The notes under the pieces were generated by a model, which made no database searches, was not told where the DNA came from, and saw nothing but the letters and a program-made list of their open reading frames with translations. A DNA stretch of 64,000 nucleotides from positions 1-64,000 of the forward strand of contig JAJYWN010000060.1 of NCBI GenBank assembly GCA_021791495.1, in the 5' to 3' direction. Made by a program: the position numbers and the translations under genes. Position 1 is the first letter of the stretch, and each line of letters opens with the position of its first letter. This document shows, in pieces, positions 1-64,000 of the stretch. Origin of the DNA: Bacillota bacterium (GTDB taxonomy: Bacteria > Bacillota > Sulfobacillia > JAJYWN01).

Positions 1-2943
1 CAGAAGCCTCCTAAGTGCAGGGTGGCCGGGCTGTGCTTTGATAAGCTGGACACGGAAAAAGGGATGGAAGTTCGCAGTCCCGACGGCGGCACCAGGATGC
101 TGAAGTACCCTTGGAGCGTCCTGGCCTACCAGATCGGTGGTGATGAGGGCTTGAAGATCCTTCACGCCGAGAGTAAGGCCGACGAACGCGAAACCCCTCC
201 CGCAGAGAATCTGCTGACTGAGCTTCTGGAACTGCCGACCAAAGAGGGGGTGGGCGTGCTCGTCCTCATCGACGAGGTTCTGATGTACGCCAGGGCCAAG
301 GTTTCGGAGAACTATGAGTGGCGGCACCGTTTGGCGAACTTCTTCCAGTACCTTACCCAGGCCGCTGCCAAGGTAGACCGATGCTGTGTCGTGGCCTCAC
401 TCTTGGCAACGGACCCGCGCAAGAGCGATACGCTTGGTCGCGAGATTCAGGCGGAGCTCTATGACATCTTCCAGCGCCAGCGGGAGGAGGCCGTGGAGCC
501 GGTCATCAAGGAAGACGTGGCTGAGGTCCTGCGGAGGCGATTCTTCACTCCGGAGTCCCTCAAAGACCACGGTACTTTCCCGCCGCATGTCATGGCCGCT
601 CTGAAAGGTGTCTACGCCCTTGATGAGCAGACTGGCAAGCAAGGAGCTCATGCGGAAGACCGTTTTCTAAGGAGTTTCCCGTTCCATCCCGATCTGACCG
701 AGGTTCTCTACTCCAAGTGGACCCAGCTTACGCGGTTCCAGCGTACACGCGGCGTCCTGCGGACTTTTGCCTTAGCCCTGCGGGAAGCGGAGAAGTGGGA
801 TTCGAGCCCACTGATCGGACCGGCGGTGTTTCTTCCCGCCGAAGGGGCGGAGGGTTTGTCGGAGGCCATGAGAGAGATGGTGGCCGTAGCCGACACGGAA
901 GAATGGGAGGGCAAGAAGCAGGCTTGGACCGGCATCTTGGATAGCGAGTTCTCGCAGGCACGCCGCATACAGGCCGAGTCGGCGGGACTCAAACTGCGGG
1001 AGATCGAACAAGCCGTAGTAACCGTCTTCCTCCACTCTCAGCCCATCGGCCAGGACGCCAAGACGCGGGAGATCATGACGCTAGTGGGAGCTACGCGCCC
1101 CGACAAGATCGAACTAGAGAAGGGGCTCGGCCAGTGGGCTCAGACCAGCTTCTGGCTTGATGATCTGTTCACCAGCGGTGCGGACGCCCAGCTGCCTTCC
1201 ACATGGCGACTTGGCAACCGCCCGAATCTCACCCAGATGCATTCGGTGGCGGCAAAGGGCATCGGTGGTGATATCGTGCGGTCCCGTCTTTTGGATGAGA
1301 TTGGCAAAGTCAAGGCTCTCACCGCCAACGCCAACGCCGGCGGGATGCGGGTCCACACCCTCCCCGCTCATCCGAAAGACGTCCAGGATGATGGCGTTTT
1401 CCACTATGTCATTCTGGGCCCAAGTGCGGCTTCAGACCCCGGCACCATCAGTGCGGAAGCGCGCCGATACCTGGAGGAGACAACTGGGCCGGAGAAACCC
1501 AGGGTGTACCGAAACGCCGTTCTCCTTCTCGTTCCTTCCAAAGATGGCATGGAACTTGCCACGGCCCGCGTTCAGGAGTACCTGGCCTGGGAGATCGTCG
1601 CGGACGAGATCAAGAAACAGCAGAAAGACGGTGACGTCGACCCGGCCAGGGCTCAAACGCTACGGATCAACATCGACAAGGCCAAAGGTCGGATACCGGA
1701 CGCGATCAGACAAGCCTATTGTGTGGTGGCCACTGTCTCCAAGAAGAACGAAGACGATTCCTTCAAGATAACGGTAACCGACGAGCCCCATTTCAACATC
1801 GTCAAAGCCGATAACCGGTCCCGAATTCAGGACACGGCGGTCACGGCCGAGGCCCTGCTACCGGACGGGCCGTACAACCTCTGGCGGGAAGAAGAGACTA
1901 GCCGGCGCGTCAAGGACCTCGCCGGCGCCTTCGCACAACTCCCCCACCTGCCCAAAATGATCAAGACCGCTGCCATCCTGGACACGCTGGCCCACGGATG
2001 CGAGGAAGGCGTCTTTGTTCTGAAGCTGGTGCGGCCAGATGGCACTTTCCGGACCTGGTGGATGAGCAGACCCGACGATACGGCGCTCAACGATTCCGCC
2101 CTCGAGCTTGTCCTCCCAGGAGCGGCGGAACTGAGTGAGGTTCAACCCGGCCTCCTTGCTCCCGGCCGCCTGCCTGGCCTGTGGAACTCAAGCGAGATCA
2201 CTATGCAGGTAGTGACCGATTACTTCGGGGGCACCACGGTCGTCCAAGTTGATCGTGGCACCTATCAGGAACCCTTCCAAATTCCGAAAGCCGATGCCGC
2301 TACGGTTGGCAAGGCAGTGGAAACGGCGGTGGAGAAAGGCCTGCTCTGGTTGCAGTCGGGGCCGGCAAGCATCCTGGGGGAACCGATCCCGCCGGGAGTG
2401 CTCGGCCCGAACTCGACCTTGAGCGCCCCACCCTCTCTCATCACACCGTCGGAGATACTCCCGGAGAACCTGCCGGGAGCGTGGAAAGACGGCGCGGCTT
2501 CGGGGCTCGGCATTGCCACAGCTCTTTCCGTGAAGGCTGGCAAGACCCTACCTTGGAAAACGGTCAAGGACGTGATCACAGCAGCGGTCAACGCCCGTTT
2601 CCTCGAACTCGTCGAAGGATCTCACGATTGGCCTTGCGACTTCCCGTCCGCCCAGGCCGTTGCTTTCCGGGTGCCGGCCGCCAGCCCTGTCACCGTTGGC
2701 GGTGGCGGTGGAATTCCGCATTCTAAGGTCCTCGTGGCCAGCACAACGCTTGACCCCTCGCAGATCCAGGACCTGGCGGAAGCCATCCCGAAGCTGCTCG
2801 AGATTAAGGCCAGAACCGGTGTTCCGATTAGATTTGTGGTGACAATCGAACTTGGGGACGGAGCTGATACGCCTTTCGACTCCACACGAAAGGAGATTGC
2901 TGCGGTTTTGAAGACTACAGGCCAGAGCTTTCAGTTCAACTGA
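1..2943 (+). CDS. DUF499 family ATPase, 5'-truncated by window edge
   Basis: The frame is open from base 1, so the true start lies outside the window; the first in-frame start-like codon is GTG at 22. About 980 residues are visible. A hydrophobic Walker B-like strand ending in LIDEVLMYARA lies near residues 80-92, followed by a V-ASLLATDPRKSD stretch and the PVIKEDVAEVLRRRFF segment, a pattern I associate with DUF499 proteins. The P-loop expected before it would be upstream of the window. The C-terminal half shows no catalytic motif I recognise, apart from a glycine run near residue 897. DUF499 ATPases are usually found with DUF1156 methylases, DUF3780 proteins and helicases in anti-phage clusters; those partners would have to lie to the left. 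The family call is from recognition, not a search. Confidence 0.72.
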   Translation, partial: QKPPKCRVAGLCFDKLDTEKGMEVRSPDGGTRMLKYPWSVLAYQIGGDEGLKILHAESKADERETPPAENLLTELLELPTKEGVGVLVLIDEVLMYARAKVSENYEWRHRLANFFQYLTQAAAKVDRCCVVASLLATDPRKSDTLGREIQAELYDIFQRQREEAVEPVIKEDVAEVLRRRFFTPESLKDHGTFPPHVMAALKGVYALDEQTGKQGAHAEDRFLRSFPFHPDLTEVLYSKWTQLTRFQRTRGVLRTFALALREAEKWDSSPLIGPAVFLPAEGAEGLSEAMREMVAVADTEEWEGKKQAWTGILDSEFSQARRIQAESAGLKLREIEQAVVTVFLHSQPIGQDAKTREIMTLVGATRPDKIELEKGLGQWAQTSFWLDDLFTSGADAQLPSTWRLGNRPNLTQMHSVAAKGIGGDIVRSRLLDEIGKVKALTANANAGGMRVHTLPAHPKDVQDDGVFHYVILGPSAASDPGTISAEARRYLEETTGPEKPRVYRNAVLLLVPSKDGMELATARVQEYLAWEIVADEIKKQQKDGDVDPARAQTLRINIDKAKGRIPDAIRQAYCVVATVSKKNEDDSFKITVTDEPHFNIVKADNRSRIQDTAVTAEALLPDGPYNLWREEETSRRVKDLAGAFAQLPHLPKMIKTAAILDTLAHGCEEGVFVLKLVRPDGTFRTWWMSRPDDTALNDSALELVLPGAAELSEVQPGLLAPGRLPGLWNSSEITMQVVTDYFGGTTVVQVDRGTYQEPFQIPKADAATVGKAVETAVEKGLLWLQSGPASILGEPIPPGVLGPNSTLSAPPSLITPSEILPENLPGAWKDGAASGLGIATALSVKAGKTLPWKTVKDVITAAVNARFLELVEGSHDWPCDFPSAQAVAFRVPAASPVTVGGGGGIPHSKVLVASTTLDPSQIQDLAEAIPKLLEIKARTGVPIRFVVTIELGDGADTPFDSTRKEIAAVLKTTGQSFQFN

Positions 2944-3114
2944 GTTGCGAATTCTGGTTCATGAGGGGTGAAGACATGCCGGTTTCACGGTGTTTTTGAC
3001 CCCAAGACTCCTGAAGACATTGTAGGGGTGACGCGGAATCGTGTCGAAACGCGTTCTTGGTACAGGTTCCCGTGTCCATTTCTCCTAAGTCTTTGGAAGC
3101 AGGAGTGATGCGGA

Positions 3115-4152
3115 TTGAGTGAGGCCAAAGTGATTAGCATTGTGAACTATAAGGGCGGAGTCGGTAAGACTACAGCTGCCTATAACATCGGCTCAGGCCT
3201 GGCCTATCTGGCTGATAAGAAGGTTCTCCTCATAGACCTAGATCCCCAGTGTTCGCTCTCGAATGTCTGTGTCAAAGCCTATAGCAGACGTTATGATCGT
3301 CAGGTGCAAGTTCCAACGCTTAGTGTCACGCAGACGATTAATAGCGTCATACGGCAGTATCTCGAGCACATTGACTACGGTGTGCCAGCCAGCATCCTGC
3401 TTAAGGATATGCTCTTTAGCAATTTCTACCGTGGGTATTACTGGTCTCTGGACGGGTTTGACTTCATTCCGACTACGATGTACGACACGTCTAAGACTGG
3501 CTTTGGAAAGGGTCTTGACGACCTCGAAATCGATATTGCCATGCGGCTAAGCGGAGATGCAAGCCGCTTCAAACAGCTGTCAATACTGCCCAGGTTCTTC
3601 GCCGATCTGGATTTAGATTCAAAGTACGATTACATCATCTTCGATTGCCCGCCGGCAAACAGCTTGATTACCCAGAATGCCCTCATGGTGTCGGACTATT
3701 ACCTTATACCAACAATAATGGATGAAATGTCCTCTGACGGAATTGCCCACATGGATAGCCTTATCCAGAACAGCGTGTTTGCGGCTTTCAAGAACAGGTA
3801 TGGAGAGCTGGCGGAGACTCATCCTGAACGGTTCGCTAGGTTCTTCAGAAAAGAGCCCGCTAAACTACTTGCTATATTCGAGAGCATCCGCAAGACTACA
3901 GTCGTCACAGACGTGTGGCGCAATAGGGTAGAGGCGCGGTTCCCTGGCAAGCTGCTCAACTCGGTTATCTGCCATCATCGTGGTGTTGCTGATGCTATGG
4001 GCCAAGGCTACAACGTGTACTCAGTCGATTTGGGCCGACGCCAGTATGAACCTTCTCGGACGTTCACGGCCCTCATCCTTGAGATCCTCGACGAACTTGG
4101 GGTCTCGTATAACGCCGACTCCGTGAAGACCCGCTCTACGACCTGGCTCTAA
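3115..4152 (+). CDS. ParA-like ATPase (AAA_31/SIMIBI class)
   Basis: A 345-residue protein with the deviant Walker A of ParA/MinD ATPases (KGGVGKTT, residues 13-20), the switch motif DLDPQ (41-45) and a Walker B strand YIIFDCPP (173-180). ParA-type ATPases dimerise on ATP and bind DNA or membranes to position cargo. It starts with TTG at 3115, seven bases after AGGAGTG (3101-3107). A long insertion between the switch and Walker B regions (about residues 60-160) makes it larger than a minimal ParA. No parB-like gene or parS repeats are visible; its only evident partner is the small gene 20 bases downstream. Its place between DUF499 and Lamassu-type genes suggests either a plasmid/integrated-element origin or a defence role; the sequence does not decide. 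Confidence 0.85.
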   Translation: MSEAKVISIVNYKGGVGKTTAAYNIGSGLAYLADKKVLLIDLDPQCSLSNVCVKAYSRRYDRQVQVPTLSVTQTINSVIRQYLEHIDYGVPASILLKDMLFSNFYRGYYWSLDGFDFIPTTMYDTSKTGFGKGLDDLEIDIAMRLSGDASRFKQLSILPRFFADLDLDSKYDYIIFDCPPANSLITQNALMVSDYYLIPTIMDEMSSDGIAHMDSLIQNSVFAAFKNRYGELAETHPERFARFFRKEPAKLLAIFESIRKTTVVTDVWRNRVEARFPGKLLNSVICHHRGVADAMGQGYNVYSVDLGRRQYEPSRTFTALILEILDELGVSYNADSVKTRSTTWL

Positions 4153-4172
4153 TCCGGAAGGAGAGGATAGAC

Positions 4173-4745
4173 CTGAAGGTAAAGAACGCCCTAACTTTAG
4201 TCGAGGCCTGTCATGCTTTCCTTGCGGCGACTGGCTGTTCGAAGCGGCAACTGGCGCCCCTTGAAGAACTCATCGAGGTTCTATCGCCAGTTTCGGATCA
4301 GGACATAAGGTCCATATCGAACGTAGCGGAGGGCGGCAGACCGCAGAAACCCAGCCGACCAAGCCCTAGGATGGCAAAGTCGTCAATGATACGGGCTGCC
4401 ATTGCAGTACGCCAGATGAAGCTGTCCCAGGAAGGTAGTTATTCCGGGACTGACCGTGAACTGGCCGAGGACCTAAGGCAGAGGCATCCGCTTCTGGCGT
4501 CCACACTGCAGCTCCCGGTGGAGCAACTTCCCGAAGTGCTATCTCAACCCGACCAATGGACAGTTGATGAACTCGGATGCCTATTGGTTGTCTTCTTCGG
4601 GTCGAAGAAGGTCCCCAAAATGACAAAGGACGGTTTGCTCCAGACTCTAACTCACCTTGCGCGTAGCTACAGATACACTCAGACCATTCAAGAGACCTTC
4701 GCAGGACGCCACACGACGGGGAAGGATCAATCTTCCCAGCCATAA
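4173..4745 (+). CDS. Hypothetical protein, ParA partner, probable CTG start
   Basis: About 190 residues, not recognised. An ATG at 4371 would give only 124 residues, but the frame is open back to the ParA stop, and a ribosome site GAGAGG (4161-4166) sits six bases before an in-frame CTG at 4173. The upstream 66 codons read as normal protein (ALTLVEACHAFLAATGC...), so I take CTG as the start. The protein is hydrophilic and helical with no visible membrane segment or metal motif. It lies 20 bases after the ParA stop and is probably cotranscribed; by position it could be a ParA adaptor or DNA-binding partner, which is inference only. Confidence 0.6.
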   Translation: MKVKNALTLVEACHAFLAATGCSKRQLAPLEELIEVLSPVSDQDIRSISNVAEGGRPQKPSRPSPRMAKSSMIRAAIAVRQMKLSQEGSYSGTDRELAEDLRQRHPLLASTLQLPVEQLPEVLSQPDQWTVDELGCLLVVFFGSKKVPKMTKDGLLQTLTHLARSYRYTQTIQETFAGRHTTGKDQSSQP

Positions 4746-4977
4746 TCAACGTCCGCCGCTTTCCCCCTGAGGAGTTGCATGGCACGGCCGTCGGGACTTG
4801 CCCGGCGTTTGGCGATTCGGCTGACGGCCAAGAAAAGTGGTGGTGCCGCTGCCCCAATTCAAACGGCAGGTTGCCATCGCGGCCTCCAACCAGGTTCTCA
4901 TAGGGCATCGACGATTCCGTCGAATCTGGGTGATGAAGGCCAGTATTGTGTGCAAACGCCTGGCCTACTACCCGGTA

Positions 4978-6915
4978 TCACGGGCCGCGATAGTTGGGCA
5001 CCAACGGCGGGTAAGCCTCTTCGTCCGGCGTCATGTAACGGCTCTTGACCTCTACACCGGAGATCTTCGGGGCAACAAACTCCTTGTCGATGATAATGAA
5101 CTGGGTGTCGGCAAGGGTGCTGGCGGCAAGTCCATATAGGTACTGGTAGAAGGAGTAAAACAGCTCCTGATCAACGTCTTCGCCAATGTTCTTCATAGGT
5201 GTGTCGATTATGAGAAGACTCGGGAGCGGCAGTTTCCAGATGGCGGACACCTGGTGAACAGCCAACGCATAACATACCTTAAAGAGCGTCTTCTTGCCGC
5301 CACTCCACGCACTGGTGAAACCCCATTCCAATCCCTGTTTGCCGCTGCTAGTGATTGTTGGGATCCACGTGTTAGTGTCTAGAGATACGCGATCAGTCGA
5401 AGACACGCCGGGCACCCCGACAGCCAAGAGAGCCTCCAAGAAGAAACTAGCTACGTCGCTAACGCGTGCCTTTGCACCATCAAGCCGTGACCTTTCACGC
5501 TGCAGTTCTGCATTCAGCCGCTCAATCTCGGCCTGCAGAGCGGACGCCCGATCCTCCAGAGATCCTAGTGCAGCAGGCATTTCCATAATCTTGGACAAAC
5601 CCCGGAGCCGCTCTTCTGATGTGGCAATCTCTCTCTCGACTTCCCTCGCCTGAGACAAGAAAACCGATTCGTAGACTTCGAGCTCTTCCTTCAGTCTGCG
5701 GTCAAGTTCGGTTTTTGCCTTTCTAACCTCATCGACTTCTGAAGTTTGTCTGGTGAGTGCCGCCTTGTGACGCTGTAGCGATTCTTCGATCTCCTCTATA
5801 CGCTTGTCCAAGTCAGCCTCAGCATCTGAAACGCTAATCTCACCACTATCCTTACTGGGGTGCATTCCGCAAACAGGGCAAGCCCCTTCATCCCGAATCA
5901 CACCTTCTAAGGAAGATCCGCAGGAAGGACATCGCAGGAAGGTAACGTCCGATAGGACTATGGACGCAGCAGCCACGCGCCCCAGCTGTACTCTTCGGGC
6001 CACGAACTCACTTCTCAGGTGTTCTTGTTCTGATATCCTCGACGTGAGATCATGGAGAGCCTGGGTCAACATCTCGGCCTTCTTGCCCAAGTCGCGAAGT
6101 CTATCACGCATATCATCAGTGGCGTGGGTCTGCCTCAAATAGCCAGCTCTCATGCTCTGACGTTCTAGTCGCAACTGAGACAGCTTCGAGTTCTCTTGAT
6201 CGACCGCCTTTGCGAGCTCGGAGTCAGAGGCGTACCCAAAGCCTTCAAGAAAATCGCGAACATTTCTCACGGCTTCAAGCTTTTCCTGCCTCTCCTTCCG
6301 CCTCGACTCAATATCCGATTCCAACTGGGCCATGGTTGGGGAGTAGAAGCCCGTTACGAATCTCATTACGTCTCTACTCTTGAGTTTCTTGAATTGATCC
6401 TCCATGTAGAAGAATGACGAATCCAGGTCGTCTTGGTTTAGATAACAATAGAACATAAAGTCTCTGAAGCTAAGCCTTACTAGCTCCGAACTGGAATCGC
6501 CATGGCCCCGACGAACGCGCGGCGGAGTGATCCCGACAAGGTAAAAGACTAGGTCGCTTAGCGTATAGACCTCGGTGCCGCTGACAATGGGTGAGTCCCC
6601 TGGATCCAGCGGAGCTATCACTCTGCCAACATCGCCAGAATCGTTGATCCAGGACACTTTGACCCGGTTGTGCTTTGGCTGCCTTTCTATCACTACACTG
6701 TAAGTTCCAATTCTGGCCGAGAGCTCGGCTGTCACCAGCTCTCTCAATGCGGGACTTAGGGTCAAGCTCCCTCCAAGGCAGAAATCTATTAGTCGAACAA
6801 TCGACGACTTTCCGGCCGCGATTTTGCCGTGGAAGAAGGAAACCTGTGAACTGAGGTCAATCAAGATTCTGGTTGAACGCATCTGGAGCGTCAGAGTGAC
6901 AAACTTGATCCTCAC
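4978..6915 (-). CDS. lmuB-like: Lamassu LmuB-like / ABC-3C SMC-type ATPase with zinc hook
   Basis: A 645-residue SMC/Rad50-like ATPase. A Walker A (G30-KIAAGKS-37) opens the protein. Two long coiled-coil arms (about 200-310 and 360-480) flank a Rad50-type zinc hook with C329/C332 and C346/C349. A signature-like WSGGKKT (537-543) and a Walker B strand LLIIDTPMKN (567-576) close it. The position after Walker B aspartate is T, not the usual E, as in some other conflict-system ABC ATPases. The gene starts with GTG overlapping the upstream stop by four bases (GTGA), so it is translationally coupled to the middle gene. In Lamassu/ABC-three-component systems this ATPase is thought to sense phage-linked DNA structures and release the nuclease. 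Family assignment rests on motif order and gene context. Confidence 0.83.
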   Translation of the reverse strand: MRIKFVTLTLQMRSTRILIDLSSQVSFFHGKIAAGKSSIVRLIDFCLGGSLTLSPALRELVTAELSARIGTYSVVIERQPKHNRVKVSWINDSGDVGRVIAPLDPGDSPIVSGTEVYTLSDLVFYLVGITPPRVRRGHGDSSSELVRLSFRDFMFYCYLNQDDLDSSFFYMEDQFKKLKSRDVMRFVTGFYSPTMAQLESDIESRRKERQEKLEAVRNVRDFLEGFGYASDSELAKAVDQENSKLSQLRLERQSMRAGYLRQTHATDDMRDRLRDLGKKAEMLTQALHDLTSRISEQEHLRSEFVARRVQLGRVAAASIVLSDVTFLRCPSCGSSLEGVIRDEGACPVCGMHPSKDSGEISVSDAEADLDKRIEEIEESLQRHKAALTRQTSEVDEVRKAKTELDRRLKEELEVYESVFLSQAREVEREIATSEERLRGLSKIMEMPAALGSLEDRASALQAEIERLNAELQRERSRLDGAKARVSDVASFFLEALLAVGVPGVSSTDRVSLDTNTWIPTITSSGKQGLEWGFTSAWSGGKKTLFKVCYALAVHQVSAIWKLPLPSLLIIDTPMKNIGEDVDQELFYSFYQYLYGLAASTLADTQFIIIDKEFVAPKISGVEVKSRYMTPDEEAYPPLVPNYRGP

Positions 6916-7478
6916 CGGCCAGCAGCCTCCTCAAGTAGAAGGCTTGAGATCTCGGGGAAGACGAAGTAGACGAGTCGCGTAAGCGCGGTACCGTTGAGAC
7001 TTAGGTGCCGCTTCAGAAACATCGCCCTCGTGTTGAGCGCTTTGAACTGAGGCAGCGAGCTGAGCCTCGAGGCTGTCGTTTCCCCAAGTGGAGTCATTGC
7101 GAGTGCGTCAGACGGTCCCTGATGCTCCAACCTAATAAGGCCACGAGCGATCAATAGGTTCGCCCACCTGCGATAGCGCAAATCCCAAGGCCCATATCGG
7201 AAAGGAGCCATCTGTGACTCCACACTGTTCTGCTCGAAGTCCAGCGTCACAACTCTGGATCCGTCCACGCCAAGACGATTGAGGGCCCTCTCCAGACATG
7301 CTGGGTATCTGAGGAAGAAATCTAGCTTGGCAATCCTGACAAGACCGCCCGAACCAGGACTGCTATCCCTGCCCAGAGCAGACAGAAGAAGGAGTAAGCG
7401 GGCTATGTGCAAGTCGTCGTTGGCCTCAAGTGATGACTCAAGTGCCAGGAGTCTCAACGTGATCCCCCATTTCTCCAA
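6912..7478 (-). CDS. lmuC-like: Lamassu LmuC-like / ABC-3C middle component
   Basis: A 188-residue helical protein with no catalytic motif, placed between the nuclease gene and the SMC-like ATPase gene. It overlaps the nuclease gene by about 41 bases at its start and the ATPase gene by four at its end. Small proteins in this position are the middle component of ABC-three-component/Lamassu operons; they bind the ATPase dimer and show little sequence conservation. The assignment therefore depends mainly on context. A later start is possible, since the overlap with the nuclease gene is rather long. Confidence 0.62.
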   Translation of the reverse strand: MEKWGITLRLLALESSLEANDDLHIARLLLLLSALGRDSSPGSGGLVRIAKLDFFLRYPACLERALNRLGVDGSRVVTLDFEQNSVESQMAPFRYGPWDLRYRRWANLLIARGLIRLEHQGPSDALAMTPLGETTASRLSSLPQFKALNTRAMFLKRHLSLNGTALTRLVYFVFPEISSLLLEEAAGR

Positions 7479-8703
7479 GAGGGAATTTCTTGCTCCACCA
7501 AACTTTGCATTCCTCAGTAAGAATCCCGGCTATTCCGAGAAGATGCTCATACATGCATCCGTGTAGGCGCTCTCGGTCATCCGAGTATCGTCTTGTCAAC
7601 CGTTCGCGAACTTCAATAAGCATCTGGGTTCCAAAGCGGTCGCCGGAGAGTGACACATTATCAAACGCCTCTTGGCAGGCATTCAGCACTACTAACTCCG
7701 CATTGTCGTAGTATTGCACTGCTCTGTCATCCCCGTGTTTGGCCAACCAAGCCAGGACCAGGTGTTCCGCGGAGTATTTGAGGTCCTGAAGGATCTGAAT
7801 GTTCTCTTCGGAGACACCACCACGATCAAGCTTAAGCTTCATGGTTTCTAGGCCGCTGAGTGCCAGGGGCAATCCAGAGCGGTGTTCCTTCTTCAGTGCC
7901 AAGTCCGGGCCGAAAGACTGCTCCAGAACAATGAGGAGTTCCTGCTTGGTGATCTTCTTGCTTCGGATGATAGCCCTTGCCCGCTCGTCATCAGGGTTCA
8001 CACGCAGAACCAAATGCCGGTCCGTAGAACTGGGGTTCGGCAAAGAAGCAGCCCGGCTCATCCTGTCTATTAGGAGGCTGGCAGCCTTCTTGCACTCTTT
8101 CGCGTTTGAAGTTCTAGCTTGGGGCAATTCGGCTATGCGCATCCCCAAGACGTCTTCAGCCGATTCAAGACTGACCACTTCATCGATATGAACCTTACTT
8201 AGCGTGCTCAGAATCTCCGACTCGTCTACTGATGCGATAACAGCCGAAATCCTCTTGACGAAAGTCCGTAACAGTTTATCTGGGGCTGGGGAGTTGCGTC
8301 CCGAAGCCAGCCTCAAGAGATGTGGCAGGTTGGCACCGTTGTCTTTGACCTCATTGAAACCGCAGTTCGTCGAGAGAACAAAGCGGACAAATGCTCCTGC
8401 AAACTCCCTATCTAGCTGGACAAACTGGGCCAAGGTTTTGACCACGTCGTCATCCGTGGCTTTAAAGGGGCCGAGCCCGACCTTTCGAGTCTTTACCTGT
8501 ACACCTATGAATGAGTGATCCGTTTTCTCAACCAAGATGTCTTCTTGCTGCTCGCAATAGACCTCTTCGATCCCCGCTTTCTCGTTGAAGATCTCGAGAG
8601 CCAGTAGAGCCGCTCTGGCAGCTTGATAGCGGAAGCGTCGTTGTGTCTCATCACCGGGGTCAGAGTCGTCGAGAACCTCACTTGGTATTTGGGCCGGAAG
8701 CAT
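7438..8703 (-). CDS. lmuA-like: Lamassu LmuA-like Cap4/DUF4297 nuclease
   Basis: 421 residues from ATG at 8703, which is preceded by GGAGGG about six bases upstream; the frame is open 12 codons further to a GTG, but that has no ribosome site. The N-terminus is a Cap4-type double-strand DNA nuclease domain (DUF4297). It has RRFRYQAARAALLALE (22-37), IEEVYCEQQEDILV with E51 and D55, then IGVQVKTRK with the Q-x-K core at 69-71. The rest is helical and probably the sensor/oligomer part. It is the first gene of the three-gene operon. In Lamassu this subunit is the effector that degrades DNA once the SMC-like ATPase is triggered. The nuclease call is firm; the system call follows from the three genes together. 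Confidence 0.84.
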   Translation of the reverse strand: MLPAQIPSEVLDDSDPGDETQRRFRYQAARAALLALEIFNEKAGIEEVYCEQQEDILVEKTDHSFIGVQVKTRKVGLGPFKATDDDVVKTLAQFVQLDREFAGAFVRFVLSTNCGFNEVKDNGANLPHLLRLASGRNSPAPDKLLRTFVKRISAVIASVDESEILSTLSKVHIDEVVSLESAEDVLGMRIAELPQARTSNAKECKKAASLLIDRMSRAASLPNPSSTDRHLVLRVNPDDERARAIIRSKKITKQELLIVLEQSFGPDLALKKEHRSGLPLALSGLETMKLKLDRGGVSEENIQILQDLKYSAEHLVLAWLAKHGDDRAVQYYDNAELVVLNACQEAFDNVSLSGDRFGTQMLIEVRERLTRRYSDDRERLHGCMYEHLLGIAGILTEECKVWWSKKFPLGEMGDHVETPGT

Positions 8704-8945
8704 AGGCGCCCTCCAATCGGTGGCAGCCTGGTATACCACTGTATGACAGATCTCCCAACAAAGAACAGCTATTTGACTTTGGTGCCCAAGTTCCTCTTTG
8801 CCAAGCCCAACCTCAGTCCCTCAAGTAATGACACTGTGGGGATTCTGAACTGGGTGAGATAGCGCGCCCACTTGGGTCGATGCACTCCACAAGAAAATGC
8901 CGGATCAAGGTCGTCGCCAATTGTGAGAAACCGAGGTGATCACCG

Positions 8946-9148
8946 TTGAAGGGTGCGGCTCCCGACAACCAGCGCATCCTCTAGGAGACCTTCGCCATTG
9001 CGGGTGCCGTGCTGGAAGCCTGCGGCCTGGCCAAGTCAAGCACGGACATCGACTTTCCGGCCGACGCTTCGGAACTGGCCCAGGTCCACAGCTCCTAGCT
9101 CCATGCCTTGATCAAGACCATCGACACGCCCGTCACCGTGGAGGATAC
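8946..9148 (+). pseudogene. Short decayed coding fragment with two in-frame TAG codons
   Basis: A TTG at 8946 follows GAGGTGA by about seven bases and opens a protein-like frame (MKGAAPDNQRIL, stop, ETFAIAGAVLEACGLAKSS..., stop, LHALIKTIDTPVTVEDTS). Both interruptions are TAG. The fragment ends where the converging NERD gene begins. I do not recognise the family. Simple decay is the likely explanation. It is worth noting only because the frame otherwise stays intact. Confidence 0.4.
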
Positions 9149-9149
9149 G

Positions 9150-9944
9150 TCAGGGCCGGCTTGTCGATCCAACTTGGCCGCCCACTACCTTGGCCTTGTT
9201 TTCCCTCATAGACAAAGCCGTCGTGGCAAGAGCGTGCATGGCGGTGGCCAGGTGAGTGACTTTGCCGGAATCCAGCCTGCGGGGAGCGCCCTCGATCCAC
9301 GACGCCAGGTTATCCTGTCGCAAGATGGCGATGTTCCGAACAAGGCTCGGAACGTCGGTCCACGCCAAAGGCACCACGAGCACCCCTTGGACGTAGACGT
9401 CTTCACCGACCAAGGCCATTAGCCGTTCCCGAAGCATCATCGCAGCGCGACGTGTCTTCTGTAACACATCGCCGCCATCAGGAAGCTTGCCGTTGTGGAG
9501 AAGCTTCCCATCTGTGCTCACCGTCAGTAGGCCGCGCCAGTTCTTGGTCGAGAGCAGGAAGATGCCGCCGGGGCCCACCGCGACGTGATCAATGTCGCTG
9601 CCGGCCTCCAGCTGAAGCCCGTGGAATAGATGGTACGAAGCAGGCAAGTCCTCAAGCAGGTAGCCGACCAGATGCTCGCCGTCGGCACCCTTGAGGTAGT
9701 TGCGCCTCTCGTCGGTGGCCTTGGTGGTAACACGGTCCATGAACTTGATAACTCCCCACGATGCAGCCACCCACACGAGAAAGGCAAGCCCTTTTCCCAA
9801 AGGAGGCGCCTTTGCTGCGGAGAGATATCCGAACGCGATGGACATGAGATTCATGGCGCCCAGAGACACCGCGAATGCCGACAAGGTGATCTTCCTGGCC
9901 TTCGTGTCTGGGTACTTCCCGGGTTCTCCAAAGGTCTTGGGCAC
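9150..9944 (-). CDS. NERD-domain membrane protein
   Basis: About 264 residues from GTG at 9944, chosen because GGAGGT lies seven bases upstream; an earlier GTG at 9992 lacks one. Two hydrophobic segments near the N-terminus (SAFAVSLGAMNLMSIAFGYL and GKGLAFLVWVAASWGVIKF) predict a membrane hairpin. A NERD (nuclease-related) domain follows: GADGEHLVGYLLEDL, then SDIDHVAVGPGGIFLLSTKNWRG, with the D-x-D and K residues typical of the fold. NERD proteins are often linked with defence or DNA-processing genes, but a nuclease activity is usually only inferred. It is divergent from the mcrB-like gene. Confidence 0.8.
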   Translation of the reverse strand: MPKTFGEPGKYPDTKARKITLSAFAVSLGAMNLMSIAFGYLSAAKAPPLGKGLAFLVWVAASWGVIKFMDRVTTKATDERRNYLKGADGEHLVGYLLEDLPASYHLFHGLQLEAGSDIDHVAVGPGGIFLLSTKNWRGLLTVSTDGKLLHNGKLPDGGDVLQKTRRAAMMLRERLMALVGEDVYVQGVLVVPLAWTDVPSLVRNIAILRQDNLASWIEGAPRRLDSGKVTHLATAMHALATTALSMRENKAKVVGGQVGSTSRP

Positions 9945-10141
9945 GTCTGCTACCTCCAACTGGCTTCCATCGGGATTACAGGCGGAAAACACAACCCCTT
10001 ATATGTATCGTCGTAAAGTTGGCCTTATTGGAGGGTCAAGCGAGGATAGAGGGGTTCTCGTCGCAATATGGAAACCATCTCCGGGTGCGCGGGCGGACGA
10101 CTGCCTGGACGACTACTGCTGAGCGAATAGGGGTGTGCCCC

Positions 10142-11655
10142 ATGGGTGTTGAGGTGCTAAGTAGCCTGATTGCAGGGGGGATGCTGTCCGCGACCGAACT
10201 CGGCACGGCATCCGAAGAGACGCGAAAGGCGATCGAGGCACTATTTGGCCAACGCTACGCGGCCCGGTCCGCGCATGGGACAAGGGTGGCCTTGATGCCA
10301 ACAGAGGACGCAGTGTCTTTCGCCGGCCTGGTCCACGAGGATAGCCCGACTAGCGGCGTCTATGGTGGAATGTCGCTCATCTGGTTCCCGGTGGCGGCCG
10401 ATGATGGAGCGCCGGCGTCATCCTTGATCACCTTCGTCTGCGGAACGCGCGGCCTGGCGCCAGACGAGCAGATCATGGGCCGGCCGGGGCACGCCAGGCA
10501 CTTGCAGGCGCTGCGGCGGTACCTTGGTAAGGAGGCGGGCGTGCCCGTCTGGGTCAAGCATGACCCGACCAACCTGACTGAGCAGATTCCCAGGGTGGTT
10601 CGCGAGCAGTACCCGCAGTTCAGCGCGGTCTTCAACCGCTACGGCAACTACATTTATGCGGCGGCGCAGGTGCCGGCGGGCGAGGACGAGGCTATCCGCT
10701 CCAAGGCGAGGGCCGTGGTCACCGCCTTCCTCGATTTCTACGCTTGGGAGCGCGGGTGGACGCCATTGAAGGAGGCGCGCGGGGAAGTCGACACCTTGAA
10801 GGACAAGTTGAGGGCGAACCTCTTCCCGCGCGTGGGTGAGGAGGAAGTCCGCGAACTCCTAAAGGAGCGGCGGTTCGTCATCCTTCAAGGGCCGCCGGGG
10901 ACGGGCAAGACCAGGCTGGCCACCAACCTGTTGAGAGATGCTTTCGGCGGGCGCGGCCTGACCGTGCAGTTCCACCCGGCGGTGACGTACGAGACCTTTG
11001 TGGCTGGGATTGCCCCGGCGGTGGAAGACGAGACCCTGCATTTCAAGGTTAGCGAGGGCTGGCTGGCGCGGGCGGTGCGTGAGGCGGGCGCCGATGGTGC
11101 GGTGGGCGGCGGCAATCGGGATTACCTACTGGTCGTTGACGAAGTGAATCGCGGTGACCTTGGGCGCGTGTTAGGTGAAGTCATTTACCTTTTCGAAGCG
11201 CGCGACATCGCCCATGGAGAGGGGCGCCGCGTCACTCTTCCGCACCGGTTGGCCGACGGCCGCGATAGCCTTGCCATTCCCCGAACCTCTACCTTCTCGG
11301 CACCATGAACAGCGCCGACCGGTCCATTGCCATCCTTGATCTGGCCGTGCGCCGGAGGTTCGCCTTCGTCGACGTGTGGCCGGACCTTGAGGTGGTGGCG
11401 GCGCAAGGGCGGCCGCTGGCCACGGAGGCTTTCGGCCGGCTTCAGGACATCTTCGCCCAATACGCGCCCGATGAGGCGCTCGTGCTGCTGCCAGGGCACG
11501 TCTACTTCCTGGCGGATTCGGACGAGGAGTTGGCGCACCGGCTGCGGTATGAGTTGATGCCGCTCTTGGGCGAGTACCTGCAAGAGGGGCGGTTGGGGCC
11601 GTGTGAGGGCGAGCTGCGTGCGTACCTGGGGTGGCTGGAGTCGGAGCTGGCGTAG
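10142..11655 (+). pseudogene. mcrB-like: McrB-like AAA+ GTPase, interrupted by one-base frameshift
   Basis: The start is ATG at 10142 behind AGGGGTG; a longer frame to 10019 exists but is not protein-like. The N-terminal 240 residues form a DNA-reading region of unknown type. The AAA+ module follows, with Walker A GPPGTGKT near residue 250 and the McrB signature DEVNRGDLGRVLGE near 330. At 11279-11282 the run CCCC breaks the frame. One extra C would restore IPPNLYLLGTMNSADRS and then LDLAVRRRFAF, the sensor and arginine-finger region found in every McrB. The second frame runs to TAG at 11653-11655. McrB forms GTP-driven rings that activate the McrC nuclease against modified DNA. It is either a true frameshift mutant or a homopolymer sequencing error. 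Confidence 0.78.
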
Positions 11656-11674
11656 GCGGAGCAGCGAGACGGGC

Positions 11675-12355
11675 ATGGCGCGTAGGGCGGGGGCGGCAGC
11701 CAGGCGAACGGCGGCACCACCACGTCGCGGCCCGCGGCCAACCCCCTTCGTATCCAGTTGGCAGCCGAGGGAACGGCCGCTCCTTACCCTTGATGATCAA
11801 GGTTCTCCAAGAGCGCTCTCCCCTTCCCTTTTCGGTGTCGGCGGTCGCGACCGCACCTGGAATGCCCACGCGGAAAGCTTCCTCGCCGCGAACCGTCCGG
11901 GCCTGGAGGCGCTCGCCGTCCAGCCGCGGCTGGTGCCGGGGGTTAGCGAGATAGGCCTTGAACTGCGGCCGGGCGGTGTAGTCGGCGCCGTGCCGCTGCG
12001 CGCGCCCGACACAAGGCGGGTGGCCGGTGGGATCGTCGTCCGCCCGCGCTTCGGGTGGGGTGGCATCGGCCAACTCCTTCAAGAGATCGGCTGGTCCGCC
12101 TCCCCCACTCTTCTGGAGATGCCGCTCGTCCCCGGCGCCACGCGCGAGGTGCCGCCGTGGGTCTTGGCCGGGCCGATTCTACAGCGGCTCGGGCGCCTGC
12201 TACAGGACGTCAGGCGCGACTTTCGCCTGGTGGAGGAGGTGCACCAGTCGCCGCGCGGCCAGGTCTTATGGGGCAGGTATGTGAGCGAGCAGATGGTGCG
12301 GGGGGCGTTCCATCAGCTGTCATGCCGGTTCCTGGAGTTGGGGCTGGAGCTCTAA
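11675..12355 (+). CDS. mcrC-like: McrC-like protein lacking the nuclease half
   Basis: 226 residues from ATG at 11675, 19 bases after the mcrB-like stop. The middle resembles the N-terminal part of McrC (GGIVVRPRFGWGGIGQLL and, further on, SPRGQVLWGRYVSEQMVRGAFHQLSCRFLEL). Typical McrC proteins run well past 300 residues and carry a C-terminal PD-(D/E)XK nuclease. Here the frame ends at TAA 12353-12355, exactly where the oppositely oriented addA-like gene ends. The nuclease domain is therefore absent, which suggests that a recombination event joined the two modules. The first 40 residues are Arg/Ala/Pro-rich and may not be real protein. The McrC call rests on context as much as on sequence. 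Confidence 0.58.
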   Translation: MARRAGAAARRTAAPPRRGPRPTPFVSSWQPRERPLLTLDDQGSPRALSPSLFGVGGRDRTWNAHAESFLAANRPGLEALAVQPRLVPGVSEIGLELRPGGVVGAVPLRAPDTRRVAGGIVVRPRFGWGGIGQLLQEIGWSASPTLLEMPLVPGATREVPPWVLAGPILQRLGRLLQDVRRDFRLVEEVHQSPRGQVLWGRYVSEQMVRGAFHQLSCRFLELGLEL

Positions 12356-15300
12356 ACCTCACGGGTTTCGCCTGAAGTCACGAACCAAAGAACTGCGCCC
12401 TTACTCAGTTCCCCCGACAGGCGTTGCCAGTTCTGCTTGTAGTAAGTCACTTGGTCTCGGTAGTAGCTTACAAGAAGATCCAGACTGTCTACCGATATTG
12501 AGTCCGTCTTGTAATCAATGAGTACCCAGCCGTCCGGCTCGCGGAAGGCGACATCCACGATTCCCCTGACCAACTTGTCCGGGCTGCCGGTCGTCTCGAC
12601 TGCCGCAAGCGGCACCTCAAACAGCCGTTCCTCTGCGTGCATCATCCGTTGCCACAGTTCCGTTGCCTGCACGCCGTGCACTAGGGCCAAAAGCGCCTGG
12701 GCTTCTTCTCTCGCTCGCCCCTCTTCCTCCAAAATCAAGGGCGCCATTGTCTGCAACTCCACATCGGAGGCCCCTCTCCCGGCGGCCTCCAGCATGCGGT
12801 GCACGGCGTTGCCCCAACTTACACCCTTACCATCCGCCTGCCGGGGTGGCAATTCGCCGGTGTGGGTCACCTCGGTGACGGCAGCTCGGATAAAGCTGGG
12901 TGCCGCCGCGGTCTTGAAGTCGGCTGCGGCACTCTCCATGATGCGGTCCAAGGCATCGCGCGTCAGACTCGCCGGTCCTGAGGAGTCCGGCGCCGCGGCC
13001 CCAATCACAGGACTAGCCGGCGAGATATCGTCCGTCCGAACCATGTCGCAGGGCATGACGTCCTTCTCCGCCTCCAGACCTACACATCCGTCTTCCAGTT
13101 CCGGTGCGTCGGACAGGAACGGCTCGTACAGGGCCCACGGACTCTTATCCGGGTTACCCTCGTAGCGGCTGACCACCAGCAGGTCACGCGCGCGGGTGGC
13201 GGCCACGTACAGCAGCCGTACGTGCTCGGCCTCCAGAAACTTGGCCTCCTCCTTTGCGTGCTCGGACCAGCCGGGTGGCTGGGCAATGACCTCCGTCCCA
13301 TACTCCCCGCGCGGTGCGCTGATCAGGAAGTGGCCGGAGGCGGGGTCGGCGGCACGGTCGACGTGCTCCGTCGGGTCGTGGTGCTGACCCACAACAGGCC
13401 CGGCCAGGAAGACTACGGGGGCCTCCAGGCCCTTGGCCTTGTGCAGGTTCATCAGGGTGACAGCGTGGCCGTTGTCGACGAGCAGGCTACCCTCCTCGAC
13501 CCCGCCGGCCTCAACAGTCCGGGCGAGGAGGTCGATGGCATCCGCGAAGGAGGCCACATCTTCCAGGTCGGCCTGGCGAACCAGTTCCATGGCTTTGGCG
13601 ATGTTGCCGGCCCGGCTATTGCCGGTCTCGCCGGCAGCCGCGTAGGGCAGGACACCCAGGTCCTCGATGATGCGTTCCAGAGCGACGGCCGGTGGGTCCT
13701 GGCGGGACCAAGTCCAGTAAGTATGTAGGCGAGCGAGGGCATAGGGTAAGGGCTGGTCAGGGGCGGCACCCCCACCCTCAGCGGCCAGCCCACTCGTCTC
13801 CCTCGTAACGCCTTCACTGAGGGATACCCCCAGGTACGTGAATCGCCCGCCGGCCTTCTTGTGCTGGTAGAGCTCTTCATCGCTGACGCCGAAGAACAGG
13901 CCGCGCAGGGCGGCGACCACGACGACGGGGTTGTCGGGGTCGGCGATGGCTCGGAGGAGCTTCAGCAACTCAGCGACTTCGGGGCTGTCGGAAAAGGTCT
14001 CGGCGCCAGCAACTTGATGGGGTAGCCCTGCGGTCTCCAGCGCCCGGGCGTAGGCATGCATGTGACGCTTGCGCTCGAGCAGGACCAAGAAATCTCCGGG
14101 CTGGGCAGCTGGCGTCAGCCCGTTGTTCATGTCTTCGGGGGTACGCGGCAAGATTAGGTTTCCGCGGCAGGCCCAGGCGATCCACTGGGCAATACGGCGG
14201 GCGTCTTCCTCGACGATGGGCTGAACGCGGTTATAGTCAACCTTGTCGATGCTGATCTTGCGGATACCGCCGAGGCTCTGGCCGGGGTCATCAAAGCCTC
14301 TGGGGCTTGCCATCCGGGTTTCGCCATCGGGCCGGATCGCCTGCACTGGGGCATAGGCAGCCTGGTACGGCGTCCCCGAGTCGGGCAGCACACCCTCGAA
14401 AGCGCGGCTGACCCAACCACCCATATCCTTGGTGGAACGGAAGTTGGTCGTTAGGTTAAGTACATCGCCACCGCTCGCCCGAATCCGTTCCTTGACAAAA
14501 CTGTAAGTGGCGATGTCCGCGCGCCGGAAGCGGTAGATAGATTGCTTGGGGTCGCCGACCACGAAGAGCGAGCCCTGCCGCGGCGTAACCCGGCGCCAGT
14601 CGGTCTCGGTGTCCGGGGCGCCGGTAAGTAGGAACATGACCTCGGCCTGGATGGGGTCGGTATCCTGGAATTCGTCGACGAGCAGGTGGGTGTAGCGCTG
14701 CGCAAAGTAGCGGCGCACTTCCGGGTTGTCCCGTAGTAGGGCGGCGGACCGCATCAGCAGGTCCTCGAAGCTTAGGCGCCCGAGTTCCTGGCGGCGCCGA
14801 GCGAAGTGCTCCACAGCGGGCATAACCACATCGACCAGTCGGCTGTGCCGGTACTCCCGCCAAGCCAGAAGCATGGGGATGACGCACTCGCCCTGAAACT
14901 GGATGGTCCGCTCCTTCGCCTCCCTTCCTGCCGCAGTGGTCATCCAACGGTTGAGGGTGACGTATGGTCCACTCTCAAAGAGGCGGAGAACCCGCAGCAG
15001 ATGCCGATCCTCTGCGACGCCGAAGGCCTGCAGACGCTGGAGCGCCGTGCGCAGCGAGGTCTGAACGCCGTCCCAGCCCTTCTCAGGACGGAAGCTAGGC
15101 AGCAAGTCTTTGACATCCTCAATGTAGGTCGTGAGCTGATTGCGCGCCGTTCCGAAGTCCGGGCGTGGCACGGGCTGTCGGAAGACCACAACATCGGGAT
15201 AGTAGGCGAGGCGACTGTACACCTCCTGGAGATCGTTCAAGCTCACGTCCAGTTCTTCCAGTATGGCGAGGACGCTGGTTGGGCCGATATCCGTCAACCG

Positions 15301-15789
15301 CAACTGCTCCAGGTACTCTAGCCAGACTTGCGCACGAATGGCCGCGTCCTCTTGCTCCTCCAATTCCTCGAAAGACGGATCGAGGCCGGCTTCGATCGGC
15401 CGCTCCCGCAACAGGCGTGAGCAGAAAGAGTGGATAGTGCCCAGGAAGCAGCGGTGCAAGTTGCTCAGGGCAACGGCTAGTCGCTCCCGCTCGTCGGCCT
15501 GGCGGGAGTCTTTCCGCACTTCTTCTTCCAGGGCAACCTGAAAGCGTTGGCGCAACTCCGCCGCGGCCTTCCGGGTGAAGGTCACTGCGGCGATGTTGTC
15601 AACCAGTGCCTCACCGTTGGCTACCAAGGCTACCATCCGGCCAACCAGGCTGGTCGTCTTCCCAGAACCGGCACCCGCCTCCGTCAGGAAGTTGGCCCGT
15701 AAGTCCGTTAGGATGCGCCGGCGGGCCTGCCCGTCAGGAAGTGGGGCGAGATTGAGCACCGCTGAGCCGTCAGCAGTCTTCTTACTCAT
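12352..15789 (-). CDS. addA-like: AddA-like UvrD-family helicase-nuclease
   Basis: 1145 residues. A UvrD/Rep helicase N-terminus has Walker A AGAGSGKTT (38-46), motif Ia TFTRKAAAELRQR, the Walker B/motif II LLVDEFQDTDP near 365, GDPKQSIYRFRRADI, and motif VI VAATRARDLL. The C-terminal RecB-type PD-(D/E)XK nuclease has RGIVDVAF and LIDYKTDS near residue 1088. This is the full AddA/RecB layout: unwinding of double-strand breaks with strand cleavage. It starts with ATG at 15789, overlapping the end of the addB-like gene by eight bases, so the two are coupled. AddAB repairs breaks and degrades phage DNA. Placement inside a nuclease-rich island leaves open whether this is the housekeeping copy or an island-specific one. 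Confidence 0.86.
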   Translation of the reverse strand: MSKKTADGSAVLNLAPLPDGQARRRILTDLRANFLTEAGAGSGKTTSLVGRMVALVANGEALVDNIAAVTFTRKAAAELRQRFQVALEEEVRKDSRQADERERLAVALSNLHRCFLGTIHSFCSRLLRERPIEAGLDPSFEELEEQEDAAIRAQVWLEYLEQLRLTDIGPTSVLAILEELDVSLNDLQEVYSRLAYYPDVVVFRQPVPRPDFGTARNQLTTYIEDVKDLLPSFRPEKGWDGVQTSLRTALQRLQAFGVAEDRHLLRVLRLFESGPYVTLNRWMTTAAGREAKERTIQFQGECVIPMLLAWREYRHSRLVDVVMPAVEHFARRRQELGRLSFEDLLMRSAALLRDNPEVRRYFAQRYTHLLVDEFQDTDPIQAEVMFLLTGAPDTETDWRRVTPRQGSLFVVGDPKQSIYRFRRADIATYSFVKERIRASGGDVLNLTTNFRSTKDMGGWVSRAFEGVLPDSGTPYQAAYAPVQAIRPDGETRMASPRGFDDPGQSLGGIRKISIDKVDYNRVQPIVEEDARRIAQWIAWACRGNLILPRTPEDMNNGLTPAAQPGDFLVLLERKRHMHAYARALETAGLPHQVAGAETFSDSPEVAELLKLLRAIADPDNPVVVVAALRGLFFGVSDEELYQHKKAGGRFTYLGVSLSEGVTRETSGLAAEGGGAAPDQPLPYALARLHTYWTWSRQDPPAVALERIIEDLGVLPYAAAGETGNSRAGNIAKAMELVRQADLEDVASFADAIDLLARTVEAGGVEEGSLLVDNGHAVTLMNLHKAKGLEAPVVFLAGPVVGQHHDPTEHVDRAADPASGHFLISAPRGEYGTEVIAQPPGWSEHAKEEAKFLEAEHVRLLYVAATRARDLLVVSRYEGNPDKSPWALYEPFLSDAPELEDGCVGLEAEKDVMPCDMVRTDDISPASPVIGAAAPDSSGPASLTRDALDRIMESAAADFKTAAAPSFIRAAVTEVTHTGELPPRQADGKGVSWGNAVHRMLEAAGRGASDVELQTMAPLILEEEGRAREEAQALLALVHGVQATELWQRMMHAEERLFEVPLAAVETTGSPDKLVRGIVDVAFREPDGWVLIDYKTDSISVDSLDLLVSYYRDQVTYYKQNWQRLSGELSKGAVLWFVTSGETREV

Positions 15790-18700
15790 GTCTCTGCAAC
15801 CTCCGAAGCGGTTCCAGGTGGCCGTCTGCTCTTTCTAGCTTCATCTTCGTACGCTCGGCCGCAACCTTGCCACCACAGACCTTGGCGTAATCACAGAGGT
15901 TGCAGCCGTAACCATCCTCTGCTGCCACAAAAGTGCCCTCGCCAACCAGATCAAACAGGTCGCAAAGGACCTCCTGGAGCCGATCACGTCGGTCACGCTG
16001 GCGGACAAGTCGCCGCCCCTCGCCCTTCTCCGTTGGGAAGAGGTAGCCGGCAGAGTCCACCTCGGCCTCCGGTTCGGTAGCGCGCAGAATCTCTTCCATG
16101 GCAGTGGCATAGAGGGCGTGCTGCGCCTGGCGGCCACGCTTCAGGTATTCGTGGTCCTCGTACTTGATGCTGCTACCGGTCTTGTAGTCCCAGATTTGGT
16201 AGTGGTGTGGCTCAACCTCGTCGACTCGATCGATGCGTCCACGCAATTTGATGGACTGGCCGCTGCCAGTCTGGATGGTCACCGGGTCCGCATGCTCGGG
16301 CCGGGAGGTGGCGGGGGCCTTATCTCCAAACCCGAAGTCCAGCTCAAAGTAGCGAGGCATAGCAGTCACCTCGGCGGCCATCTCCATGTTGAAGAAGGTC
16401 TGCGCCGAGCGCAGCAGATCGCGGCAATCGGACTCGTAGACAGCCTCGCTTGGCGGTGGCACCTCGTCGCGGTGTTTTTGAGCCGCGTTGCCCGCAATCT
16501 GGAGGATCTGCGCACGGTCGCTCTCCCGCGGCCTAGCCTGGCCCCTTGCCTTCAGGTCCTCGAGGAACTGGCGGAAGATCTCGTGCAACAGAGTGCCCTT
16601 TTGCAGCGGGTCCAGCCAACGAGTGGGGTCATACTCAAGGTCCTCGGGCGGTTCCACGTCGAGCACATAGTGCAGGAAGTAGGCAAAGGGGCAGGTCGCG
16701 AGCTTCTCAATGGCCGATGGAGACAGCATCAGATTGGGGTTCTTCCGTGGGTCGAGGGTCGGGTCAGCCTTGATCTGGCCGTCGTAAGGGGTAACCTTAT
16801 CGGAGTCCCGCCCGTCCGCGGCAATCAAGCCTCGGTCAAGGCCAGAATAGAGCCGGCGAACATCAGACTCCACATGAACCAGCCGGTCCTGCCCACAGGT
16901 CCCATCGCGTTCGACGAGGTGGCTCAGCCACCAATCATGGGCGTCTAGAGACGATACCGAGGCGCCTGTCTGAACCTTAGGGACATAACCTATGGGTCTC
17001 CCGAGAGCCTGCAGCAGCTCTGAGTAGTCCGCTTTTGGCTTGCCCTCTCGCAACCGAAAGGCCTGCAACAGGACCGAAGCCGGAAAGACCGACTTCTCCT
17101 CAATCGGCTCGTGGGAAGCAAAGCTGAAGGTCACCCGGCCCGGCAACGCGGCGACTAGATGGGCCAGGTCATAGGAGTTCTGACGTACACGGTCAGTCGC
17201 CAGTGGCAGGTCCGTTCCCTTGGCGGCATTTATCTGCCGTCTCTCGTCGTCCAGCAGTACAGGATTCTGCAGCCCGGCGCCGGGGAACCGCCCCTCGTCC
17301 AGGCCGAGCAGGAAGGCTTGCCGCCGGAGAGTCCAGCCTGCACACCGGTAACCGGCTACGTGCAAGTGTCCTGGCTTCGGACCTGACGCCCCAACCCGCA
17401 GCCCGCTGACCAGACAGCGGACGCGCTCTGCCGCTTCAGCCAGGGAAAAGCGGCCCGCAGCTACGCCTGCCGCCTCCTTGAGATGCTTTGGGATTAGCTG
17501 CTGAGCCGCGACGTCCTCCGCCGAGATCGTGACAGCGTACCGCTCGACCGCGGCGGCCAAACCCGCCAGGAGTTCAACCATGTCTACTGTCCCTGACTCG
17601 TCGGGGACAGGGAGTGCCTCGAGCAGGTTGGCGATGCCGCTCCTGAGCGCTTTCAGGGCGGAGAGGTTCCTCCTGATAGCGGTAGTGCTGTGCGAAGCGA
17701 CCTCGTCCAACTCACCGCGCCCAATGTCTATCCCAAGAGCAGGACCTGCCCGCCTGTCCTCCTGATCATGAATGGCATTTTCGAGAGCGGGCAGATAGCG
17801 ACCCCTGCCCCAGCCGATGCCGAGCCCACGTAGAGCGCGAGCCATAGCCATCCCAGAGGGGGCATCCTCGGTTTTCGTGAGCGCTATATCGCCGGCAGCC
17901 AGGGCCCGCCGCAAGGTGTCCGCGCCCCAGTCTTTCATAATCCAGCGCAACAGAGCCGCGAGGGCTCGGCCGGGCCGGGTGCCCAGGATGGGTTGCCCTT
18001 CAGCAAAGGTTGTAGGCACTCCGAGCTTCCGCGTCACCCCTTGGATGATGCGGTGGTACAGGTCGGTGTCACTTGTGATCAATGCCACATGGTCGAAGGG
18101 CGCGCCGCTCGCGAGAATGCGGCGCAGAACCTCACGGACTTCGTTGTACGGACTCGATGCATGGAAGATGTCGATGGGCGGGGAGGCAGATGCTGGAGCA
18201 TCTGCTGGAGCCATCAGCCAGGAAAGCGGACGAGGAGCATAGTGGTCAGCCGGGTCTTCGGAAGGCCTGTCACCTGCCTCACTCCAGACAGAAAGAGCCC
18301 CAACTCCCACCACTGGATCTTGCCTGAGGATGATGCGGCGCCCGCGAGTGATCTCTTCCACCAGCCTGAATTCCATTCCGCGGAGCGTGAGTGTACTGGG
18401 GATCAGGAAGAGGTTCTTCTCCAGCATCAGGTAACTGCCAGCACGGACCTCCTCCAGGGCCATCTGCAGCACATCCGCTCGGTCAGCGAATCCACGTTGC
18501 GTGAGACCTTCTTCATATGCCCTAACCAGGTCGATGAACTCCCGGCCCTTGGTGGGATCGACGAAGTACTCTGGGGTCAGGTCACTCGAAGTCAAACCGG
18601 CGAGACGTACATCCATGATGGCGCTCAAGACCGCCTGGACGACGCCAGGCGTCCGCGGCACCCGGGTGAAGTACCCTCTCGGGACGCCAAGGCCCGGTTG

Positions 18701-19024
18701 TACTGCCTCGCCGATGGGATTCGGTGCGGCGGTTAAGCTGACAGCCGCCATGGCCTCCTCCGCCAAGAGTAGACCGGTGACGTCACCGACTTCCTTCAGA
18801 CCGAGTCTGCCGAGCCGCAGCTTGGCAAAGTTCGAGGCCAGTGTGCCAGCGGTTGCCGGCCGGATGTTCAGCCAGGGTGTGCCAGACAAAGCCAGTTCCT
18901 CGAGCAGGCTGCTGGCATCCGCGAAGGACGGTGCCAAAAGGATCTTGTTGTCAGTAACGTGCGCCCGAACTACCGATGCCAGATCCGAGACAAGGCGATT
19001 CACAGGGTCACCTGGTGAAGACAT
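15782..19024 (-). CDS. addB-like: AddB-like helicase-nuclease with 4Fe-4S cluster
   Basis: 1080 residues from ATG at 19024, preceded by GAGGTG; an ATG 15 bases earlier is possible. The C-terminal third carries the iron-sulfur nuclease: LATCPFAYFL near 776, RGRIDRVDEV near 932, IWDYKTGSS near 944, and GCNLCDYAKVCG near 1040. The first cysteine and the closing C-x2-C-x5-C set would ligate the 4Fe-4S cluster that staples AddB nucleases. The N-terminal half lacks a convincing Walker A, as in inactivated AddB-type helicases, and would do scanning or Chi-type recognition. It overlaps the addA-like gene by eight bases. Confidence 0.85.
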   Translation of the reverse strand: MSSPGDPVNRLVSDLASVVRAHVTDNKILLAPSFADASSLLEELALSGTPWLNIRPATAGTLASNFAKLRLGRLGLKEVGDVTGLLLAEEAMAAVSLTAAPNPIGEAVQPGLGVPRGYFTRVPRTPGVVQAVLSAIMDVRLAGLTSSDLTPEYFVDPTKGREFIDLVRAYEEGLTQRGFADRADVLQMALEEVRAGSYLMLEKNLFLIPSTLTLRGMEFRLVEEITRGRRIILRQDPVVGVGALSVWSEAGDRPSEDPADHYAPRPLSWLMAPADAPASASPPIDIFHASSPYNEVREVLRRILASGAPFDHVALITSDTDLYHRIIQGVTRKLGVPTTFAEGQPILGTRPGRALAALLRWIMKDWGADTLRRALAAGDIALTKTEDAPSGMAMARALRGLGIGWGRGRYLPALENAIHDQEDRRAGPALGIDIGRGELDEVASHSTTAIRRNLSALKALRSGIANLLEALPVPDESGTVDMVELLAGLAAAVERYAVTISAEDVAAQQLIPKHLKEAAGVAAGRFSLAEAAERVRCLVSGLRVGASGPKPGHLHVAGYRCAGWTLRRQAFLLGLDEGRFPGAGLQNPVLLDDERRQINAAKGTDLPLATDRVRQNSYDLAHLVAALPGRVTFSFASHEPIEEKSVFPASVLLQAFRLREGKPKADYSELLQALGRPIGYVPKVQTGASVSSLDAHDWWLSHLVERDGTCGQDRLVHVESDVRRLYSGLDRGLIAADGRDSDKVTPYDGQIKADPTLDPRKNPNLMLSPSAIEKLATCPFAYFLHYVLDVEPPEDLEYDPTRWLDPLQKGTLLHEIFRQFLEDLKARGQARPRESDRAQILQIAGNAAQKHRDEVPPPSEAVYESDCRDLLRSAQTFFNMEMAAEVTAMPRYFELDFGFGDKAPATSRPEHADPVTIQTGSGQSIKLRGRIDRVDEVEPHHYQIWDYKTGSSIKYEDHEYLKRGRQAQHALYATAMEEILRATEPEAEVDSAGYLFPTEKGEGRRLVRQRDRRDRLQEVLCDLFDLVGEGTFVAAEDGYGCNLCDYAKVCGGKVAAERTKMKLERADGHLEPLRRLQRHE

Positions 19025-19192
19025 GTCAGCACCTCGCATGCAGTTCTAGATTCCCTCCCAAGCCGTGCGCCGGCATGGAGGCGGTCCCGTACCATACTAT
19101 CAACTGGTGTGGAGGTACGGCCGACCACCCTAGCACGCACAGTGACCAGGGTTCCCCGGCAGACGTGTCAAGGTGCTGGTTCGCTCCAAACC

Positions 19193-19855
19193 CTACTGAC
19201 GGAGAAATGTCAGCGCCTCTTCAACCCTTCGTTGCCAGAGTTCAGCGGTGGCCGTGAGCCATTCTCCTGAAAGCCCGACATCCAGCAGACGGCCCAAAGG
19301 GCGAGCTTCGCCGCGAGAGGTCACTCGATCCCACACCGACAACCGTATAACCGGCTGTCCAGTGGAGGCGCCATGGACGTCCTTCATAAAGTCGTAGAAA
19401 GCCCTCTGCTTCCAACGTGGCGCTCCGCCGTTGTCTAGGTCGGGAGGGGCAGACGGGCTGCCAAACTGCCGCTCGGTGGACCCATTCGTCCAGTAGCCTC
19501 CGTGGTTTGCCTTCCGAAGACAATACTGCTCGTGACGAAGGCAGTAACCTCTGTAGGCCCCTGCGAACTCACTCTCCGCTTTGTAGAACCGCGAGCCCAG
19601 GGTGACGAGACGGTAACGGTTGAAGTGCTGTTCTTCATCTAGCTCGGTTGGGTGGCCGTCAACCACCATGTCGTATTTGCCCACTCCCAGAGGAGCAACA
19701 GCCAGAATGCCCCCAAGCTCGCTGTAAGTCCTCTCGATCTCAGGCCAATACTCCGACGCTATCGAACTGCCTGCAATAGCCGGCTTCCATCCTGCTTCGA
19801 CGTGGAGTCCAGCTAGAATGAGACTGTTTCTCAGAATCTCCTGTCGTTCACCCAC
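19193..19855 (-). CDS. Hypothetical 220-aa protein, possible nuclease fold
   Basis: 220 residues from GTG at 19855. I do not recognise it with certainty. A region GVGKYDMVVDGHPTELDEEQHF (57-78; D62, D66, E71, D73, H77) resembles the acidic core of some PD-(D/E)XK or Vsr-like nucleases. It is followed by cysteines at 105 and 112 in a YC-x6-YC arrangement and the conserved-looking RWKQRAFYDFMKD (148-160). It lies 63 bases after the PGN_0703-like gene and 168 bases before addB, all on one strand. Function cannot be stated from sequence alone; a DNA-end or restriction role is inferred from the neighbours. Confidence 0.55.
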   Translation of the reverse strand: MGERQEILRNSLILAGLHVEAGWKPAIAGSSIASEYWPEIERTYSELGGILAVAPLGVGKYDMVVDGHPTELDEEQHFNRYRLVTLGSRFYKAESEFAGAYRGYCLRHEQYCLRKANHGGYWTNGSTERQFGSPSAPPDLDNGGAPRWKQRAFYDFMKDVHGASTGQPVIRLSVWDRVTSRGEARPLGRLLDVGLSGEWLTATAELWQRRVEEALTFLRQ

Positions 19856-19918
19856 CGCGCCTGCTCCCCTCGCCGGTCTGCTCTTAAGGGACCGCTCCTG
19901 GACAAGCCCAAATTGCAG

Positions 19919-20914
19919 CTAACGCATGGGGTAGTACCTGGTGTGCATATACTGGGCCCAACCCGAGTCAGGTGCGTTGAGAAGCATATGGGCCAGCAAG
20001 TCCTCGGCGTAGATGCCCTTGAACTTGGGCTTCTCAACTATCCTAGCCCAGACGTCATGTACGGTCCCTCCAAGGTGCACAATGCCTGGAGAAGTAATCC
20101 GGTCCACGAGTTCTGAGTTGGCCCTTGGGGCGACGTGAAGAACCGTCACCTCATCGGCGTCCATTTCCCGAGCCTTCTCCATCGCCGAGGCTAGTAACTG
20201 CAGCCTCATCAATTGGTAAAAAGGCTCGTAGAATAGGACTTGAGCTCTCATTGGAGACAAGTGAACCGGGCTATCAGCGAGCCAAATGAAGGGCCCGTAG
20301 ATGCTTAGCCGGTCCGTGCCACTCTCAGCGACCTGTATGTTCTGGTCGTAGGCGTACTCTTCCGTGTATTTCCACTCACCAAGCACGACCTGAATCTTCC
20401 CGTCTTCTCGACGAAAGCGGAATGCGAAATCCGCACTTGTGAAGCCCTTGCCCCGAGCCCTCCTGTAAGCCGGCACGACCTCCCCAAAACTAGTCTCATT
20501 CAGGTAGTTCTCCAGTCCGATCCATTCGAAGGAGACATACGGGGGAGCGCCGCCGCCTTGGGCATCGGCATCCATTGGAAGCATCTCCTCAACCGCGTAT
20601 CCGAGCCGGCGCAGGACTTCCCCCAGTTCCTTTGGTGCAGAAGCAAACGGGCAGAATGAGTTCACACAAGAGGACTGGGAGCAACACAGATGGGTGCTCG
20701 GATGACCATCATGACCGTCATGCCATTGGATAGCGCGTTGCTTGAAATAGGACAGGGCCCCCGCCCGTATGCCGTCGTACAGGTTCTCATCGGGATTCGT
20801 GATGGCAAAATCGTACTTGTTCCCCTTGTAGGTGCCCAGAACCGAAGGGTCTGTTTGGATGATTAGCGGCTTCAACGGAACGAGACGCTGCTTTTCTCTG
20901 TCGCGGAAAGTCAT
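19919..20914 (-). CDS. PGN_0703-like putative restriction endonuclease
   Basis: 331 residues. A conserved N-terminal segment, THLCCSQSSCVNSFCPFA (75-92), precedes a PD-(D/E)XK core with TSADFAFRF (D162) and VVLGEWKYTE (E180, K182), spaced as in PGN_0703-type putative endonucleases. The C-terminal part (FYEPFYQLMRLQLLASAMEKA) is helical. This family is typically annotated as a putative restriction endonuclease without a cognate methylase next to it, and that is the case here. It sits 62 bases downstream of the E-x-K nuclease gene in the same-strand run. Catalysis is predicted from the motif only. Confidence 0.66.
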   Translation of the reverse strand: MTFRDREKQRLVPLKPLIIQTDPSVLGTYKGNKYDFAITNPDENLYDGIRAGALSYFKQRAIQWHDGHDGHPSTHLCCSQSSCVNSFCPFASAPKELGEVLRRLGYAVEEMLPMDADAQGGGAPPYVSFEWIGLENYLNETSFGEVVPAYRRARGKGFTSADFAFRFRREDGKIQVVLGEWKYTEEYAYDQNIQVAESGTDRLSIYGPFIWLADSPVHLSPMRAQVLFYEPFYQLMRLQLLASAMEKAREMDADEVTVLHVAPRANSELVDRITSPGIVHLGGTVHDVWARIVEKPKFKGIYAEDLLAHMLLNAPDSGWAQYMHTRYYPMR

Positions 20915-20976
20915 TAGTCTTCACCCCATATTCGCATGACGTGGGCCCCGCGGGGGGCCGAATCTCGCCGATTCGT

Positions 20977-22107
20977 TCAAGCTTGCGCCTGTCTCACCTC
21001 TGCTACGACCCAGTCCAACGCCTGGAAGAACAAATCGGCACTCCTGGAATCCTTGAGCCTATCCATGGGGAAATAGGGCCACCGCGCAATCGCGCCGGCT
21101 GGGATGCTGATGTTGGGTATCTGGTTGAGTTTGTTGGCTAGCTCCTTTCGCTTCTCCTCACTGTCGAAGGGGCTCACTGCCGTCATCAACTGAAACTCAA
21201 CTTGGACCGCACCGCTTGTCCAAAGCGAGATCGGGGTAAAAGTCCTCTTGGGTGTATCCAGTGTCAAGGACGCAGAACCGGTGACTTTCCCCTTCCCCCA
21301 CCGGACCCTTAGGCCCCGTTCCTTCGCCCAATCCAAGGCACGCCTGGCGAAAGGCAATTCCCCATCACGATTGCGAGATCCGAGTTCCCTCAGGAACGAA
21401 GCCTCGTCCCATTGCCGTTTGGCCTGACTTTCGGCCTGCCTCTCCAACTGTCCAATGACCCGCGGTACCAAGGTCTTGAGCCCCTGGCCAACGTACTGGC
21501 GGATTTCAACGGCGAGAACCTCTGCGGGGTCCATCTGTCGGTTAAGGAACTCCACAACACGCCTCAGTTCGGAGGGGATTACATCGGCCACGAAAACCAG
21601 CCGTACGCGCCCCGCCTGGAGATTGGTCTTCGCCGTTTGCCAGAATTGCTCTGGATCCTTCTGGGTGTCCGACCCCAGAAACTCCGCCAACACCTGGTCA
21701 GCGTCGACCCCGCGCCTTTCACAATCCGCCTCAAACATGCCCGTAACCTTGTCGATGGGCCAATGGAGCACCGAGTTGGCAGCATAGTCCAGCATCTGGC
21801 CGACCACCTCACGCCGGATTCGGGTGTCGCTACTACGCTTTACTTCCACCAGTGTCGGCACGGCGTCCTGGTCTAGGAAGAGGTGGTCCACCGACCACCT
21901 GTCCGACCCGTCATCCTCGGAAGCAAGCCCTGCCTCCTGGGTTACTAAAAGCCAGCGTCTGGGATTGTCGGCATTCATCTGATCACCCGCCAAGAGGTGC
22001 GGGTACCGTGCCAGAAGCTCCTGGAGAATGCTCTCTGAGTCGTAGGTGCGCTCTTTCATCTCGACCAGGGTATCGCCTTCGCGAATCAGGTAGATTCCAC
22101 CACTCAT
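20977..22107 (-). CDS. PD-(D/E)XK-type protein (D-x(n)-ExK)
   Basis: 376 residues. The N-terminal domain reads YDSESILQELLARYPHLLAGD (22-42), then RWSVDHLFLDQDAVPTLVEVKRSSDTR with D74 and the E88-V-K90 core, then REVVGQMLDYAAN. This pattern is common to uncharacterised nuclease-like proteins that resemble NucS/DUF91. The C-terminal half (about 230-376) is a mixed domain of unknown function with a QLERQAESQAKRQW coiled stretch. It is the gene between the Cas4/RecB-like and PGN_0703-like genes, 68 and 62 bases away, so an operon is plausible. No specific substrate can be assigned. Confidence 0.68.
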   Translation of the reverse strand: MSGGIYLIREGDTLVEMKERTYDSESILQELLARYPHLLAGDQMNADNPRRWLLVTQEAGLASEDDGSDRWSVDHLFLDQDAVPTLVEVKRSSDTRIRREVVGQMLDYAANSVLHWPIDKVTGMFEADCERRGVDADQVLAEFLGSDTQKDPEQFWQTAKTNLQAGRVRLVFVADVIPSELRRVVEFLNRQMDPAEVLAVEIRQYVGQGLKTLVPRVIGQLERQAESQAKRQWDEASFLRELGSRNRDGELPFARRALDWAKERGLRVRWGKGKVTGSASLTLDTPKRTFTPISLWTSGAVQVEFQLMTAVSPFDSEEKRKELANKLNQIPNISIPAGAIARWPYFPMDRLKDSRSADLFFQALDWVVAEVRQAQA

Positions 22108-22175
22108 TTCTCAGTCTCCAATCGTTCCCGTCATTGTGCGAAAGGCCGTTCTAGCAGGAACTGGGATTAGCCAAG

Positions 22176-23117
22176 TCAGAACGGAAGCTCAGCCAGGGAC
22201 TTGTCTTTGGTGAACCCCTCCGCCGCCTCCCGCTCCGGGCAATCGGCCAAATACCCGCACCACGGACACAGAGCGCTCACCCGTGGCTGCGGGTTCACAT
22301 CGGTGCGGATCCGCGCGACGACGTCCGCGGCGCGGTGGAGGTGGGACTGTACATCCTCGGGGCTTAGTTCCACGGCGAGTTCACGGTACTCCGCCAGGCC
22401 TAGCAGCTTGAAGCTGGCAACCCGGTACCCGAGAACCTCCTGGACCATGGACCAGTAGAGGCCGACCTGCAGGTCGCGGCGGGCGTATTCGTCACTGGGC
22501 GGCACATGCCCGGTCTTGTAGTCGACGATTTCCACCGTGCCGTCGGGCCTCTCGTCGATGCGGTCAATCTTGCCCGCCATGATCAGACCGGACCCACCAC
22601 CACCGCCACCATTACCGCTCCCGTCTCCGGCCGGAACGGGGAAGGGCCAAGACCAGTCCAGGAACTTCTCCACTTCCTTCGGTACGACCCCAAGGTCGCT
22701 ACCGGCATAGAAGTTGTCCAAGAGATCCATGGCCCGACGACCAAAACTGGCCTCGTGCCCCGGGTCGGCAAAGCCCTTACGCCCTTTGTGGTCGTTCCTC
22801 CAGTGTTCGCGGAGCCGTTCGTGCAGGTACTCCGGTTTGCGCTGGCCGGGCGGCAGGAGCATGAAGTCACGGAGGGCGTGATGGACCATCTGGCCCACGA
22901 ATCCGTCGGGAGATGGTGGAGTTGGAAGGTTGCGGATGTAACGCAGGTACCACTGGCGCGGGCAGTTCTCGTAGGCCTTGAGCTGGCTGACGCTCAGCCG
23001 TTTCAGCTTCGACCCCGGAGCCTCGGCAAGGGCCGACGGCTGAGCTCCGCCGATACCGCGACCAGTCTCGCGCTCCGTGCTGAGTACTTCTTCCACGGAC
23101 CGGCAGCCATCGGCCAC
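22176..23117 (-). CDS. Cas4/RecB-family Fe-S nuclease, likely fused in origin to the upstream NYN domain
   Basis: The 313 residues from GTG 23117 contain a complete Cas4/RecB-like nuclease. LSVSQLKAYENCPRQWYLRYI carries C52, a G-x-x-x-H motif lies at 75-80, GKIDRID carries D185, VEIVDYKTG carries D199 and K201, and the closing cysteines are C284, C287 and C293. The four cysteines would bind a 4Fe-4S cluster. A glycine/serine linker (165-177) precedes the active site. The first 13 residues (ADGCRSVEEVLS) look like the missing C-terminal strand of the NYN protein encoded in the next frame. The two frames therefore probably formed one NYN-nuclease fusion gene, split by a single-base shift at about 23118. 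Confidence 0.8.
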   Translation of the reverse strand: MADGCRSVEEVLSTERETGRGIGGAQPSALAEAPGSKLKRLSVSQLKAYENCPRQWYLRYIRNLPTPPSPDGFVGQMVHHALRDFMLLPPGQRKPEYLHERLREHWRNDHKGRKGFADPGHEASFGRRAMDLLDNFYAGSDLGVVPKEVEKFLDWSWPFPVPAGDGSGNGGGGGGSGLIMAGKIDRIDERPDGTVEIVDYKTGHVPPSDEYARRDLQVGLYWSMVQEVLGYRVASFKLLGLAEYRELAVELSPEDVQSHLHRAADVVARIRTDVNPQPRVSALCPWCGYLADCPEREAAEGFTKDKSLAELPF

Positions 23118-23559
23118 CTTTCAAAGCAGCGCTGGCGGAGGAGGAGACCGCCCAGACGTGGACGATCCGCCCCGTCTGGCGGATGGCGGTCACCACGGGA
23201 AGGAAGTCGGCGTCACCGGTGACAAGGATGATCGCCCGGACGGCCGGGTTCTGATTCGCCTGCAGCGCTGCGGCTGCCATCCGGACGTCGGCACGGTTGT
23301 CACCGTCCATGGAGAAGACGGGCTCCACTCCCTGCCGCGAATAGGCTTCCTGTCCGTCGAAGTGGGTCCAGTTCGCAAAGGCTTGGGCGATAAGCAATCT
23401 GCCGTGCCGGGCCGCCTGCGTCTTGAAAGCTCGCGCCAACCGGCTTGCGCCGGGTGTTAGCCGGAGTTCATTCAAGGAAACTACGACATTCTCATGGTCG
23501 ACGAAGAGGGCTACCCCATCCCCTAACGGCACAACAAGGCCCCCAGTCCACATCCACAT
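23118..23559 (-). CDS. NYN/LabA-like ribonuclease domain, frame-shifted into the downstream nuclease
   Basis: About 147 residues form a NYN (PIN-like) RNase: ALFVDHENV with D21, SMDGDNRADVRMAAAAL with D91, and ILVTGDADFLPVVTAIRQ with D116/D118. NYN domains cut RNA with metal held by these aspartates. After SASAALKGG the frame turns into non-protein-like sequence. Shifting by one base at AAAG/GTGGCC continues directly into VADGCRSVEEVLS of the next frame, the usual end of a NYN domain. The start is uncertain (GTG at or near 23559). Confidence 0.72.
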
Positions 23560-23692
23560 TGGTCACGGGAAAAGGAACCACATGTTGCTCGCTATCGTTA
23601 GGCCACCGCCGAGGTTTGACAGCGGTTTCCTTATTTCGCCAACCCAACGCGAAAGCCTGCCGTCGCGGGAGAATCCTTGGAGGTGTTAGGGC

Positions 23693-23866
23693 TTCCGCCC
23701 GAACCAGTGCAGACCTGTAGACCTCTTCGACTTGGATGATCGAGTCGACCTCTGGAACACGGACGTCCTGCCTGCGCTGGTAGTGAGAGCATGTCGCTAC
23801 GGAGGACGCCTCCCCAAGGGCCTCCCCGACGATATGCGACGGGCCCTCGACCAAGGAGGAAGCTGA
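23693..23866 (+). pseudogene. C-terminal remnant of an unknown gene preceding array copy 1
   Basis: A protein-like frame with no start reads RPVDLFDLDDRVDLWNTDV and then LPKGLPDDMRRALDQGGS before TGA at 23864-23866. A similar ending (GLRDDVRRALNQGGS) occurs just before array copy 2, after a MazF-like fragment. It is probably the 3' end of the gene that once preceded each array unit. The rest of 23,560-23,900 shows no gene. Confidence 0.4.
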
Positions 23867-23914
23867 GGGCTGCAGCAAGAATGGGGCGCTGGCAGTATTC
23901 GGGAGGTGTCAAGA

Positions 23915-24457
23915 TTGGATGACGACGAGTTCCCTCCTGCTTCCCCAGGCCAACTTTGGCAGGCCGCCGATGTCGCGGGCGTCCTATACGTGGCAGATGC
24001 CGTCATCGAAGACCCGATAATCGCGGCGCATCCGGTTTCCCTTGAGATCAGATACCTGTCTGGCGAAGATGTGCGCCTGGAGGCCCACGAGACGCCTCTC
24101 GGCGTGCAAGCGATGATCGAAGCCTGGCACTTCCTTCCCGTTGACCGGGCGGCACTAGGCCGCTTCTTAGGAGAAGTGCCCGAAGAAGTCCTCCGGACGG
24201 TCGCCAGGTTCCGGGCTGGAACCGCCACGCAGGCCGATCGGGACGCCCGCTCGGGGGCGGGGCTGCCGCCCGATCCTGGTCATGTCATCGAGGCTTTCTG
24301 GCACCGAGAAATGGGGTATTGGAAGCCCGCCGGCGCCCGGGCGCTGGCTTTGATGCTGTCGATTGATCCGGGACAGGAAGAGGCGGCGGCGATGGACGCC
24401 CCGCGCGGCTTCGTTGGTCCTGCGGCGGACAACTCGAGGAAGGGATTCACCTCCTAG
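23915..24457 (+). CDS. Array protein copy 1 (unrecognised family, subtype A)
   Basis: 180 residues from TTG at 23915, chosen over GTG 23906 because the latter overlaps the GGGAGGTG ribosome site; paralogues start at the equivalent place. The N-terminal half is the conserved part: PGQLWQAADVAG, EDPIIAAHPVS, GEDVRLEAHETPLG, MIEAWHFLPVDRAALGRFLGEVPEEV. The order G-x-L-W, PVS, PLG, IEAW..PV, LG.LGEV..EV recalls PemK/MazF-fold toxins, but the resemblance is distant and unproven. The C-terminal half has FWHREMGYWKPAGARALALML and varies more among copies. No membrane segment, no metal motif. Function unknown. Confidence 0.72.
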   Translation: MDDDEFPPASPGQLWQAADVAGVLYVADAVIEDPIIAAHPVSLEIRYLSGEDVRLEAHETPLGVQAMIEAWHFLPVDRAALGRFLGEVPEEVLRTVARFRAGTATQADRDARSGAGLPPDPGHVIEAFWHREMGYWKPAGARALALMLSIDPGQEEAAAMDAPRGFVGPAADNSRKGFTS

Positions 24458-24512
24458 CTCAACGAAGCTTCCCTTCTGAGTAGAGGCTCTCGAGGAGGCC
24501 TGCGGCGACATC

Positions 24513-24875
24513 ATGGTGTGGATATCTGATCTTCGGCATTTCCTTGACGAAAACGGAGCGATCCCGGCGGAGATCCCTGGCCCCGCACGGAATGTGGCGC
24601 TATACCTTGGGTCTATCGTCGCCTGGGTCACCGACCATCGGTGCGATGACCCGTATGACGACGATGCTTGGACCAACGTGCCCTGTCGCCCGCGACCCGG
24701 CCGGCGGCGCTGCAACGGTCTGATCTGGGCCTGGCTCGACTCCGATGGCTCGACGATCTGCTGGGAGTGCATGGAGTGCGGGGACAACGGAACCATCGTC
24801 GGATGGGAACGGACGCGGTGGGATCGGCGCCGTGGGTCAGACGGCGAGATCGCTGTGGAGTCCAGGGAGGACTGA
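24513..24875 (+). CDS. Small zinc-ribbon-like hypothetical protein
   Basis: 120 residues. The C-terminal half carries ICWECMECGDNGTIVGWERT (two C-x2-C-like pairs compressed into C-x2-C-x2-C with a preceding C), suggesting a small metal site or a degenerate zinc ribbon, followed by RWDRRRGSDGE. The N-terminal half is acidic (HRCDDPYDDDAW). The last 45 codons recur almost identically at 32,624-32,760 and, more diverged, at 35,922-36,030. The family is not recognised. It interrupts the tandem array between copies 1 and 2. The start ATG lacks a strong ribosome site, so the beginning is uncertain. Confidence 0.5.
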   Translation: MVWISDLRHFLDENGAIPAEIPGPARNVALYLGSIVAWVTDHRCDDPYDDDAWTNVPCRPRPGRRRCNGLIWAWLDSDGSTICWECMECGDNGTIVGWERTRWDRRRGSDGEIAVESRED

Positions 24876-24899
24876 CCGCCATCGGCGAGCTCCTGGGTG

Positions 24900-25196
24900 G
24901 TAAGAGGCCGCAACGGTGGAGACCCCGCCGAGCTGGGCTCGTTCCTGGTGGTAGGGCTGGCCAGCACAAAGGAATCGCATTCGGTCTCACCGTGGCATAT
25001 CTTCGCTCGGATGTTGGTCTTGTGCCCGTTGATGTACGAAGTCCAGTAGTTGTGGCGTCCTCCCATAGCGACTCAGGCGCCTGGCGGCCAGTGAATGGCA
25101 CGTCGTGATCGCCGGGTAATGGCAACAGCAATCGCCATCGGTCGGAGAGGCGTACGCCTCTAGGGTGTCGCGCAAGTGATCTTTCTGGTCTCTCAT
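24900..25196 (-). pseudogene. Possible decayed small gene
   Basis: Two adjoining minus-strand frames look weakly protein-like: MRDQKDHLRDTLEAYASPTD from 25196, then, one frame over, GRHNYWTSYINGHKTNIRAK onward to about 24900. Joining them needs one frameshift near 25070. No family is recognised and this may be chance. The rest of 24,876-25,367 contains only a short plus-strand scrap (QKRFQWEYRGFASPLSGFRC, stop near 25349) and no intact gene. Confidence 0.25.
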
Positions 25197-25367
25197 ACCG
25201 GTACCGCCTTTCGCAGCACCCGTTCACGAATCCGTGGCTTCAGGCTGCATTCTGCAACGACGCCGACACAGCACTGCAGAAGCGATTCCAGTGGGAGTAC
25301 CGGGGTTTCGCCAGCCCGCTTTCCGGATTCCGCTGTAGTACCGCTTGAGCTTTAGGGAGAGACCATC

Positions 25368-25557
25368 GTGGCCAACGTCGACGGACTCCAATTCGGGGAC
25401 ATGTTCTGGATTCAGGATCGGATGACCGGCCCTGGGACCCGCATCCATCCGTGGGTCGTCATCAGGGTATTTGGCCCGGACATTGTGGAACTGTACTTGC
25501 GCACGACCTCGTGGCCTCCGCGACGATGTCCGACGGGCCCTGAACCAAGGAGGAAGT
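25368..25557 (+). pseudogene. MazF-like gene remnant before array copy 2
   Basis: GTG at 25368 opens VANVDGLQFGDMFWIQDRM, then HPWVVIRVFGPDIVELYLRTTS. This G-D-x-F-W ... HPWVVI ... RTTS order is reminiscent of PemK/MazF toxins. After RTTSW the frame shifts, and the continuation in the next frame ends GLRDDVRRALNQGGS, matching the remnant before copy 1, here without a stop. The gene is broken. It suggests that a toxin-like gene was part of the original repeated unit. Confidence 0.4.
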
Positions 25558-25608
25558 CGGGGAGCACGCCGAGAATGGGGCGCTGGCAGTATTCGGGAGG
25601 TGTCAAGC

Positions 25609-26151
25609 ATGGAATGCGACGAGCCCCCTCCTGTCGCCGCGGGTCAATTGTGGCAGGCCTCTGACGTCGCCGGGGTCCTCTTGGTGGTTCACGCCATTGC
25701 CGAAGACCCAATCATCGCCACACATCCGGTTTCCTTTGAGACCAAGTACTTGTCCGCTGAGGATGTGCGCATCGAGGCACACGAGACGCCCCTGGCCGCG
25801 CCGGCGATGGTCGAAGCCTGGCACCCCCTACCCGTTGACCGGGCGGCCCTTGGCCATTTCCTGGGTGAAGTACCCGAAGAGGTCCTTGGGCTGGTCTTAG
25901 GGCTCCGTTTTGGAGTCGCCACTCAGGCCGATCGGGCCGCGCGCTCGGGGACGAAGCTGCCATCTGATCCTCGCGATCCCATCGTGGCTTTCTGGCGCCG
26001 GGAGTTGGAATACTGGAAGCCCGCCGGCGCTCGAGCGCTCGCTTGGATGCTGTCGCTTGATCCGGGAGAGGAGGAGGCGGCGACGGTGGAGGCCCCACGA
26101 GGCTTCGCTGACCTTGCGGCGGGTGACCCGAGGAAAGGATCCGCCTCCTGA
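25609..26151 (+). CDS. Array protein copy 2 (subtype B)
   Basis: 180 residues from ATG at 25609 behind GGGAGGTG. It keeps all conserved blocks of the array family: AAGQLWQASDVAGVLLVVH, EDPIIATHPVSFE, AEDVRIEAHETPLA, AWHPLPVDRAALGHFLGEVPEEV, and FWRRELEYWKPAGARALAWML. Function unknown. It is one of four apparently intact copies. Conservation of the reading frame across several copies argues that the proteins are under selection. Confidence 0.74.
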   Translation: MECDEPPPVAAGQLWQASDVAGVLLVVHAIAEDPIIATHPVSFETKYLSAEDVRIEAHETPLAAPAMVEAWHPLPVDRAALGHFLGEVPEEVLGLVLGLRFGVATQADRAARSGTKLPSDPRDPIVAFWRRELEYWKPAGARALAWMLSLDPGEEEAATVEAPRGFADLAAGDPRKGSAS

Positions 26152-26203
26152 CTTCGAGACTTCCCGATAATGAGCCGCTGGCAATATTCAGGAGGTGTCA
26201 ATC

Positions 26204-26713
26204 ATGGAACGCGATGAGCCCTCTCCTATCGCCGCCGGCCAGCTGTGGCAGGCCGCTGATGTCGCCGGCGTCCTCTTGGTAGTCCACTCCCTTACCGAAG
26301 ACCCGATCATCGCGACGCATCCGGTTTCCTTTGACACCAAGTACTTGTCCTACAAAGATGTGCGGATTGAGGCCCACGAGACACCCCTGGCCACGCCGGC
26401 GATGGTGGAGGCGTGGCACCCACTTCCCGTCGACCGGGCGGCGCTGGGCCGCCTCCTGGGTAAGGTACCCGAAGAGGTTCTCGGGCTGGTCTTGAGGATT
26501 CGGGTCGGAGTGGCTACCCAGGCCGATCTGGCCGCTCGCTCTGGGCCGAAGCCGTCATCCGATCCCGGTGACCCGATCGCTGCTTTCTGGTACCGGGAGT
26601 GGGAGCGCTGGAGGCCCGCCAGCATTCGGGCGATCACTCTGATGCTGTCCGGGGATTCAGGACGGGAAGAGGCGGCTACGGCTGAGGTTTCCATAGGAGT
26701 GCCGCGACCGTAA
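26204..26713 (+). CDS. Array protein copy 3 (subtype B)
   Basis: 169 residues from ATG at 26204 behind GGAGGTG. It is very close to copy 2 through the first 120 residues. The C-terminus is shorter and different after WRPASIRAITLMLSGDSGREE (ending SIGVPRP), because the copy lacks the usual PRGFADLAAGDPRKGSAS tail. The tail appears dispensable or recombined. Confidence 0.72.
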   Translation: MERDEPSPIAAGQLWQAADVAGVLLVVHSLTEDPIIATHPVSFDTKYLSYKDVRIEAHETPLATPAMVEAWHPLPVDRAALGRLLGKVPEEVLGLVLRIRVGVATQADLAARSGPKPSSDPGDPIAAFWYREWERWRPASIRAITLMLSGDSGREEAATAEVSIGVPRP

Positions 26714-26741
26714 CGGCGGCAGTATTCGGGAGGTGTCAAGA

Positions 26742-27287
26742 TTGGATCACGACGAGATCCCTCCTGTTTCCCCAGGCCAGCTTTGGCAAGCCACCGATGT
26801 CGCGGGCATCCTGTACGTGGCCGACACCGTCATCGAAGGCCCGATAATCGCGGCGCATCCGGTTTCCATTGAGATCGAGTACTTGTCCGGTGAGGATTTG
26901 CGCTTGGAGGCCTACGAGACGCCTATTGGTCTGCCGGTAATGATCGAGGCCTGGCACAGCCTCCCCGTCGACCGGGCGGCGCTGGGCCGTTGCCTCGGGC
27001 AGGTGTCCGATGAGGTCTTCATGGTGATCCAGCGGTTCCGGGCCGAGGTCGCCATCAGAGCCGCCGATCGGGCAGCCAGCTCGGGGATGGATCTCCCGTC
27101 CGAGCCTGGTCGTCCCATCGTAGCTTTCTGGCGCCGCGAAATAGAGTACTGGAAACCCGCCGGCGCTCGGGCGCTCGCTCTGATGCTGTCGGAGGACGCC
27201 GGAGAGGAACAGGCGGCGGCGGTGGACGCCCCACGCGGCTTCGCTGACCTTACGGCGGGTGACCCGAGGAAAGGATCCGCCTCCTAA
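26742..27287 (+). CDS. Array protein copy 4 (subtype A)
   Basis: 181 residues from TTG at 26742, the same start type as copy 1. It is closest to copy 1 in the N-terminal half (VSPGQLWQATDVAGILYVAD) but shares the GFADLTAGDPRKGSAS tail with copy 2. Copy 4 thus looks like a recombinant of subtypes A and B. Function unknown. Confidence 0.72.
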   Translation: MDHDEIPPVSPGQLWQATDVAGILYVADTVIEGPIIAAHPVSIEIEYLSGEDLRLEAYETPIGLPVMIEAWHSLPVDRAALGRCLGQVSDEVFMVIQRFRAEVAIRAADRAASSGMDLPSEPGRPIVAFWRREIEYWKPAGARALALMLSEDAGEEQAAAVDAPRGFADLTAGDPRKGSAS

Positions 27288-27340
27288 CTTCCGGGACTTC
27301 CCGATCATGAGCCGCTGGCAGTATCCGGGAGGTGTCAAGA

Positions 27341-27762
27341 GTGGAACGCGATGAGCCCCCCGTGTCGCCGCCGGCCAATTGTGGCAGGCCGCTGACGTCG
27401 CCGGTGTCCTCTTAGTAGTCCACTCCCTTACCGAAGACCCAATCATCGCCACGCATCCGGTTTCCTTTCAGACCAAGTACTTGTCCAGTGAGGATGTGCG
27501 CATCGAGGCGCACGAGACGCCCCTGGCCGCGCCGGCAATGGTCGAAGCCTGGCACCCGCTACCCGTCGACCGGGCGGCGCTGGGCCATCTCCTGGGTGAG
27601 GTGCCCGAAGAGGTTCTCGGGCTGGTCTTAAGGATTCGGGCCAGAATTGACAGCCGGGCCGATAGGGCCGCTCGTTCTGGACCGAAGCCGTCATCTGATC
27701 CCAGTAACCCGATCGCTGCTTTCTGGTATAGGCACCAGCTCTTACTGCTTCCTCCCACCTAG
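27341..27762 (+). pseudogene. Array copy 5, frameshifted and truncated
   Basis: GTG at 27341 follows GGGAGGTG, but within ten codons (GAGCCCCCC region, about 27353-27365) one base is missing compared with copy 2, and the frame changes. The remainder from 27379 continues QLWQ-type subtype B sequence to FWYR and then ends in unrelated residues at 27762. This is the decaying edge of the array. Confidence 0.7.
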
Positions 27763-27766
27763 CGTG

Positions 27767-28206
27767 ATGAAGGAGGCGTTTCGGACGGCGAGAGGAGTGG
27801 ACCCTGTCCTTAGCCTTTCCCTGGCTGTAGGGCTGCTGGTGTTCTGCTGGTTCCGCGAGGGCAAGTCCCGCTGTTCTTCATTGTGATGGCCATAGGAGTA
27901 GTATTCTGCGGGCACACCCTGGTCTCGTTGGACCTGTCCGGCGTCGGAGCCACCTTGGCTGCTCTGATGTTGGTTTCCGCAATCCACGGTCTGGCGTTTC
28001 TCGCTTCCGGCAGAGGATACCCGCTGGGAAGCTATTACCTTGGTGGCGCCTTTCGGGATACGACCTTAAGCTTGGTCGTCGAATGGGTCTTGGCGGTTCA
28101 GGTAGGGATTAGAACAAGAAGCATGAAGAGCCTGCCCAGGTGGGTAGCCTGGGGGGCTCTTGTTCTGGTAGTTGGTGCTTCGATTCTTGGACCCGTCCTA
28201 GCCTAG
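27767..28206 (+). pseudogene. Small membrane protein with a frameshift
   Basis: ATG at 27767 opens MKEAFRTARGVDP and a hydrophobic helix LSLSLAVGLLVFCWF, then hits a stop in the first frame. One frame over, FFIVMAIGVVFCGHTLVSLD leads into further hydrophobic stretches (TLAALMLVSAIHGLAFLA and WVAWGALVLVVGASILGPVLA). A single-base loss near 27871 would explain both. If rejoined it is a roughly 146-residue protein with four membrane helices of no recognised family. The alternative is a separate 106-residue protein from GTG 27883/ATG 27886. Confidence 0.5.
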
Positions 28207-28402
28207 ACCACCAACTGAGCTATGTCTGTCGCTGCCCAGCGGGGTGCTGCGGCGAGCCGCAGCTGGCTGCGATGATCGATGGCGGGCGTCGCCTGCCTGC
28301 TCCCCTTTGTGGTCCTCGTCTGGAAGTGGTAGGAATAGCACTCCTTGAATCAAATGCTGGGGCAGGTCGGGCTCTCAAGGCCATCGACCGAATGTCCAAA
28401 TA

Positions 28403-28444
28403 TTGACTTTAGGCCCGTTCGGTGTAAAATATACTACAAACGGG
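28403..28444 (+). promoter_or_regulatory. Promoter with overlapping operator of the toxin-antitoxin operon
   Basis: TTGACT (28403-28408) and TAAAAT (28425-28430) are separated by 16 bases. An imperfect inverted repeat overlaps the -10 region: arms 28414-28426 and 28432-28444 around AAATA, with CCCGTT/AACGGG perfect and 10 of 13 positions paired. Such a site is where an MqsA-type antitoxin would bind to repress its own operon. The toxin GTG lies about 20 bases downstream. Confidence 0.62.
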
Positions 28445-28464
28445 CAAGTTGGGAGTGGCTTCCT

Positions 28465-28821
28465 GTGGACGACTTCCCGCGAAGGCCAAGACAGGAGATG
28501 CTTGACCGGCTGAACTGTATCAAGGAGCTCGTGCGGAGCGGGCCCATGCCGTACAGTTCAAAAGTCAGGGGGTTCATCGATGCGGGCCTGTACGGAGAAG
28601 CCGACGTGAAGAATGCTATCATGACCTCAAGGCGCCTGGCCAAGTCGGAGCCCGACGAACAGAATGATGCCACAGACGGCATGAAGCACTCCATGGTTGG
28701 CAGAGACCTTGATGGGAGACCGTTCTACGTGTGTGGTAAGATCATCCTGCTGTCAGACGACATGCGCGCCTTCTACATCATCACCGCCCACCTCGCTCGA
28801 GACCGGAAAGAGAGGGATTAG
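28465..28821 (+). CDS. DUF4258 / MqsR-like toxin
   Basis: 118 residues from GTG 28465, six bases after GGGAGTGG; this start places the coding region just after the promoter. Key segments are DVKNAIMTSRRLAKSEPDEQ, then KHSMVGRDLDGRPFYVCGK and FYIITAHL. This is the DUF4258 pattern, a compact RelE/MqsR-like fold usually encoded next to a YgiT/MqsA-type antitoxin, as here. Members are predicted mRNA-cutting toxins. The toxin-first order is typical of MqsRA-type modules. It is separated from the antitoxin gene by two bases. Confidence 0.76.
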   Translation: MDDFPRRPRQEMLDRLNCIKELVRSGPMPYSSKVRGFIDAGLYGEADVKNAIMTSRRLAKSEPDEQNDATDGMKHSMVGRDLDGRPFYVCGKIILLSDDMRAFYIITAHLARDRKERD

Positions 28822-28823
28822 TC

Positions 28824-29645
28824 GTGCCTGATGTGGTGTTTGGCTTTAAGTGCCCGGAATGCGGTCAAGGGACCGTCAGGGATACACGTGTTCCCACCTA
28901 CTCTACCATGATTAGGGGTTGCCCGTTTGTGGTCAGGGACGCCTTGATCGGGGTGTGCGATTCGTGTGGTTCCAAGCATTTCATTGACACCGAGACTAAG
29001 AAGTGGGCTGAAGCCTTCGAGAGGTCACAGTCTAGTCTCTACCTCTCTCCTTCGGAGATCAGGGGAGTGAGAAAGGCCCTCGGTCTGACCACAGACCAGT
29101 TCTCCTTTTTGATTGGGTGTTCCAGGCAGTCCCTTTATAATTGGGAATCGGAGACCCGCTCGGCGCCTCCGTCTCGCACAGTGGACCTGATAGTGCGGAT
29201 GCTGAAGAAGCGTCTCGATGGTCCGATCGATGTCCTTCAGTTCGTGGAGGAAGAGGCCCTCAGGTTCGGCAGAGACATCGTCGTCAGACCGAAACGACCT
29301 GCTCTGGTATACGACGCTCAGAGGAGTTTCGAGGCCACTGAGGTCAGGGAATCCCGGTTAGGCTATGGGGCTGACACGTCTGCGGCCAGGCAGGTGACTC
29401 GATTGGTCCAGAACGGAGAGGAGGTCGGTGTCTTGTTCTATGACTACCAAACGGCCTCTATCGTTATGGAGCTGGATTCGCCTCTTCCTGGAGATAGTTT
29501 CATGGCTCAAGTTGTGTTCCAGGACGGTCAGCACGTCTTATCCGCGGTTCGTTCGGACGGAACGAAAGCAGCGCTCGTTTCAAATACCAGCCGCCGGGAC
29601 TATGAGGTAGCCCGTATCGAACTTGTCCCGCGGGCAAGCTCATGA
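28824..29645 (+). CDS. MqsA-like antitoxin: zinc ribbon plus HTH plus extra C-terminal domain
   Basis: 273 residues from GTG 28824. The N-terminal YgiT-type zinc domain has C10-PE-C13 and C45-DS-C48. An XRE-type helix-turn-helix (about 76-125) has TTDQFSFLIGCSRQSLYNWESE. A further C-terminal domain of about 130 residues (VLFYDYQTASIVMEL, GTKAALVSNTS) is not in classical 130-residue MqsA and is not recognised. The protein would neutralise the toxin and repress the upstream operator. The stop overlaps the next gene's ATG by four bases (ATGA), so all three genes form one coupled unit. A 69-base partial copy of its start recurs at 32,800. Confidence 0.78.
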   Translation: MPDVVFGFKCPECGQGTVRDTRVPTYSTMIRGCPFVVRDALIGVCDSCGSKHFIDTETKKWAEAFERSQSSLYLSPSEIRGVRKALGLTTDQFSFLIGCSRQSLYNWESETRSAPPSRTVDLIVRMLKKRLDGPIDVLQFVEEEALRFGRDIVVRPKRPALVYDAQRSFEATEVRESRLGYGADTSAARQVTRLVQNGEEVGVLFYDYQTASIVMELDSPLPGDSFMAQVVFQDGQHVLSAVRSDGTKAALVSNTSRRDYEVARIELVPRASS

Positions 29646-30997
29646 GCGCAAATCCTGTAGAGAGAAACCTCACCGCCGCGCTGGAGGCCAAGCTGCGGCT
29701 TTGGGAGCTTGCGACCATCAGTGGCGAGGCTGCGGAGGCTCAGAAGCTGGTGGGCGAGGTCTACGACCTTGCTCTGACCGATGGCGCTTGTTCTGAGCTG
29801 TGGGACGAACGGGGCCTCCTTCGCCTGGTCGGGTTGTTCAAGGCGGTTCCACCCAACCAGATGGTTTTCGGGAAACAGGTGGGTGACATTGTTCAAAGGA
29901 CCGAGTTGATCTCCCAGATTAATGACCTGCTTTGGTCCGTCGCGGATACGGAGTCGGACGTCGGACAGGTGGTGGAGAGGTTAGGCCCTTTTCTGCCTGT
30001 GCGAATTCTTGATTCCGCGAAGCATAAGCTGCACGACCAATATCTCAGGGATCTAAGGACATCCCAGATACCGCTGTCGGAGAAGTGCGCGGCCTTTGTT
30101 CGTTACGTCGTTACTCAGGCGGAGGCCACCCAACTTCCCCCCACGCTTTCCGCTATCCATCGGTCGATTGACGCTCTGAAATGGAGGGAGCGCCTGGGGC
30201 TTGCCAATGTCCTTCTCCATCACCATTCGAGCGGAAACGCTATTCTAGCGGGGGTCTCTGTGGCTGCCCAAGGCGGTGCCGGGACTGTCAAGCTGACCGC
30301 CGTGAGAGATCAGGTCTTCCAAGAGACTATCGAGAGAGCGCGGGCGGCCCTCAAGGCGTCCAAGCTCCTGGCTGACAAGACCGAGCTTTTTGCGTCGATA
30401 GACCTTCCGGAGGCGCTTCTGGGTGCACCGCTTGAAGGATCCTCTGTAGGACTAGGTTCTGCCCTGGCGATGTTCAGCAGCGCCTCCAGGTTCCCGCTTG
30501 ACCCTTTCACTGCCTACACTGGTGATCTTCAGATGGACGGCGGTCACTGGGTGGTTGGGCCCGGGCAGGGCGTCGTCGCTGAATTGCGGGCGGCGGTGCG
30601 GTCTGGTTGCCGGCGAGTCTTCGTTCCGAAAGCTAACTCCGCGGACATTCCAGACGATCTCAGATCCCGGATTGAGGTCGTGGAAGTAGGCACCGCCGGG
30701 GAGGTTCTAAGGTCACTGCTCGTCCCCGTGGTGAAGGGCATTCCTGAAACTCGACAGGCGGCCAAGGCAGAGCTGCTCAGAGCCTATTGCAGGGACCACG
30801 GATGGCACCTGTCCGAGCCGATGTCTGCCCAGAACGGCATTCAGTACCGTGTCTCGCCATATAGCCCACCCGCTCAGGTCTTGACCCTGTACAATTCAGG
30901 CTCACATAACCCTGGGGAAACCAAGCATCCCCATTTTACCGACTTGCTCGCGGGCCTGTCTTGGCTAGACCCGAAAGAGACTGCGCAGACTTCTTGA
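29642..30997 (+). CDS. Lon-protease-like (S16) domain protein, catalytic lysine not visible
   Basis: 451 residues. The N-terminal 200 are helical and unrecognised. Residues about 200-365 match the Lon (S16) proteolytic domain in order: AGTVKLTAVRDQVFQETIERA, the serine motif EGSSVG (S268, for Lon DGPSAG), AYTGDLQMDGG, VVGPGQGVVAELRAAVRSGC and RRVFVPKANSADIP. Aligning RAAVRSG with Lon's AAHRGG puts V312 where the catalytic lysine of GGLKEK belongs. It is therefore either an inactive Lon-like binding protein or one with a displaced lysine. There is no AAA+ domain. It is translationally coupled to the antitoxin gene, so a role in antitoxin turnover or sensing is inferred. Confidence 0.7.
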   Translation: MSANPVERNLTAALEAKLRLWELATISGEAAEAQKLVGEVYDLALTDGACSELWDERGLLRLVGLFKAVPPNQMVFGKQVGDIVQRTELISQINDLLWSVADTESDVGQVVERLGPFLPVRILDSAKHKLHDQYLRDLRTSQIPLSEKCAAFVRYVVTQAEATQLPPTLSAIHRSIDALKWRERLGLANVLLHHHSSGNAILAGVSVAAQGGAGTVKLTAVRDQVFQETIERARAALKASKLLADKTELFASIDLPEALLGAPLEGSSVGLGSALAMFSSASRFPLDPFTAYTGDLQMDGGHWVVGPGQGVVAELRAAVRSGCRRVFVPKANSADIPDDLRSRIEVVEVGTAGEVLRSLLVPVVKGIPETRQAAKAELLRAYCRDHGWHLSEPMSAQNGIQYRVSPYSPPAQVLTLYNSGSHNPGETKHPHFTDLLAGLSWLDPKETAQTS

Positions 30998-31047
30998 CCG
31001 CCTGGAACACCGCATCGGGCTGGGTCAGGGCGAAACCGGTGGCGGCG

Positions 31048-31071
31048 GCGGGCGATGATCCCGTCGCCCGC
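31048..31071. terminator. Stem-loop between convergent genes
   Basis: A perfect 8-bp stem GCGGGCGA/TCGCCCGC with an 8-base loop lies 51 bases after the Lon-like gene and just beyond the end of the oppositely oriented zinc-protein frame. No T-run follows on either strand, so termination is plausible but not certain. Confidence 0.4.
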
Positions 31072-31079
31072 GTGCCACG

Positions 31080-31295
31080 TTACTGCAGGCGTCCCCTTCC
31101 ACCGCAAAAGGGGCATGGAACGACCATCATCTGCGGGCCGATCGCCGCTGCTGCGGGTCTTCTGATGGTCCCACGGCCATTGCAGTGGGGGCAAACGCGG
31201 CCAAACTGAGCTCCCGAAGCCGCCGCTTGACTGGCCAGAAACGCATTGGCCTGGTCCTTCTAGCGATGCACTTCCCACATGACCGCGTCAGCCAT
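31080..31295 (-). pseudogene. Small DnaJ-type zinc-motif protein with an in-frame TAG
   Basis: ATG at 31295 opens MADAVMWEVHR, meets TAG at 31260-31262, and continues KDQANAFLASQAAASGAQFG with two C-x2-C-x-G-x-G motifs (CPHCNGRG and CPFCGGRG) to TAA at 31080. The paired motifs are those of a DnaJ-type zinc centre and make the frame convincing as real protein. It would be 71 residues with the stop read through. The first motif lies 32 codons past the TAG, and no clear start codon lies between them. Confidence 0.45.
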
Positions 31296-31706
31296 CTTCT
31301 GCCTGCATTCCTGCGAGTACCGCCACAATGGAGATTGGGTACGGTTCTGGGCGGCGGTCCGCAAGCAGGCATTTAGGCTTCTGGGCCATCTGGCGGTGCC
31401 TGGTGTCGATTACGCCATGACGGAAGTGGTCCACTGCAAGTCGGCCGGAGAGCGGGGTGTGGCAGACGCCCTCTGTACTCTGCCGACCGCTACCTTGACC
31501 GCATCCTCCAGGTATCGGGGGCAAAGGTGATCGTCAGCCTTGGGGCGGTAGCAGGGACAGAGTTCGGGCGGAGGCTTTCAGTGGAGACCGCTGGCAAGGT
31601 CTTGGTTGGGCCGGTGGGGATGGCGGGCGCCGAGCGGTTCATTGTCTTCCTCCCCCACCCCAACGCCTTCAGCCAAGTCATTCTCAAGCCGGCCAACCAA
31701 AGGTAA
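31279..31706 (+). pseudogene. Uracil-DNA-glycosylase-superfamily-like gene, frameshifted
   Basis: One frame from ATG 31279 gives HNGDWVRFWAAVRKQAFRLL and TEVVHCKSAGERGVADAL. Near 31470-31485 the protein-like reading moves to another frame, SADRYLDRILQVSGAKVIVSLG and then FIVFLPHPNAFSQ, ending TAA 31704-31706. The order (W-x-x-F / E-VVHCKS / yL..iL..sGAKVIVSLG / PHP) fits the uracil-DNA-glycosylase superfamily. It overlaps the start of the minus-strand zinc-protein frame by 17 bases. The gene is likely broken, and its 5' end may be missing too. Confidence 0.45.
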
Positions 31707-31873
31707 CGGTCCAACTCCTTGGGTGCAGCTTGGGGTACTATGCTTGTGTCCCGCTGCTGGCATCGAACAAGGTCACGGGGGGCGTACCAGAGAGCCCATT
31801 CAGGTATTCGAATTCCAGACCCACCAGCGTCCCACCCCTCATCCATTTGAAGGCCTACCGATCGTTGCTGCCC

Positions 31874-32527
31874 CTACATGAGCAGCTGTCGGAAATACGG
31901 GTGCCCATCCGGTCCCTCCCTGGACAGGAGCACCAGCGCGGCATGGACGTCGGCCTCCCCGCGATGGGCCTCCGTGGGTATGATGCCGTGATGGCGCAGG
32001 AGGTTCTGCAGGCCGTAGGACGAGCAACCGGCATTGTACCAGTTAACTCCACGCATGGAACAGAGCCACGGCTTACCTCTGCAGGCCTCAGGAAAGAGCC
32101 GTTCCACAAAACCTTTGTCGAACGTGGCGTTATGGGCCACCAGGAACTCGGCTGTGTGCAGCATCCGCTGAATTAGCCGTGTGTCCAGGCGTTCTCCGCG
32201 GACCATTTCAAGGGTGATTCCGTTTACCTCAGAGGCCCTGGGATGGATGGGGATGGAAGGTTCCCGTAGGCCAACGTAGTCATCCACTACCCCCAGGATC
32301 TGTCCTGTGCGGCGGTCGAACGCGAACAGCACAAGGGCGAACTCGATGACCTCATCGCTCCACGGAGAGAGGCCCGTGGTTTCCACATCGACGAATCCGG
32401 CGATCCCCACGTTCTTACTGGCGGTAACATGGGTCGTTGGTTGCAGTCGGACGGGGGCAGGGCTAGTGTCCGGCATGGCTGCTCTCTCTTCCCTTCGCTC
32501 CGGGTTGAGCGGTGTGGTCACTTCCAT
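31874..32527 (-). CDS. DnaQ-like 3'-5' exonuclease (DEDD family)
   Basis: About 217 residues; an internal ATG (MPDTSPAP) may be the true start. Exo I is FVDVETTGLSPWSDEVIEF (D-x-E), Exo II HNATFDKGFVERLF, and Exo III in HRGEADVHAALVLL with H and D. A ribonuclease/proofreading-type exonuclease acting from 3' ends is expected; the substrate is unknown. It stands alone on the minus strand between the decayed glycosylase gene and gene scraps. A 36-base piece similar to its Exo III region recurs at about 46,536. Confidence 0.82.
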   Translation of the reverse strand: MEVTTPLNPERREERAAMPDTSPAPVRLQPTTHVTASKNVGIAGFVDVETTGLSPWSDEVIEFALVLFAFDRRTGQILGVVDDYVGLREPSIPIHPRASEVNGITLEMVRGERLDTRLIQRMLHTAEFLVAHNATFDKGFVERLFPEACRGKPWLCSMRGVNWYNAGCSSYGLQNLLRHHGIIPTEAHRGEADVHAALVLLSREGPDGHPYFRQLLM

Positions 32528-32623
32528 CCTCGAAAGGAGGAGCGGCGCGACCTCCTTGGAAAGAGATCCTCCATGTGGGACGATATTCCATAGCGGCGCA
32601 TTGTGTCAAGTTACGGAAAGCGA

Positions 32624-32763
32624 TTCCGATGGTTCGACGATCTGCTGGGAGTGCATGGAGTGCGGGGACAACGGAACCATCATCGGATGGGAACGAACGC
32701 GGTGGGATCGGCGCCGTGGGTCAGACGGCGAGATCACTGTGGAGTCCAGGGAGGACTGACCGC
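32624..32763 (+). repeat. Second, partial copy of the zinc-ribbon gene end
   Basis: This stretch is nearly identical (a handful of differences in about 140 bases) to 24,747-24,878, encoding DSDGSTICWECMECGDNGTI and the RWDRRRGSDGE tail with the same stop. No matching upstream half is present. It lies right before a fragment of the MqsA-like gene, so duplicated pieces of the 24-29 kb zone were pasted here. No intact gene lies in 32,528-32,990. Confidence 0.8.
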
Positions 32764-32799
32764 ACACTTAGCCCGGAATCGGCAGAGGAGGTTGTAGCG

Positions 32800-32868
32800 G
32801 TGCCGGACCAGGTGTTTGGCTACAGGTGCCCGGATTGTGGTCGAAGAGGGTCAGCGGTATTGGCCTAG
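32800..32868 (+). pseudogene. 5' fragment of an MqsA-like antitoxin gene
   Basis: GTG at 32800 opens VPDQVFGYRCPDCGRRGS, closely matching the first 17 codons of the antitoxin gene at 28824 (MPDVVFGFKCPECGQGT), then meets TAG at 32866-32868. The zinc-ligand pair C-x2-C is kept. It is a remnant of a second toxin-antitoxin locus or a copied fragment. Confidence 0.6.
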
Positions 32869-32990
32869 GAGGCCCGCCGTCGTGTGTGACGTCACAACGG
32901 ATAGGGGGACGGTGGACGTCAGGAGAAACCCTCCTTGGAGCAGCCACGCGCGCGGAAACCTCGGAGCGTTTGATGGGGATCGATGGCAGC

Positions 32991-35531
32991 TTATGGATCG
33001 TTCGGCGCGGGCTGCCCCTCTCTCACCTCATACCCGATTCCCGCATACCCCGTCAGTCTCCGCCGGTACATCCGCAGGAGCATGGGAATGGAGGAGTCAA
33101 CGTAGTCGTAGATCCTGACTTCGAGCTTCTGGTCGTAGGCCCGGTGTAGCCGGCCGGCGTATTGCTGGAGAGTGCCGCGCCAGGAGATGGGCAAGGTAAG
33201 GAACAGCGTGTCCAGACGGGCGTCGTCGAAGCCCTCACCGATGTAGCGGCCCGTGGCCAAGAGCACTCTTTCCTCGCCCGGTCCAACCGAACGGAGCCGG
33301 TCCATTACCTCTGTTCTCTGTCTGGCACTCATCCGGCCATGCAGGATGAGCAGGTTGCCGACCTTGCCCTCCAGGTGGGCCGCCAACTCGTTCAGGTGTT
33401 CAGTGCGTTCGGTTAGGACCAGGGGGCAACGCCCTTCCCTGACGGCGTCGACGATGTCTTGAACGATCAGAGCATTCCGGGTCCGATCGTGAGCCAGGAG
33501 GGAGTACAGTTCCTGGATGCTGGCGGTCGCCGCTGTTTCTCCCGACTGCGTGGCCTGAGTGGCCGGAGTGGCCTGAATGGCCGTGTCCGCAGTCACGTCG
33601 GCCGCCGCCTCGACGATGGTCATTCCGGTGTGCCTCGGAATGACCACGTGTTGAAAAGCGGCACTGGCCGCCTGTTCCCGGGCCCCGGCCTTGTACCGGA
33701 TGGGGCCACACTGCATGGTGATGATGGGCTGATGCCCGTCCTTGCGGATGGGGGTGGCCGTGAGACCCACCACGTACCTGGCTTCCGCATTCTTCAAGAC
33801 CCGCTCGAAGCTGAAGGCGGGCAGGTGGTGGCACTCGTCCACGATGACCTGGCCGTAACCGGACACGACCCCATCCACGGCGCCCTTGCGGCCAAGGCTC
33901 TGGATCAAGGCGACGTCCACCACCCCTGTCGGGTCGTGCTTCCCGGCGCCGATCCTGCCCACGGCTCCCACCGGCAACCCGAGGAAGCTGCCAAGTCGTT
34001 CCCGCCACTGTTCCAGCAGCTGGCGGCGGTGGACGAGGACAAGGGTGTTGACCTTGCGGGCGGCGATCAACCAGGCCGCGACGACCGTCTTTCCAAAGCC
34101 CGTCGTGGCCGAGAGAACTCCGTTATCGTGGGCGAGGAGTGCTTCCACCGCCTTGAGCTGTGCCGGGCGGAGTTCGCCGCGGAACGTGACATCGATGGCC
34201 GTGCCATTGCTGCGCCTGTCTTGAACCTCCACTTTCACGCCCCTGGCCGCCAGGAGTTCGCCGGCATCTTCCAGGCACCCTCGGGGGAGCGCAAGCTCGT
34301 TTCGGCGATCGTCGGCGCAGTTTATGATCCTGGGCTTGCCGTAGGTGGATAGGCGCATGGCCTGAGCCTTGTAGAACTCGGGGTTGGGGAACGACGCCAG
34401 TTTCCGGAGATCGGTCAGCAGGCTGGGCGGCAGGCCGGCCTTGGGGATGGTGAGCATGTTCCGATAGGTCAGTACTATCTCCGGAGGTAGGTTCGGTCGA
34501 CCACGTTCACCGCTGGCCAGGCGAGCCTGACCTTTTCTGTCGGCCGGGGTGGACAATGAACGTGCCCCGACTGAGGCTTCTTCTTCAGCTCCGGCCAAGC
34601 GTTCGAAGGCGATGTCCAGTCCGGCGGGTCCGAGCCTCTTGACAGTGGATAGAAAGGCCCATTGATCTGGGTATCGCCGGAGAGCGCGGTCCACAAAAAT
34701 CGAGTTTCCCAAATCCCGTGGTTTCTTCTGCAAAGGTAAGGCAATGAGGTTGCCGAATCCACCGCGCGGCAAGGTGTCCTGACTAGGGAACAAGCGGTCG
34801 AAGGCGTCAAGGGTGGAGTGGTAGGACCTTTCCATCGACGCGGAAAGGAGCATGCTACCCAATCGGCGCGCCGCGGCGGCGGCGACTGGGCGGTCGAAGA
34901 AGACCCAGACGTGCCCGCCATTGCCCGACCTCGATCGTTCCAAGACTGCCGGCACACCACTCTCGTCACAGACATCCAGGAGAACACCAGCGTTATCTGC
35001 CCACTCCTCGCTGTCTAGGTCCATGGCTAGGAACCAGCAGGTGTCGTCCTTTAGCAAAGGGTAGATGCCAACGGTGTGCTTCCCGGAGAGGTGGTCGTGG
35101 ATGACGGCGTCGGTGAAGGGAAGAAGGTCGTGGTGGGGACAGTGGGCGCACTTGACGGCCGGCTTTCTGCACAGACCGCGGTCCCGCTCATTTCGGCAGG
35201 CCGGGGCGTAGCCGGACTTCTCTCCGGTGCGGTTTTCCCACCGCAAGGCGTAGACGTCATCCCGACCGCGGAAGAGGGAACGGAAGAGGGCGATCTTGTC
35301 GGCGGCGGAGGACGAGGCAGTTATGGCCGCGAGGTTTCCGCTGGCCGATTGGACCGTCTCGTCATCCGGTTCGGAGTAAGCGCGGACGCTATGCTCCCCA
35401 TCACCCAATCCCAGACGAGCCTTTAATCGGACGTTTTCTTCTCGCAGCCGTTCAATCTCGGCCAAAGCCCACTTCAGCTTCAAGTTCTCTTCCTGGCCCT
35501 CTGGCCTTTCGCCGGTCAGTTGTACCTTCAC
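32991..35531 (-). CDS. TOTE-type primase-polymerase/SF2 helicase
   Basis: About 846 residues if GTG 35531 is the start; the frame stays open to 35846, but the extra 105 residues look non-coding. A short coiled coil (LKWALAEIERLREENVRLKARL) leads in, followed by an archaeo-eukaryotic primase domain. This begins KIALFRSLFRGRDDVYALRW, has cysteines in CRNERDRGLCRK and CAHC, and holds catalytic LAMDLDSEEW and RSRSGNGGHVWVFF. The C-terminal half is an SF2 helicase with TTGFGKT near 473, VDECHHL near 565, GLTATP and QYAGRLHRAY. This pairing defines the TOTE conflict-system protein, predicted to act on nucleic acids of invaders. An associated endonuclease gene was not found next to it. Confidence 0.82.
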   Translation of the reverse strand: MKVQLTGERPEGQEENLKLKWALAEIERLREENVRLKARLGLGDGEHSVRAYSEPDDETVQSASGNLAAITASSSAADKIALFRSLFRGRDDVYALRWENRTGEKSGYAPACRNERDRGLCRKPAVKCAHCPHHDLLPFTDAVIHDHLSGKHTVGIYPLLKDDTCWFLAMDLDSEEWADNAGVLLDVCDESGVPAVLERSRSGNGGHVWVFFDRPVAAAAARRLGSMLLSASMERSYHSTLDAFDRLFPSQDTLPRGGFGNLIALPLQKKPRDLGNSIFVDRALRRYPDQWAFLSTVKRLGPAGLDIAFERLAGAEEEASVGARSLSTPADRKGQARLASGERGRPNLPPEIVLTYRNMLTIPKAGLPPSLLTDLRKLASFPNPEFYKAQAMRLSTYGKPRIINCADDRRNELALPRGCLEDAGELLAARGVKVEVQDRRSNGTAIDVTFRGELRPAQLKAVEALLAHDNGVLSATTGFGKTVVAAWLIAARKVNTLVLVHRRQLLEQWRERLGSFLGLPVGAVGRIGAGKHDPTGVVDVALIQSLGRKGAVDGVVSGYGQVIVDECHHLPAFSFERVLKNAEARYVVGLTATPIRKDGHQPIITMQCGPIRYKAGAREQAASAAFQHVVIPRHTGMTIVEAAADVTADTAIQATPATQATQSGETAATASIQELYSLLAHDRTRNALIVQDIVDAVREGRCPLVLTERTEHLNELAAHLEGKVGNLLILHGRMSARQRTEVMDRLRSVGPGEERVLLATGRYIGEGFDDARLDTLFLTLPISWRGTLQQYAGRLHRAYDQKLEVRIYDYVDSSIPMLLRMYRRRLTGYAGIGYEVREGQPAPNDP

Positions 35532-35678
35532 GACCTTCCCGAGCGCTTTCCGATCTCTTTCCGAGCTCCTTCCGAGCTCTTCCCGAGCGTGTTCCTTCAG
35601 CCCCGAGCAATGATGTTCCTGCTCCGGGCTCCCATGGCACCCGTTCAGCCTGCAGCGACTCTGCCCTTCCCCCGATGT

Positions 35679-35713
35679 CCTCTGCTGGAAGTGGCAGGAA
35701 TAGCGCTCCGACG
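35679..35713 (+). repeat. Short dispersed repeat, second copy at 28,312-28,346
   Basis: A stretch around CTGGAAGTGGCAGGAATAGC matches CTGGAAGTGGTAGGAATAGC near 28,320-28,340 with about four differences over 33 bases. Both lie in gene-free spacers, one before the toxin-antitoxin promoter and one before the TOTE gene start. Role unknown. Confidence 0.4.
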
Positions 35714-35921
35714 GATTGCAGTGAGGCTGTGCTTGCGGACGACCTCGTTGCCGCCTGGGTCGCCAGGGTCCGTCGAGATTCCAGGCATCTATCAGGGGAA
35801 ACCTGTGGACGGCTTCAACATGGATGGCCGGGCCAACCTTCGTCACATTAAGACGCCGCCCGCGTGGGTGCTTGAAGAATCACGATACGGGGGGCACCTT
35901 CCCGAAAGACTCTGCGATGAC

Positions 35922-36030
35922 ATCCGACGGGTATCCGCTGGGAGTGCACCGAATGCGGAAACAACGGGACTGTCGTCGGCTGGGAGGGCACGCAGTGGGA
36001 CCGGCGCCGTCGGCCAGATAGCGAAGCCAT
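35922..36030 (+). repeat. Third, diverged copy of the zinc-ribbon gene end
   Basis: The sequence encodes RWECTECGNNGTVVGWEGTQ and WDRRRRPDSE in a frame without a start, the same motif as the protein at 24,513. A small deletion precedes TGG at 35,939. The rest of 35,532-36,186 contains no other gene I can support. Confidence 0.6.
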
Positions 36031-36186
36031 AGGAAAACCCCGCCTTTGGCTTTGTCGTCAGGCCTATCGGCCCGGTGCCCAGTAGGACTCATAGCCTGGT
36101 GCAGCGAATCCAGGGTACGGCATGCCAAAACTGGCCGGGACGGCGTCGTTCCTCGCGCCGCTGGGCGACTGCGGGTTCACACCTGG

Positions 36187-39100
36187 ATGATTATCCTGCA
36201 TGGATCGTTCTCTCATAGTCGGTTTTTGGTCTGGGGCGAGACGCCAAGGTCGCCGGACGACAAGGCGTCACCGGCGCGGCGGGGCCGCCAGAGAAGAGGG
36301 CCGGCGTCCGTGTCCGCCTCCCCCTCCCCCTCCCCCTCCCCCTCCCCATCCCCGTATGCCGCCGAATTGAACGCCCTGGGTTCGGCGCTGGAGGCTACCG
36401 GATTTCGCGCCGAAGTGACCGCCGACGCGGGCGCTGTCACGGTCTGGCTGCCTACCGCCGGCGGGCATCCCTTGGCCTCCAGTCCCCTCATCGCGCCAAG
36501 ACCTGAACCTGGGCCCCTTGAACCCGAGCCCCTTCCGACCCTGGCGCCCTGGACGGTCGCCGCAGTCCCCCTGTCACCGGCGGAGACCCTTGAGCTGCTG
36601 CTGGCGGGCGGTGACCGGGAGGTGCTGGCGCCGGGGATCCTGGTGGGGCCCGACCTGGCGTTCTGGGTGCGGGCCATGCGCTTCGCCGGTCGGCTGGTGG
36701 TGACGGAGCGGTTTGTCCCCTCGATTCGGAAGCTAGAAGCCCCCCGCCCTCTCTATCGGGCCTGTTGGGAGCCGGTCATTGGCGGACCGGACCGGCAGGA
36801 ATTGCGGGCTCTGTCCGAGGCCATGCCCGCCGTGGCGCGGCTGACTTGGTCCGGGGTTGACGGCGCGGAGCTTGGGGCGCAAGGGCCACCGGGCATGTCC
36901 GCCACCGATGTGGTAGCGGCGTTTGTGGCCAAGATGGTGGACCATCTGGTCCGCACATCCCTGCGAATTCACTCCGCTGCCCGTAGGGCTGGGGCAGGCA
37001 CCGGCGCCGGCATCCACGAACAGTGGCTGGCCGCGCTGCGGTCGCCGGACGGGCTGTTGCCGGTCGACCGGACCGGATCCTTGGAGACTTTCGCCGCTCA
37101 GGTGATGGAGTGGCACCGTCCCGCAACCTTGACGCTGGGTTCGCCGTTCCGTCTCCTGTTCCGGCTGGAAGAACCGGCGGAGAATGGGGCCGATAGTGAG
37201 ACTGAAGGTGAGAGCGATAGCGAGAGTGGCCCCACTGACGCCGGCTGGACCCTCCGCTACCTGCTGCAGTCTGCCGCCGACCCTAGTCTCCTGATCCCGG
37301 TGGAGGAGGCCTGGCACCCCTCGCGCGCTACAGCCCGGCTCTTCGCGGGCGCCGGCTTCAATGCGGTGGAATACCTCCTCCGGGCCCTGGGCCAAGCGGC
37401 GCGGATCGACCCCGGCATTGAGGGCAGCCTGCGGACCGCCCGCCCAGGCGCGCACGGGCTCGACGCCGCCGGGGTCTACGAGTTTCTTACGTCCACTGCC
37501 CCGGCCCTGGAGCAGGCCGGTTTCGGCGTGCTGCTCCCCGCGTGGTGGACCGGCAAGGGGACCAAGCTGCACCTCACAGGGCGGGCGCGGGTGCATAGCC
37601 CCAGCGCGAGCCCGCCAGGCGGCCGGCTGACCCTGGATTCCCTGGTAAAGGTCGATTGGGAACTGGCCCTCGGCGATGAGCGCCTTTCCCTGGCCGAGTT
37701 GAGTGCCCTGGCTGAGCTAAAGCAACCGCTGGTGAAGCTGCGGGGCCAGTGGGTACTGGTCTCGCCGGAAGAGATCCAGGCCGCGCTGGCTTGGTGGCAA
37801 GGTAAACGGGCTTCCGACAACGTCCCCCTCTCCCAGGTGGTGCGGCTGGCGCTCGGCCAAGAGGGAGGCATCGCCATCGGTGGCGCGGGCGGCGGCGCAG
37901 GGGTCGGTGCTCAGGCGGGAGTGCCCACCGGCGGCTTGGAAGCCGACGGGTGGGTGGCGGATTTCTTGTCCCAGCTCCAAGGGAGCCAGGCCTTTGAGGA
38001 ATTGGAGCAACCCGAGGGATTCCGGGGCGCACTTCGCCCCTATCAGCGGCGCGGCTACTCCTGGCTGGCCTTTTTACGGCGCTGGGGGTTGGGTGCCTGC
38101 CTGGCCGACGATATGGGCCTCGGGAAAACCGTCCAGACCCTGGCGCAGATCCAGCGTGACTGGATGGCGGGGAACGCCGCCGACGCTGCCGACGCCGCCG
38201 CTAGGCATCCGGTCCTCCTCATCTGCCCGACGTCGGTCGTCGGCAACTGGCAGCGTGAGGCCGCCCGCTTCGCGCCCGAGCTGCCGGTCATGGTCCATCA
38301 CGGCCCCCAACGCCTGCGCGACGGGGCCGCTTTCCGCGAGGCCGCCGCCGGCCAGGCCATCGTCCTCTCCAGCTACGCCCTCCTCGACCGGGACCAGACG
38401 CTTTTCCAAGAGGTACCGTGGGCCGGCGTCATCCTCGATGAGGCCCAGAACATCAAGAACCCCAAGACCAAGCAGGCTCGCGCCGCGCGGGCGCTGCGGG
38501 CTGAGTACCGGGTAGCCTTGACAGGGACGCCGGTGGAGAATAGCGTCGGCGACCTCTGGTCGATCATGGAGTTCCTCAATCCCGGCCTCCTTGGGAATCA
38601 GGCCGACTTCCGGCGGCGCTTTTTCGTGCCCATCCAGGTGTCGCGCGACACGGAGGCCGCCAGTCGCCTCAAGCGCCTCACCGCCCCGTTCGTCTTGCGG
38701 CGCCTGAAGACCGACCCTTCCATTATCTCCGACCTGCCCGCAAGGGTCGAAACGACCGTCTACAGCCCGCTCTCCAAGGAGCAGGCCTCCCTCTACCAGG
38801 CCGTAGTGAACGAGACCTTGAGGGCGCTCGATTCCGTCGACGGTATGGAGCGCCGTGGTTTGGTCTTGGCGACCTTATCCAAGCTGAAGCAGATCTGCAA
38901 CCACCCGGCCCAGTTCTTGAAGGACGGGTCGGCGGCGGGGCTCGCGGCGGCAGCGGGACCGGCGGCACCGGGCGGAGCCAGCCGGTCGGGGAAACTCATC
39001 CGCCTCACCGAGATGATGGAAGAAGCCCTGGCGGCGGGCGACCGGGTGTTGGTGTTCACCCAGTTCGCCGAGATGGGCCGGATACTGCAGGGACACCTGG

Positions 39101-39648
39101 AAGAGGCCTTCGGTCACGAGGTCCTCTTCCTGCACGGCGGCGTTTCCAAGGGGCGCCGGGACGATATGATTTCCCGTTTCCAAGGGGGCGGCAGCAACGG
39201 CGACGGGCGAGACGGTGGCGGGTCGGGCGGTGAGGGATACCGGCGTGACGGGCTCCTTGACGACGGTCGCCGCCGCGATAGGCACGGCAGCGATGGCCAC
39301 GGCCCGCGAATCCTGGTGCTCACCACCAAGGCGGGCGGCACGGGCCTTAACCTCACGGCGGCCAACCACGTCTTCCTGTTCGACCGGTGGTGGAACCCGG
39401 CGGTGGAAAATCAGGCCATGGACCGGGCTTTCCGCATCGGCCAAACCAAAACGGTGTACGTCCACAAGTTCGTCTGCCAGGGGACGTTGGAGGAGCGCAT
39501 CGACGACCTGATCAAGGCCAAGCGGGAGATGGCGGACCTGGTGGTGGGGACCGGTGAGGCTTGGCTGACCGAGCTGTCCACGGGCCAGCTCCGGGAGATC
39601 TTCGCGCTGAGCCGGGAGGCGGTGGAGGCGGAGGAGGTGGAGCCGTAG
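36187..39648 (+). CDS. SNF2-family helicase with SNF2-associated N-terminal domain
   Basis: 1153 residues from ATG 36187; MIILHGSF plus VWGE is the usual beginning of this family, so the longer frame to 36046 is rejected. The N-terminal SNF2-associated region (to about 600) includes PLYRACWEPV and LTLGSPFRLLFRL. The Swi2/Snf2 ATPase follows: ADDMGLGKT near 643, LDEAQNIKN near 750, LTGTPVENSVGDLW, TKAGGTGLNLT and AFRIGQTK near 1086. Two oddities are a Ser-Pro repeat near residue 45 and a Gly/Asp/Arg-rich insertion at about 1000-1040, between motifs IV and V of the second helicase lobe. The next gene encodes its SWIM partner, one base away. Such pairs occur in many bacteria; their role is not settled. 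Confidence 0.88.
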   Translation: MIILHGSFSHSRFLVWGETPRSPDDKASPARRGRQRRGPASVSASPSPSPSPSPSPYAAELNALGSALEATGFRAEVTADAGAVTVWLPTAGGHPLASSPLIAPRPEPGPLEPEPLPTLAPWTVAAVPLSPAETLELLLAGGDREVLAPGILVGPDLAFWVRAMRFAGRLVVTERFVPSIRKLEAPRPLYRACWEPVIGGPDRQELRALSEAMPAVARLTWSGVDGAELGAQGPPGMSATDVVAAFVAKMVDHLVRTSLRIHSAARRAGAGTGAGIHEQWLAALRSPDGLLPVDRTGSLETFAAQVMEWHRPATLTLGSPFRLLFRLEEPAENGADSETEGESDSESGPTDAGWTLRYLLQSAADPSLLIPVEEAWHPSRATARLFAGAGFNAVEYLLRALGQAARIDPGIEGSLRTARPGAHGLDAAGVYEFLTSTAPALEQAGFGVLLPAWWTGKGTKLHLTGRARVHSPSASPPGGRLTLDSLVKVDWELALGDERLSLAELSALAELKQPLVKLRGQWVLVSPEEIQAALAWWQGKRASDNVPLSQVVRLALGQEGGIAIGGAGGGAGVGAQAGVPTGGLEADGWVADFLSQLQGSQAFEELEQPEGFRGALRPYQRRGYSWLAFLRRWGLGACLADDMGLGKTVQTLAQIQRDWMAGNAADAADAAARHPVLLICPTSVVGNWQREAARFAPELPVMVHHGPQRLRDGAAFREAAAGQAIVLSSYALLDRDQTLFQEVPWAGVILDEAQNIKNPKTKQARAARALRAEYRVALTGTPVENSVGDLWSIMEFLNPGLLGNQADFRRRFFVPIQVSRDTEAASRLKRLTAPFVLRRLKTDPSIISDLPARVETTVYSPLSKEQASLYQAVVNETLRALDSVDGMERRGLVLATLSKLKQICNHPAQFLKDGSAAGLAAAAGPAAPGGASRSGKLIRLTEMMEEALAAGDRVLVFTQFAEMGRILQGHLEEAFGHEVLFLHGGVSKGRRDDMISRFQGGGSNGDGRDGGGSGGEGYRRDGLLDDGRRRDRHGSDGHGPRILVLTTKAGGTGLNLTAANHVFLFDRWWNPAVENQAMDRAFRIGQTKTVYVHKFVCQGTLEERIDDLIKAKREMADLVVGTGEAWLTELSTGQLREIFALSREAVEAEEVEP
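36317..36353 (+). repeat. Hexanucleotide tandem repeat (CTCCCC)n in the SNF2 gene
   Basis: Five to six near-perfect CTCCCC units encode alternating Ser-Pro. In-frame six-base units change length without breaking the gene, so this is a potential length-variable linker. Confidence 0.8.
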
Positions 39649-40596
39649 ATGGCTGAGGCTGGAGGAGGGATTCGAGCCCGGTCTAGGCGGGGCGCCTTCG
39701 GGCAGAGCTGGTGGGCCAAACGGTGGGCTGAAGTCATCGAAGGCTTCGACCTCGGCGCGCGCCTGGGTCGGGGGAAGGCCTATGCCCGTGAGGGTCACGT
39801 CCTGTCCATCCGCGTGGAACTGGGCGAAGTGACCGCGGAGGTCCAAGGTTCGCGGCGCCGGCCATACCGCGTTCGGGTGGCGATGCAGCCGTTCTCCGCC
39901 GCCCAGCGCAAGAAGGTGGCCCGGCGCCTGTCGGAGGAGCCACGCCTGGCCGCCGCGCTGCTGGACGGGGAAATGCCCAGGGAGATCGAAGGCGTCTGCG
40001 CGGAGGCCGGTGTGCGCCTATTCCCCAGTCGCTACAGCGATATGGAAACCTCGTGCTCCTGCCCCGACTGGTCCAACCCCTGCAAGCACGTGGCGGCAGT
40101 GTATTGCCTGCTGGGCGAGGAGTTTGACCGCGACCCGTTCCTCCTGTTCAGGCTCCGCGGGCTAAGCAAGGAGGAACTCCTGGGTTTCCTGGGACCGGCA
40201 CCAGACCTAATTGCGGCAAAGAGCAGCGCCACCAGCACGGAGGTGGCCGCCGACGAACTCAAGGGCGCGGCATCCACCGAAGCCTCCACCGGCCAGCCGG
40301 AAGAAGTGCCTCTCGGGATCGAGTTCTGGACCGGCCGCGAAACTCCGGGACGACTGGTGAAAGAACCGGCGGCTCACCCGAACGTCACCATGCCCAAACT
40401 CCTCGGCAGCTTCCCCTTCTGGCCTGGTGAGACACCCTTGGAGCAGTTGCTGGAGCCCCTTTATGTGGCCGCGGTGAGACAGGCGACCGAGGTGCTGGCC
40501 GACAGCCGGTCGAAGTCAGGGGACCGGGCTGGCGAGGAGCCCGGCCGCCAGGTTAGCTCGGGATCGGCGTTAAGGATTCGCGGAGACGGTCCTTGA
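39649..40596 (+). CDS. SWIM zinc-finger protein
   Basis: 315 residues starting directly after the SNF2 stop, with GGAGGAGGTGG as ribosome site. An N-terminal domain (FGQSWWAKRWAEVIE, GRGKAYAREGHV) precedes a SWIM zinc finger, CSCPDWSNPCKHVAAVYCLL (C-x-C-xn-C-x-H) around residues 134-153, then FDRDPFLLFRLRG. SWIM proteins coupled to SNF2 helicases probably deliver DNA or protein binding. The last 100 residues are low in conservation, and the final 44 bases overlap an antisense gene remnant. Confidence 0.86.
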   Translation: MAEAGGGIRARSRRGAFGQSWWAKRWAEVIEGFDLGARLGRGKAYAREGHVLSIRVELGEVTAEVQGSRRRPYRVRVAMQPFSAAQRKKVARRLSEEPRLAAALLDGEMPREIEGVCAEAGVRLFPSRYSDMETSCSCPDWSNPCKHVAAVYCLLGEEFDRDPFLLFRLRGLSKEELLGFLGPAPDLIAAKSSATSTEVAADELKGAASTEASTGQPEEVPLGIEFWTGRETPGRLVKEPAAHPNVTMPKLLGSFPFWPGETPLEQLLEPLYVAAVRQATEVLADSRSKSGDRAGEEPGRQVSSGSALRIRGDGP

Positions 40597-40935
40597 TGGA
40601 ACTGACAAACTCGTCCAAGGTAAACCTGAATGCCGAAATACCTCTCTCGGTCAGCCGCCGGGAGAGATTGCCTTCGACCATGTAGTTCGTGACCAAAACC
40701 CACTTGTAGCTACGGTTTTGGGTGACTTCCTGCTGATAAAGCAGATGTCCATACTGGCTAGGCGGCAGTACGCCTGGCCTGGCAGAAGCTTTGACCTCGA
40801 TGGCGTAGGTGCCTCGGGACCCAAGTCATCACGGAATACCGGTAGTCGTAATTCCGATCCGTCTCTCGACGTTTCTCGTCCAAGTAGTCGTGGACCCGCC
40901 ACACATTCTTTGTGCCGTGTCGGTTCGCCCGGCCT
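40553..40935 (-). pseudogene. Decayed PD-(D/E)XK-like gene end
   Basis: A minus-strand frame ending TAA 40553-40555 reads GTYAIEVKASARPGVLPPSQ, YKWVLVTNYMVEGNLSRRL and FRFTLDEFVSSIKDRL, with an E-x-K nuclease-like core. Upstream it needs a frameshift near 40815 to connect with FRDDLG and with VHDYLDEKRRETDRNYDYR. No start is present. The region 40,936-41,299 shows no gene. Confidence 0.45.
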
Positions 40936-41001
40936 CATGGCGCGGGCGGGCGCCGGTGACGCGGCCGTCGTCCTCGACGCCGACCTACACCTCGACCTTG
41001 T

Positions 41002-41041
41002 GCGGCCCGGGTCTAGTCCCCGCGGCCCGGGTCTAGTCCCC
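41002..41041 (+). repeat. Perfect 20-base tandem duplication
   Basis: GCGGCCCGGGTCTAGTCCCC occurs twice in direct succession in a gene-free spacer. Probably a replication slippage product. Confidence 0.85.
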
Positions 41042-41299
41042 CGTTCTGTCCTTTCTTTTCCAATCAGAGTTCTGTCCATGCAGCGGGAAATCCTACCCGA
41101 GCTTCGCCGACAAGGCCAGTGCCCTCGACCCGTAGCGGGTAGCGTACCCCACGAGAACCGAAGCTGGCATGGTCGTCCCTTTTCCCTACTCCCGTACCCC
41201 TTGCGCGTCCGCCACGAGAGGGGTTTGCCAAGGCCAAAGGGAATCCTGTCGGCACACGGAGAGCGAGGACTTTGGAGGCGACCGTTAGCAGTGGGGGAA

Positions 41300-41893
41300 A
41301 TGAGTTGGTCGGAAGGACCGGTTCTGCGGCAGTTTCGGATTGAGCTTCTCGAGGTGACGCCGAAGGTGTGGCGCACCATCGTCGTCCCCTTGGACATCTC
41401 CATGTATAGGTTCAACCGCGTCATCCAGGAGGCCATGGGCTGGCAGAATTCTCATCTCTACCTGTTCGAGGCCGGCAAGATCTTCATCGCCGAGCCCGAC
41501 CCCGAGTTCGGCATGGAATCCCTGCCCGGCAGGCATGTCAGGCTGTCGTATGCCCTCAGGCTGCTCCCGGACAAGTTCATCTACGAGTACGACTTCGGCG
41601 ATTCCTGGCGTCACGAGGTCCTTGTCCAAGACATGGTTGAACCCGTGGAGGGCGCCCGCTATCCGATGTGCACGGGCGGCGCGGGGCACTGCCCGCCCGA
41701 GGACTGTGGCGGCGCGGGCGGATACGAGGAGTTCCTTGAGATCATCAAAGACCCGACCCACCCCGAACATGACTACACGCTGACGTGGGCGGGCGGCCAC
41801 TTCGACCCCGAGGCCTTCAGCGTGGAGGAGGTCAACGAACGCTTCAAGGATGCGCAGTTGACCCGGGTGCTGCGGCGGGCGGGCAAAGGCTAG
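41300..41893 (+). CDS. Plasmid pRiA4b ORF-3-like protein
   Basis: 197 residues from ATG 41300, behind a GGGGGAA purine run; the frame is open far upstream but not protein-like there. Family blocks are VLRQFRIELLEVTPKVWRTIVV, FNRVIQEAMGWQNSHLYLFE, FIYEYDFGDSWRHEVLV and EDCGGAGGYEEFLEI. This family (pRiA4b ORF-3/IS1096 TnpR-like fold) is widespread and of unknown function. It stands alone here. Confidence 0.88.
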   Translation: MSWSEGPVLRQFRIELLEVTPKVWRTIVVPLDISMYRFNRVIQEAMGWQNSHLYLFEAGKIFIAEPDPEFGMESLPGRHVRLSYALRLLPDKFIYEYDFGDSWRHEVLVQDMVEPVEGARYPMCTGGAGHCPPEDCGGAGGYEEFLEIIKDPTHPEHDYTLTWAGGHFDPEAFSVEEVNERFKDAQLTRVLRRAGKG

Positions 41894-41915
41894 GCCCTCG
41901 TCCCCGTACGGTTGT

Positions 41916-42104
41916 CTAAGCTTCCGTCAGCATCCCTGGGTCCACGATGGCCATTTCGCCAGGGACAGCGAGCAAGTCCGTGTACGAATGCGCCTTGTAG
42001 AGGTCATCGATTCCTTTGCCTGCCTCTTCCACCGCGCTCCGCAGGCCGTCTGGAACCAGCACAAGGACCCTAATCAGGCGGGTTTGGCCTGTCCCGTCTT
42101 GCAT
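41916..42104 (-). CDS. Short hypothetical frame, possibly a gene fragment
   Basis: 62 residues from ATG 42104 (MQDGTGQTRLIRVLVLVPDG ... GEMAIVDPGMLTEA). The protein-like reading continues upstream without a start up to the DUF1848 stop (RALLLGWDRTDLTALLSYA). It has no ribosome site and is probably the 3' end of a lost gene. Not recognised. Confidence 0.35.
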   Translation of the reverse strand: MQDGTGQTRLIRVLVLVPDGLRSAVEEAGKGIDDLYKAHSYTDLLAVPGEMAIVDPGMLTEA

Positions 42105-42176
42105 GGCATAAGAAAGCAGTGCCGTGAGGTCCGTTCTGTCCCATCCGAGAAGTAGTGCCCGGCGGTTTGTGCTGCG

Positions 42177-43295
42177 TCATTCCTCAGGCGGCGCAGTCTC
42201 GTGTGGCGACGTCTCAGCCACCTCGCCCAGCAGGCTGGGGGTGTTCGGGCTGTGTCGGCACAGGTTGGCTCTGATGGAGGCGGGGCTGAAGTTCGCGTAG
42301 CAGTAAACACACCCGTGGGAGCAGGTGTTGTAAGCGCCAAGGTCTACGGAGGACGTGCAGAGGCACTCGGGGCGCTGGTTCGGGTCTCTGCGGGCAGTTC
42401 CAACGGCAGCTCTCCCTGCGGATGTCCCCCCGGATGGCCCCGCCACCCGCTCCACGGACGGCCCATGGCCCGCACCCGCACCACCCACGTCCGCGCTGTC
42501 GAAAAGGCCCGACCCTTCCCTCATCCACCGGATCAGCTCAGCGTCGATGCAGGCCCCCGCCCGGATCCCGTATGGCGCCAGGTCCAGTGGTTCGCCGCAG
42601 CTGACCACGGGAAGGTCCCACGCCCGTCCCAAGGTGGCGATGCCCCGGCACAGCTCCCCTACCTCATCTTTTCTTTCGCCCTCGGCGGCGTCATAGAACC
42701 GTTGTCCGGTCGACTCCTCCACCTTGGAAAGGCGTTTCTGGACCTTCGGGTAGAAGTCCATGAAACTGATGGTCAGCCGGCCCGCGGCGCCCCGCAGTTC
42801 CTCCCCGATGGCGCCCAGCCTGTCCAAATGCCAGGCAGGCGGCGTCTCCGAACTGAGGATGATCGGGTCATACCGCCAGAGCACCCGTTCCCTCCCCAGA
42901 CGCGCGGCCAGCTCCAGGAACGTCCCCACCCGTTCGGCGACGGGCGGGAGGAAGGGTTCGAGCGCCTTGTCATAGGCGTTCAGGGTGAACTGGAAGTAGT
43001 ATCGAAACCCACGGTCGTCCAGCTCTCCAAGGTGGCGAAGGAGCGGACGCGGGTTCTTGCTCCAGAAGACGATGGCCTCCACGTCCCTAGGGCTCAGGCT
43101 GACCTGCCTGGCCTGCCGCGGGTTGAAGGGATTCACGCTAACGGCGAACCCTGCCGTCAGCCGCCGCATGAACCAAGGGCTGAAGAAAGCCGGGATGTCG
43201 GTGCGCCGGCTCGCGCTAATGATTAGTGGCTGCCGCCGCTGCTGCTGCTGCCGCTCTTGCCGCTGGGGCTGGCGGTGGCCTTTCTCCATGCTCAT
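42177..43295 (-). CDS. DUF1848 family protein with radical-SAM-like cysteine cluster
   Basis: 372 residues from ATG 43295. The core is LIISASRRTDIPAFFSPWF, VEAIVFWSKNPRPLLRHL, ERVLWRYDPIILS and [11 protein letters not shown]. The C-terminal [26 protein letters not shown] has a C-x3-C-x2-C at its end, which would bind an iron-sulfur cluster as in radical SAM enzymes. A Gly/Ala-rich insertion separates the two halves. The reaction is unknown. The end of an upstream gene lies only eight bases away. A truncated near-identical copy lies at 47,676-48,384. Confidence 0.86.
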   Translation of the reverse strand: MSMEKGHRQPQRQERQQQQRRQPLIISASRRTDIPAFFSPWFMRRLTAGFAVSVNPFNPRQARQVSLSPRDVEAIVFWSKNPRPLLRHLGELDDRGFRYYFQFTLNAYDKALEPFLPPVAERVGTFLELAARLGRERVLWRYDPIILSSETPPAWHLDRLGAIGEELRGAAGRLTISFMDFYPKVQKRLSKVEESTGQRFYDAAEGERKDEVGELCRGIATLGRAWDLPVVSCGEPLDLAPYGIRAGACIDAELIRWMREGSGLFDSADVGGAGAGHGPSVERVAGPSGGTSAGRAAVGTARRDPNQRPECLCTSSVDLGAYNTCSHGCVYCYANFSPASIRANLCRHSPNTPSLLGEVAETSPHETAPPEE

Positions 43296-43303
43296 CGGTG
43301 CCG

Positions 43304-43639
43304 TCACCGAACCCTCTCCAGCCTCCGCACCTGGTAGGCGATGTGCTCCGTCCACCAAATCGGAGTGCGACTCAAACGTGAGGGATCCAAGATACAGGGT
43401 AGGCAATCTTGGTTGTTCAGTGTCCTGGCCTTGCATTCCTGTGTCAGCGCCTTGAGGTAAGCCGCAACTTCCTGTGGGTACTTGAACCATGGGTAGTAGT
43501 GGTCGATGCGGCGGTTCGGCAAGGTGCGGGGGGCGGCGTATCCGTCGGGACACCGGTACCGTCCGCCCTGAACGGCCGCGTCGACGAGGAGGACGGGGGA
43601 GGCGCAGCTTGGGGCGTCATCGTCAGTCCAGCCGTGCAC
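43304..43639 (-). CDS. Hypothetical protein upstream of DUF1848, likely 5'-truncated
   Basis: The last 90 codons read as real protein: GRYRCPDGYAAPRTLPNRRI, DHYYPWFKYPQEVAAYLKAL, DCLPCILDPSRLSRTPIWW, EHIAYQVRRLERVR. The only candidate starts (GTG 43639 and others) lack a ribosome site, and the region before CASPVLLVDA is not protein-like, so the 5' part appears lost. It is adjacent to DUF1848 and probably its functional partner in intact relatives. Unrecognised. Confidence 0.5.
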   Translation of the reverse strand: MHGWTDDDAPSCASPVLLVDAAVQGGRYRCPDGYAAPRTLPNRRIDHYYPWFKYPQEVAAYLKALTQECKARTLNNQDCLPCILDPSRLSRTPIWWTEHIAYQVRRLERVR

Positions 43640-43700
43640 GACGCTGCCACGAGGAGTAGCAGCAGAAAAACGGACGTCGTGGAATAACCAATATATTACC

Positions 43701-43729
43701 TTGACAGTCACAGTAGTGTGATGGATAAT
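43701..43729 (+). promoter_or_regulatory. Promoter and putative operator of the PadR operon
   Basis: TTGACA (43701-43706), a 17-base spacer and GATAAT (43724-43729) form a near-consensus sigma-A promoter. The spacer contains TCACA-GTAG-TGTGA (43708-43721), a perfect 5-bp inverted repeat, well placed for repression by the PadR protein encoded next. Confidence 0.7.
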
Positions 43730-43748
43730 GAGTGCGGGAAGTGAGGCT

Positions 43749-44078
43749 ATGGGCGAAAACAAGATTACGTCCGACCTGCTGCGCGGCCACACGGACACCA
43801 TGATTCTGAGGCTTTTGTCGGAGGCTGACCGCTATGGCTACGAGATCGTCAAGCTGATCGCCGAGCGTTCGGGAGGCGAGTACGAGCTCAAAGAAGCCAC
43901 CATGTATTCCAGCGTCCGCCGTCTGGAAGCGGACGGCGACATCACCTGGTACTGGGGAGATGAAACTCAGGGCGGGCGGCGCAAATACTTCAAGATCACG
44001 GAAAAAGGTAAGGAAACCTATGCCCGCAACAAGGGCAACTGGGAGTATGCCAAGCGCGTGCTGGAAGACCTGCTATGA
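43749..44078 (+). CDS. PadR-family transcriptional regulator
   Basis: 109 residues from ATG 43749; the earlier ATG at 43728 lies inside the -10 box and is rejected. Winged-helix blocks are DLLRGHTDTMILRLLSEADRYGYEIVKLI, YELKEATMYSSVRRLEADGDI and GRRKYFKITEKGK. PadR proteins repress efflux operons and release DNA when ligand binds. It is first in a four-gene operon (PadR, pentapeptide protein, ABC ATPase, permease). Confidence 0.9.
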   Translation: MGENKITSDLLRGHTDTMILRLLSEADRYGYEIVKLIAERSGGEYELKEATMYSSVRRLEADGDITWYWGDETQGGRRKYFKITEKGKETYARNKGNWEYAKRVLEDLL

Positions 44079-44097
44079 AAGATGAGGAGGCGATCTG

Positions 44098-44964
44098 ATG
44101 AACGAAAGAATCAGCCGCTATGTGGATAACCTGTTCGAACCTTATGCCGGGGCGAAAAGCGTGGCGGAGCTGAAAAGCGATCTGCTGGCCGACCTCAACG
44201 AGCGGTTTGCAGAGCTGACGGCACAGGGCAAGGATGAGCAGACTGCTCTCAACGAGACTCTGGGCAGCATCGGCGATATTGAGGAAACCTTGGGGGAGAT
44301 GGCCAACCTCACCCATACGCTGGAGCGACAGGTGCTGGTGAACTTCAGCGCACAGGCACTCAAGGGCAGCGACTTTGCGGGTGTCAAGCTGCACGGCGGC
44401 AAGTTTATGGCAAGCGAATTGAAGGATGCGGATTTCTCCGGTGCGGATCTAACTGGCAGTTCCTTCAAGGCCAGTGCAATGCAGGGAGCCAATTTTGACG
44501 GTGCGAACCTCACGGACTGCAGCTTCTTGACTCTTGACCTTGGGAATGCGAGCTTCCGGGAATCGATCCTGGTGCGCACCCAGTTCTACGCATCGAGTTT
44601 GGCCGGGGTGAAATTCACGCACCTCAAGCTGACCGATGTGACCTTCTCCGCTGTAGACCTGAGGAATGTGACCTTTGACGGCTGTCTCTTTGATGGCGGG
44701 GAGTTCAAGAACTCCGACCTGAGAGGTCAGAACTTTGACGGACAGACCCTCCGAAACGTCCTGTTGGGCAGCGCAGCATTGGAGAATACGTCTTTCCAGA
44801 GGGCCACGCTGCAGAACGTCTCGTTCGCACCGCCGTTTTCCCTGTCCAAGAAGTATTACCGGGCCATCAAGACCATCCAGTTTGAGGGTGCGTCGATGGA
44901 TAAGCTCACCTACAACGCCCTCAAGGGCCTGGGGGCCAACCTGTCCGGCGTGACAGTCCTGTAA
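44098..44964 (+). CDS. Pentapeptide-repeat protein with DUF1700-like N-terminus
   Basis: 288 residues behind GAGGAGG. The first 80 form helices with a KSVAELKSDLLADLNERF segment typical of permease-prefix/DUF1700-like proteins. From about 85 to 250 the protein consists of pentapeptide repeats of A(D/N)LxX type (GSDFAGVKLHGGKF, DADFSGADLTGSSF, GANFDGANLTDCSF), which fold as a quadrilateral beta-helix. Its place between padR and the ABC genes suggests a role in regulating or protecting against the exported compound. The mechanism is unknown. Confidence 0.8.
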   Translation: MNERISRYVDNLFEPYAGAKSVAELKSDLLADLNERFAELTAQGKDEQTALNETLGSIGDIEETLGEMANLTHTLERQVLVNFSAQALKGSDFAGVKLHGGKFMASELKDADFSGADLTGSSFKASAMQGANFDGANLTDCSFLTLDLGNASFRESILVRTQFYASSLAGVKFTHLKLTDVTFSAVDLRNVTFDGCLFDGGEFKNSDLRGQNFDGQTLRNVLLGSAALENTSFQRATLQNVSFAPPFSLSKKYYRAIKTIQFEGASMDKLTYNALKGLGANLSGVTVL

Positions 44965-44976
44965 GGAGGAGCCCAC

Positions 44977-45738
44977 ATGCCAAACAACATCATCGAAGTG
45001 AATGGATTGCGAAAAGCCTACAAGAAGCTGGAGGTGCTAAAGGGCGTGGACTTCTCGGTGGAGCGGGGCGAGATCTTTGCTCTGCTGGGCTCCAACGGGG
45101 CGGGGAAAACCACCACCATCAAGATCCTCTCCACCCTGCTCTCGCCCGACCAAGGTGTGGCCACCATCAGCGGCCACGATGTCACAAAGCAGCCTCAGCA
45201 GGTGCGGGCGGCCATCAGTCTCACCGGACAGTTTGCCGCCGTGGACGAAATCCTGACCGGGCGGGAGAATCTGGTCATGATCGCGAAGCTCCGGCACCTC
45301 AAGAGTCCGCGCCAGATCGCTGATGACCTGCTCGTCCGCTTCGGGCTCACGGAGGCCGCCGACCGCCGGGTCGCAACCTACTCCGGCGGTATGCGCCGCC
45401 GGCTGGACATCGCCATGAGCCTGATTGGAAAGCCGCAGGTTATCTTCCTCGACGAGCCTACCACCGGCCTCGACCCCGAGGCGCGACTGGAGGTCTGGAA
45501 AGAGGTCAAGCAGCTTTCAGCGAACGGAGTCACGGTGTTTCTGACCACCCAACAGCTACAGGAAGCGGAGCAGTTGGCCGACCGGATCGCCATTCTGCAC
45601 GAGGGCAGAATCATCGCGCAGGGAACCCTGGCGGAGCTCAAGCAGCTTTTCCCGCCTGCCAAGAAGGAGTATGTGGAAAAGCAGCCCACACTGGAGGAGA
45701 TCTTCTTGGCCATCATTGGGAAAAAGGAGGCGTGCTAG
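44977..45738 (+). CDS. ABC exporter ATP-binding protein (DrrA-like)
   Basis: 253 residues behind AAGGAGGAG. Walker A is GSNGAGKTTT, the Q-loop SLTGQFAAVDE, the signature YSGGMRRRLD and Walker B VIFLDEPTTGLDPEAR, followed by the H-loop region. FSVERGEIFALLG and the C-terminal EEIFLAI place it with DrrA/CcmA-type drug exporters. It energises the permease of the next gene, whose ribosome site lies inside its 3' end. Confidence 0.92.
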   Translation: MPNNIIEVNGLRKAYKKLEVLKGVDFSVERGEIFALLGSNGAGKTTTIKILSTLLSPDQGVATISGHDVTKQPQQVRAAISLTGQFAAVDEILTGRENLVMIAKLRHLKSPRQIADDLLVRFGLTEAADRRVATYSGGMRRRLDIAMSLIGKPQVIFLDEPTTGLDPEARLEVWKEVKQLSANGVTVFLTTQQLQEAEQLADRIAILHEGRIIAQGTLAELKQLFPPAKKEYVEKQPTLEEIFLAIIGKKEAC

Positions 45739-45740
45739 TA

Positions 45741-46511
45741 ATGGAAGCAACGAGAAACTACTTCTTCAGTGATGTGGGCGTGATGTTGGGGCGCTCCATG
45801 CGGCACATTTTCCGCAGCATGGACACCATCATCACGGTGACGCTGACTCCCATCGCCATGATGCTGCTCTTCGTCTATGTGTTCGGAGGCGCGCTGGGCG
45901 CGGGAACGGGAAACTACGTCAATTACATGATGCCGGGAATTTGGCTCATGGCAATCGCCAGTGGGATCGCCTATACGTCATATCGTCTCTTTGTGGACGT
46001 ACGGGGCGGTGTTTTCGAGCGTTTTCACTCCATGCCCATTTCCGGCTCAGCGGCCTTGTGGGGGCATGTGTTCACCTCCCTCGTCTCCAACGCCATCTCG
46101 CTGCTGGTGATCATCCTGGTGGCCTTGCTCATGGGATTCCGCTCCTCGGCGGGGATGCTGAACTGGCTGGCGGTGGCGGGCATCCTCGCCCTCTTCACCC
46201 TGTCGCTCACGTGGGTGGCGGTGATTGCTGGATTGAAAGCCCAGTCAGTGGACGGCGCGGGAGCCTTCGCCTATCCGCTGATATTCCTGCCCTTTATCAG
46301 CTCGGCCTTTGTCCCCACCGACTCGATGCCCGCAGCCGTGCGCGTGTTTGCCGAAAATCAGCCCGTCACCGCCATTGTCGATACCATCCGTGCCCTGCTT
46401 TCGGAGCAGCCGGTAGGAAGCGACATCTGGATTGCGCTGGCTTGGTGCCTTGGCATCCTTGTGGTAGCCTATTTCTTCGCCATGCGGGCCTACAGGCGTA
46501 GGGCGGCCTGA
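45741..46511 (+). CDS. ABC-2 type permease (DrrB-like)
   Basis: 256 residues from ATG 45741, with AAAGGAGG about 11 bases upstream. There are six hydrophobic segments, including TVTLTPIAMMLLFVYVFGGA and SLLVIILVALLMGF, plus the ABC-2 segment PLIFLPFISSAFVPTDSMP. It forms the channel of the exporter. Substrate unknown; drug or antibiotic efflux is usual for PadR-linked exporters. Confidence 0.9.
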   Translation: MEATRNYFFSDVGVMLGRSMRHIFRSMDTIITVTLTPIAMMLLFVYVFGGALGAGTGNYVNYMMPGIWLMAIASGIAYTSYRLFVDVRGGVFERFHSMPISGSAALWGHVFTSLVSNAISLLVIILVALLMGFRSSAGMLNWLAVAGILALFTLSLTWVAVIAGLKAQSVDGAGAFAYPLIFLPFISSAFVPTDSMPAAVRVFAENQPVTAIVDTIRALLSEQPVGSDIWIALAWCLGILVVAYFFAMRAYRRRAA

Positions 46512-46535
46512 GGCCCTGAGCAAGAAGAAGGCGTG

Positions 46536-46594
46536 CAGGAGCACAAGCGCCGCATGAACATCGGCCTCGCCCGGCGGGCCTCTGTATTCCACAG
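46536..46594 (-). pseudogene. Scrap of a DnaQ-like exonuclease gene
   Basis: The minus strand encodes EYRGPPGEADVHAALVLL, matching the Exo III region of the exonuclease at 31,874-32,527 (EAHRGEADVHAALVLL). Nothing else of that gene is present. Confidence 0.5.
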
Positions 46595-46736
46595 CAGGGC
46601 TCTCTGTCAAGTCAGGGCGTGCGTCTGGCCGCCTTGCGGTTTGAACTGAGGTTCCACTCGTGAGGGGCTGACCTGTAATACCTTGGTGGGAGCTTCACTG
46701 ATTCCGGCGTCGCCTACCCTCTCTGCTCCATGGGGC

Positions 46737-47509
46737 TCAGTCCAATCCGTGTTGCCTCCGGCGCTGGTGCTCGTAGCAGTAGACCTTGCCGCCGAATCGC
46801 TGAGGATTGGCCACGCAATAGTCTCTAACTTTGTTGGTGACGGTCCTGCCACAGAAAGCGCAGACGGCCGGTGCTGTAAGCGCGGGGTTCAGTGTTCCAA
46901 CTGAAGTATGTGCCACGGCAGCACTCGCGGGCTCTGCTGAAGCCGCCGTAGCAACCACGAAAGGAACCTCTTCCCTGCTCACCCGTGACGGCTTGGCGCT
47001 TCGGCGTGGAACCTCATCCCTGATAGACATTAGCGCCGAGACTAGCTGGTGCCTGTCCCAAAGCGCGACGTTGTTCGCCCTTGCCAGTTCTCGGGCCTGG
47101 GGTGTGTAGAAGCTGTTGGTGACAACCATGGCCGCGGCGCACTTGTATTTGCCTTTGGCCGCCACCGCTTCCTGGACCGCCCGCACCTCCACGTTCTTCT
47201 TGTGCCTCTTGGCCTGAATGGCTGTGCGGGCTTCTCCTCTGGAAACGATGATGTCGGCCCCCCAGTCGCCAACATATGGAGTAAGCTCCACCCGGTAGCC
47301 CATCTTGGTGAAGAGCGCGTCAAGGTATTCCTCGAAGGTCCGACCGCCCATCCGATCGATATCATAGATGCCGCACTTGGCCAGCCGGGCCCGACGAGAT
47401 GAGTCAAACCAGAGTCGGCCAGGGCGACTAGCGCCAATAGGGCCAACAACCACCAATTGGAAACAAGAGCCTTCCAGAGGATGCCCAGGAGAACAGAAGA
47501 GTCCTGCAA
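46737..47509 (-). pseudogene. Membrane-anchored Mrr-like restriction endonuclease, frameshifted
   Basis: TTG 47509 opens a hydrophobic anchor (VLLGILWKALVSNWWLLALL). About 35 codons later, near 47,400, the reading must change frame to continue RRARLAKCGIYDIDRM and the Mrr catalytic domain. That domain has RTFEEYLDALFTKMGYRVEL, GDWGADIIVSRGEARTAIQAKR with the D...Q-x-K core, and MVVTNSFYTPQA. The C-terminus carries CAFCGRTVTNKVRDYC, probably zinc-binding. TM-plus-Mrr proteins act on foreign, often methylated, DNA. One base change would restore the gene. From GTG/ATG codons inside the second frame a soluble protein could still be made. Confidence 0.7.
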
Positions 47510-47675
47510 TCAACACACGTCCTTGTGGGGCCGAATGGGTGGCTCTAGAGAGCCATATTCACTCCATTTGTTCGGACCCAGGCCCTCAGATTTGAAGGCC
47601 TTCAGAGCACGAACGTCACTCCGAGGGTGGGTAATGCGAGAGTGGTGGACACAGCCCCTGTTGCCGACGCCATCT

Positions 47676-48384
47676 TCACTCCTCCGCCAGCGCGGTTTCG
47701 GGCGGGGACGTCTCAGGCACCTTCGCCAGAAGGCTGGGGCTGTCTGGGCTGTGCCGCAGCAGGTTAGCTTTGATGGAAGCGGGGCTGAAGTTCGCGTAGC
47801 AGTACACGCACCCGTGGGAGCAGGTGTTATAGGCACCAAGGTCGACGGAGGACGTGCAGAGACACTCGGGGCGCTGGTTCGGGTCTTTGCGGGCAGTCCC
47901 ATCGGCGACGGCCCCATCGCTGCCGAGCCTGACGGCGGCCCTCCCCGCGGGCGGCCCCAGAGCCCCGCCCTCACCGTCAAAGAGGCTCGGCCCTTCCCGC
48001 ATCCACCGGATCAGCTTGGCGTCAATGCAAGCCCCCGCCCTGATCCCATAGGCCTCCAGGTCCAGCGGCTCGCCGCAGCTGACTACGGGAAGGTCCCAGG
48101 CCCGTCCCAAGGTGGCGATCTGCCGGCACAGCGTCCTTCCGTTCGCCCTCGGCGGCGTCGTAGAACCGTTGACCGGTCGCCGCTTCGACCTTGGCCAGGC
48201 GCTTCTGGACCTTCGGGTAGAAATCCATGACACTGATGGTCAGCCGGCCCGCGGCGCTCCGCAGTTCCTCCCCGATGGCGCCCAGCCTGTCCAAGTGCCA
48301 GGCAGGCGGCGTCGCCGAGCTGAGGATGACGGGGTCATACCGCCAGAGCACCCGTTCTTTCCCCAGGCGCGCGGCAAGCTCCAG
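47676..48384 (-). pseudogene. Truncated second copy of the DUF1848 gene
   Basis: The copy begins abruptly at LELAARLGKERVLWRYDP, lacks the first 120 residues of the family, has a short deletion plus frameshift near 48,130-48,140 (after GERKDAV), and ends with the same cysteine cluster [19 protein letters not shown]. It is about 90% similar to 42,177-43,000 by eye. Confidence 0.85.
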
Positions 48385-48930
48385 TTCTGGTGGTTTCCAA
48401 TGGTATTGTGGGCAACAACAGCCATCGAAAGGCCGAGTCCTGAGCATTGACCGCGTGAGGGACGAGCTGGCCCGAGACGTTGCCCACCGATCTCCCCCCT
48501 CTTCCCCGCACTCTGCCGGCCCGCAGCATAGGCCTCTCAGTGAGCGCTGCAAAACCCAGTTGTCTGGCCCATTTGGAGTGTTCTTGGGACCGTGGTGGCG
48601 AAAGCGTAGACAGGTGTCCTTCAGGCATGGTGTCAGGTGCGAGTTTGTGCTAGAGGAGTGCAAAGTCTCAGGGCTAAAGGTCGGTTTTCCGGATGCTCGG
48701 GTGCGCCGGACTGTCCGGAAACTCGGATGCTTCTCCTCGCGCGGAGGTCAAGACAAGCCTTCTAGCGACGCGGCAGATTACATAACTGCGCTGTTCATCC
48801 GGGTTTCTGGATGGTTACTGAGCGGTAAGTGTCCACTTTTCCGACCATTCATGTTTTGAGAAGCTCTGACACAGGGCATTGAACTCTCAGAAGCCGCTTC
48901 TGCGGCGCTCACCTAGGCCCGCGGCCGGTA
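48385..48930. other. Gene-free spacer
   Basis: No coding pattern, RNA gene or clear repeat was recognised here. The left end is the sharp break point of the DUF1848 copy. Confidence 0.5.
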
Positions 48931-49140
48931 ATGGTGGTCAAAGACGGGAGGGTTCTGGAGAAGAACATGTCCCGGATGCGCTACAGCATGCGCCACCTGG
49001 TGTCGCAGTTGCGGGTCGGAGGGGTTTTCGATCTCGATCAGGTGGAGTTCGCCCTCCTGGAGACAGGTGGGCACCTACGTGTCCAGCGCAGGCTTCCTTT
49101 TCGAGGGGCGACCCAGCAGGACGTGAAGCCGAGGGCCGCC
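48931..49140 (+). pseudogene. DUF421 (YetF-like) gene fragment
   Basis: MVVKDGRVLEKNMSRMRY, then GGVFDLDQVEFALLETGGHL and RRLPFRGATQQDV, are the central part of the cytoplasmic DUF421 domain. The membrane half and the end are missing. It contains the segment that is deleted from the other DUF421 remnant at 57,549. Confidence 0.65.
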
Positions 49141-49236
49141 GGGGGAGCGGGTGGCGGCAAGGGCGGTGCCGGGTCGTACCCGCCGCCGAACACTTCAAGG
49201 GCGACGGACATGCTCACGGTCGATTGCCGCCTACGC

Positions 49237-50115
49237 CTACCTGTTCTTCAGCCGCGGATCCAGCGCGTCCCGGAGCCCATCCCCGAACAGGTTGAAGCCC
49301 AGCACGCCGAACATGATCGCCAACCCCGGGAAGGTCGCCAGATGCGGCGCCGCCCGCAAGTACTCCCGCCCGTTGGAGAGCATCGCGCCCCATTCTGGCG
49401 TCGGCGGTTGGGCACCCAGTCCCAGGAAGCTGAGCCCCGACGCCGTCAGGATCGCCGTGGCGACGCGCATCGTCGCCAGCACAATAATGGGCGCCATGCA
49501 GTTCGGGAGGATGTGGGCCACGAGTATTCGCAGGTCACTCAGCCCCACCGCCCGAGCCGCCTCGACGTAATCCTGGTTCTTCACCGAAAGCACCGACCCG
49601 CGCACCACCCGCGAAAAGCTTGGGATAGAGAAGATGCCGATGGCGAGCATCAAGTTCATAAGTCCCGCGCCGAGGATAGATACGATGGCCAGAGCCAGCA
49701 GGAACGAAGGGAAAGCCAACATGATATCCATCGCCCGCATGATGACGGTGTCCACCCATCCGCCGAAGTACCCGCTGAGGGACCCGAGGATGACACCGCC
49801 CACCAGGGCTATGCCTGTTCCGACCAACCCCACCATCAGTGAAATCCTAGCCCCGTAGATGATGCGTGCCAGGATGTCCCGCCCCAACTCGTCGTTACCC
49901 AGAGGATGACCGAGCGTCGGCGCCTGAAGCGCCAGGTTCAGGTCCGGCTTGGTGGGATTGTAGGGCGTCAAGGCGGGCGCCAGCAAGGCCACAGCCACGT
50001 ACAGCACGACCATGGCCACCCCGACCACCGCTTTGCGGTTCTTGGCGAAACGACGTAATGACGATGGGACCAAGTTCTGGACCATTCCCCTCCCAGGATT
50101 CACCGGGCTTCTCAC
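49237..50115 (-). CDS. dppC-like: Peptide ABC transporter permease (DppC/OppC type)
   Basis: 292 residues. GTG at 50115 overlaps the upstream permease stop by four bases. It has an N-terminal helix (AVVGVAMVVLYVAVALLAPAL), the periplasmic HPLGNDELGRDILARIIYGARI, five further helices and the EAA loop EAARAVGLSDLRILVAHILPN that docks the ATPase. It pairs with the DppB-like permease. No ATPase genes of the transporter lie in the window. Confidence 0.9.
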   Translation of the reverse strand: MRSPVNPGRGMVQNLVPSSLRRFAKNRKAVVGVAMVVLYVAVALLAPALTPYNPTKPDLNLALQAPTLGHPLGNDELGRDILARIIYGARISLMVGLVGTGIALVGGVILGSLSGYFGGWVDTVIMRAMDIMLAFPSFLLALAIVSILGAGLMNLMLAIGIFSIPSFSRVVRGSVLSVKNQDYVEAARAVGLSDLRILVAHILPNCMAPIIVLATMRVATAILTASGLSFLGLGAQPPTPEWGAMLSNGREYLRAAPHLATFPGLAIMFGVLGFNLFGDGLRDALDPRLKNR

Positions 50116-51032
50116 CTATACCTGATACGCGGGTCAATCAAGGCGTAAAGGACGTCGACGACCATGTTCACCAGGACGAAACTGAGGGACAGCAGCAGCA
50201 CCGCTCCCTGCACCACCGGATAGTCGCGTTCGTTGATGGCAAGAACGATGTATCGCCCAAGGCCGTTCATGGCAAAGACCGTCTCGGTCAGTACCGCGCC
50301 CGCCAGTAGCCCGCCGATCTCCAACCCAATGATGGTCACCACAGGGATCAGGGCGTTCTTCAAAGCATGTTTGTTGATGACAACCTTCTCCATCAACCCC
50401 TTGGCGCGCGCCGTCCGGATGTAGTCCTGGTTCACGACCTCCAGCATACTCGACCGAGTCAACCTGGCCAGGATGGCCGCCGATGACAGCCCCAGGGCCA
50501 GCCCCGGCAGGATGAAGTGCCGGATGGAATCACCGCCGCCCGATGGCAAGAGGTGCAATTTCACCGAGAAAAGGAGGATCAGCATCAGGCCCAGCCAGAA
50601 CACGGGAACCGAGACCCCGCCCAGCGCCAGCACCATGGTGGTATTGTCCAGCCAGGAATTGGGCCGGGTCGCCGAGATGATGCCGACCGGCAAGCCGATG
50701 GCCACCATGAAGAAGGCCGCCATGGCGGTCAGCTTGATGGTGTTCGGGTACCGGGTCTTCAACTCCTCAGTGACCCGGGCGTCCGTCCTGATGGACCGTC
50801 CCAGATCTCCGCGAGCCAGCCCCCAGGCGAACTTGGCGTACTGCTTCACCAGCGGCTGATCCAGCCCCAGCCTGGACCGGACCATGGCCACGTCCTGCTC
50901 GGTCGCGTCCGGCCCCAGGAAAGCCCTGGCCGGGTCGCCGGGGATGAGACGCAGTAGCAGGAAGATCACCAAGGACACACCGATGAGCACCGGAATGAGT
51001 TGGAGAATGCGCCGCAACAGGTAGCTAGTCAA
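50112..51032 (-). CDS. dppB-like: Peptide ABC transporter permease (DppB/OppB type)
   Basis: 306 residues from TTG 51032. It begins LLRRILQLIPVLIGVSLVIF, has RLIPGDPARAFLGPDA after the first helix, the EAA-type loop RTARAKGLMEKVVINKHALKNALIP, and ends VDVLYALIDPRIRYR, all typical of DppB. It lies 86 bases after the substrate-binding-protein gene with a stem-loop in between, and is translationally coupled to dppC. Confidence 0.92.
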   Translation of the reverse strand: MTSYLLRRILQLIPVLIGVSLVIFLLLRLIPGDPARAFLGPDATEQDVAMVRSRLGLDQPLVKQYAKFAWGLARGDLGRSIRTDARVTEELKTRYPNTIKLTAMAAFFMVAIGLPVGIISATRPNSWLDNTTMVLALGGVSVPVFWLGLMLILLFSVKLHLLPSGGGDSIRHFILPGLALGLSSAAILARLTRSSMLEVVNQDYIRTARAKGLMEKVVINKHALKNALIPVVTIIGLEIGGLLAGAVLTETVFAMNGLGRYIVLAINERDYPVVQGAVLLLSLSFVLVNMVVDVLYALIDPRIRYR

Positions 51033-51048
51033 ATCAACACCATCCGCC

Positions 51049-51078
51049 GGAGGGGACCGGCGAGAACCGGTCCCCTCC
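51049..51078 (-). terminator. Stem-loop between binding-protein and permease genes
   Basis: A perfect 12-bp stem GGAGGGGACCGG/CCGGTCCCCTCC with a 6-base loop lies 40 bases after the binding-protein stop. There is no T-run, so it is better read as an attenuator or mRNA-protecting hairpin that lets the binding protein be made in excess over the permeases. Confidence 0.6.
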
Positions 51079-51118
51079 TCCGTTTCACAAGAGGATCAGG
51101 CATCCCTAATGCTGCCGG

Positions 51119-52657
51119 TTACTTGGTCTTGTCGATCTTGTCGAAGTAGAGCATCTCCAGCGGGTGGACGACGAGGCCGGTGACCTTCTTGCTCACACCC
51201 ACGGTCTGCTTGACGCTGTACAGGAAGATCATCGGAGCGTCTTCCCAGAGGAACTTCTGCAGGTCGGCATAGGTTTGGAGGCGTTCCTTCTCGTCGGTGG
51301 CGCTCATGCCCTTCTTGATCAGGTCATCCGCGGTCTTGTTTGAATACAGCGCGTAGTTGTTGGTCTCGCCGGTCTGGAAGAGCGGGCGGAGGCCCCAGTC
51401 GGCATCGCCGGTGGAAGGCGCCCAGCCGAGGAGAAAGAGCTGGTGGTTACCCTTGGCCAGTTTGTCCAGCTCGGTGAGGTAGGTGGTCCACTCCCACTTC
51501 TTGAACTCGACCTGGAAGCCCACTGCCTGAAGATCGGCCTGTACCGCTTCAGAGACTTGCCGGTCCATCAAGTAGCGGCCGTCCGGGGTCCACAGGGTGA
51601 CCTTCGTGCCCGGCTTCACGCCCGCTTCCTGCAGAAGCTGCTTGGCCTTGTCGGGGTTGTACTCGTAGGGCTTCTGCGCCACGTAGCCCCAGTTGTTCGG
51701 GCCGAGCGGCGACAGCTGCTCCTCACCGAGGTTAAGCAGGATCTTGTCTACGATGGCCTTCTTGTTCACGGCGTAGTTCATGGCCTGACGGACTTTGGGG
51801 TTGTCGAACGGCTTCTGCGTGACATTGATGCCGAGGTACACTATCCGGTTAGAAGGCTTCACGATGACTCCGACCTTGTCGCTCTTCTGCAGACGGGCGA
51901 CATCGGACGCGTTGACGGGGTAGGCCACGTCGGCTTCACCGGTCTCCAACATGTTCACGCGGCTGTTGGCGTCCGGGACCACCTTCACGACGATCTGGTC
52001 GACCTTGGCCTTCTCGCCCCAGTAGCTGGTGTTCTTGACCACGGTGATGTGGTCTCCGGAAACCCATTCCTTGAACTTGTACGGGCCGGTCCCCACAGGG
52101 TTACGGGCGATGTCCTTCCCGTACTTCTGTAGAGCTGCGGGGCTATGGATGATTCCGGCCGGGTGGGCCAAGTTCTGGGGCAGCGCGCCGAAGGGGAACT
52201 TCATGTTGAACTTCACCGTGTAGTCATTGACCACTTCGACACTCTTGATGAAAGCATTGTACAAGGAGTAACGGGCCAGCTTCAGATCGGGGTTCAGGAT
52301 GCGGTCGAAACTCACTTTCACGGCATTGGCGTTGAACGGGGTACCGTCATGGAACTTCACACCTTGGCGGAGCGTGAAGGTCCATGACATTCCGTCCTTC
52401 GCGCCTTCCCACTTCGTGGCCAGCTGAGGCACCAGTTCCATCTTCTCGTTATACGTGACAAGGTTCTCATACATCATCGCGTTAACCATGTAGCTCGGAT
52501 TGTCCGTCACGTCCTGAGAGTCGAGTTTCTTCGGCTCCACGCTCAGAGCGAAAGTGATCTTCTTACCCCCGCCGCCCGAACCTGAGCATCCGCTCAGGAC
52601 CGAGATGAGCGCCAGGGCAAGAATAAGAATGAGTGCGAGCGCGCGGTTCCTGGTCAA
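51119..52657 (-). CDS. dppA-like: Peptide-binding lipoprotein of an ABC importer (SBP_bac_5)
   Basis: 512 residues from TTG 52657 with AAGGAGGAGAAGG upstream. A lipoprotein signal peptide ends in LSGC (C24), followed by a Ser/Gly linker. Family-5 binding-protein blocks are VTYNEKMELVPQLATKWE, TFTLRQGVKFHDGTPFNA, NPVGTGPYKF and IVYLGINVTQKPFDNPKVRQAMNYA. It captures oligopeptides or nickel-type ligands outside the membrane and delivers them to the DppBC-like permeases downstream. Confidence 0.93.
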   Translation of the reverse strand: MTRNRALALILILALALISVLSGCSGSGGGGKKITFALSVEPKKLDSQDVTDNPSYMVNAMMYENLVTYNEKMELVPQLATKWEGAKDGMSWTFTLRQGVKFHDGTPFNANAVKVSFDRILNPDLKLARYSLYNAFIKSVEVVNDYTVKFNMKFPFGALPQNLAHPAGIIHSPAALQKYGKDIARNPVGTGPYKFKEWVSGDHITVVKNTSYWGEKAKVDQIVVKVVPDANSRVNMLETGEADVAYPVNASDVARLQKSDKVGVIVKPSNRIVYLGINVTQKPFDNPKVRQAMNYAVNKKAIVDKILLNLGEEQLSPLGPNNWGYVAQKPYEYNPDKAKQLLQEAGVKPGTKVTLWTPDGRYLMDRQVSEAVQADLQAVGFQVEFKKWEWTTYLTELDKLAKGNHQLFLLGWAPSTGDADWGLRPLFQTGETNNYALYSNKTADDLIKKGMSATDEKERLQTYADLQKFLWEDAPMIFLYSVKQTVGVSKKVTGLVVHPLEMLYFDKIDKTK

Positions 52658-52909
52658 AGTCCTTCTCCTCCTTGTTGGAATCGTGTGGATTTGTCTGTTC
52701 TAGGAAACATCAGGAATTCCTACTAACTACCTTTCCAACCTCCTCCCAAGAACAGGCCGTCGCCGGCACGCCTTGAGGCACTGGCGCCTGTAGACTGCCG
52801 GCCAGCGGCCGCCACGGCACCGCCCACGAAGTGCCATTGTGGGTCCTAGCTGGCCTTTCTTCCATCGTTTCGGCCGTGCTGCGCCAAGGAATATGCTGCG
52901 TCTCGCGCA

Positions 52910-52919
52910 GACTATAGTC
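52910..52919. promoter_or_regulatory. 10-bp palindrome upstream of the sulfur operon
   Basis: GACTATAGTC is a perfect palindrome 40 bases before the Sqr-like ATG and contains a TATAGT that could be a -10 element. No matching -35 was found. The spacer 52,658-52,958 shows no gene. Confidence 0.3.
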
Positions 52920-52958
52920 TCGGAGTTCTGAACCCGAGGGATAGGGAGGGCCTCGAAG

Positions 52959-54101
52959 ATGACGAAGCGACTTGTGGTGATCGGGGCTGGCACCGGCGGT
53001 CTGATGGTGTCCAACCACGTAGCCAGACAGCTTTCCAAGGAGATTGAGCACGGCGAAGCCTCCGTCACGCTCGTCGGTGACCGTGACGAGTATCTATATC
53101 AGCCCGGACTGCTCTACGTCGCCTTCGGTCTGATGCGCCCGCGGGAACTGATCCGGAAGGTTCAGGGCCTGCTGGTGCCCGGCGTCCACTTCATCCACGA
53201 ACGGGCCGAGAGGATCGATCCGGAGGGGCGATATGTTCTCACCTCCGGTGGCCGGCGTCTGGACTACGACTACCTCGTGGTGGCCACCGGCTCGGATCTG
53301 GACCTTGACGAGATACCGGGGCTGAAGGAAGGCGCCCACTGGTTCTACACACTGGATGGGGCGCTGCGGCTTCAAGATGCGCTCCAGGACTTCCGCGGCG
53401 GCCACCTGGTGATGGCGATGGGCCTGCCCCACAAGTGCCCGGTCGCGCCGCTGGAGTTCGCCTTCATGTTCGATGAGTGGGCCCGGGAGCGGGGCATTCG
53501 CGACAAGACCGACATCATCTACACCTTCCCGATCAACCGGGCGCACTCCATTGAGAATGTGGGCATCTGGGCGGCAGAGGAGTTCCAGAAGCGGGAGATC
53601 ACGCTCGAGACCTTCTTCAACATGGAATCGGTCGACCCTGTCAAGCAGGAGATTGCCTCGCTGGAGGGGTCCATCCTCAACTATGACCTCTTGGTGGTGA
53701 TCCCGCCGCACAAAGGCGACCGGGTGGGCATGGAGTCGGGCCTGACTGATGGCGGCACCTGGCTGAGCACCGACCGGCACACCCTCCAGGTCGGCCAGTA
53801 CGATAACATCTTCGTGGTGGGCGACGCCGCTAACCTGCCGGTTTCCAAGGCCGGATCGGTGGCGCACTTCGAGGCTGACGGCCTTGCCGAGAACCTTGTC
53901 AACCTGCAGACGGGCGGCAGGGCAGTTCACCGGTACGACGGCAGGGCTTTTTGCTTCATCGAGGCCGGGCTCGACAAGGCCACCTATGTCACCTTCGACT
54001 ATATCAACCCACCGACCCTGACCCCGCCGACGCAGGGGGTTCACTGGTTCAAGCAGGCGTATAACCGGATTCACTGGATGAATCTGAAGGCGATCATTTA
54101 G
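52959..54101 (+). CDS. sqr-like: Sulfide:quinone oxidoreductase-like FAD protein
   Basis: 380 residues. The N-terminal FAD-binding fold has VVIGAGTGGLMVSNHVA, the second dinucleotide strand ends DYLVVATGSDLDLDEIPG, and the C-terminal FAD site is NIFVVGDAANLPVSKAGS. C-x-V-A in HKCPVAPLEFAFMFDEW marks a cysteine at the position used in Sqr-type catalysis. A C-terminal amphipathic region with aromatic residues (VHWFKQAYNRIHWMNL) would dip into the membrane to reach quinones. It heads a tight four-gene operon for sulfur transfer, so sulfide or persulfide oxidation is the expected role. Confidence 0.85.
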   Translation: MTKRLVVIGAGTGGLMVSNHVARQLSKEIEHGEASVTLVGDRDEYLYQPGLLYVAFGLMRPRELIRKVQGLLVPGVHFIHERAERIDPEGRYVLTSGGRRLDYDYLVVATGSDLDLDEIPGLKEGAHWFYTLDGALRLQDALQDFRGGHLVMAMGLPHKCPVAPLEFAFMFDEWARERGIRDKTDIIYTFPINRAHSIENVGIWAAEEFQKREITLETFFNMESVDPVKQEIASLEGSILNYDLLVVIPPHKGDRVGMESGLTDGGTWLSTDRHTLQVGQYDNIFVVGDAANLPVSKAGSVAHFEADGLAENLVNLQTGGRAVHRYDGRAFCFIEAGLDKATYVTFDYINPPTLTPPTQGVHWFKQAYNRIHWMNLKAII

Positions 54102-54114
54102 GGAGGGGTTGCGG

Positions 54115-54606
54115 ATGGAAGTGACGGAGTTGCCCTTCGAGGGGGTCGACCGGGGAGTAGCCCTGGGCAGCGTTGCCGCTAACATCATCACCAGCCCCGA
54201 GGTGGTGGAACTGCTGGAGCAGGTGAGCACGAGCGCCCCGGCACTGACGAAGATGCTCCGGCGCCTGGACCGCCTGGCGCAGTCCGGCGCCCTGGATACC
54301 CTGATGGACTTCGCCGAGGTGGTGCAGGCCGCCAAGGTGACGCTGACCGACGGCATGGTCGCCCGGCTCTTCGACACGTCCCGGGCGGGCGTGGAACTGA
54401 TGGATACACTGATGAGCTCCGGCATCGCCCAACGGCTGCCGGCCCTGATGCAGGCGACGGCGGAAGCCCAGAAGGAGGCCGCGGCCGACCGGCGTTCGCT
54501 TGGTCTATGGGACCTGCTCGCAGCGCCGAAAAGGCCCGAAATGCAGTTTGCACTCAAGTTCATGCTGGCGCTGGCCAAGAGGTTGCCGGCGGCCATGCAG
54601 GACTAA
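54115..54606 (+). CDS. DUF1641 protein
   Basis: 163 residues from ATG 54115 behind GGGAGGGG. Helical; blocks are ALTKMLRRLDRLAQSGALDTLMDFAEVVQAAK and SSGIAQRLPALMQA. DUF1641 proteins commonly accompany Sqr-like and formate-dehydrogenase-type genes and are thought to be accessory subunits. It is 13 bases after the sqr-like gene. Confidence 0.82.
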   Translation: MEVTELPFEGVDRGVALGSVAANIITSPEVVELLEQVSTSAPALTKMLRRLDRLAQSGALDTLMDFAEVVQAAKVTLTDGMVARLFDTSRAGVELMDTLMSSGIAQRLPALMQATAEAQKEAAADRRSLGLWDLLAAPKRPEMQFALKFMLALAKRLPAAMQD

Positions 54607-54618
54607 CTGGGAGGTGGC

Positions 54619-55041
54619 ATGATGTCTCAGAAAGAGCGGATGTCGATGGTGGTTTTCTCCGGCACCCTCGACAAGCTGATGCCGGTCGGGATCATGGCCT
54701 CAGGCGCCGTGGCGATGGCCCAGGAAGTCGAGGTCTTCCTGACGTTCTGGGGGCTGATGGCGTTTAAGAAGGGCGCCGCCCAGAACCTGCCCATCTGCAA
54801 GGAGTTCGAGCACATGGGCCCCACGATGATGCAGATCATGCAGGAGAAGAAGGTTCCCAACTTCATCGACACCCTGCGCACCGCCAAGGAACTGGGCGAC
54901 GTCAAGGTCTATGCCTGCGGCATGACCATGGATCTCTTCGGCCTGAAGCTGGAAGACCTGGAGGACGTGGTGGACGACGTTGCCGGTGTCGGCGAGTTCA
55001 TCGAGCACGCTAAAGAGGGTAAGATCACGATGTTCATTTAG
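54619..55041 (+). CDS. DsrE/DsrF-family sulfur-transfer protein
   Basis: 140 residues. The fold begins [21 protein letters not shown], has [16 protein letters not shown], and ends with the cysteine motif [15 protein letters not shown] and a helical tail. This is the DsrE3-like pattern: a small protein carrying persulfide sulfur on cysteine. It lies between DUF1641 and TusA-like genes, 12 and 31 bases away. Confidence 0.86.
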
Positions 55042-55072
55042 GATTCATGCGAAGATCAGGAGGTGCTCCTTT

Positions 55073-55300
55073 ATGGCCGACAAGACGATTGACGCCCGTG
55101 GCAGCTTCTGCCCAGGCCCCATGATGGAACTGATCCGTGCCATCAAGGCTGCGAACGTTGGTGAGTCAGTGGCGGTCCTCTCCACCGACTCCGGCTCCAA
55201 ACGGGACATCCCGTTGTGGGCGCAGAAGGCGGGGCAGGAGTTTCTGGGTGTCACTGCTAAGGATGGCTACGACGAGATCGTGGTCAAGAAGATCAAGTAG
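55073..55300 (+). CDS. tusA-like: TusA-family sulfurtransferase
   Basis: 75 residues from ATG 55073 with AGGAGGTG upstream. The hallmark D-x-R-G-x-x-C-P-x-P motif is [19 protein letters not shown], whose cysteine carries the sulfur. It ends with the typical beta-strand [10 protein letters not shown]. It hands sulfane sulfur between Sqr/DsrE-type proteins and acceptors, completing the operon. Confidence 0.92.
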
Positions 55301-55304
55301 CAGA

Positions 55305-55324
55305 CCATCCCCATGCTGGGATGG
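55305..55324. terminator. Hairpin between convergent tusA-like and tlpA-like genes
   Basis: CCATCCC/GGGATGG, a 7-bp perfect stem with a 6-base loop, lies directly after the tusA-like stop and before the end of the converging tlpA-like gene. A short run CCTTTT follows further on. Probably serves one or both directions. Confidence 0.5.
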
Positions 55325-55340
55325 CACCTTGATCGCCTGG

Positions 55341-55910
55341 TCATTTGACCCCTTTTAGCATCTGCGTCATCGACCGGTAGGTCATCGGCCCGACGACTTT
55401 CCGCCGGATGACACCCTGAGAGTCCAGGATGTAAGTGGTGGGGATGGAGTAGGCCTGATAAAGGTCAGCTATTTCGACCTTGGTATCCAGGAGCACGGGA
55501 TAGGTGATACCGTAGGTCTTGATGAACGCCGGGACGTCTTCCAGGCTCTTCTCGGTCTTGGTTAAGTCGACGGCGAGGACCTCGATCCCTTTGTCCTTGT
55601 TCGCGGTGTAGAACTTCTCGATTTCCGGAACCTCCAGCTTGCAGGGCGGGCACCAGGTAGCCCAGAAATTCAGGATGACCTTCTTCCCCCTGAGGGTCGA
55701 GAGTTTGATGGTCTGTCCATCGACCGTCTGCAGCTGGAAATCGGGAGCAAGGTTCCCAACGTCCAAGCCGACCGTCGTCGTCGCTGTCGTCGGATTCGGT
55801 GCGGGTGCGCCGGCGTTCCCCGCGGTCTTGTTACCCTTGTTAGCTGTGGTGTCGTAGATTCCCCAAATGATCAAGATGACCAACAGGCCGAGGGCCACGT
55901 ATTTCTTCAT
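55341..55910 (-). CDS. TlpA/ResA-like thioredoxin, membrane-anchored
   Basis: 189 residues from ATG 55910 (MKKYVALGLLVILIIWGIYD, a signal anchor). A Thr/Ala/Pro-rich linker leads to a thioredoxin fold: APDFQLQTVDGQTIKLSTLRG, then FWATWCPPCKLEVPEIEKFY with the C-x2-C active site, and SIPTTYILDSQG. Such proteins reduce disulfides outside the membrane, for instance during cytochrome c maturation. It is 23 bases after the ccdA-like gene, the usual electron donor. Confidence 0.92.
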   Translation of the reverse strand: MKKYVALGLLVILIIWGIYDTTANKGNKTAGNAGAPAPNPTTATTTVGLDVGNLAPDFQLQTVDGQTIKLSTLRGKKVILNFWATWCPPCKLEVPEIEKFYTANKDKGIEVLAVDLTKTEKSLEDVPAFIKTYGITYPVLLDTKVEIADLYQAYSIPTTYILDSQGVIRRKVVGPMTYRSMTQMLKGVK

Positions 55911-55933
55911 CGCCGAACCGTCCTTTCCGCTCG

Positions 55934-56632
55934 TCAAGTCAGGCTGGCCAGCCAGGCGCTGATTCTCTGTAGCTGCCCGGTAAACACCAGCAGTCCCAGG
56001 CCGATAAGCACCCAGCCGCTGAAGACGGAGAGAAACCCCAGGCTCCGGTTGATGCGCCGGACGATGCCCAGGGAATAGGTGACGACGAGGGAAATGGCCA
56101 GAAACGGGAGGCCAAGGCCCAGTGAGTAGATGAAGAGGAGGAGCATTCCGCTGTAGACCGTGGCGGTCGAACCGGCCAGGAGGAGGATAGAGCCGAGGGC
56201 CAGGCCGACGCAGGGGGTCCAGCCGGCGCCAAAGGACATGCCCAGGAGGAGGGAGCTCCAGAAGTCTTTGGCCTGCCCGACCTCCCACCGTTTCTCCATC
56301 ATGAGCAATCTGATTTTAAAGATCCTGGCCATCTGCAGCCCGAAGACGATGATGAGCAGGCCGCTGATCTTTTCGATGATGTCGCGGTGACGGTTGAACG
56401 CCTGCCCCAGCGCGCTGGCGGAAGCGCCCATGATAACGAAGACGATGCTGAACCCGAGGATGAAGCTGATGGAACGGGCCAGAAGCAGGCGTTTGGAGAC
56501 CACCACGCGGTCGTTTCCCAGGGTCGAGCCGGTGAGATTGGTGATGTAGGCTGGGATCAAGGGGAAGACGCACGGGGAGGCAAAGGACAGCAGCCCCGCT
56601 GTGAAGGCGAACAGAACCGAGACGTTGCCCAC
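55934..56632 (-). CDS. ccdA: CcdA-like thiol-disulfide transmembrane protein
   Basis: 232 residues from GTG 56632, with GGAGGAGGGGAG upstream. Six membrane helices; the two conserved cysteines lie in LSFASPCVFPLIPAY and GAGWTPCVG. CcdA passes electrons from cytoplasmic thioredoxin to the external TlpA/ResA-like protein, which is encoded next. A longer frame to 56836 is not protein-like. Confidence 0.93.
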   Translation of the reverse strand: MGNVSVLFAFTAGLLSFASPCVFPLIPAYITNLTGSTLGNDRVVVSKRLLLARSISFILGFSIVFVIMGASASALGQAFNRHRDIIEKISGLLIIVFGLQMARIFKIRLLMMEKRWEVGQAKDFWSSLLLGMSFGAGWTPCVGLALGSILLLAGSTATVYSGMLLLFIYSLGLGLPFLAISLVVTYSLGIVRRINRSLGFLSVFSGWVLIGLGLLVFTGQLQRISAWLASLT

Positions 56633-56673
56633 CTGACTCCCCTCCTCCCCCCTGCGCGCGCCTGCGTCCTGCC

Positions 56674-57378
56674 CTATACGTTCCGGCCCAGTCTTCGCCT
56701 CTCCGCGGCCCACTCTATGCCCAGAGTAAGTGCAGAAAGGCCAATGTACAGAACCTGCTCCCGAGAAAAGCCCCGCCAATAACGCGGTCTCCGCGGGTCC
56801 AGGAACGCGATGCCGACTTGCGCCAAGCTGAACCACAGCACAGCCTGGTCCAGGTTCAGCGCGTCGCCGACTTCCTTGCCGCTCCGGAAAAAGGCCAGCA
56901 AGAGGATGGTCAACGCGGTGACGATCTGGAGCACATCGGACTGTACCCCTTGATGATACCAGAAAAGGCTGATCAGGTGATATATGGCTGTAGCAGCTAG
57001 AAGGCCTACAGCCACCAACTCACCGTAAACCCAGACCGACACGCGCTCCCTTCGCGCACGGAGGTAGAAGTAGATGAGAGCAGCCACGGCGGCCAGCCAG
57101 ACCCCTTGCGCGCCGCCGGTGTAGTAGAGCAAGGCCATCGGGTTCGCCCAGATACTCGCGGGATCGAAGATAGCCACACTGAACTTCCACACCACCAGGG
57201 CAAGGAGGGCGCTATTCTCAATGGTCTGGATGACGCGCTCGTCACGATACCCGGCCGCGTTTGGCCCGGCCACCTTCAGCCGGTATCTGATGACGAGGTA
57301 GCCCACGAGCAGGGAGCCAATGCCCACCAGCCATTGCATTTTCAGCAGGAAAGGTCCGACCTGTACGACGTCCGGCAT
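56674..57378 (-). CDS. Lgt-like polytopic membrane protein
   Basis: 234 residues from ATG 57378 behind AGAGGTG. About seven membrane helices; the beginning VQVGPFLLKMQWLVGIGSLLVG and layout recall prolipoprotein diacylglyceryl transferase, but the catalytic Lgt motif H-G-G-L is not visible. It lies 41 bases upstream of ccdA and is likely cotranscribed. Its function is open; a lipid- or redox-related membrane role is inferred. Confidence 0.62.
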   Translation of the reverse strand: MPDVVQVGPFLLKMQWLVGIGSLLVGYLVIRYRLKVAGPNAAGYRDERVIQTIENSALLALVVWKFSVAIFDPASIWANPMALLYYTGGAQGVWLAAVAALIYFYLRARRERVSVWVYGELVAVGLLAATAIYHLISLFWYHQGVQSDVLQIVTALTILLLAFFRSGKEVGDALNLDQAVLWFSLAQVGIAFLDPRRPRYWRGFSREQVLYIGLSALTLGIEWAAERRRLGRNV

Positions 57379-57548
57379 CTTTCGCACCTCTTGGATGGCC
57401 GACGATTCGACGCCATCTCCGGTTATACCTTGAGCATGCCCTGACTTCCACGGCGGCCGGGGCAGCGGCGCCGCGAAGTCGTCTGGCGGCACGTGGGGTA
57501 GCCAGTCTAAAGGGAGCACCGTGAGAGGGACAATATGGGACAGCAACC

Positions 57549-58182
57549 ATGACCCGCGGAAAGGGGCTTCAGAACGTGGATTGGCTCATACCGGTCTATC
57601 GCTCGTTGGTGGCCTTCATCGTCCTTCTCATTTTGGCCAGGCTGGAGGGAAACAAGCAGCTATCTCAGCTGACCTTCTTCAACTACGTCACGGGGATAAC
57701 CATCGGGTCGGTGGCGGCCTCACTCTCGGTCAACCGAGTGGTGAGACTGGGCGACGGAGTGATCGGGGGTTTTCGATCTGGGGCAGGTGCAGTTCGCTTT
57801 CCTTGAGACAGATGGGAACCTGAGTGTCCAGCGCAAACGCCCCTATCGGGGGGCAACCCAGCAGGACCTGAAGGGCAAGGCCGCCAAGGGGAGCGGCGGA
57901 AGCGGCAGCGGAAGCGGGGGTGGCGGCACTGGCGGCGGCGGTCGCGGTCACGGTTCCAGTGGGCGCGAGAGCTTGGGACCCGCCACCGCGGTGGTTGTAG
58001 ACGGACAGGTCATGGAAGAAGCTCTGGAAAGCGTGGGTTTCAGCAAGAGCTGGCTGGAGAACGAGCTCTTGGCCCGCGGGGTGCGGGACCGGGAGAGAGT
58101 CGTTCTGGCCCTATTGAACGAAGACGGGCGCCTATATATGGACCTGCGCCGGGATGACGTGCATCCCCGGTCGGTGTATTGA
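57549..58182 (+). pseudogene. DUF421 (YetF-like) gene with internal deletion
   Basis: The first part encodes membrane helices (DWLIPVYRSLVAFIVLLILARL, TFFNYVTGITIGSVAASLS) and stops at GDGVIGG followed by an out-of-frame tail. The next frame resumes at GVFDLGQVQFAFLETDGNL, continues through a Gly/Ser-rich linker and ends DLRRDDVHPRSVY. About 80 residues (a helix and the start of the DUF421 domain) are missing between the two parts. Confidence 0.75.
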
Positions 58183-58414
58183 GGGCAGACAACTACGTCA
58201 CATCACCTTCACGACCAAGGCTCGCCAAATGCCCAAAGGCTGGACGACCCTGTTATTGCCATCCGCCGTCAGGGCGGCCAACCTTGATATCGATTCCCGT
58301 GTCAGGCGCAGGAGGGGTATCCGGAACAGAAACGGCGCTTCCCGCCAACACCGTCTATACCGTGCTGTTCGGGCTTCCCTTACCCTCGTCGTCCGGCTTC
58401 TTCCGCCATGCCTC

Positions 58415-58993
58415 CTAGACCCGTGTGAAATGCTCCAGGCGCGTTCGCAGCTTCTCTATCTCTTTCGGGTAGAACTGGAGGAGCACATCGCACAGCCGGA
58501 TCATCCATTTCTTCCTTGAGGGATGTTCATCGATGATGATCGTGCTCGCGTTGGCAATCTGAATCTGCCCCCAACCCAGGGCCCCGATGGTCAGGCAACC
58601 CCAGGAAAGTAACTCGATGGGGACGAAATGCACGGCCTCCACGTGAATGCCCATGCCCACCAGGCGGTAGTTCACGATGAGCAGGACGAAGTAGCAGTCG
58701 TCACGCTCATAGAGTCGGGCCAGTCGCTCGACTGAGATGAGGTTGGGCATGTTGAAAGCGGTGTCAAGACGATGGGTCTTGACGTCCACCACGTAGACGG
58801 CGCCGTTGCTATCCTTGAACTCGATATCAGCCATTGACCGCCTGGCAAAGTCGGCCGAGTATTCCCTACATAGATCTCCCAAAATGCTCCTGAGTTCCTT
58901 GCCAAGCACTTTCTGCACAGCGTCTCCGACCGCCCGGGGGCTGCTTCGTGTGTTCTCCGAAAGCAATGCCGGCTGGTCATTCATACTCCTCAT
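58415..58993 (-). CDS. Type II restriction endonuclease (PD-(D/E)XK)
   Basis: 192 residues overlapping the methylase gene by four bases (ATGA). Catalytic core: SMADIEFKDSNGAVYVVDVKTH (D56, D70, K72). The N-terminal third is helical. The overlap with a site-specific methylase makes it the cognate restriction enzyme. Cut site cannot be read from the sequence. An alternative start is ATG 58984. Confidence 0.78.
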   Translation of the reverse strand: MRSMNDQPALLSENTRSSPRAVGDAVQKVLGKELRSILGDLCREYSADFARRSMADIEFKDSNGAVYVVDVKTHRLDTAFNMPNLISVERLARLYERDDCYFVLLIVNYRLVGMGIHVEAVHFVPIELLSWGCLTIGALGWGQIQIANASTIIIDEHPSRKKWMIRLCDVLLQFYPKEIEKLRTRLEHFTRV

Positions 58994-60102
58994 TCCTCGC
59001 CTTCCTCGGTTTGTCCAAGAAGGCTGAGAACCTTGGATTCAGTGGAGTCTTTCGCTCCAAGGGCGCCGCCGCCACCGGTGGCCGTGCGTCGCTTCCGGTC
59101 GCCCAGGGAGTTCCGCTCCCAGAAGACGCCGCCCTCGTACCCTTGGATGCTCCTATCCCGTTCAGCGGCATCCAGTCTCTTCTCTGCCAGAAGGCAGTAC
59201 AAGGTGGATTGTTCGATGCCTACGAACCGCCGGCCCAGTTTCTTGGCCACGACCGAGGTCGTCCCTGAACCCAGGAAGGGATCGAGCACCATCGCGCCTG
59301 GTTTGGTGCTGGCTAGCATGAGCTTCGCCAATAGTTTCTCTGGCTTCTGGGTGGGGTGGTCGGTGTTCTCCGGCATCGACCAGAAAGGAACCGTAATATC
59401 CGTCCACAAGTTCGACGGGTGGGTGAGCCGGTAAGCACCGCCGCTACCGATGCTACCGTCGCCGCCGCAGTCGGCATCAGCTTCGTGCCAGTCCTTGGGG
59501 GCGCCATCGAGAGTGCGGTATGGCGCCATCACCCTGCGCCGCATCTTCACCGCGTCAACGTTGAAGACGTAATCCCGTCCCCTGGTGCAGAACCAGATGT
59601 CCTCAGAGCAGTTCTTCCAGTTCTGCTTCGCCCCTCGCCCCTTTTCCCGCTCCCAGGTGATTCTGTTCCTCACCACCAAGTGCTTCTGGGCGGCGAAATG
59701 CACCGCCGACGAGGTCGCCCAATCCGAGCAAATGTAGACTGTGGCGTCTCGTTTCAGCACCCGCAAGAGGCGCCCAAGGAGGTCACCCAGCCATCCCGTG
59801 TACTCGTCGATGGTACGCTGGCGGAAAATCTGGCCCCCAAAGTCCCTGGTAACATTGTAGGGGGGGTCCAGGAAGAGAAGGTCCACGAAAGAGGGCGGAA
59901 GGAGATCAATGATGGCAAAGGCGTCTCCCTTCAGCGTCTTGTTCCGTATCTCCGGTTCCGAGAGGGCGCCGGTTGGTGTGAGCAGACGGGTCTCATAGAC
60001 GGCTGCCTCCGCCGGCGATAGCACAATAGTCCGATTGCGTGGCGCTCTTGTCTTCTGTGGTGCTGCCGCTTCTTGCGGCGCCGTCGTCTTCCCTAGAGCC
60101 AT
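58990..60102 (-). CDS. Type II DNA methyltransferase, beta class (N6-adenine/N4-cytosine)
   Basis: 370 residues. Motif IV VDLLFLDPPYNV (79-83) comes before motif I (MVLDPFLGSGTTSVVAKKLGRRFVGIE, near 275-300), the beta-class order. The middle RNRITWEREKGRGAKQNWKN and EDIWFCTRG blocks are conserved in adenine methylases of this class. DPPYN favours N6-adenine. The C-terminal 45 residues are Gly/Arg-rich and variable. It forms a restriction-modification pair with the overlapping endonuclease gene. Confidence 0.88.
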   Translation of the reverse strand: MALGKTTAPQEAAAPQKTRAPRNRTIVLSPAEAAVYETRLLTPTGALSEPEIRNKTLKGDAFAIIDLLPPSFVDLLFLDPPYNVTRDFGGQIFRQRTIDEYTGWLGDLLGRLLRVLKRDATVYICSDWATSSAVHFAAQKHLVVRNRITWEREKGRGAKQNWKNCSEDIWFCTRGRDYVFNVDAVKMRRRVMAPYRTLDGAPKDWHEADADCGGDGSIGSGGAYRLTHPSNLWTDITVPFWSMPENTDHPTQKPEKLLAKLMLASTKPGAMVLDPFLGSGTTSVVAKKLGRRFVGIEQSTLYCLLAEKRLDAAERDRSIQGYEGGVFWERNSLGDRKRRTATGGGGALGAKDSTESKVLSLLGQTEEGEE

Positions 60103-60246
60103 TAACGCACCTCGCTTCTGCCCGGTCTGCTATCTCGTTCGCCCGAGTCAGTAGCTTCCAGCCTAGGGGGTTTTCCACCACCCATGGAAATCCTGCGCGC
60201 GGGGTGTGCTTGTGACGCGATGTCTTCGGTCTGAACCGCCTCGTGA

Positions 60247-60363
60247 AGCTGGCCTGCGGGGTGCGTGACCGGGAGAAAGCTGTTCTGGCCCTATTGGACG
60301 AAGACGGCCGCCTGTATATGGACCTGTGCCGGGATGACGTGCATCCTCGGTCGGTGTATTGAG
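60247..60363 (+). pseudogene. 3' fragment of a DUF421 gene
   Basis: LACGVRDREKAVLALLDEDG and the ending MDLCRDDVHPRSVY repeat the last 38 codons of the remnant at 57,549-58,182 almost exactly, including the stop. Between the two lies the restriction-modification pair, which may have inserted by a duplication-linked event. Confidence 0.75.
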
Positions 60364-60496
60364 GGTGGGCGCCGCGGCGGCGGATCACTCCACGGCCGCG
60401 AGGACGACCCGTTCCGGAAAACTACATCATGCACTGAATGGGTTTGCCGACCAACTCCCCGATAAGCGGGTTGCTGAAAAGCCTGGTCTCCTCGGG

Positions 60497-60814
60497 CTAA
60501 GACTGCTCGATCAAGCGGCAGATTGCCGCCCCGAGAGCTGTTCTACCGACAGTCTGTTTGGCCATCTTCATGTCCCTCTCTTCTGCCCAAGGGCTCAGCA
60601 TTGGGCGGCGGAAATGCCTTACTTCCGGTTTGATCAGCCCGCGTTCCTTGTCCCGCTCGATCAATTCCCTAAGCCCAATGGCAGAAGCGGCACGGAGACT
60701 GCTGATGACTGGGCTGTTGTCCAACTCCATCAGCATACCGATCTGGCCGTACAGCGGGTGGGCCTTGCCCCACTGGTACGTAGCTCTGAGCGCCTGCCTC
60801 AAGAGATCGAACAC
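60497..60814 (-). pseudogene. C-terminal fragment of a TetR-like regulator
   Basis: FDLLRQALRATYQWGKAHPL, then IGLRELIERDKERGLIKPEV, are typical of a TetR ligand-binding domain. The DNA-binding helix-turn-helix is absent, and the tail after RRPMLSPW is not family-like. It is not an intact regulator. Confidence 0.45.
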
Positions 60815-60951
60815 ATCAGCATGGCGGTGACGCTTTTATGATATGAAACCGAATGGTTACGTGTCAATCCCCTGTTACGCGGATGACGCAGAGGAAATGT
60901 CCATTCAAGGCGAAGGGTTCCTCCGAGCTAGACTGCCGCGAGGAGAACTAC

Positions 60952-61813
60952 ATGCCACGTACGGTCCGGGTATCCCATCCAATCCTGAATCCGGAAGCCT
61001 TGGCAGAGCAGATTGCTCTTGCCTATCAACTTCCGACTCCTATCAGCAGCATGTTCGTTTCGCCCGGAGTCAACGACACGTACCAGGTTATTGCCGGTGC
61101 GCATTCGTTCTTCTATCGTGTCTATCGCGCGGGCTTGCGTTCCCGGTCGGACATCGAATTCGAACTGGAGCTGCTTCGTCACTTGCAGCGAGAGGGCATT
61201 CCCGTGTCCGTCCCGATACCTAAGACGGACGGCTCATACATCACGGGCCTCCCTGCCCCGGAGGCCTGCGGCCTGCGGTCTTGTTCACCTCTGCACCTGG
61301 TAAAGTCCTAGAATATACGGAGGAGGACGCGTTCAGCTATGGACGTGCTGTGGCGGCTCTCCACACTGCGATGGACACTTTCCAGTCGCCGCGGAGCCGG
61401 TTCCATCTGGACCTCCGCTATTTGCTGGAGCAGCCCCTGCGCTTGATCCGTCCGTTCGCCGATGCCCTGGGGTACTGGGGATTCTACTCGGAGCTGGCGG
61501 ACTCTCTCCGGTCCAGGGTTCAGGCGGTTGAACACCAACTGGAACAGGGGATCTGTCACGGAGACGTTCACGGCCACAATGTCCATAAAGCCGGGGACGG
61601 ACGGTTGACCTTCTTTGATTTCGACTGCGGGGGACGGGTTGGAGGGCTTACGATCTGGCAGTATACCGGTGGGCCGTCGGCCGCCACGCGAAGAACCTGC
61701 AGCCATGGGACGCGTTTATGAGAGGTTACCGTACGGTTCGGGAGGTCCAGCAGGTGGTTAACATGTGGATTGGAGGCGCGGCACAAGCTTTAAGGAAGAT
61801 GGACGTGCGTTGA
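60952..61813 (+). pseudogene. Aminoglycoside-phosphotransferase-family gene with two frameshifts
   Basis: ATG 60952 follows AGGAGA. Frame 1 gives the N-lobe (SSMFVSPGVNDTYQV, FFYRVYRAGLRSRSDIEFEL). Near 61265-61280 the frame changes to VLFTSAPGKVLEYTEED and the catalytic loop GICHGDVHGHNVHKA with LTFFDFDCGG. Near 61635 it changes again to WRAYDLAVYRWAVGR, ending TGA 61811-61813. The catalytic H-G-D-x-H-x-x-N and the D-F-D metal site are intact, so the gene may have been functional recently. Confidence 0.75.
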
Positions 61814-61873
61814 GGAAGAGCTCCGGTGAGTATCACACACGTCCGACCCCGCACCCCGGAATAGGAGAGGCAG

Positions 61874-62710
61874 ATGATACCCTTGTCACAGGCAGCTGGC
61901 AATGGTCCGCCAAACAACGACGCGCTGCGGGGCAGGTCGCCGGGGCTCTTCTTCTTGCTGGCCTTCGCTCTTTCTGTTCCATTCTGGCTGATCGGTGCTA
62001 AGACGGGCCTTCAGTTGCTACCGGGCCTCCCTGTGAGTGCCATTGCGGCCTTTACCCCCGTCGCGGCGGCTCTGATCCTGGTACACACGGCGAACCGGAC
62101 CACCGGCGTGACCGATCTACTGAAGAGAGCCTTCGACTACGGCCGAATCAGAGCAAAGGTCTGGTACATACCCATGGTTCTTCTGATGCCCGGCGTGAGT
62201 GTCCTCAGCTACACCTTGATGCGCTGGATGGGCTGGACGCTTCCAGTTCCGGAATTCCCAGTTCTGGCGGCTTTGGTGATGTCCCTCGCCTTCTTCGTCG
62301 CCGCCCTGGGCGAAGAATTGGGCTGGTCGGGGTACGCCATTGATCCGATGCAAGCCCGGTGGAACGCGCTGGGGGCGGCCCTTCTGCTGGGAGTGGTATG
62401 GGCGGTGGTGCACTTCGTCCCTCTGGTACAGGCCCACCGGTCGTCCGCCTGGATCGCCTGGTGGACTCTGGGCACGGTGGCGTTTCGAGTCATCCTGGTA
62501 TGGATCTACAACAACACTGGAAAGAGCGTCTTCGCCATAGCTGTAGCCCATGCCATGGGTAATATGAGTTGGCAGCTGTTCCCGAACTATGGTTCACACT
62601 GGGATCCGCGTATCAATGGATTGATCGTCGTCGGCGTGGCGGTGACCGTCACTATCGTGTGGGGGCCGCGAACGTTGGCTCGATACGGAATAGTGAAGGG
62701 TCAGCCCTGA
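61874..62710 (+). CDS. CPBP/CAAX-family intramembrane metalloprotease-like protein
   Basis: 278 residues behind AGGAGAGG. Seven to eight membrane helices. Motif 1 is LGEELGWSGYAID (E-E-x3-x-G/R-type), motif 2 WAVVHFVPL (F/H-x3), and motif 3 AIAVAHAMGNM with His. These carry the glutamates and histidines of the CPBP (Abi) metalloprotease family, often linked to bacteriocin self-immunity or protein processing. Follows the decayed phosphotransferase gene by 60 bases. Confidence 0.85.
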   Translation: MIPLSQAAGNGPPNNDALRGRSPGLFFLLAFALSVPFWLIGAKTGLQLLPGLPVSAIAAFTPVAAALILVHTANRTTGVTDLLKRAFDYGRIRAKVWYIPMVLLMPGVSVLSYTLMRWMGWTLPVPEFPVLAALVMSLAFFVAALGEELGWSGYAIDPMQARWNALGAALLLGVVWAVVHFVPLVQAHRSSAWIAWWTLGTVAFRVILVWIYNNTGKSVFAIAVAHAMGNMSWQLFPNYGSHWDPRINGLIVVGVAVTVTIVWGPRTLARYGIVKGQP

Positions 62711-63334
62711 TTCCCATCTCCTTCAACCCCTTCTCTTTTGTAGACCGCTTTCCAAAACTTGGGACGAAAACTCAAGTCCCACAGACCTGTGATGGCTGAC
62801 CGGGCTTACTTCCAGGGAATTGTGCCACAAGCGACTATCTTGTCCGCTCCAGGCGCATCAGGGAATGGGGCCGTGTGTCCCGAGGCGACACCGGGTTAGG
62901 TTGTAACCACCAATGCGCCATGTTGGACGTGTGAGAACGGCGTGCTGCGGCAACCAACGGCACCGCGGTCTGGGTGAGCAACGGTGAACCGTCCGCCGCC
63001 TCAATGACTCCCCAGCGTCTCCCTTGACTACCCGTGTCGCGTCCAGACACACGCCCTTCTCCAGGAGTGAGTCTTGACGCGACAACTAAGTTCTTTCGGC
63101 CACAAGCGCCTCAGATACCATTGTCAGCAGGCTAGGGCAGCCGGCTGGCTGCCCACTTTCTTGTTGGGAACCACCCCGCCCGTCCGGGCGTCCGCCTGCG
63201 CCGGATCCGGCGATTGTATCGCCGCCACCCGCACCATCCAGAGGGTTCCAGATCCCCTGAGGCCCGCGCTCGGCCATCAACCTACTGAAGGATTCCTCGA
63301 ACCGCGTTCAATCACGGTCTGCGCCAACCGGCGA
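62711..63334. other. Gene-free spacer
   Basis: No convincing frame. A weak hairpin (TGGGAC/GTCCCA, about 62,760-62,782) may end the CPBP transcript. A 6-bp stem GGCGAT/ATCGCC lies near 63,210. Nothing else recognised. Confidence 0.45.
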
Positions 63335-63383
63335 TTGTCGAGATAAACACCTCATGGTACACTTGCTCTAACTAGAACGTTCT
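63335..63383 (+). promoter_or_regulatory. Promoter and MarR-type operator
   Basis: TTGTCG (63335-63340), 17 bases, then TACACT (63358-63363). The perfect palindrome AGAACGTTCT (63374-63383) lies at the expected start point, a good place for auto-repression by the MarR protein encoded from 63457. Confidence 0.6.
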
Positions 63384-63456
63384 GCCTATACCAAAACCGG
63401 AAAAGAGGGATCCAGCTACGTCAGGTCCAGCGACACCTGAGGATACAGACGAGTTC

Positions 63457-63918
63457 GTGCACCTGATAAAAGGAGTGTACCAGGGCGTATTTGCGCAGAT
63501 CAGGGTCGTGACCGAGCAATACGGACTGCCTGTTGCGGCCCTGCCGGTCCTTGCCCAGATCCATGGTGAACAGGGAATCACCGTCAGCGAGATCTCCCGA
63601 CGCACCGGCATGGCGAAATCGCAGGTATCCACGACTGTGGACGGCCTCGTGGCGCAGGGGTTGTTGGAGAAGGGCCCTGATCCCTCGGACCAGCGGCTCA
63701 CCAGGCTGTACACTACGGCAAGGGAAAGGCAGCAGATGGGTCAGATGCGACGGGAGAGGGACCGGCGGCTCGGGCGGATACTCGCCTCGATCCCTGGCGA
63801 CAGAAAACAGGCGGTCCTGGACGGCCTGCGGGCCCTCAAGGCAGCCTTAGCAGTGAGTCCGAATCCCGGCGCCGGCGATGGGCCAGAGCCGCCAGGCCCA
63901 GGACGAGATCAGAGCTAG
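63457..63918 (+). CDS. MarR-family transcriptional regulator
   Basis: 153 residues from GTG 63457, the only start-type codon in the open stretch after TAG near 63373. Winged helix: QYGLPVAALPVLAQIHGEQG, TVSEISRRTGMAKSQVSTTV, DGLVAQGLLEKGPDPSDQRL. The helical ends give the dimer. It is followed after 11 bases by the PEP-synthase-like gene and probably controls it. Confidence 0.88.
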   Translation: MHLIKGVYQGVFAQIRVVTEQYGLPVAALPVLAQIHGEQGITVSEISRRTGMAKSQVSTTVDGLVAQGLLEKGPDPSDQRLTRLYTTARERQQMGQMRRERDRRLGRILASIPGDRKQAVLDGLRALKAALAVSPNPGAGDGPEPPGPGRDQS

Positions 63919-63929
63919 GAGGCGCTTTC

Positions 63930-64000
63930 ATGGAACTGGTACGCACCTTCGACCGGATTACCCGGGAAGATCTGGCCCTGGCGGGGGGAAAGGGCGCGAA
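63930..64000 (+). CDS. PEP-synthase/phosphotransferase-like protein, truncated by window edge
   Basis: Only 23 codons from ATG 63930 (AGGAGG at 63917-63922). MELVRTFDRITREDLALAGGKGA has the GGKGA phosphohistidine-enzyme signature of PEP synthases and rifampin phosphotransferases. A MarR gene beside such an enzyme suggests drug-responsive control, but the rest of the gene is unseen. Confidence 0.6.
   Translation, partial: MELVRTFDRITREDLALAGGKGA

Follow-up and report, generated by a model that had tools for sequence, protein, structure and literature searches.

The window, by which we mean the whole 64,000-nucleotide stretch analysed here, contains a tandem run of related genes whose products have no significant match in Pfam, NCBIfam or PADLOC, and a profile built from the five copies likewise finds no significant match in the PDB. 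What do these genes encode, and why have several of them stayed intact? MazF is an RNA-cutting toxin, and our reading, to which we give a probability of roughly 0.5, is that the array consists of stand-alone, divergent copies of a MazF-fold protein that have lost the RNase mechanism and probably bind a protein partner as regulators.

Five head-to-tail repeats, all in direct orientation, occupy positions 23915-27762, and a protein search of the same genome matches these five sites exactly and no others. The first-pass annotation had described a tandem array of four intact copies and one broken copy behind a strict common leader with a ribosome site, and this is the arrangement we find. The array and its immediate surroundings are composed of the following features:

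23819-23874, + strand: end of a degenerate gene lying upstream of copy 1 (..LPDDMRRALDQGG-stop, from the translation); the ungapped match between copies 1 and 2 begins here, pairing it with its homologue at 25513-25568
23880-23914, + strand: leader and ribosome site of copy 1, common to all copies
23915-24457, + strand: copy 1, subtype A, 180 aa, TTG start
24513-24875, + strand: unrelated ORF between copies 1 and 2, of a widespread hypothetical family (tblastn to 10 plasmid records, 32-38% identity)
25368-25511, + strand: frameshifted remains of a partner-like upstream gene ('FGDMFWIQDRMTG..HPWVV'), matching gene L030:6456-6887 at 39% over 31 aa
25609-26151, + strand: copy 2, a chimera with the N part of subtype B and the C part of subtype A, 180 aa, ATG start
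26204-26713, + strand: copy 3, subtype B, 169 aa, ATG start
26742-27287, + strand: copy 4, subtype A, 181 aa, TTG start
27341-27762, + strand: copy 5, subtype B, GTG start, a pseudogene with an early frameshift and no C-terminus

Each of the five copies follows the same 26-nt leader with its ribosome site, GCNGGCARTATYCRGGAGGTGTCAA, in which GGAGG lies 8-9 nt ahead of the start codon in every case. Copies 1-4 are open throughout, with a C-terminus in copy 3 that differs from those of the other copies. Copy 5 loses its frame at a C run through a 1-nt frameshift and meets a stop after 24 codons (27413-27415); the remaining frame, at 27379-27762, is truncated. Protein identity among the copies is 61-76% (61-69% to copy 1 and up to 76% to copy 2), and we rejected an assembly artefact as the source of the array because the copies differ at 24-39% of residues.

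Relatives of these proteins are rare. A pattern scan of the genome contigs with the five-copy alignment returned no relative, and scans of viral contigs and phage searches returned none either; the family was instead assembled by chaining through the few relatives available, reaching 11 members. Copy 1 matches G001, a protein of 380 aa from the same order that carries a zf-HC2 finger at its N-terminus, in blastp at E 6e-8. A tblastn chain from G001 led to a Mycobacterium intracellulare plasmid protein (P0006) and on to Nocardioides pocheonensis (L046), G1100, G964 and a Euzebya plasmid. In blastp, G001 matches the other members at E 4e-11 to 2e-5, except G964 at 0.003, and the window copies are tied to the rest of the family mainly through this one protein. 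Judged by sequence comparison, the array proteins belong to a small, dispersed family. The 395 genomes sampled from the class of G442 contained one genome with a member, and the 324 from the order of G442 contained three, always as a single copy; among the family members found, multiple copies occur only in the window array. Weak class-level matches in G002, G036 and G125 were read as chance, those in G002 and G036 falling in unrelated genes, and we also rejected a phage hit to P0006, which had E 0.4 and ran antisense to the annotated gene.

The first-pass annotation had offered a weak hint of MazF likeness and had proposed structure prediction with a fold search; run on L046, these revealed a MazF fold. 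AlphaFold was run on L046 residues 1-147 with an alignment of nine family members, the five window copies among them, and produced a model with a pLDDT of 90.1 and a pTM of 0.86 (of five models, two were confident and three scored 53-58). Searching the PDB with this model in Foldseek returned MazF-family chains in 50 of the 50 matches listed, with E values from 2.5e-6 to 1e-4 and TM scores (target) of 0.61-0.80; the named viral entries among the top matches are PemK-like proteins or endoribonucleases. L046 is only 21-24% identical to the window copies, and AlphaFold on window copy 2 with six sequences gave a pLDDT of 37. Profile A6 against the PDB placed M. tuberculosis MazF chains at the top in the same register (E 0.055-0.16), and hhalign against six MazF/PemK proteins gave E 2.7e-4 with a score of 29.4, above every one of 300 column shuffles (highest 20.0). 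Across 398 genomes of the phylum, the genes that profile A6 retrieves after the array itself carry PF02452 PemK/MazF matches, with E values down to 7.7e-35. With the fold carried over by homology from the model of L046, and with the sequence profiles in agreement, the window copies very probably have the MazF fold. Foldseek, the A6 profile, hhalign and the 398-genome search agree, and so the early hint was right at the level of the fold.

According to PMC11394972 and PMC8634880, MazF catalysis uses Arg25 as general acid/base, with Thr48/49 stabilising the transition state. From the β1 glycine to β2, the window copies span 13 residues, compared with 23 in MazF, and no K, R or H lies between these strands, so that the catalytic Arg (Arg25 of B. 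subtilis MazF) is missing. The catalytic-Thr position is Ser in all window copies and Ser or Thr in 11/11 family members. With PemK/MazF type II toxins (PF02452), the copies share a Ser/Thr at this position, the fold, the strand order and the C-terminal 'LG.V..EVL' helix region, but they differ in the lost Arg, in a β1-β2 segment shorter by 10 residues, in their acidity (pI 4.5-5.2 for copies 1-4), in a C-terminal extension of ~70 residues and in their tandem arrangement. No copy scores above the cut-off of the curated PF02452 profile, and one of the 11 family members reaches E 0.06. Nor does an antitoxin gene lie next to any copy: the gaps of 52, 28 and 54 nt between copies leave no room for one, and the ORF that separates copies 1 and 2 is a member of a different family. 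We looked for a PF02452 match, for the catalytic Arg and for an antitoxin partner and found none of them, and for this reason we do not file the array proteins as MazF toxins. From the active-site residues we infer that the window copies do not cleave RNA; some residual activity may persist, since every copy retains a Ser where MazF has its catalytic Thr. The supposition that the amplified unit was the antitoxin or immunity part of a toxin-antitoxin pair is not supported: the copies show no antitoxin or immunity fold, and we rejected antitoxin amplification because the amplified gene itself carries the toxin fold, with no antitoxin gene beside the copies.

Remnants with MazF-like features had also been reported before copies 1 and 2. 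The remnants themselves are real, because the homology between the two copies extends 56 nt upstream past the leader, from 23819 and 25513. Their likeness to MazF, in contrast, found no backing: the remnant at 25368-25511 has no Pfam match and resembles only a gene that lies ahead of the family member in G001, and neither it nor the small upstream genes of the relatives could be supported as MazF homologues. Part of the widespread, ~120-aa hypothetical gene between copies 1 and 2 occurs in three partial copies, at 24737-24879 (within the complete ORF), 32621-32763 and 35933-36024, the latter two having 96.5% and 79% identity to the first.

Gene context in the relatives bears on the role of the fold. 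The gene for the MazF-fold domain overlaps a preceding sigma-like gene by 4 nt in L046, L058 and L059, and starts 12 nt after one at the G001 locus (L030); the sigma-like gene is itself preceded by a small gene bearing the motif 'RPVIV' or 'HPWVV'. Of this gene set the window retains only the broken remnant at 25368-25511, whose 31-residue match is to the small gene of L030. Two of the sigma-like genes have sub-threshold sigma70-ECF matches (E 1.5e-4 and 9.7e-4), and the top PDB match of their profile is SigF (E 0.002). Neighbouring genes encode E2/E1 and JAB at L030, the same set plus a DUF3696-type ATPase at L058, and a DUF3696-type ATPase with HsdM at L046 and L059, and these operons are probably of an anti-virus or defence type. 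The pairing resembles ECF sigma/zf-HC2 anti-sigma pairs in that the domain gene of four relatives is coupled to, or lies close after, a sigma-like gene and one relative (G001) carries the N-terminal zf-HC2 finger (E 2.4e-4; 21.6 bits, with the cut-off at 22.2). It differs in that the sigma-like proteins match only below family cut-offs, zf-HC2 is matched in only one of the four coupled relatives, and the window copies have neither a Pfam match to zf-HC2 nor a sigma-like neighbour. Bacterial ubiquitin-like conjugation operons share ThiF-type E1, E2-like and Prok-JAB genes with the L030 and L058 loci but not with the 237-kb window contig (C50), on which no sigma-like, E1/E2 or JAB homologue was found; the regulatory role in relatives may therefore not carry over to the array. 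The E2/E1/JAB operons with sigma-like and MazF-fold genes, at L058:399-7299 and L030:3172-9546, have no NCBIfam match above cut-off, the E1-E2 fusion being nearest to cap2_3 of '6A-MBL'. A literature search of open-licence papers gave no description of the sigma-like/MazF-fold gene pair, and no Pfam or NCBIfam model searched names it. The array, the loop loss and the sigma-like linkage of the relatives are what set this MazF-fold relative apart.

The arrangement of the copies points to how the array arose. Blocks 2+3 and 4+5 are 81% identical over 1,013 nt, so a pair of copies was probably duplicated. The first-pass annotation had seen two alternating subtypes and had regarded copy 4 as a mixture of both. 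The subtypes stand, and the series that fits better is A, B/A chimera, B, A, B. It is copy 2 that is clearly mosaic, with a 5' part like copies 3/5 and a 3' part like copies 1/4 and a breakpoint at alignment nt 291-404 depending on the comparison (max-chi2 permutation, p = 0.0005, three comparisons). Copy 4 shows no significant break against copies 1 and 3 (maximum chi-square, p 0.28), and its break in the comparison with copy 2 arises because copy 2 is itself chimeric. Pairwise dN/dS, another check that had been proposed, is 0.21-0.44 for the intact copies, far from 1, and synonymous changes are in excess (Fisher p 9e-5 to 3e-13); constraint is strongest in the first ~100 residues when copies 2, 3 and 5 are compared (0.13-0.16). 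These substitution patterns support purifying selection on the intact copies. Of the earlier proposal that frames were kept by selection for diversity or dosage, frame preservation thus holds under purifying selection, but dN/dS gives no sign of diversifying selection, all values being below 1.

Taken with the context of the relatives, a regulator or binder is a likelier role for the array protein than a toxin, because the RNA-cutting residue is seemingly lost and the relatives pair with transcription-factor-like genes. The MazF dimer or groove would have been kept as a protein-binding surface, and in the relatives the domain most likely holds or tunes the transcription regulator of a defence-type operon, being translated directly after a sigma-like gene and once fused to an anti-sigma-type zf-HC2 finger. 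By this analogy we hold a regulatory role for the MazF-fold domain with moderate confidence. In the window lineage, the domain gene would have been duplicated as a pair and then partly homogenised by recombination, and the copies retained as a set of slightly different binding proteins. A more specific version can be put forward only tentatively: the dead MazF-fold protein may be an anti-sigma-like partner of a sigma-like controller of defence operons (ubiquitin-like conjugation, or ATPase + HsdM), and in this genome the dead-MazF part would have escaped and been amplified into differing decoys.

Other explanations draw on the same evidence. The dead copies might instead act as pseudo-toxin decoys, binding MazE-like antitoxins or forming mixed dimers with the genome's own MazF and so tuning chromosomal toxin-antitoxin modules. 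Four genuine PF02452 loci in the genome and a MazF core preserved through the C-terminal helix region would suit such a role, but at about 15% sequence identity to true MazF mixed dimers are improbable, and the relatives adjoin sigma-like genes rather than recognised MazE genes; we regard these decoys as unlikely. Equally doubtful is a decaying duplication remnant without current function, driven by repeat recombination in a genomic island. It would account for the breakage of copy 5 and of the upstream gene, the deviant C-terminus of copy 3 and the other gene fragments in the region, and the constraint could in part predate the last duplications, but copies 1-4 remain open with intact ribosome sites and dN/dS values well short of neutrality.

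Less probable still, and in our view quite improbable, are active divergent ribonuclease toxins with a rebuilt active site, held in check by an unlinked antitoxin. The MazF fold and the Ser or Thr present across the family speak for them, but no window copy has a basic residue in the catalytic-Arg region, the loop is deleted, and the protein is acidic and stands without an adjacent antitoxin. If the regulatory reading of the array is true, a toxin fold has been reused as a regulatory binding module, its chemistry dropped, and amplified in tandem in one lineage, and the sigma-like/MazF-fold pairing offers a starting point for learning how E1/E2/JAB operons, and others like them, may be turned on.

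Positions 1-61000 of the window resemble a defence island, with DUF499, REase-ARP, PDC-S11-like, NYN, SNF2/DUF3670 with SWIM, and Mrr genes, and with AddA/AddB-like, McrB-like and methylase-like ORFs recognised by eye. Downstream of the array, near a short membrane-protein-like ORF, the stretch 27991-28197 is 86% identical to positions 9041-9247 of another contig of the same genome (C27:9041-9247). Between 28434 and 30997 lies a toxin-antitoxin pair resembling MqsR/MqsA (MqsA_antitoxin E 2.7e-7; the upstream ORF was likened to MqsR only by eye). The next gene, which overlaps the pair by 4 nt, encodes a Lon C-terminal protease domain, and the pair and the Lon-type gene possibly form a toxin-antitoxin module with its own protease.
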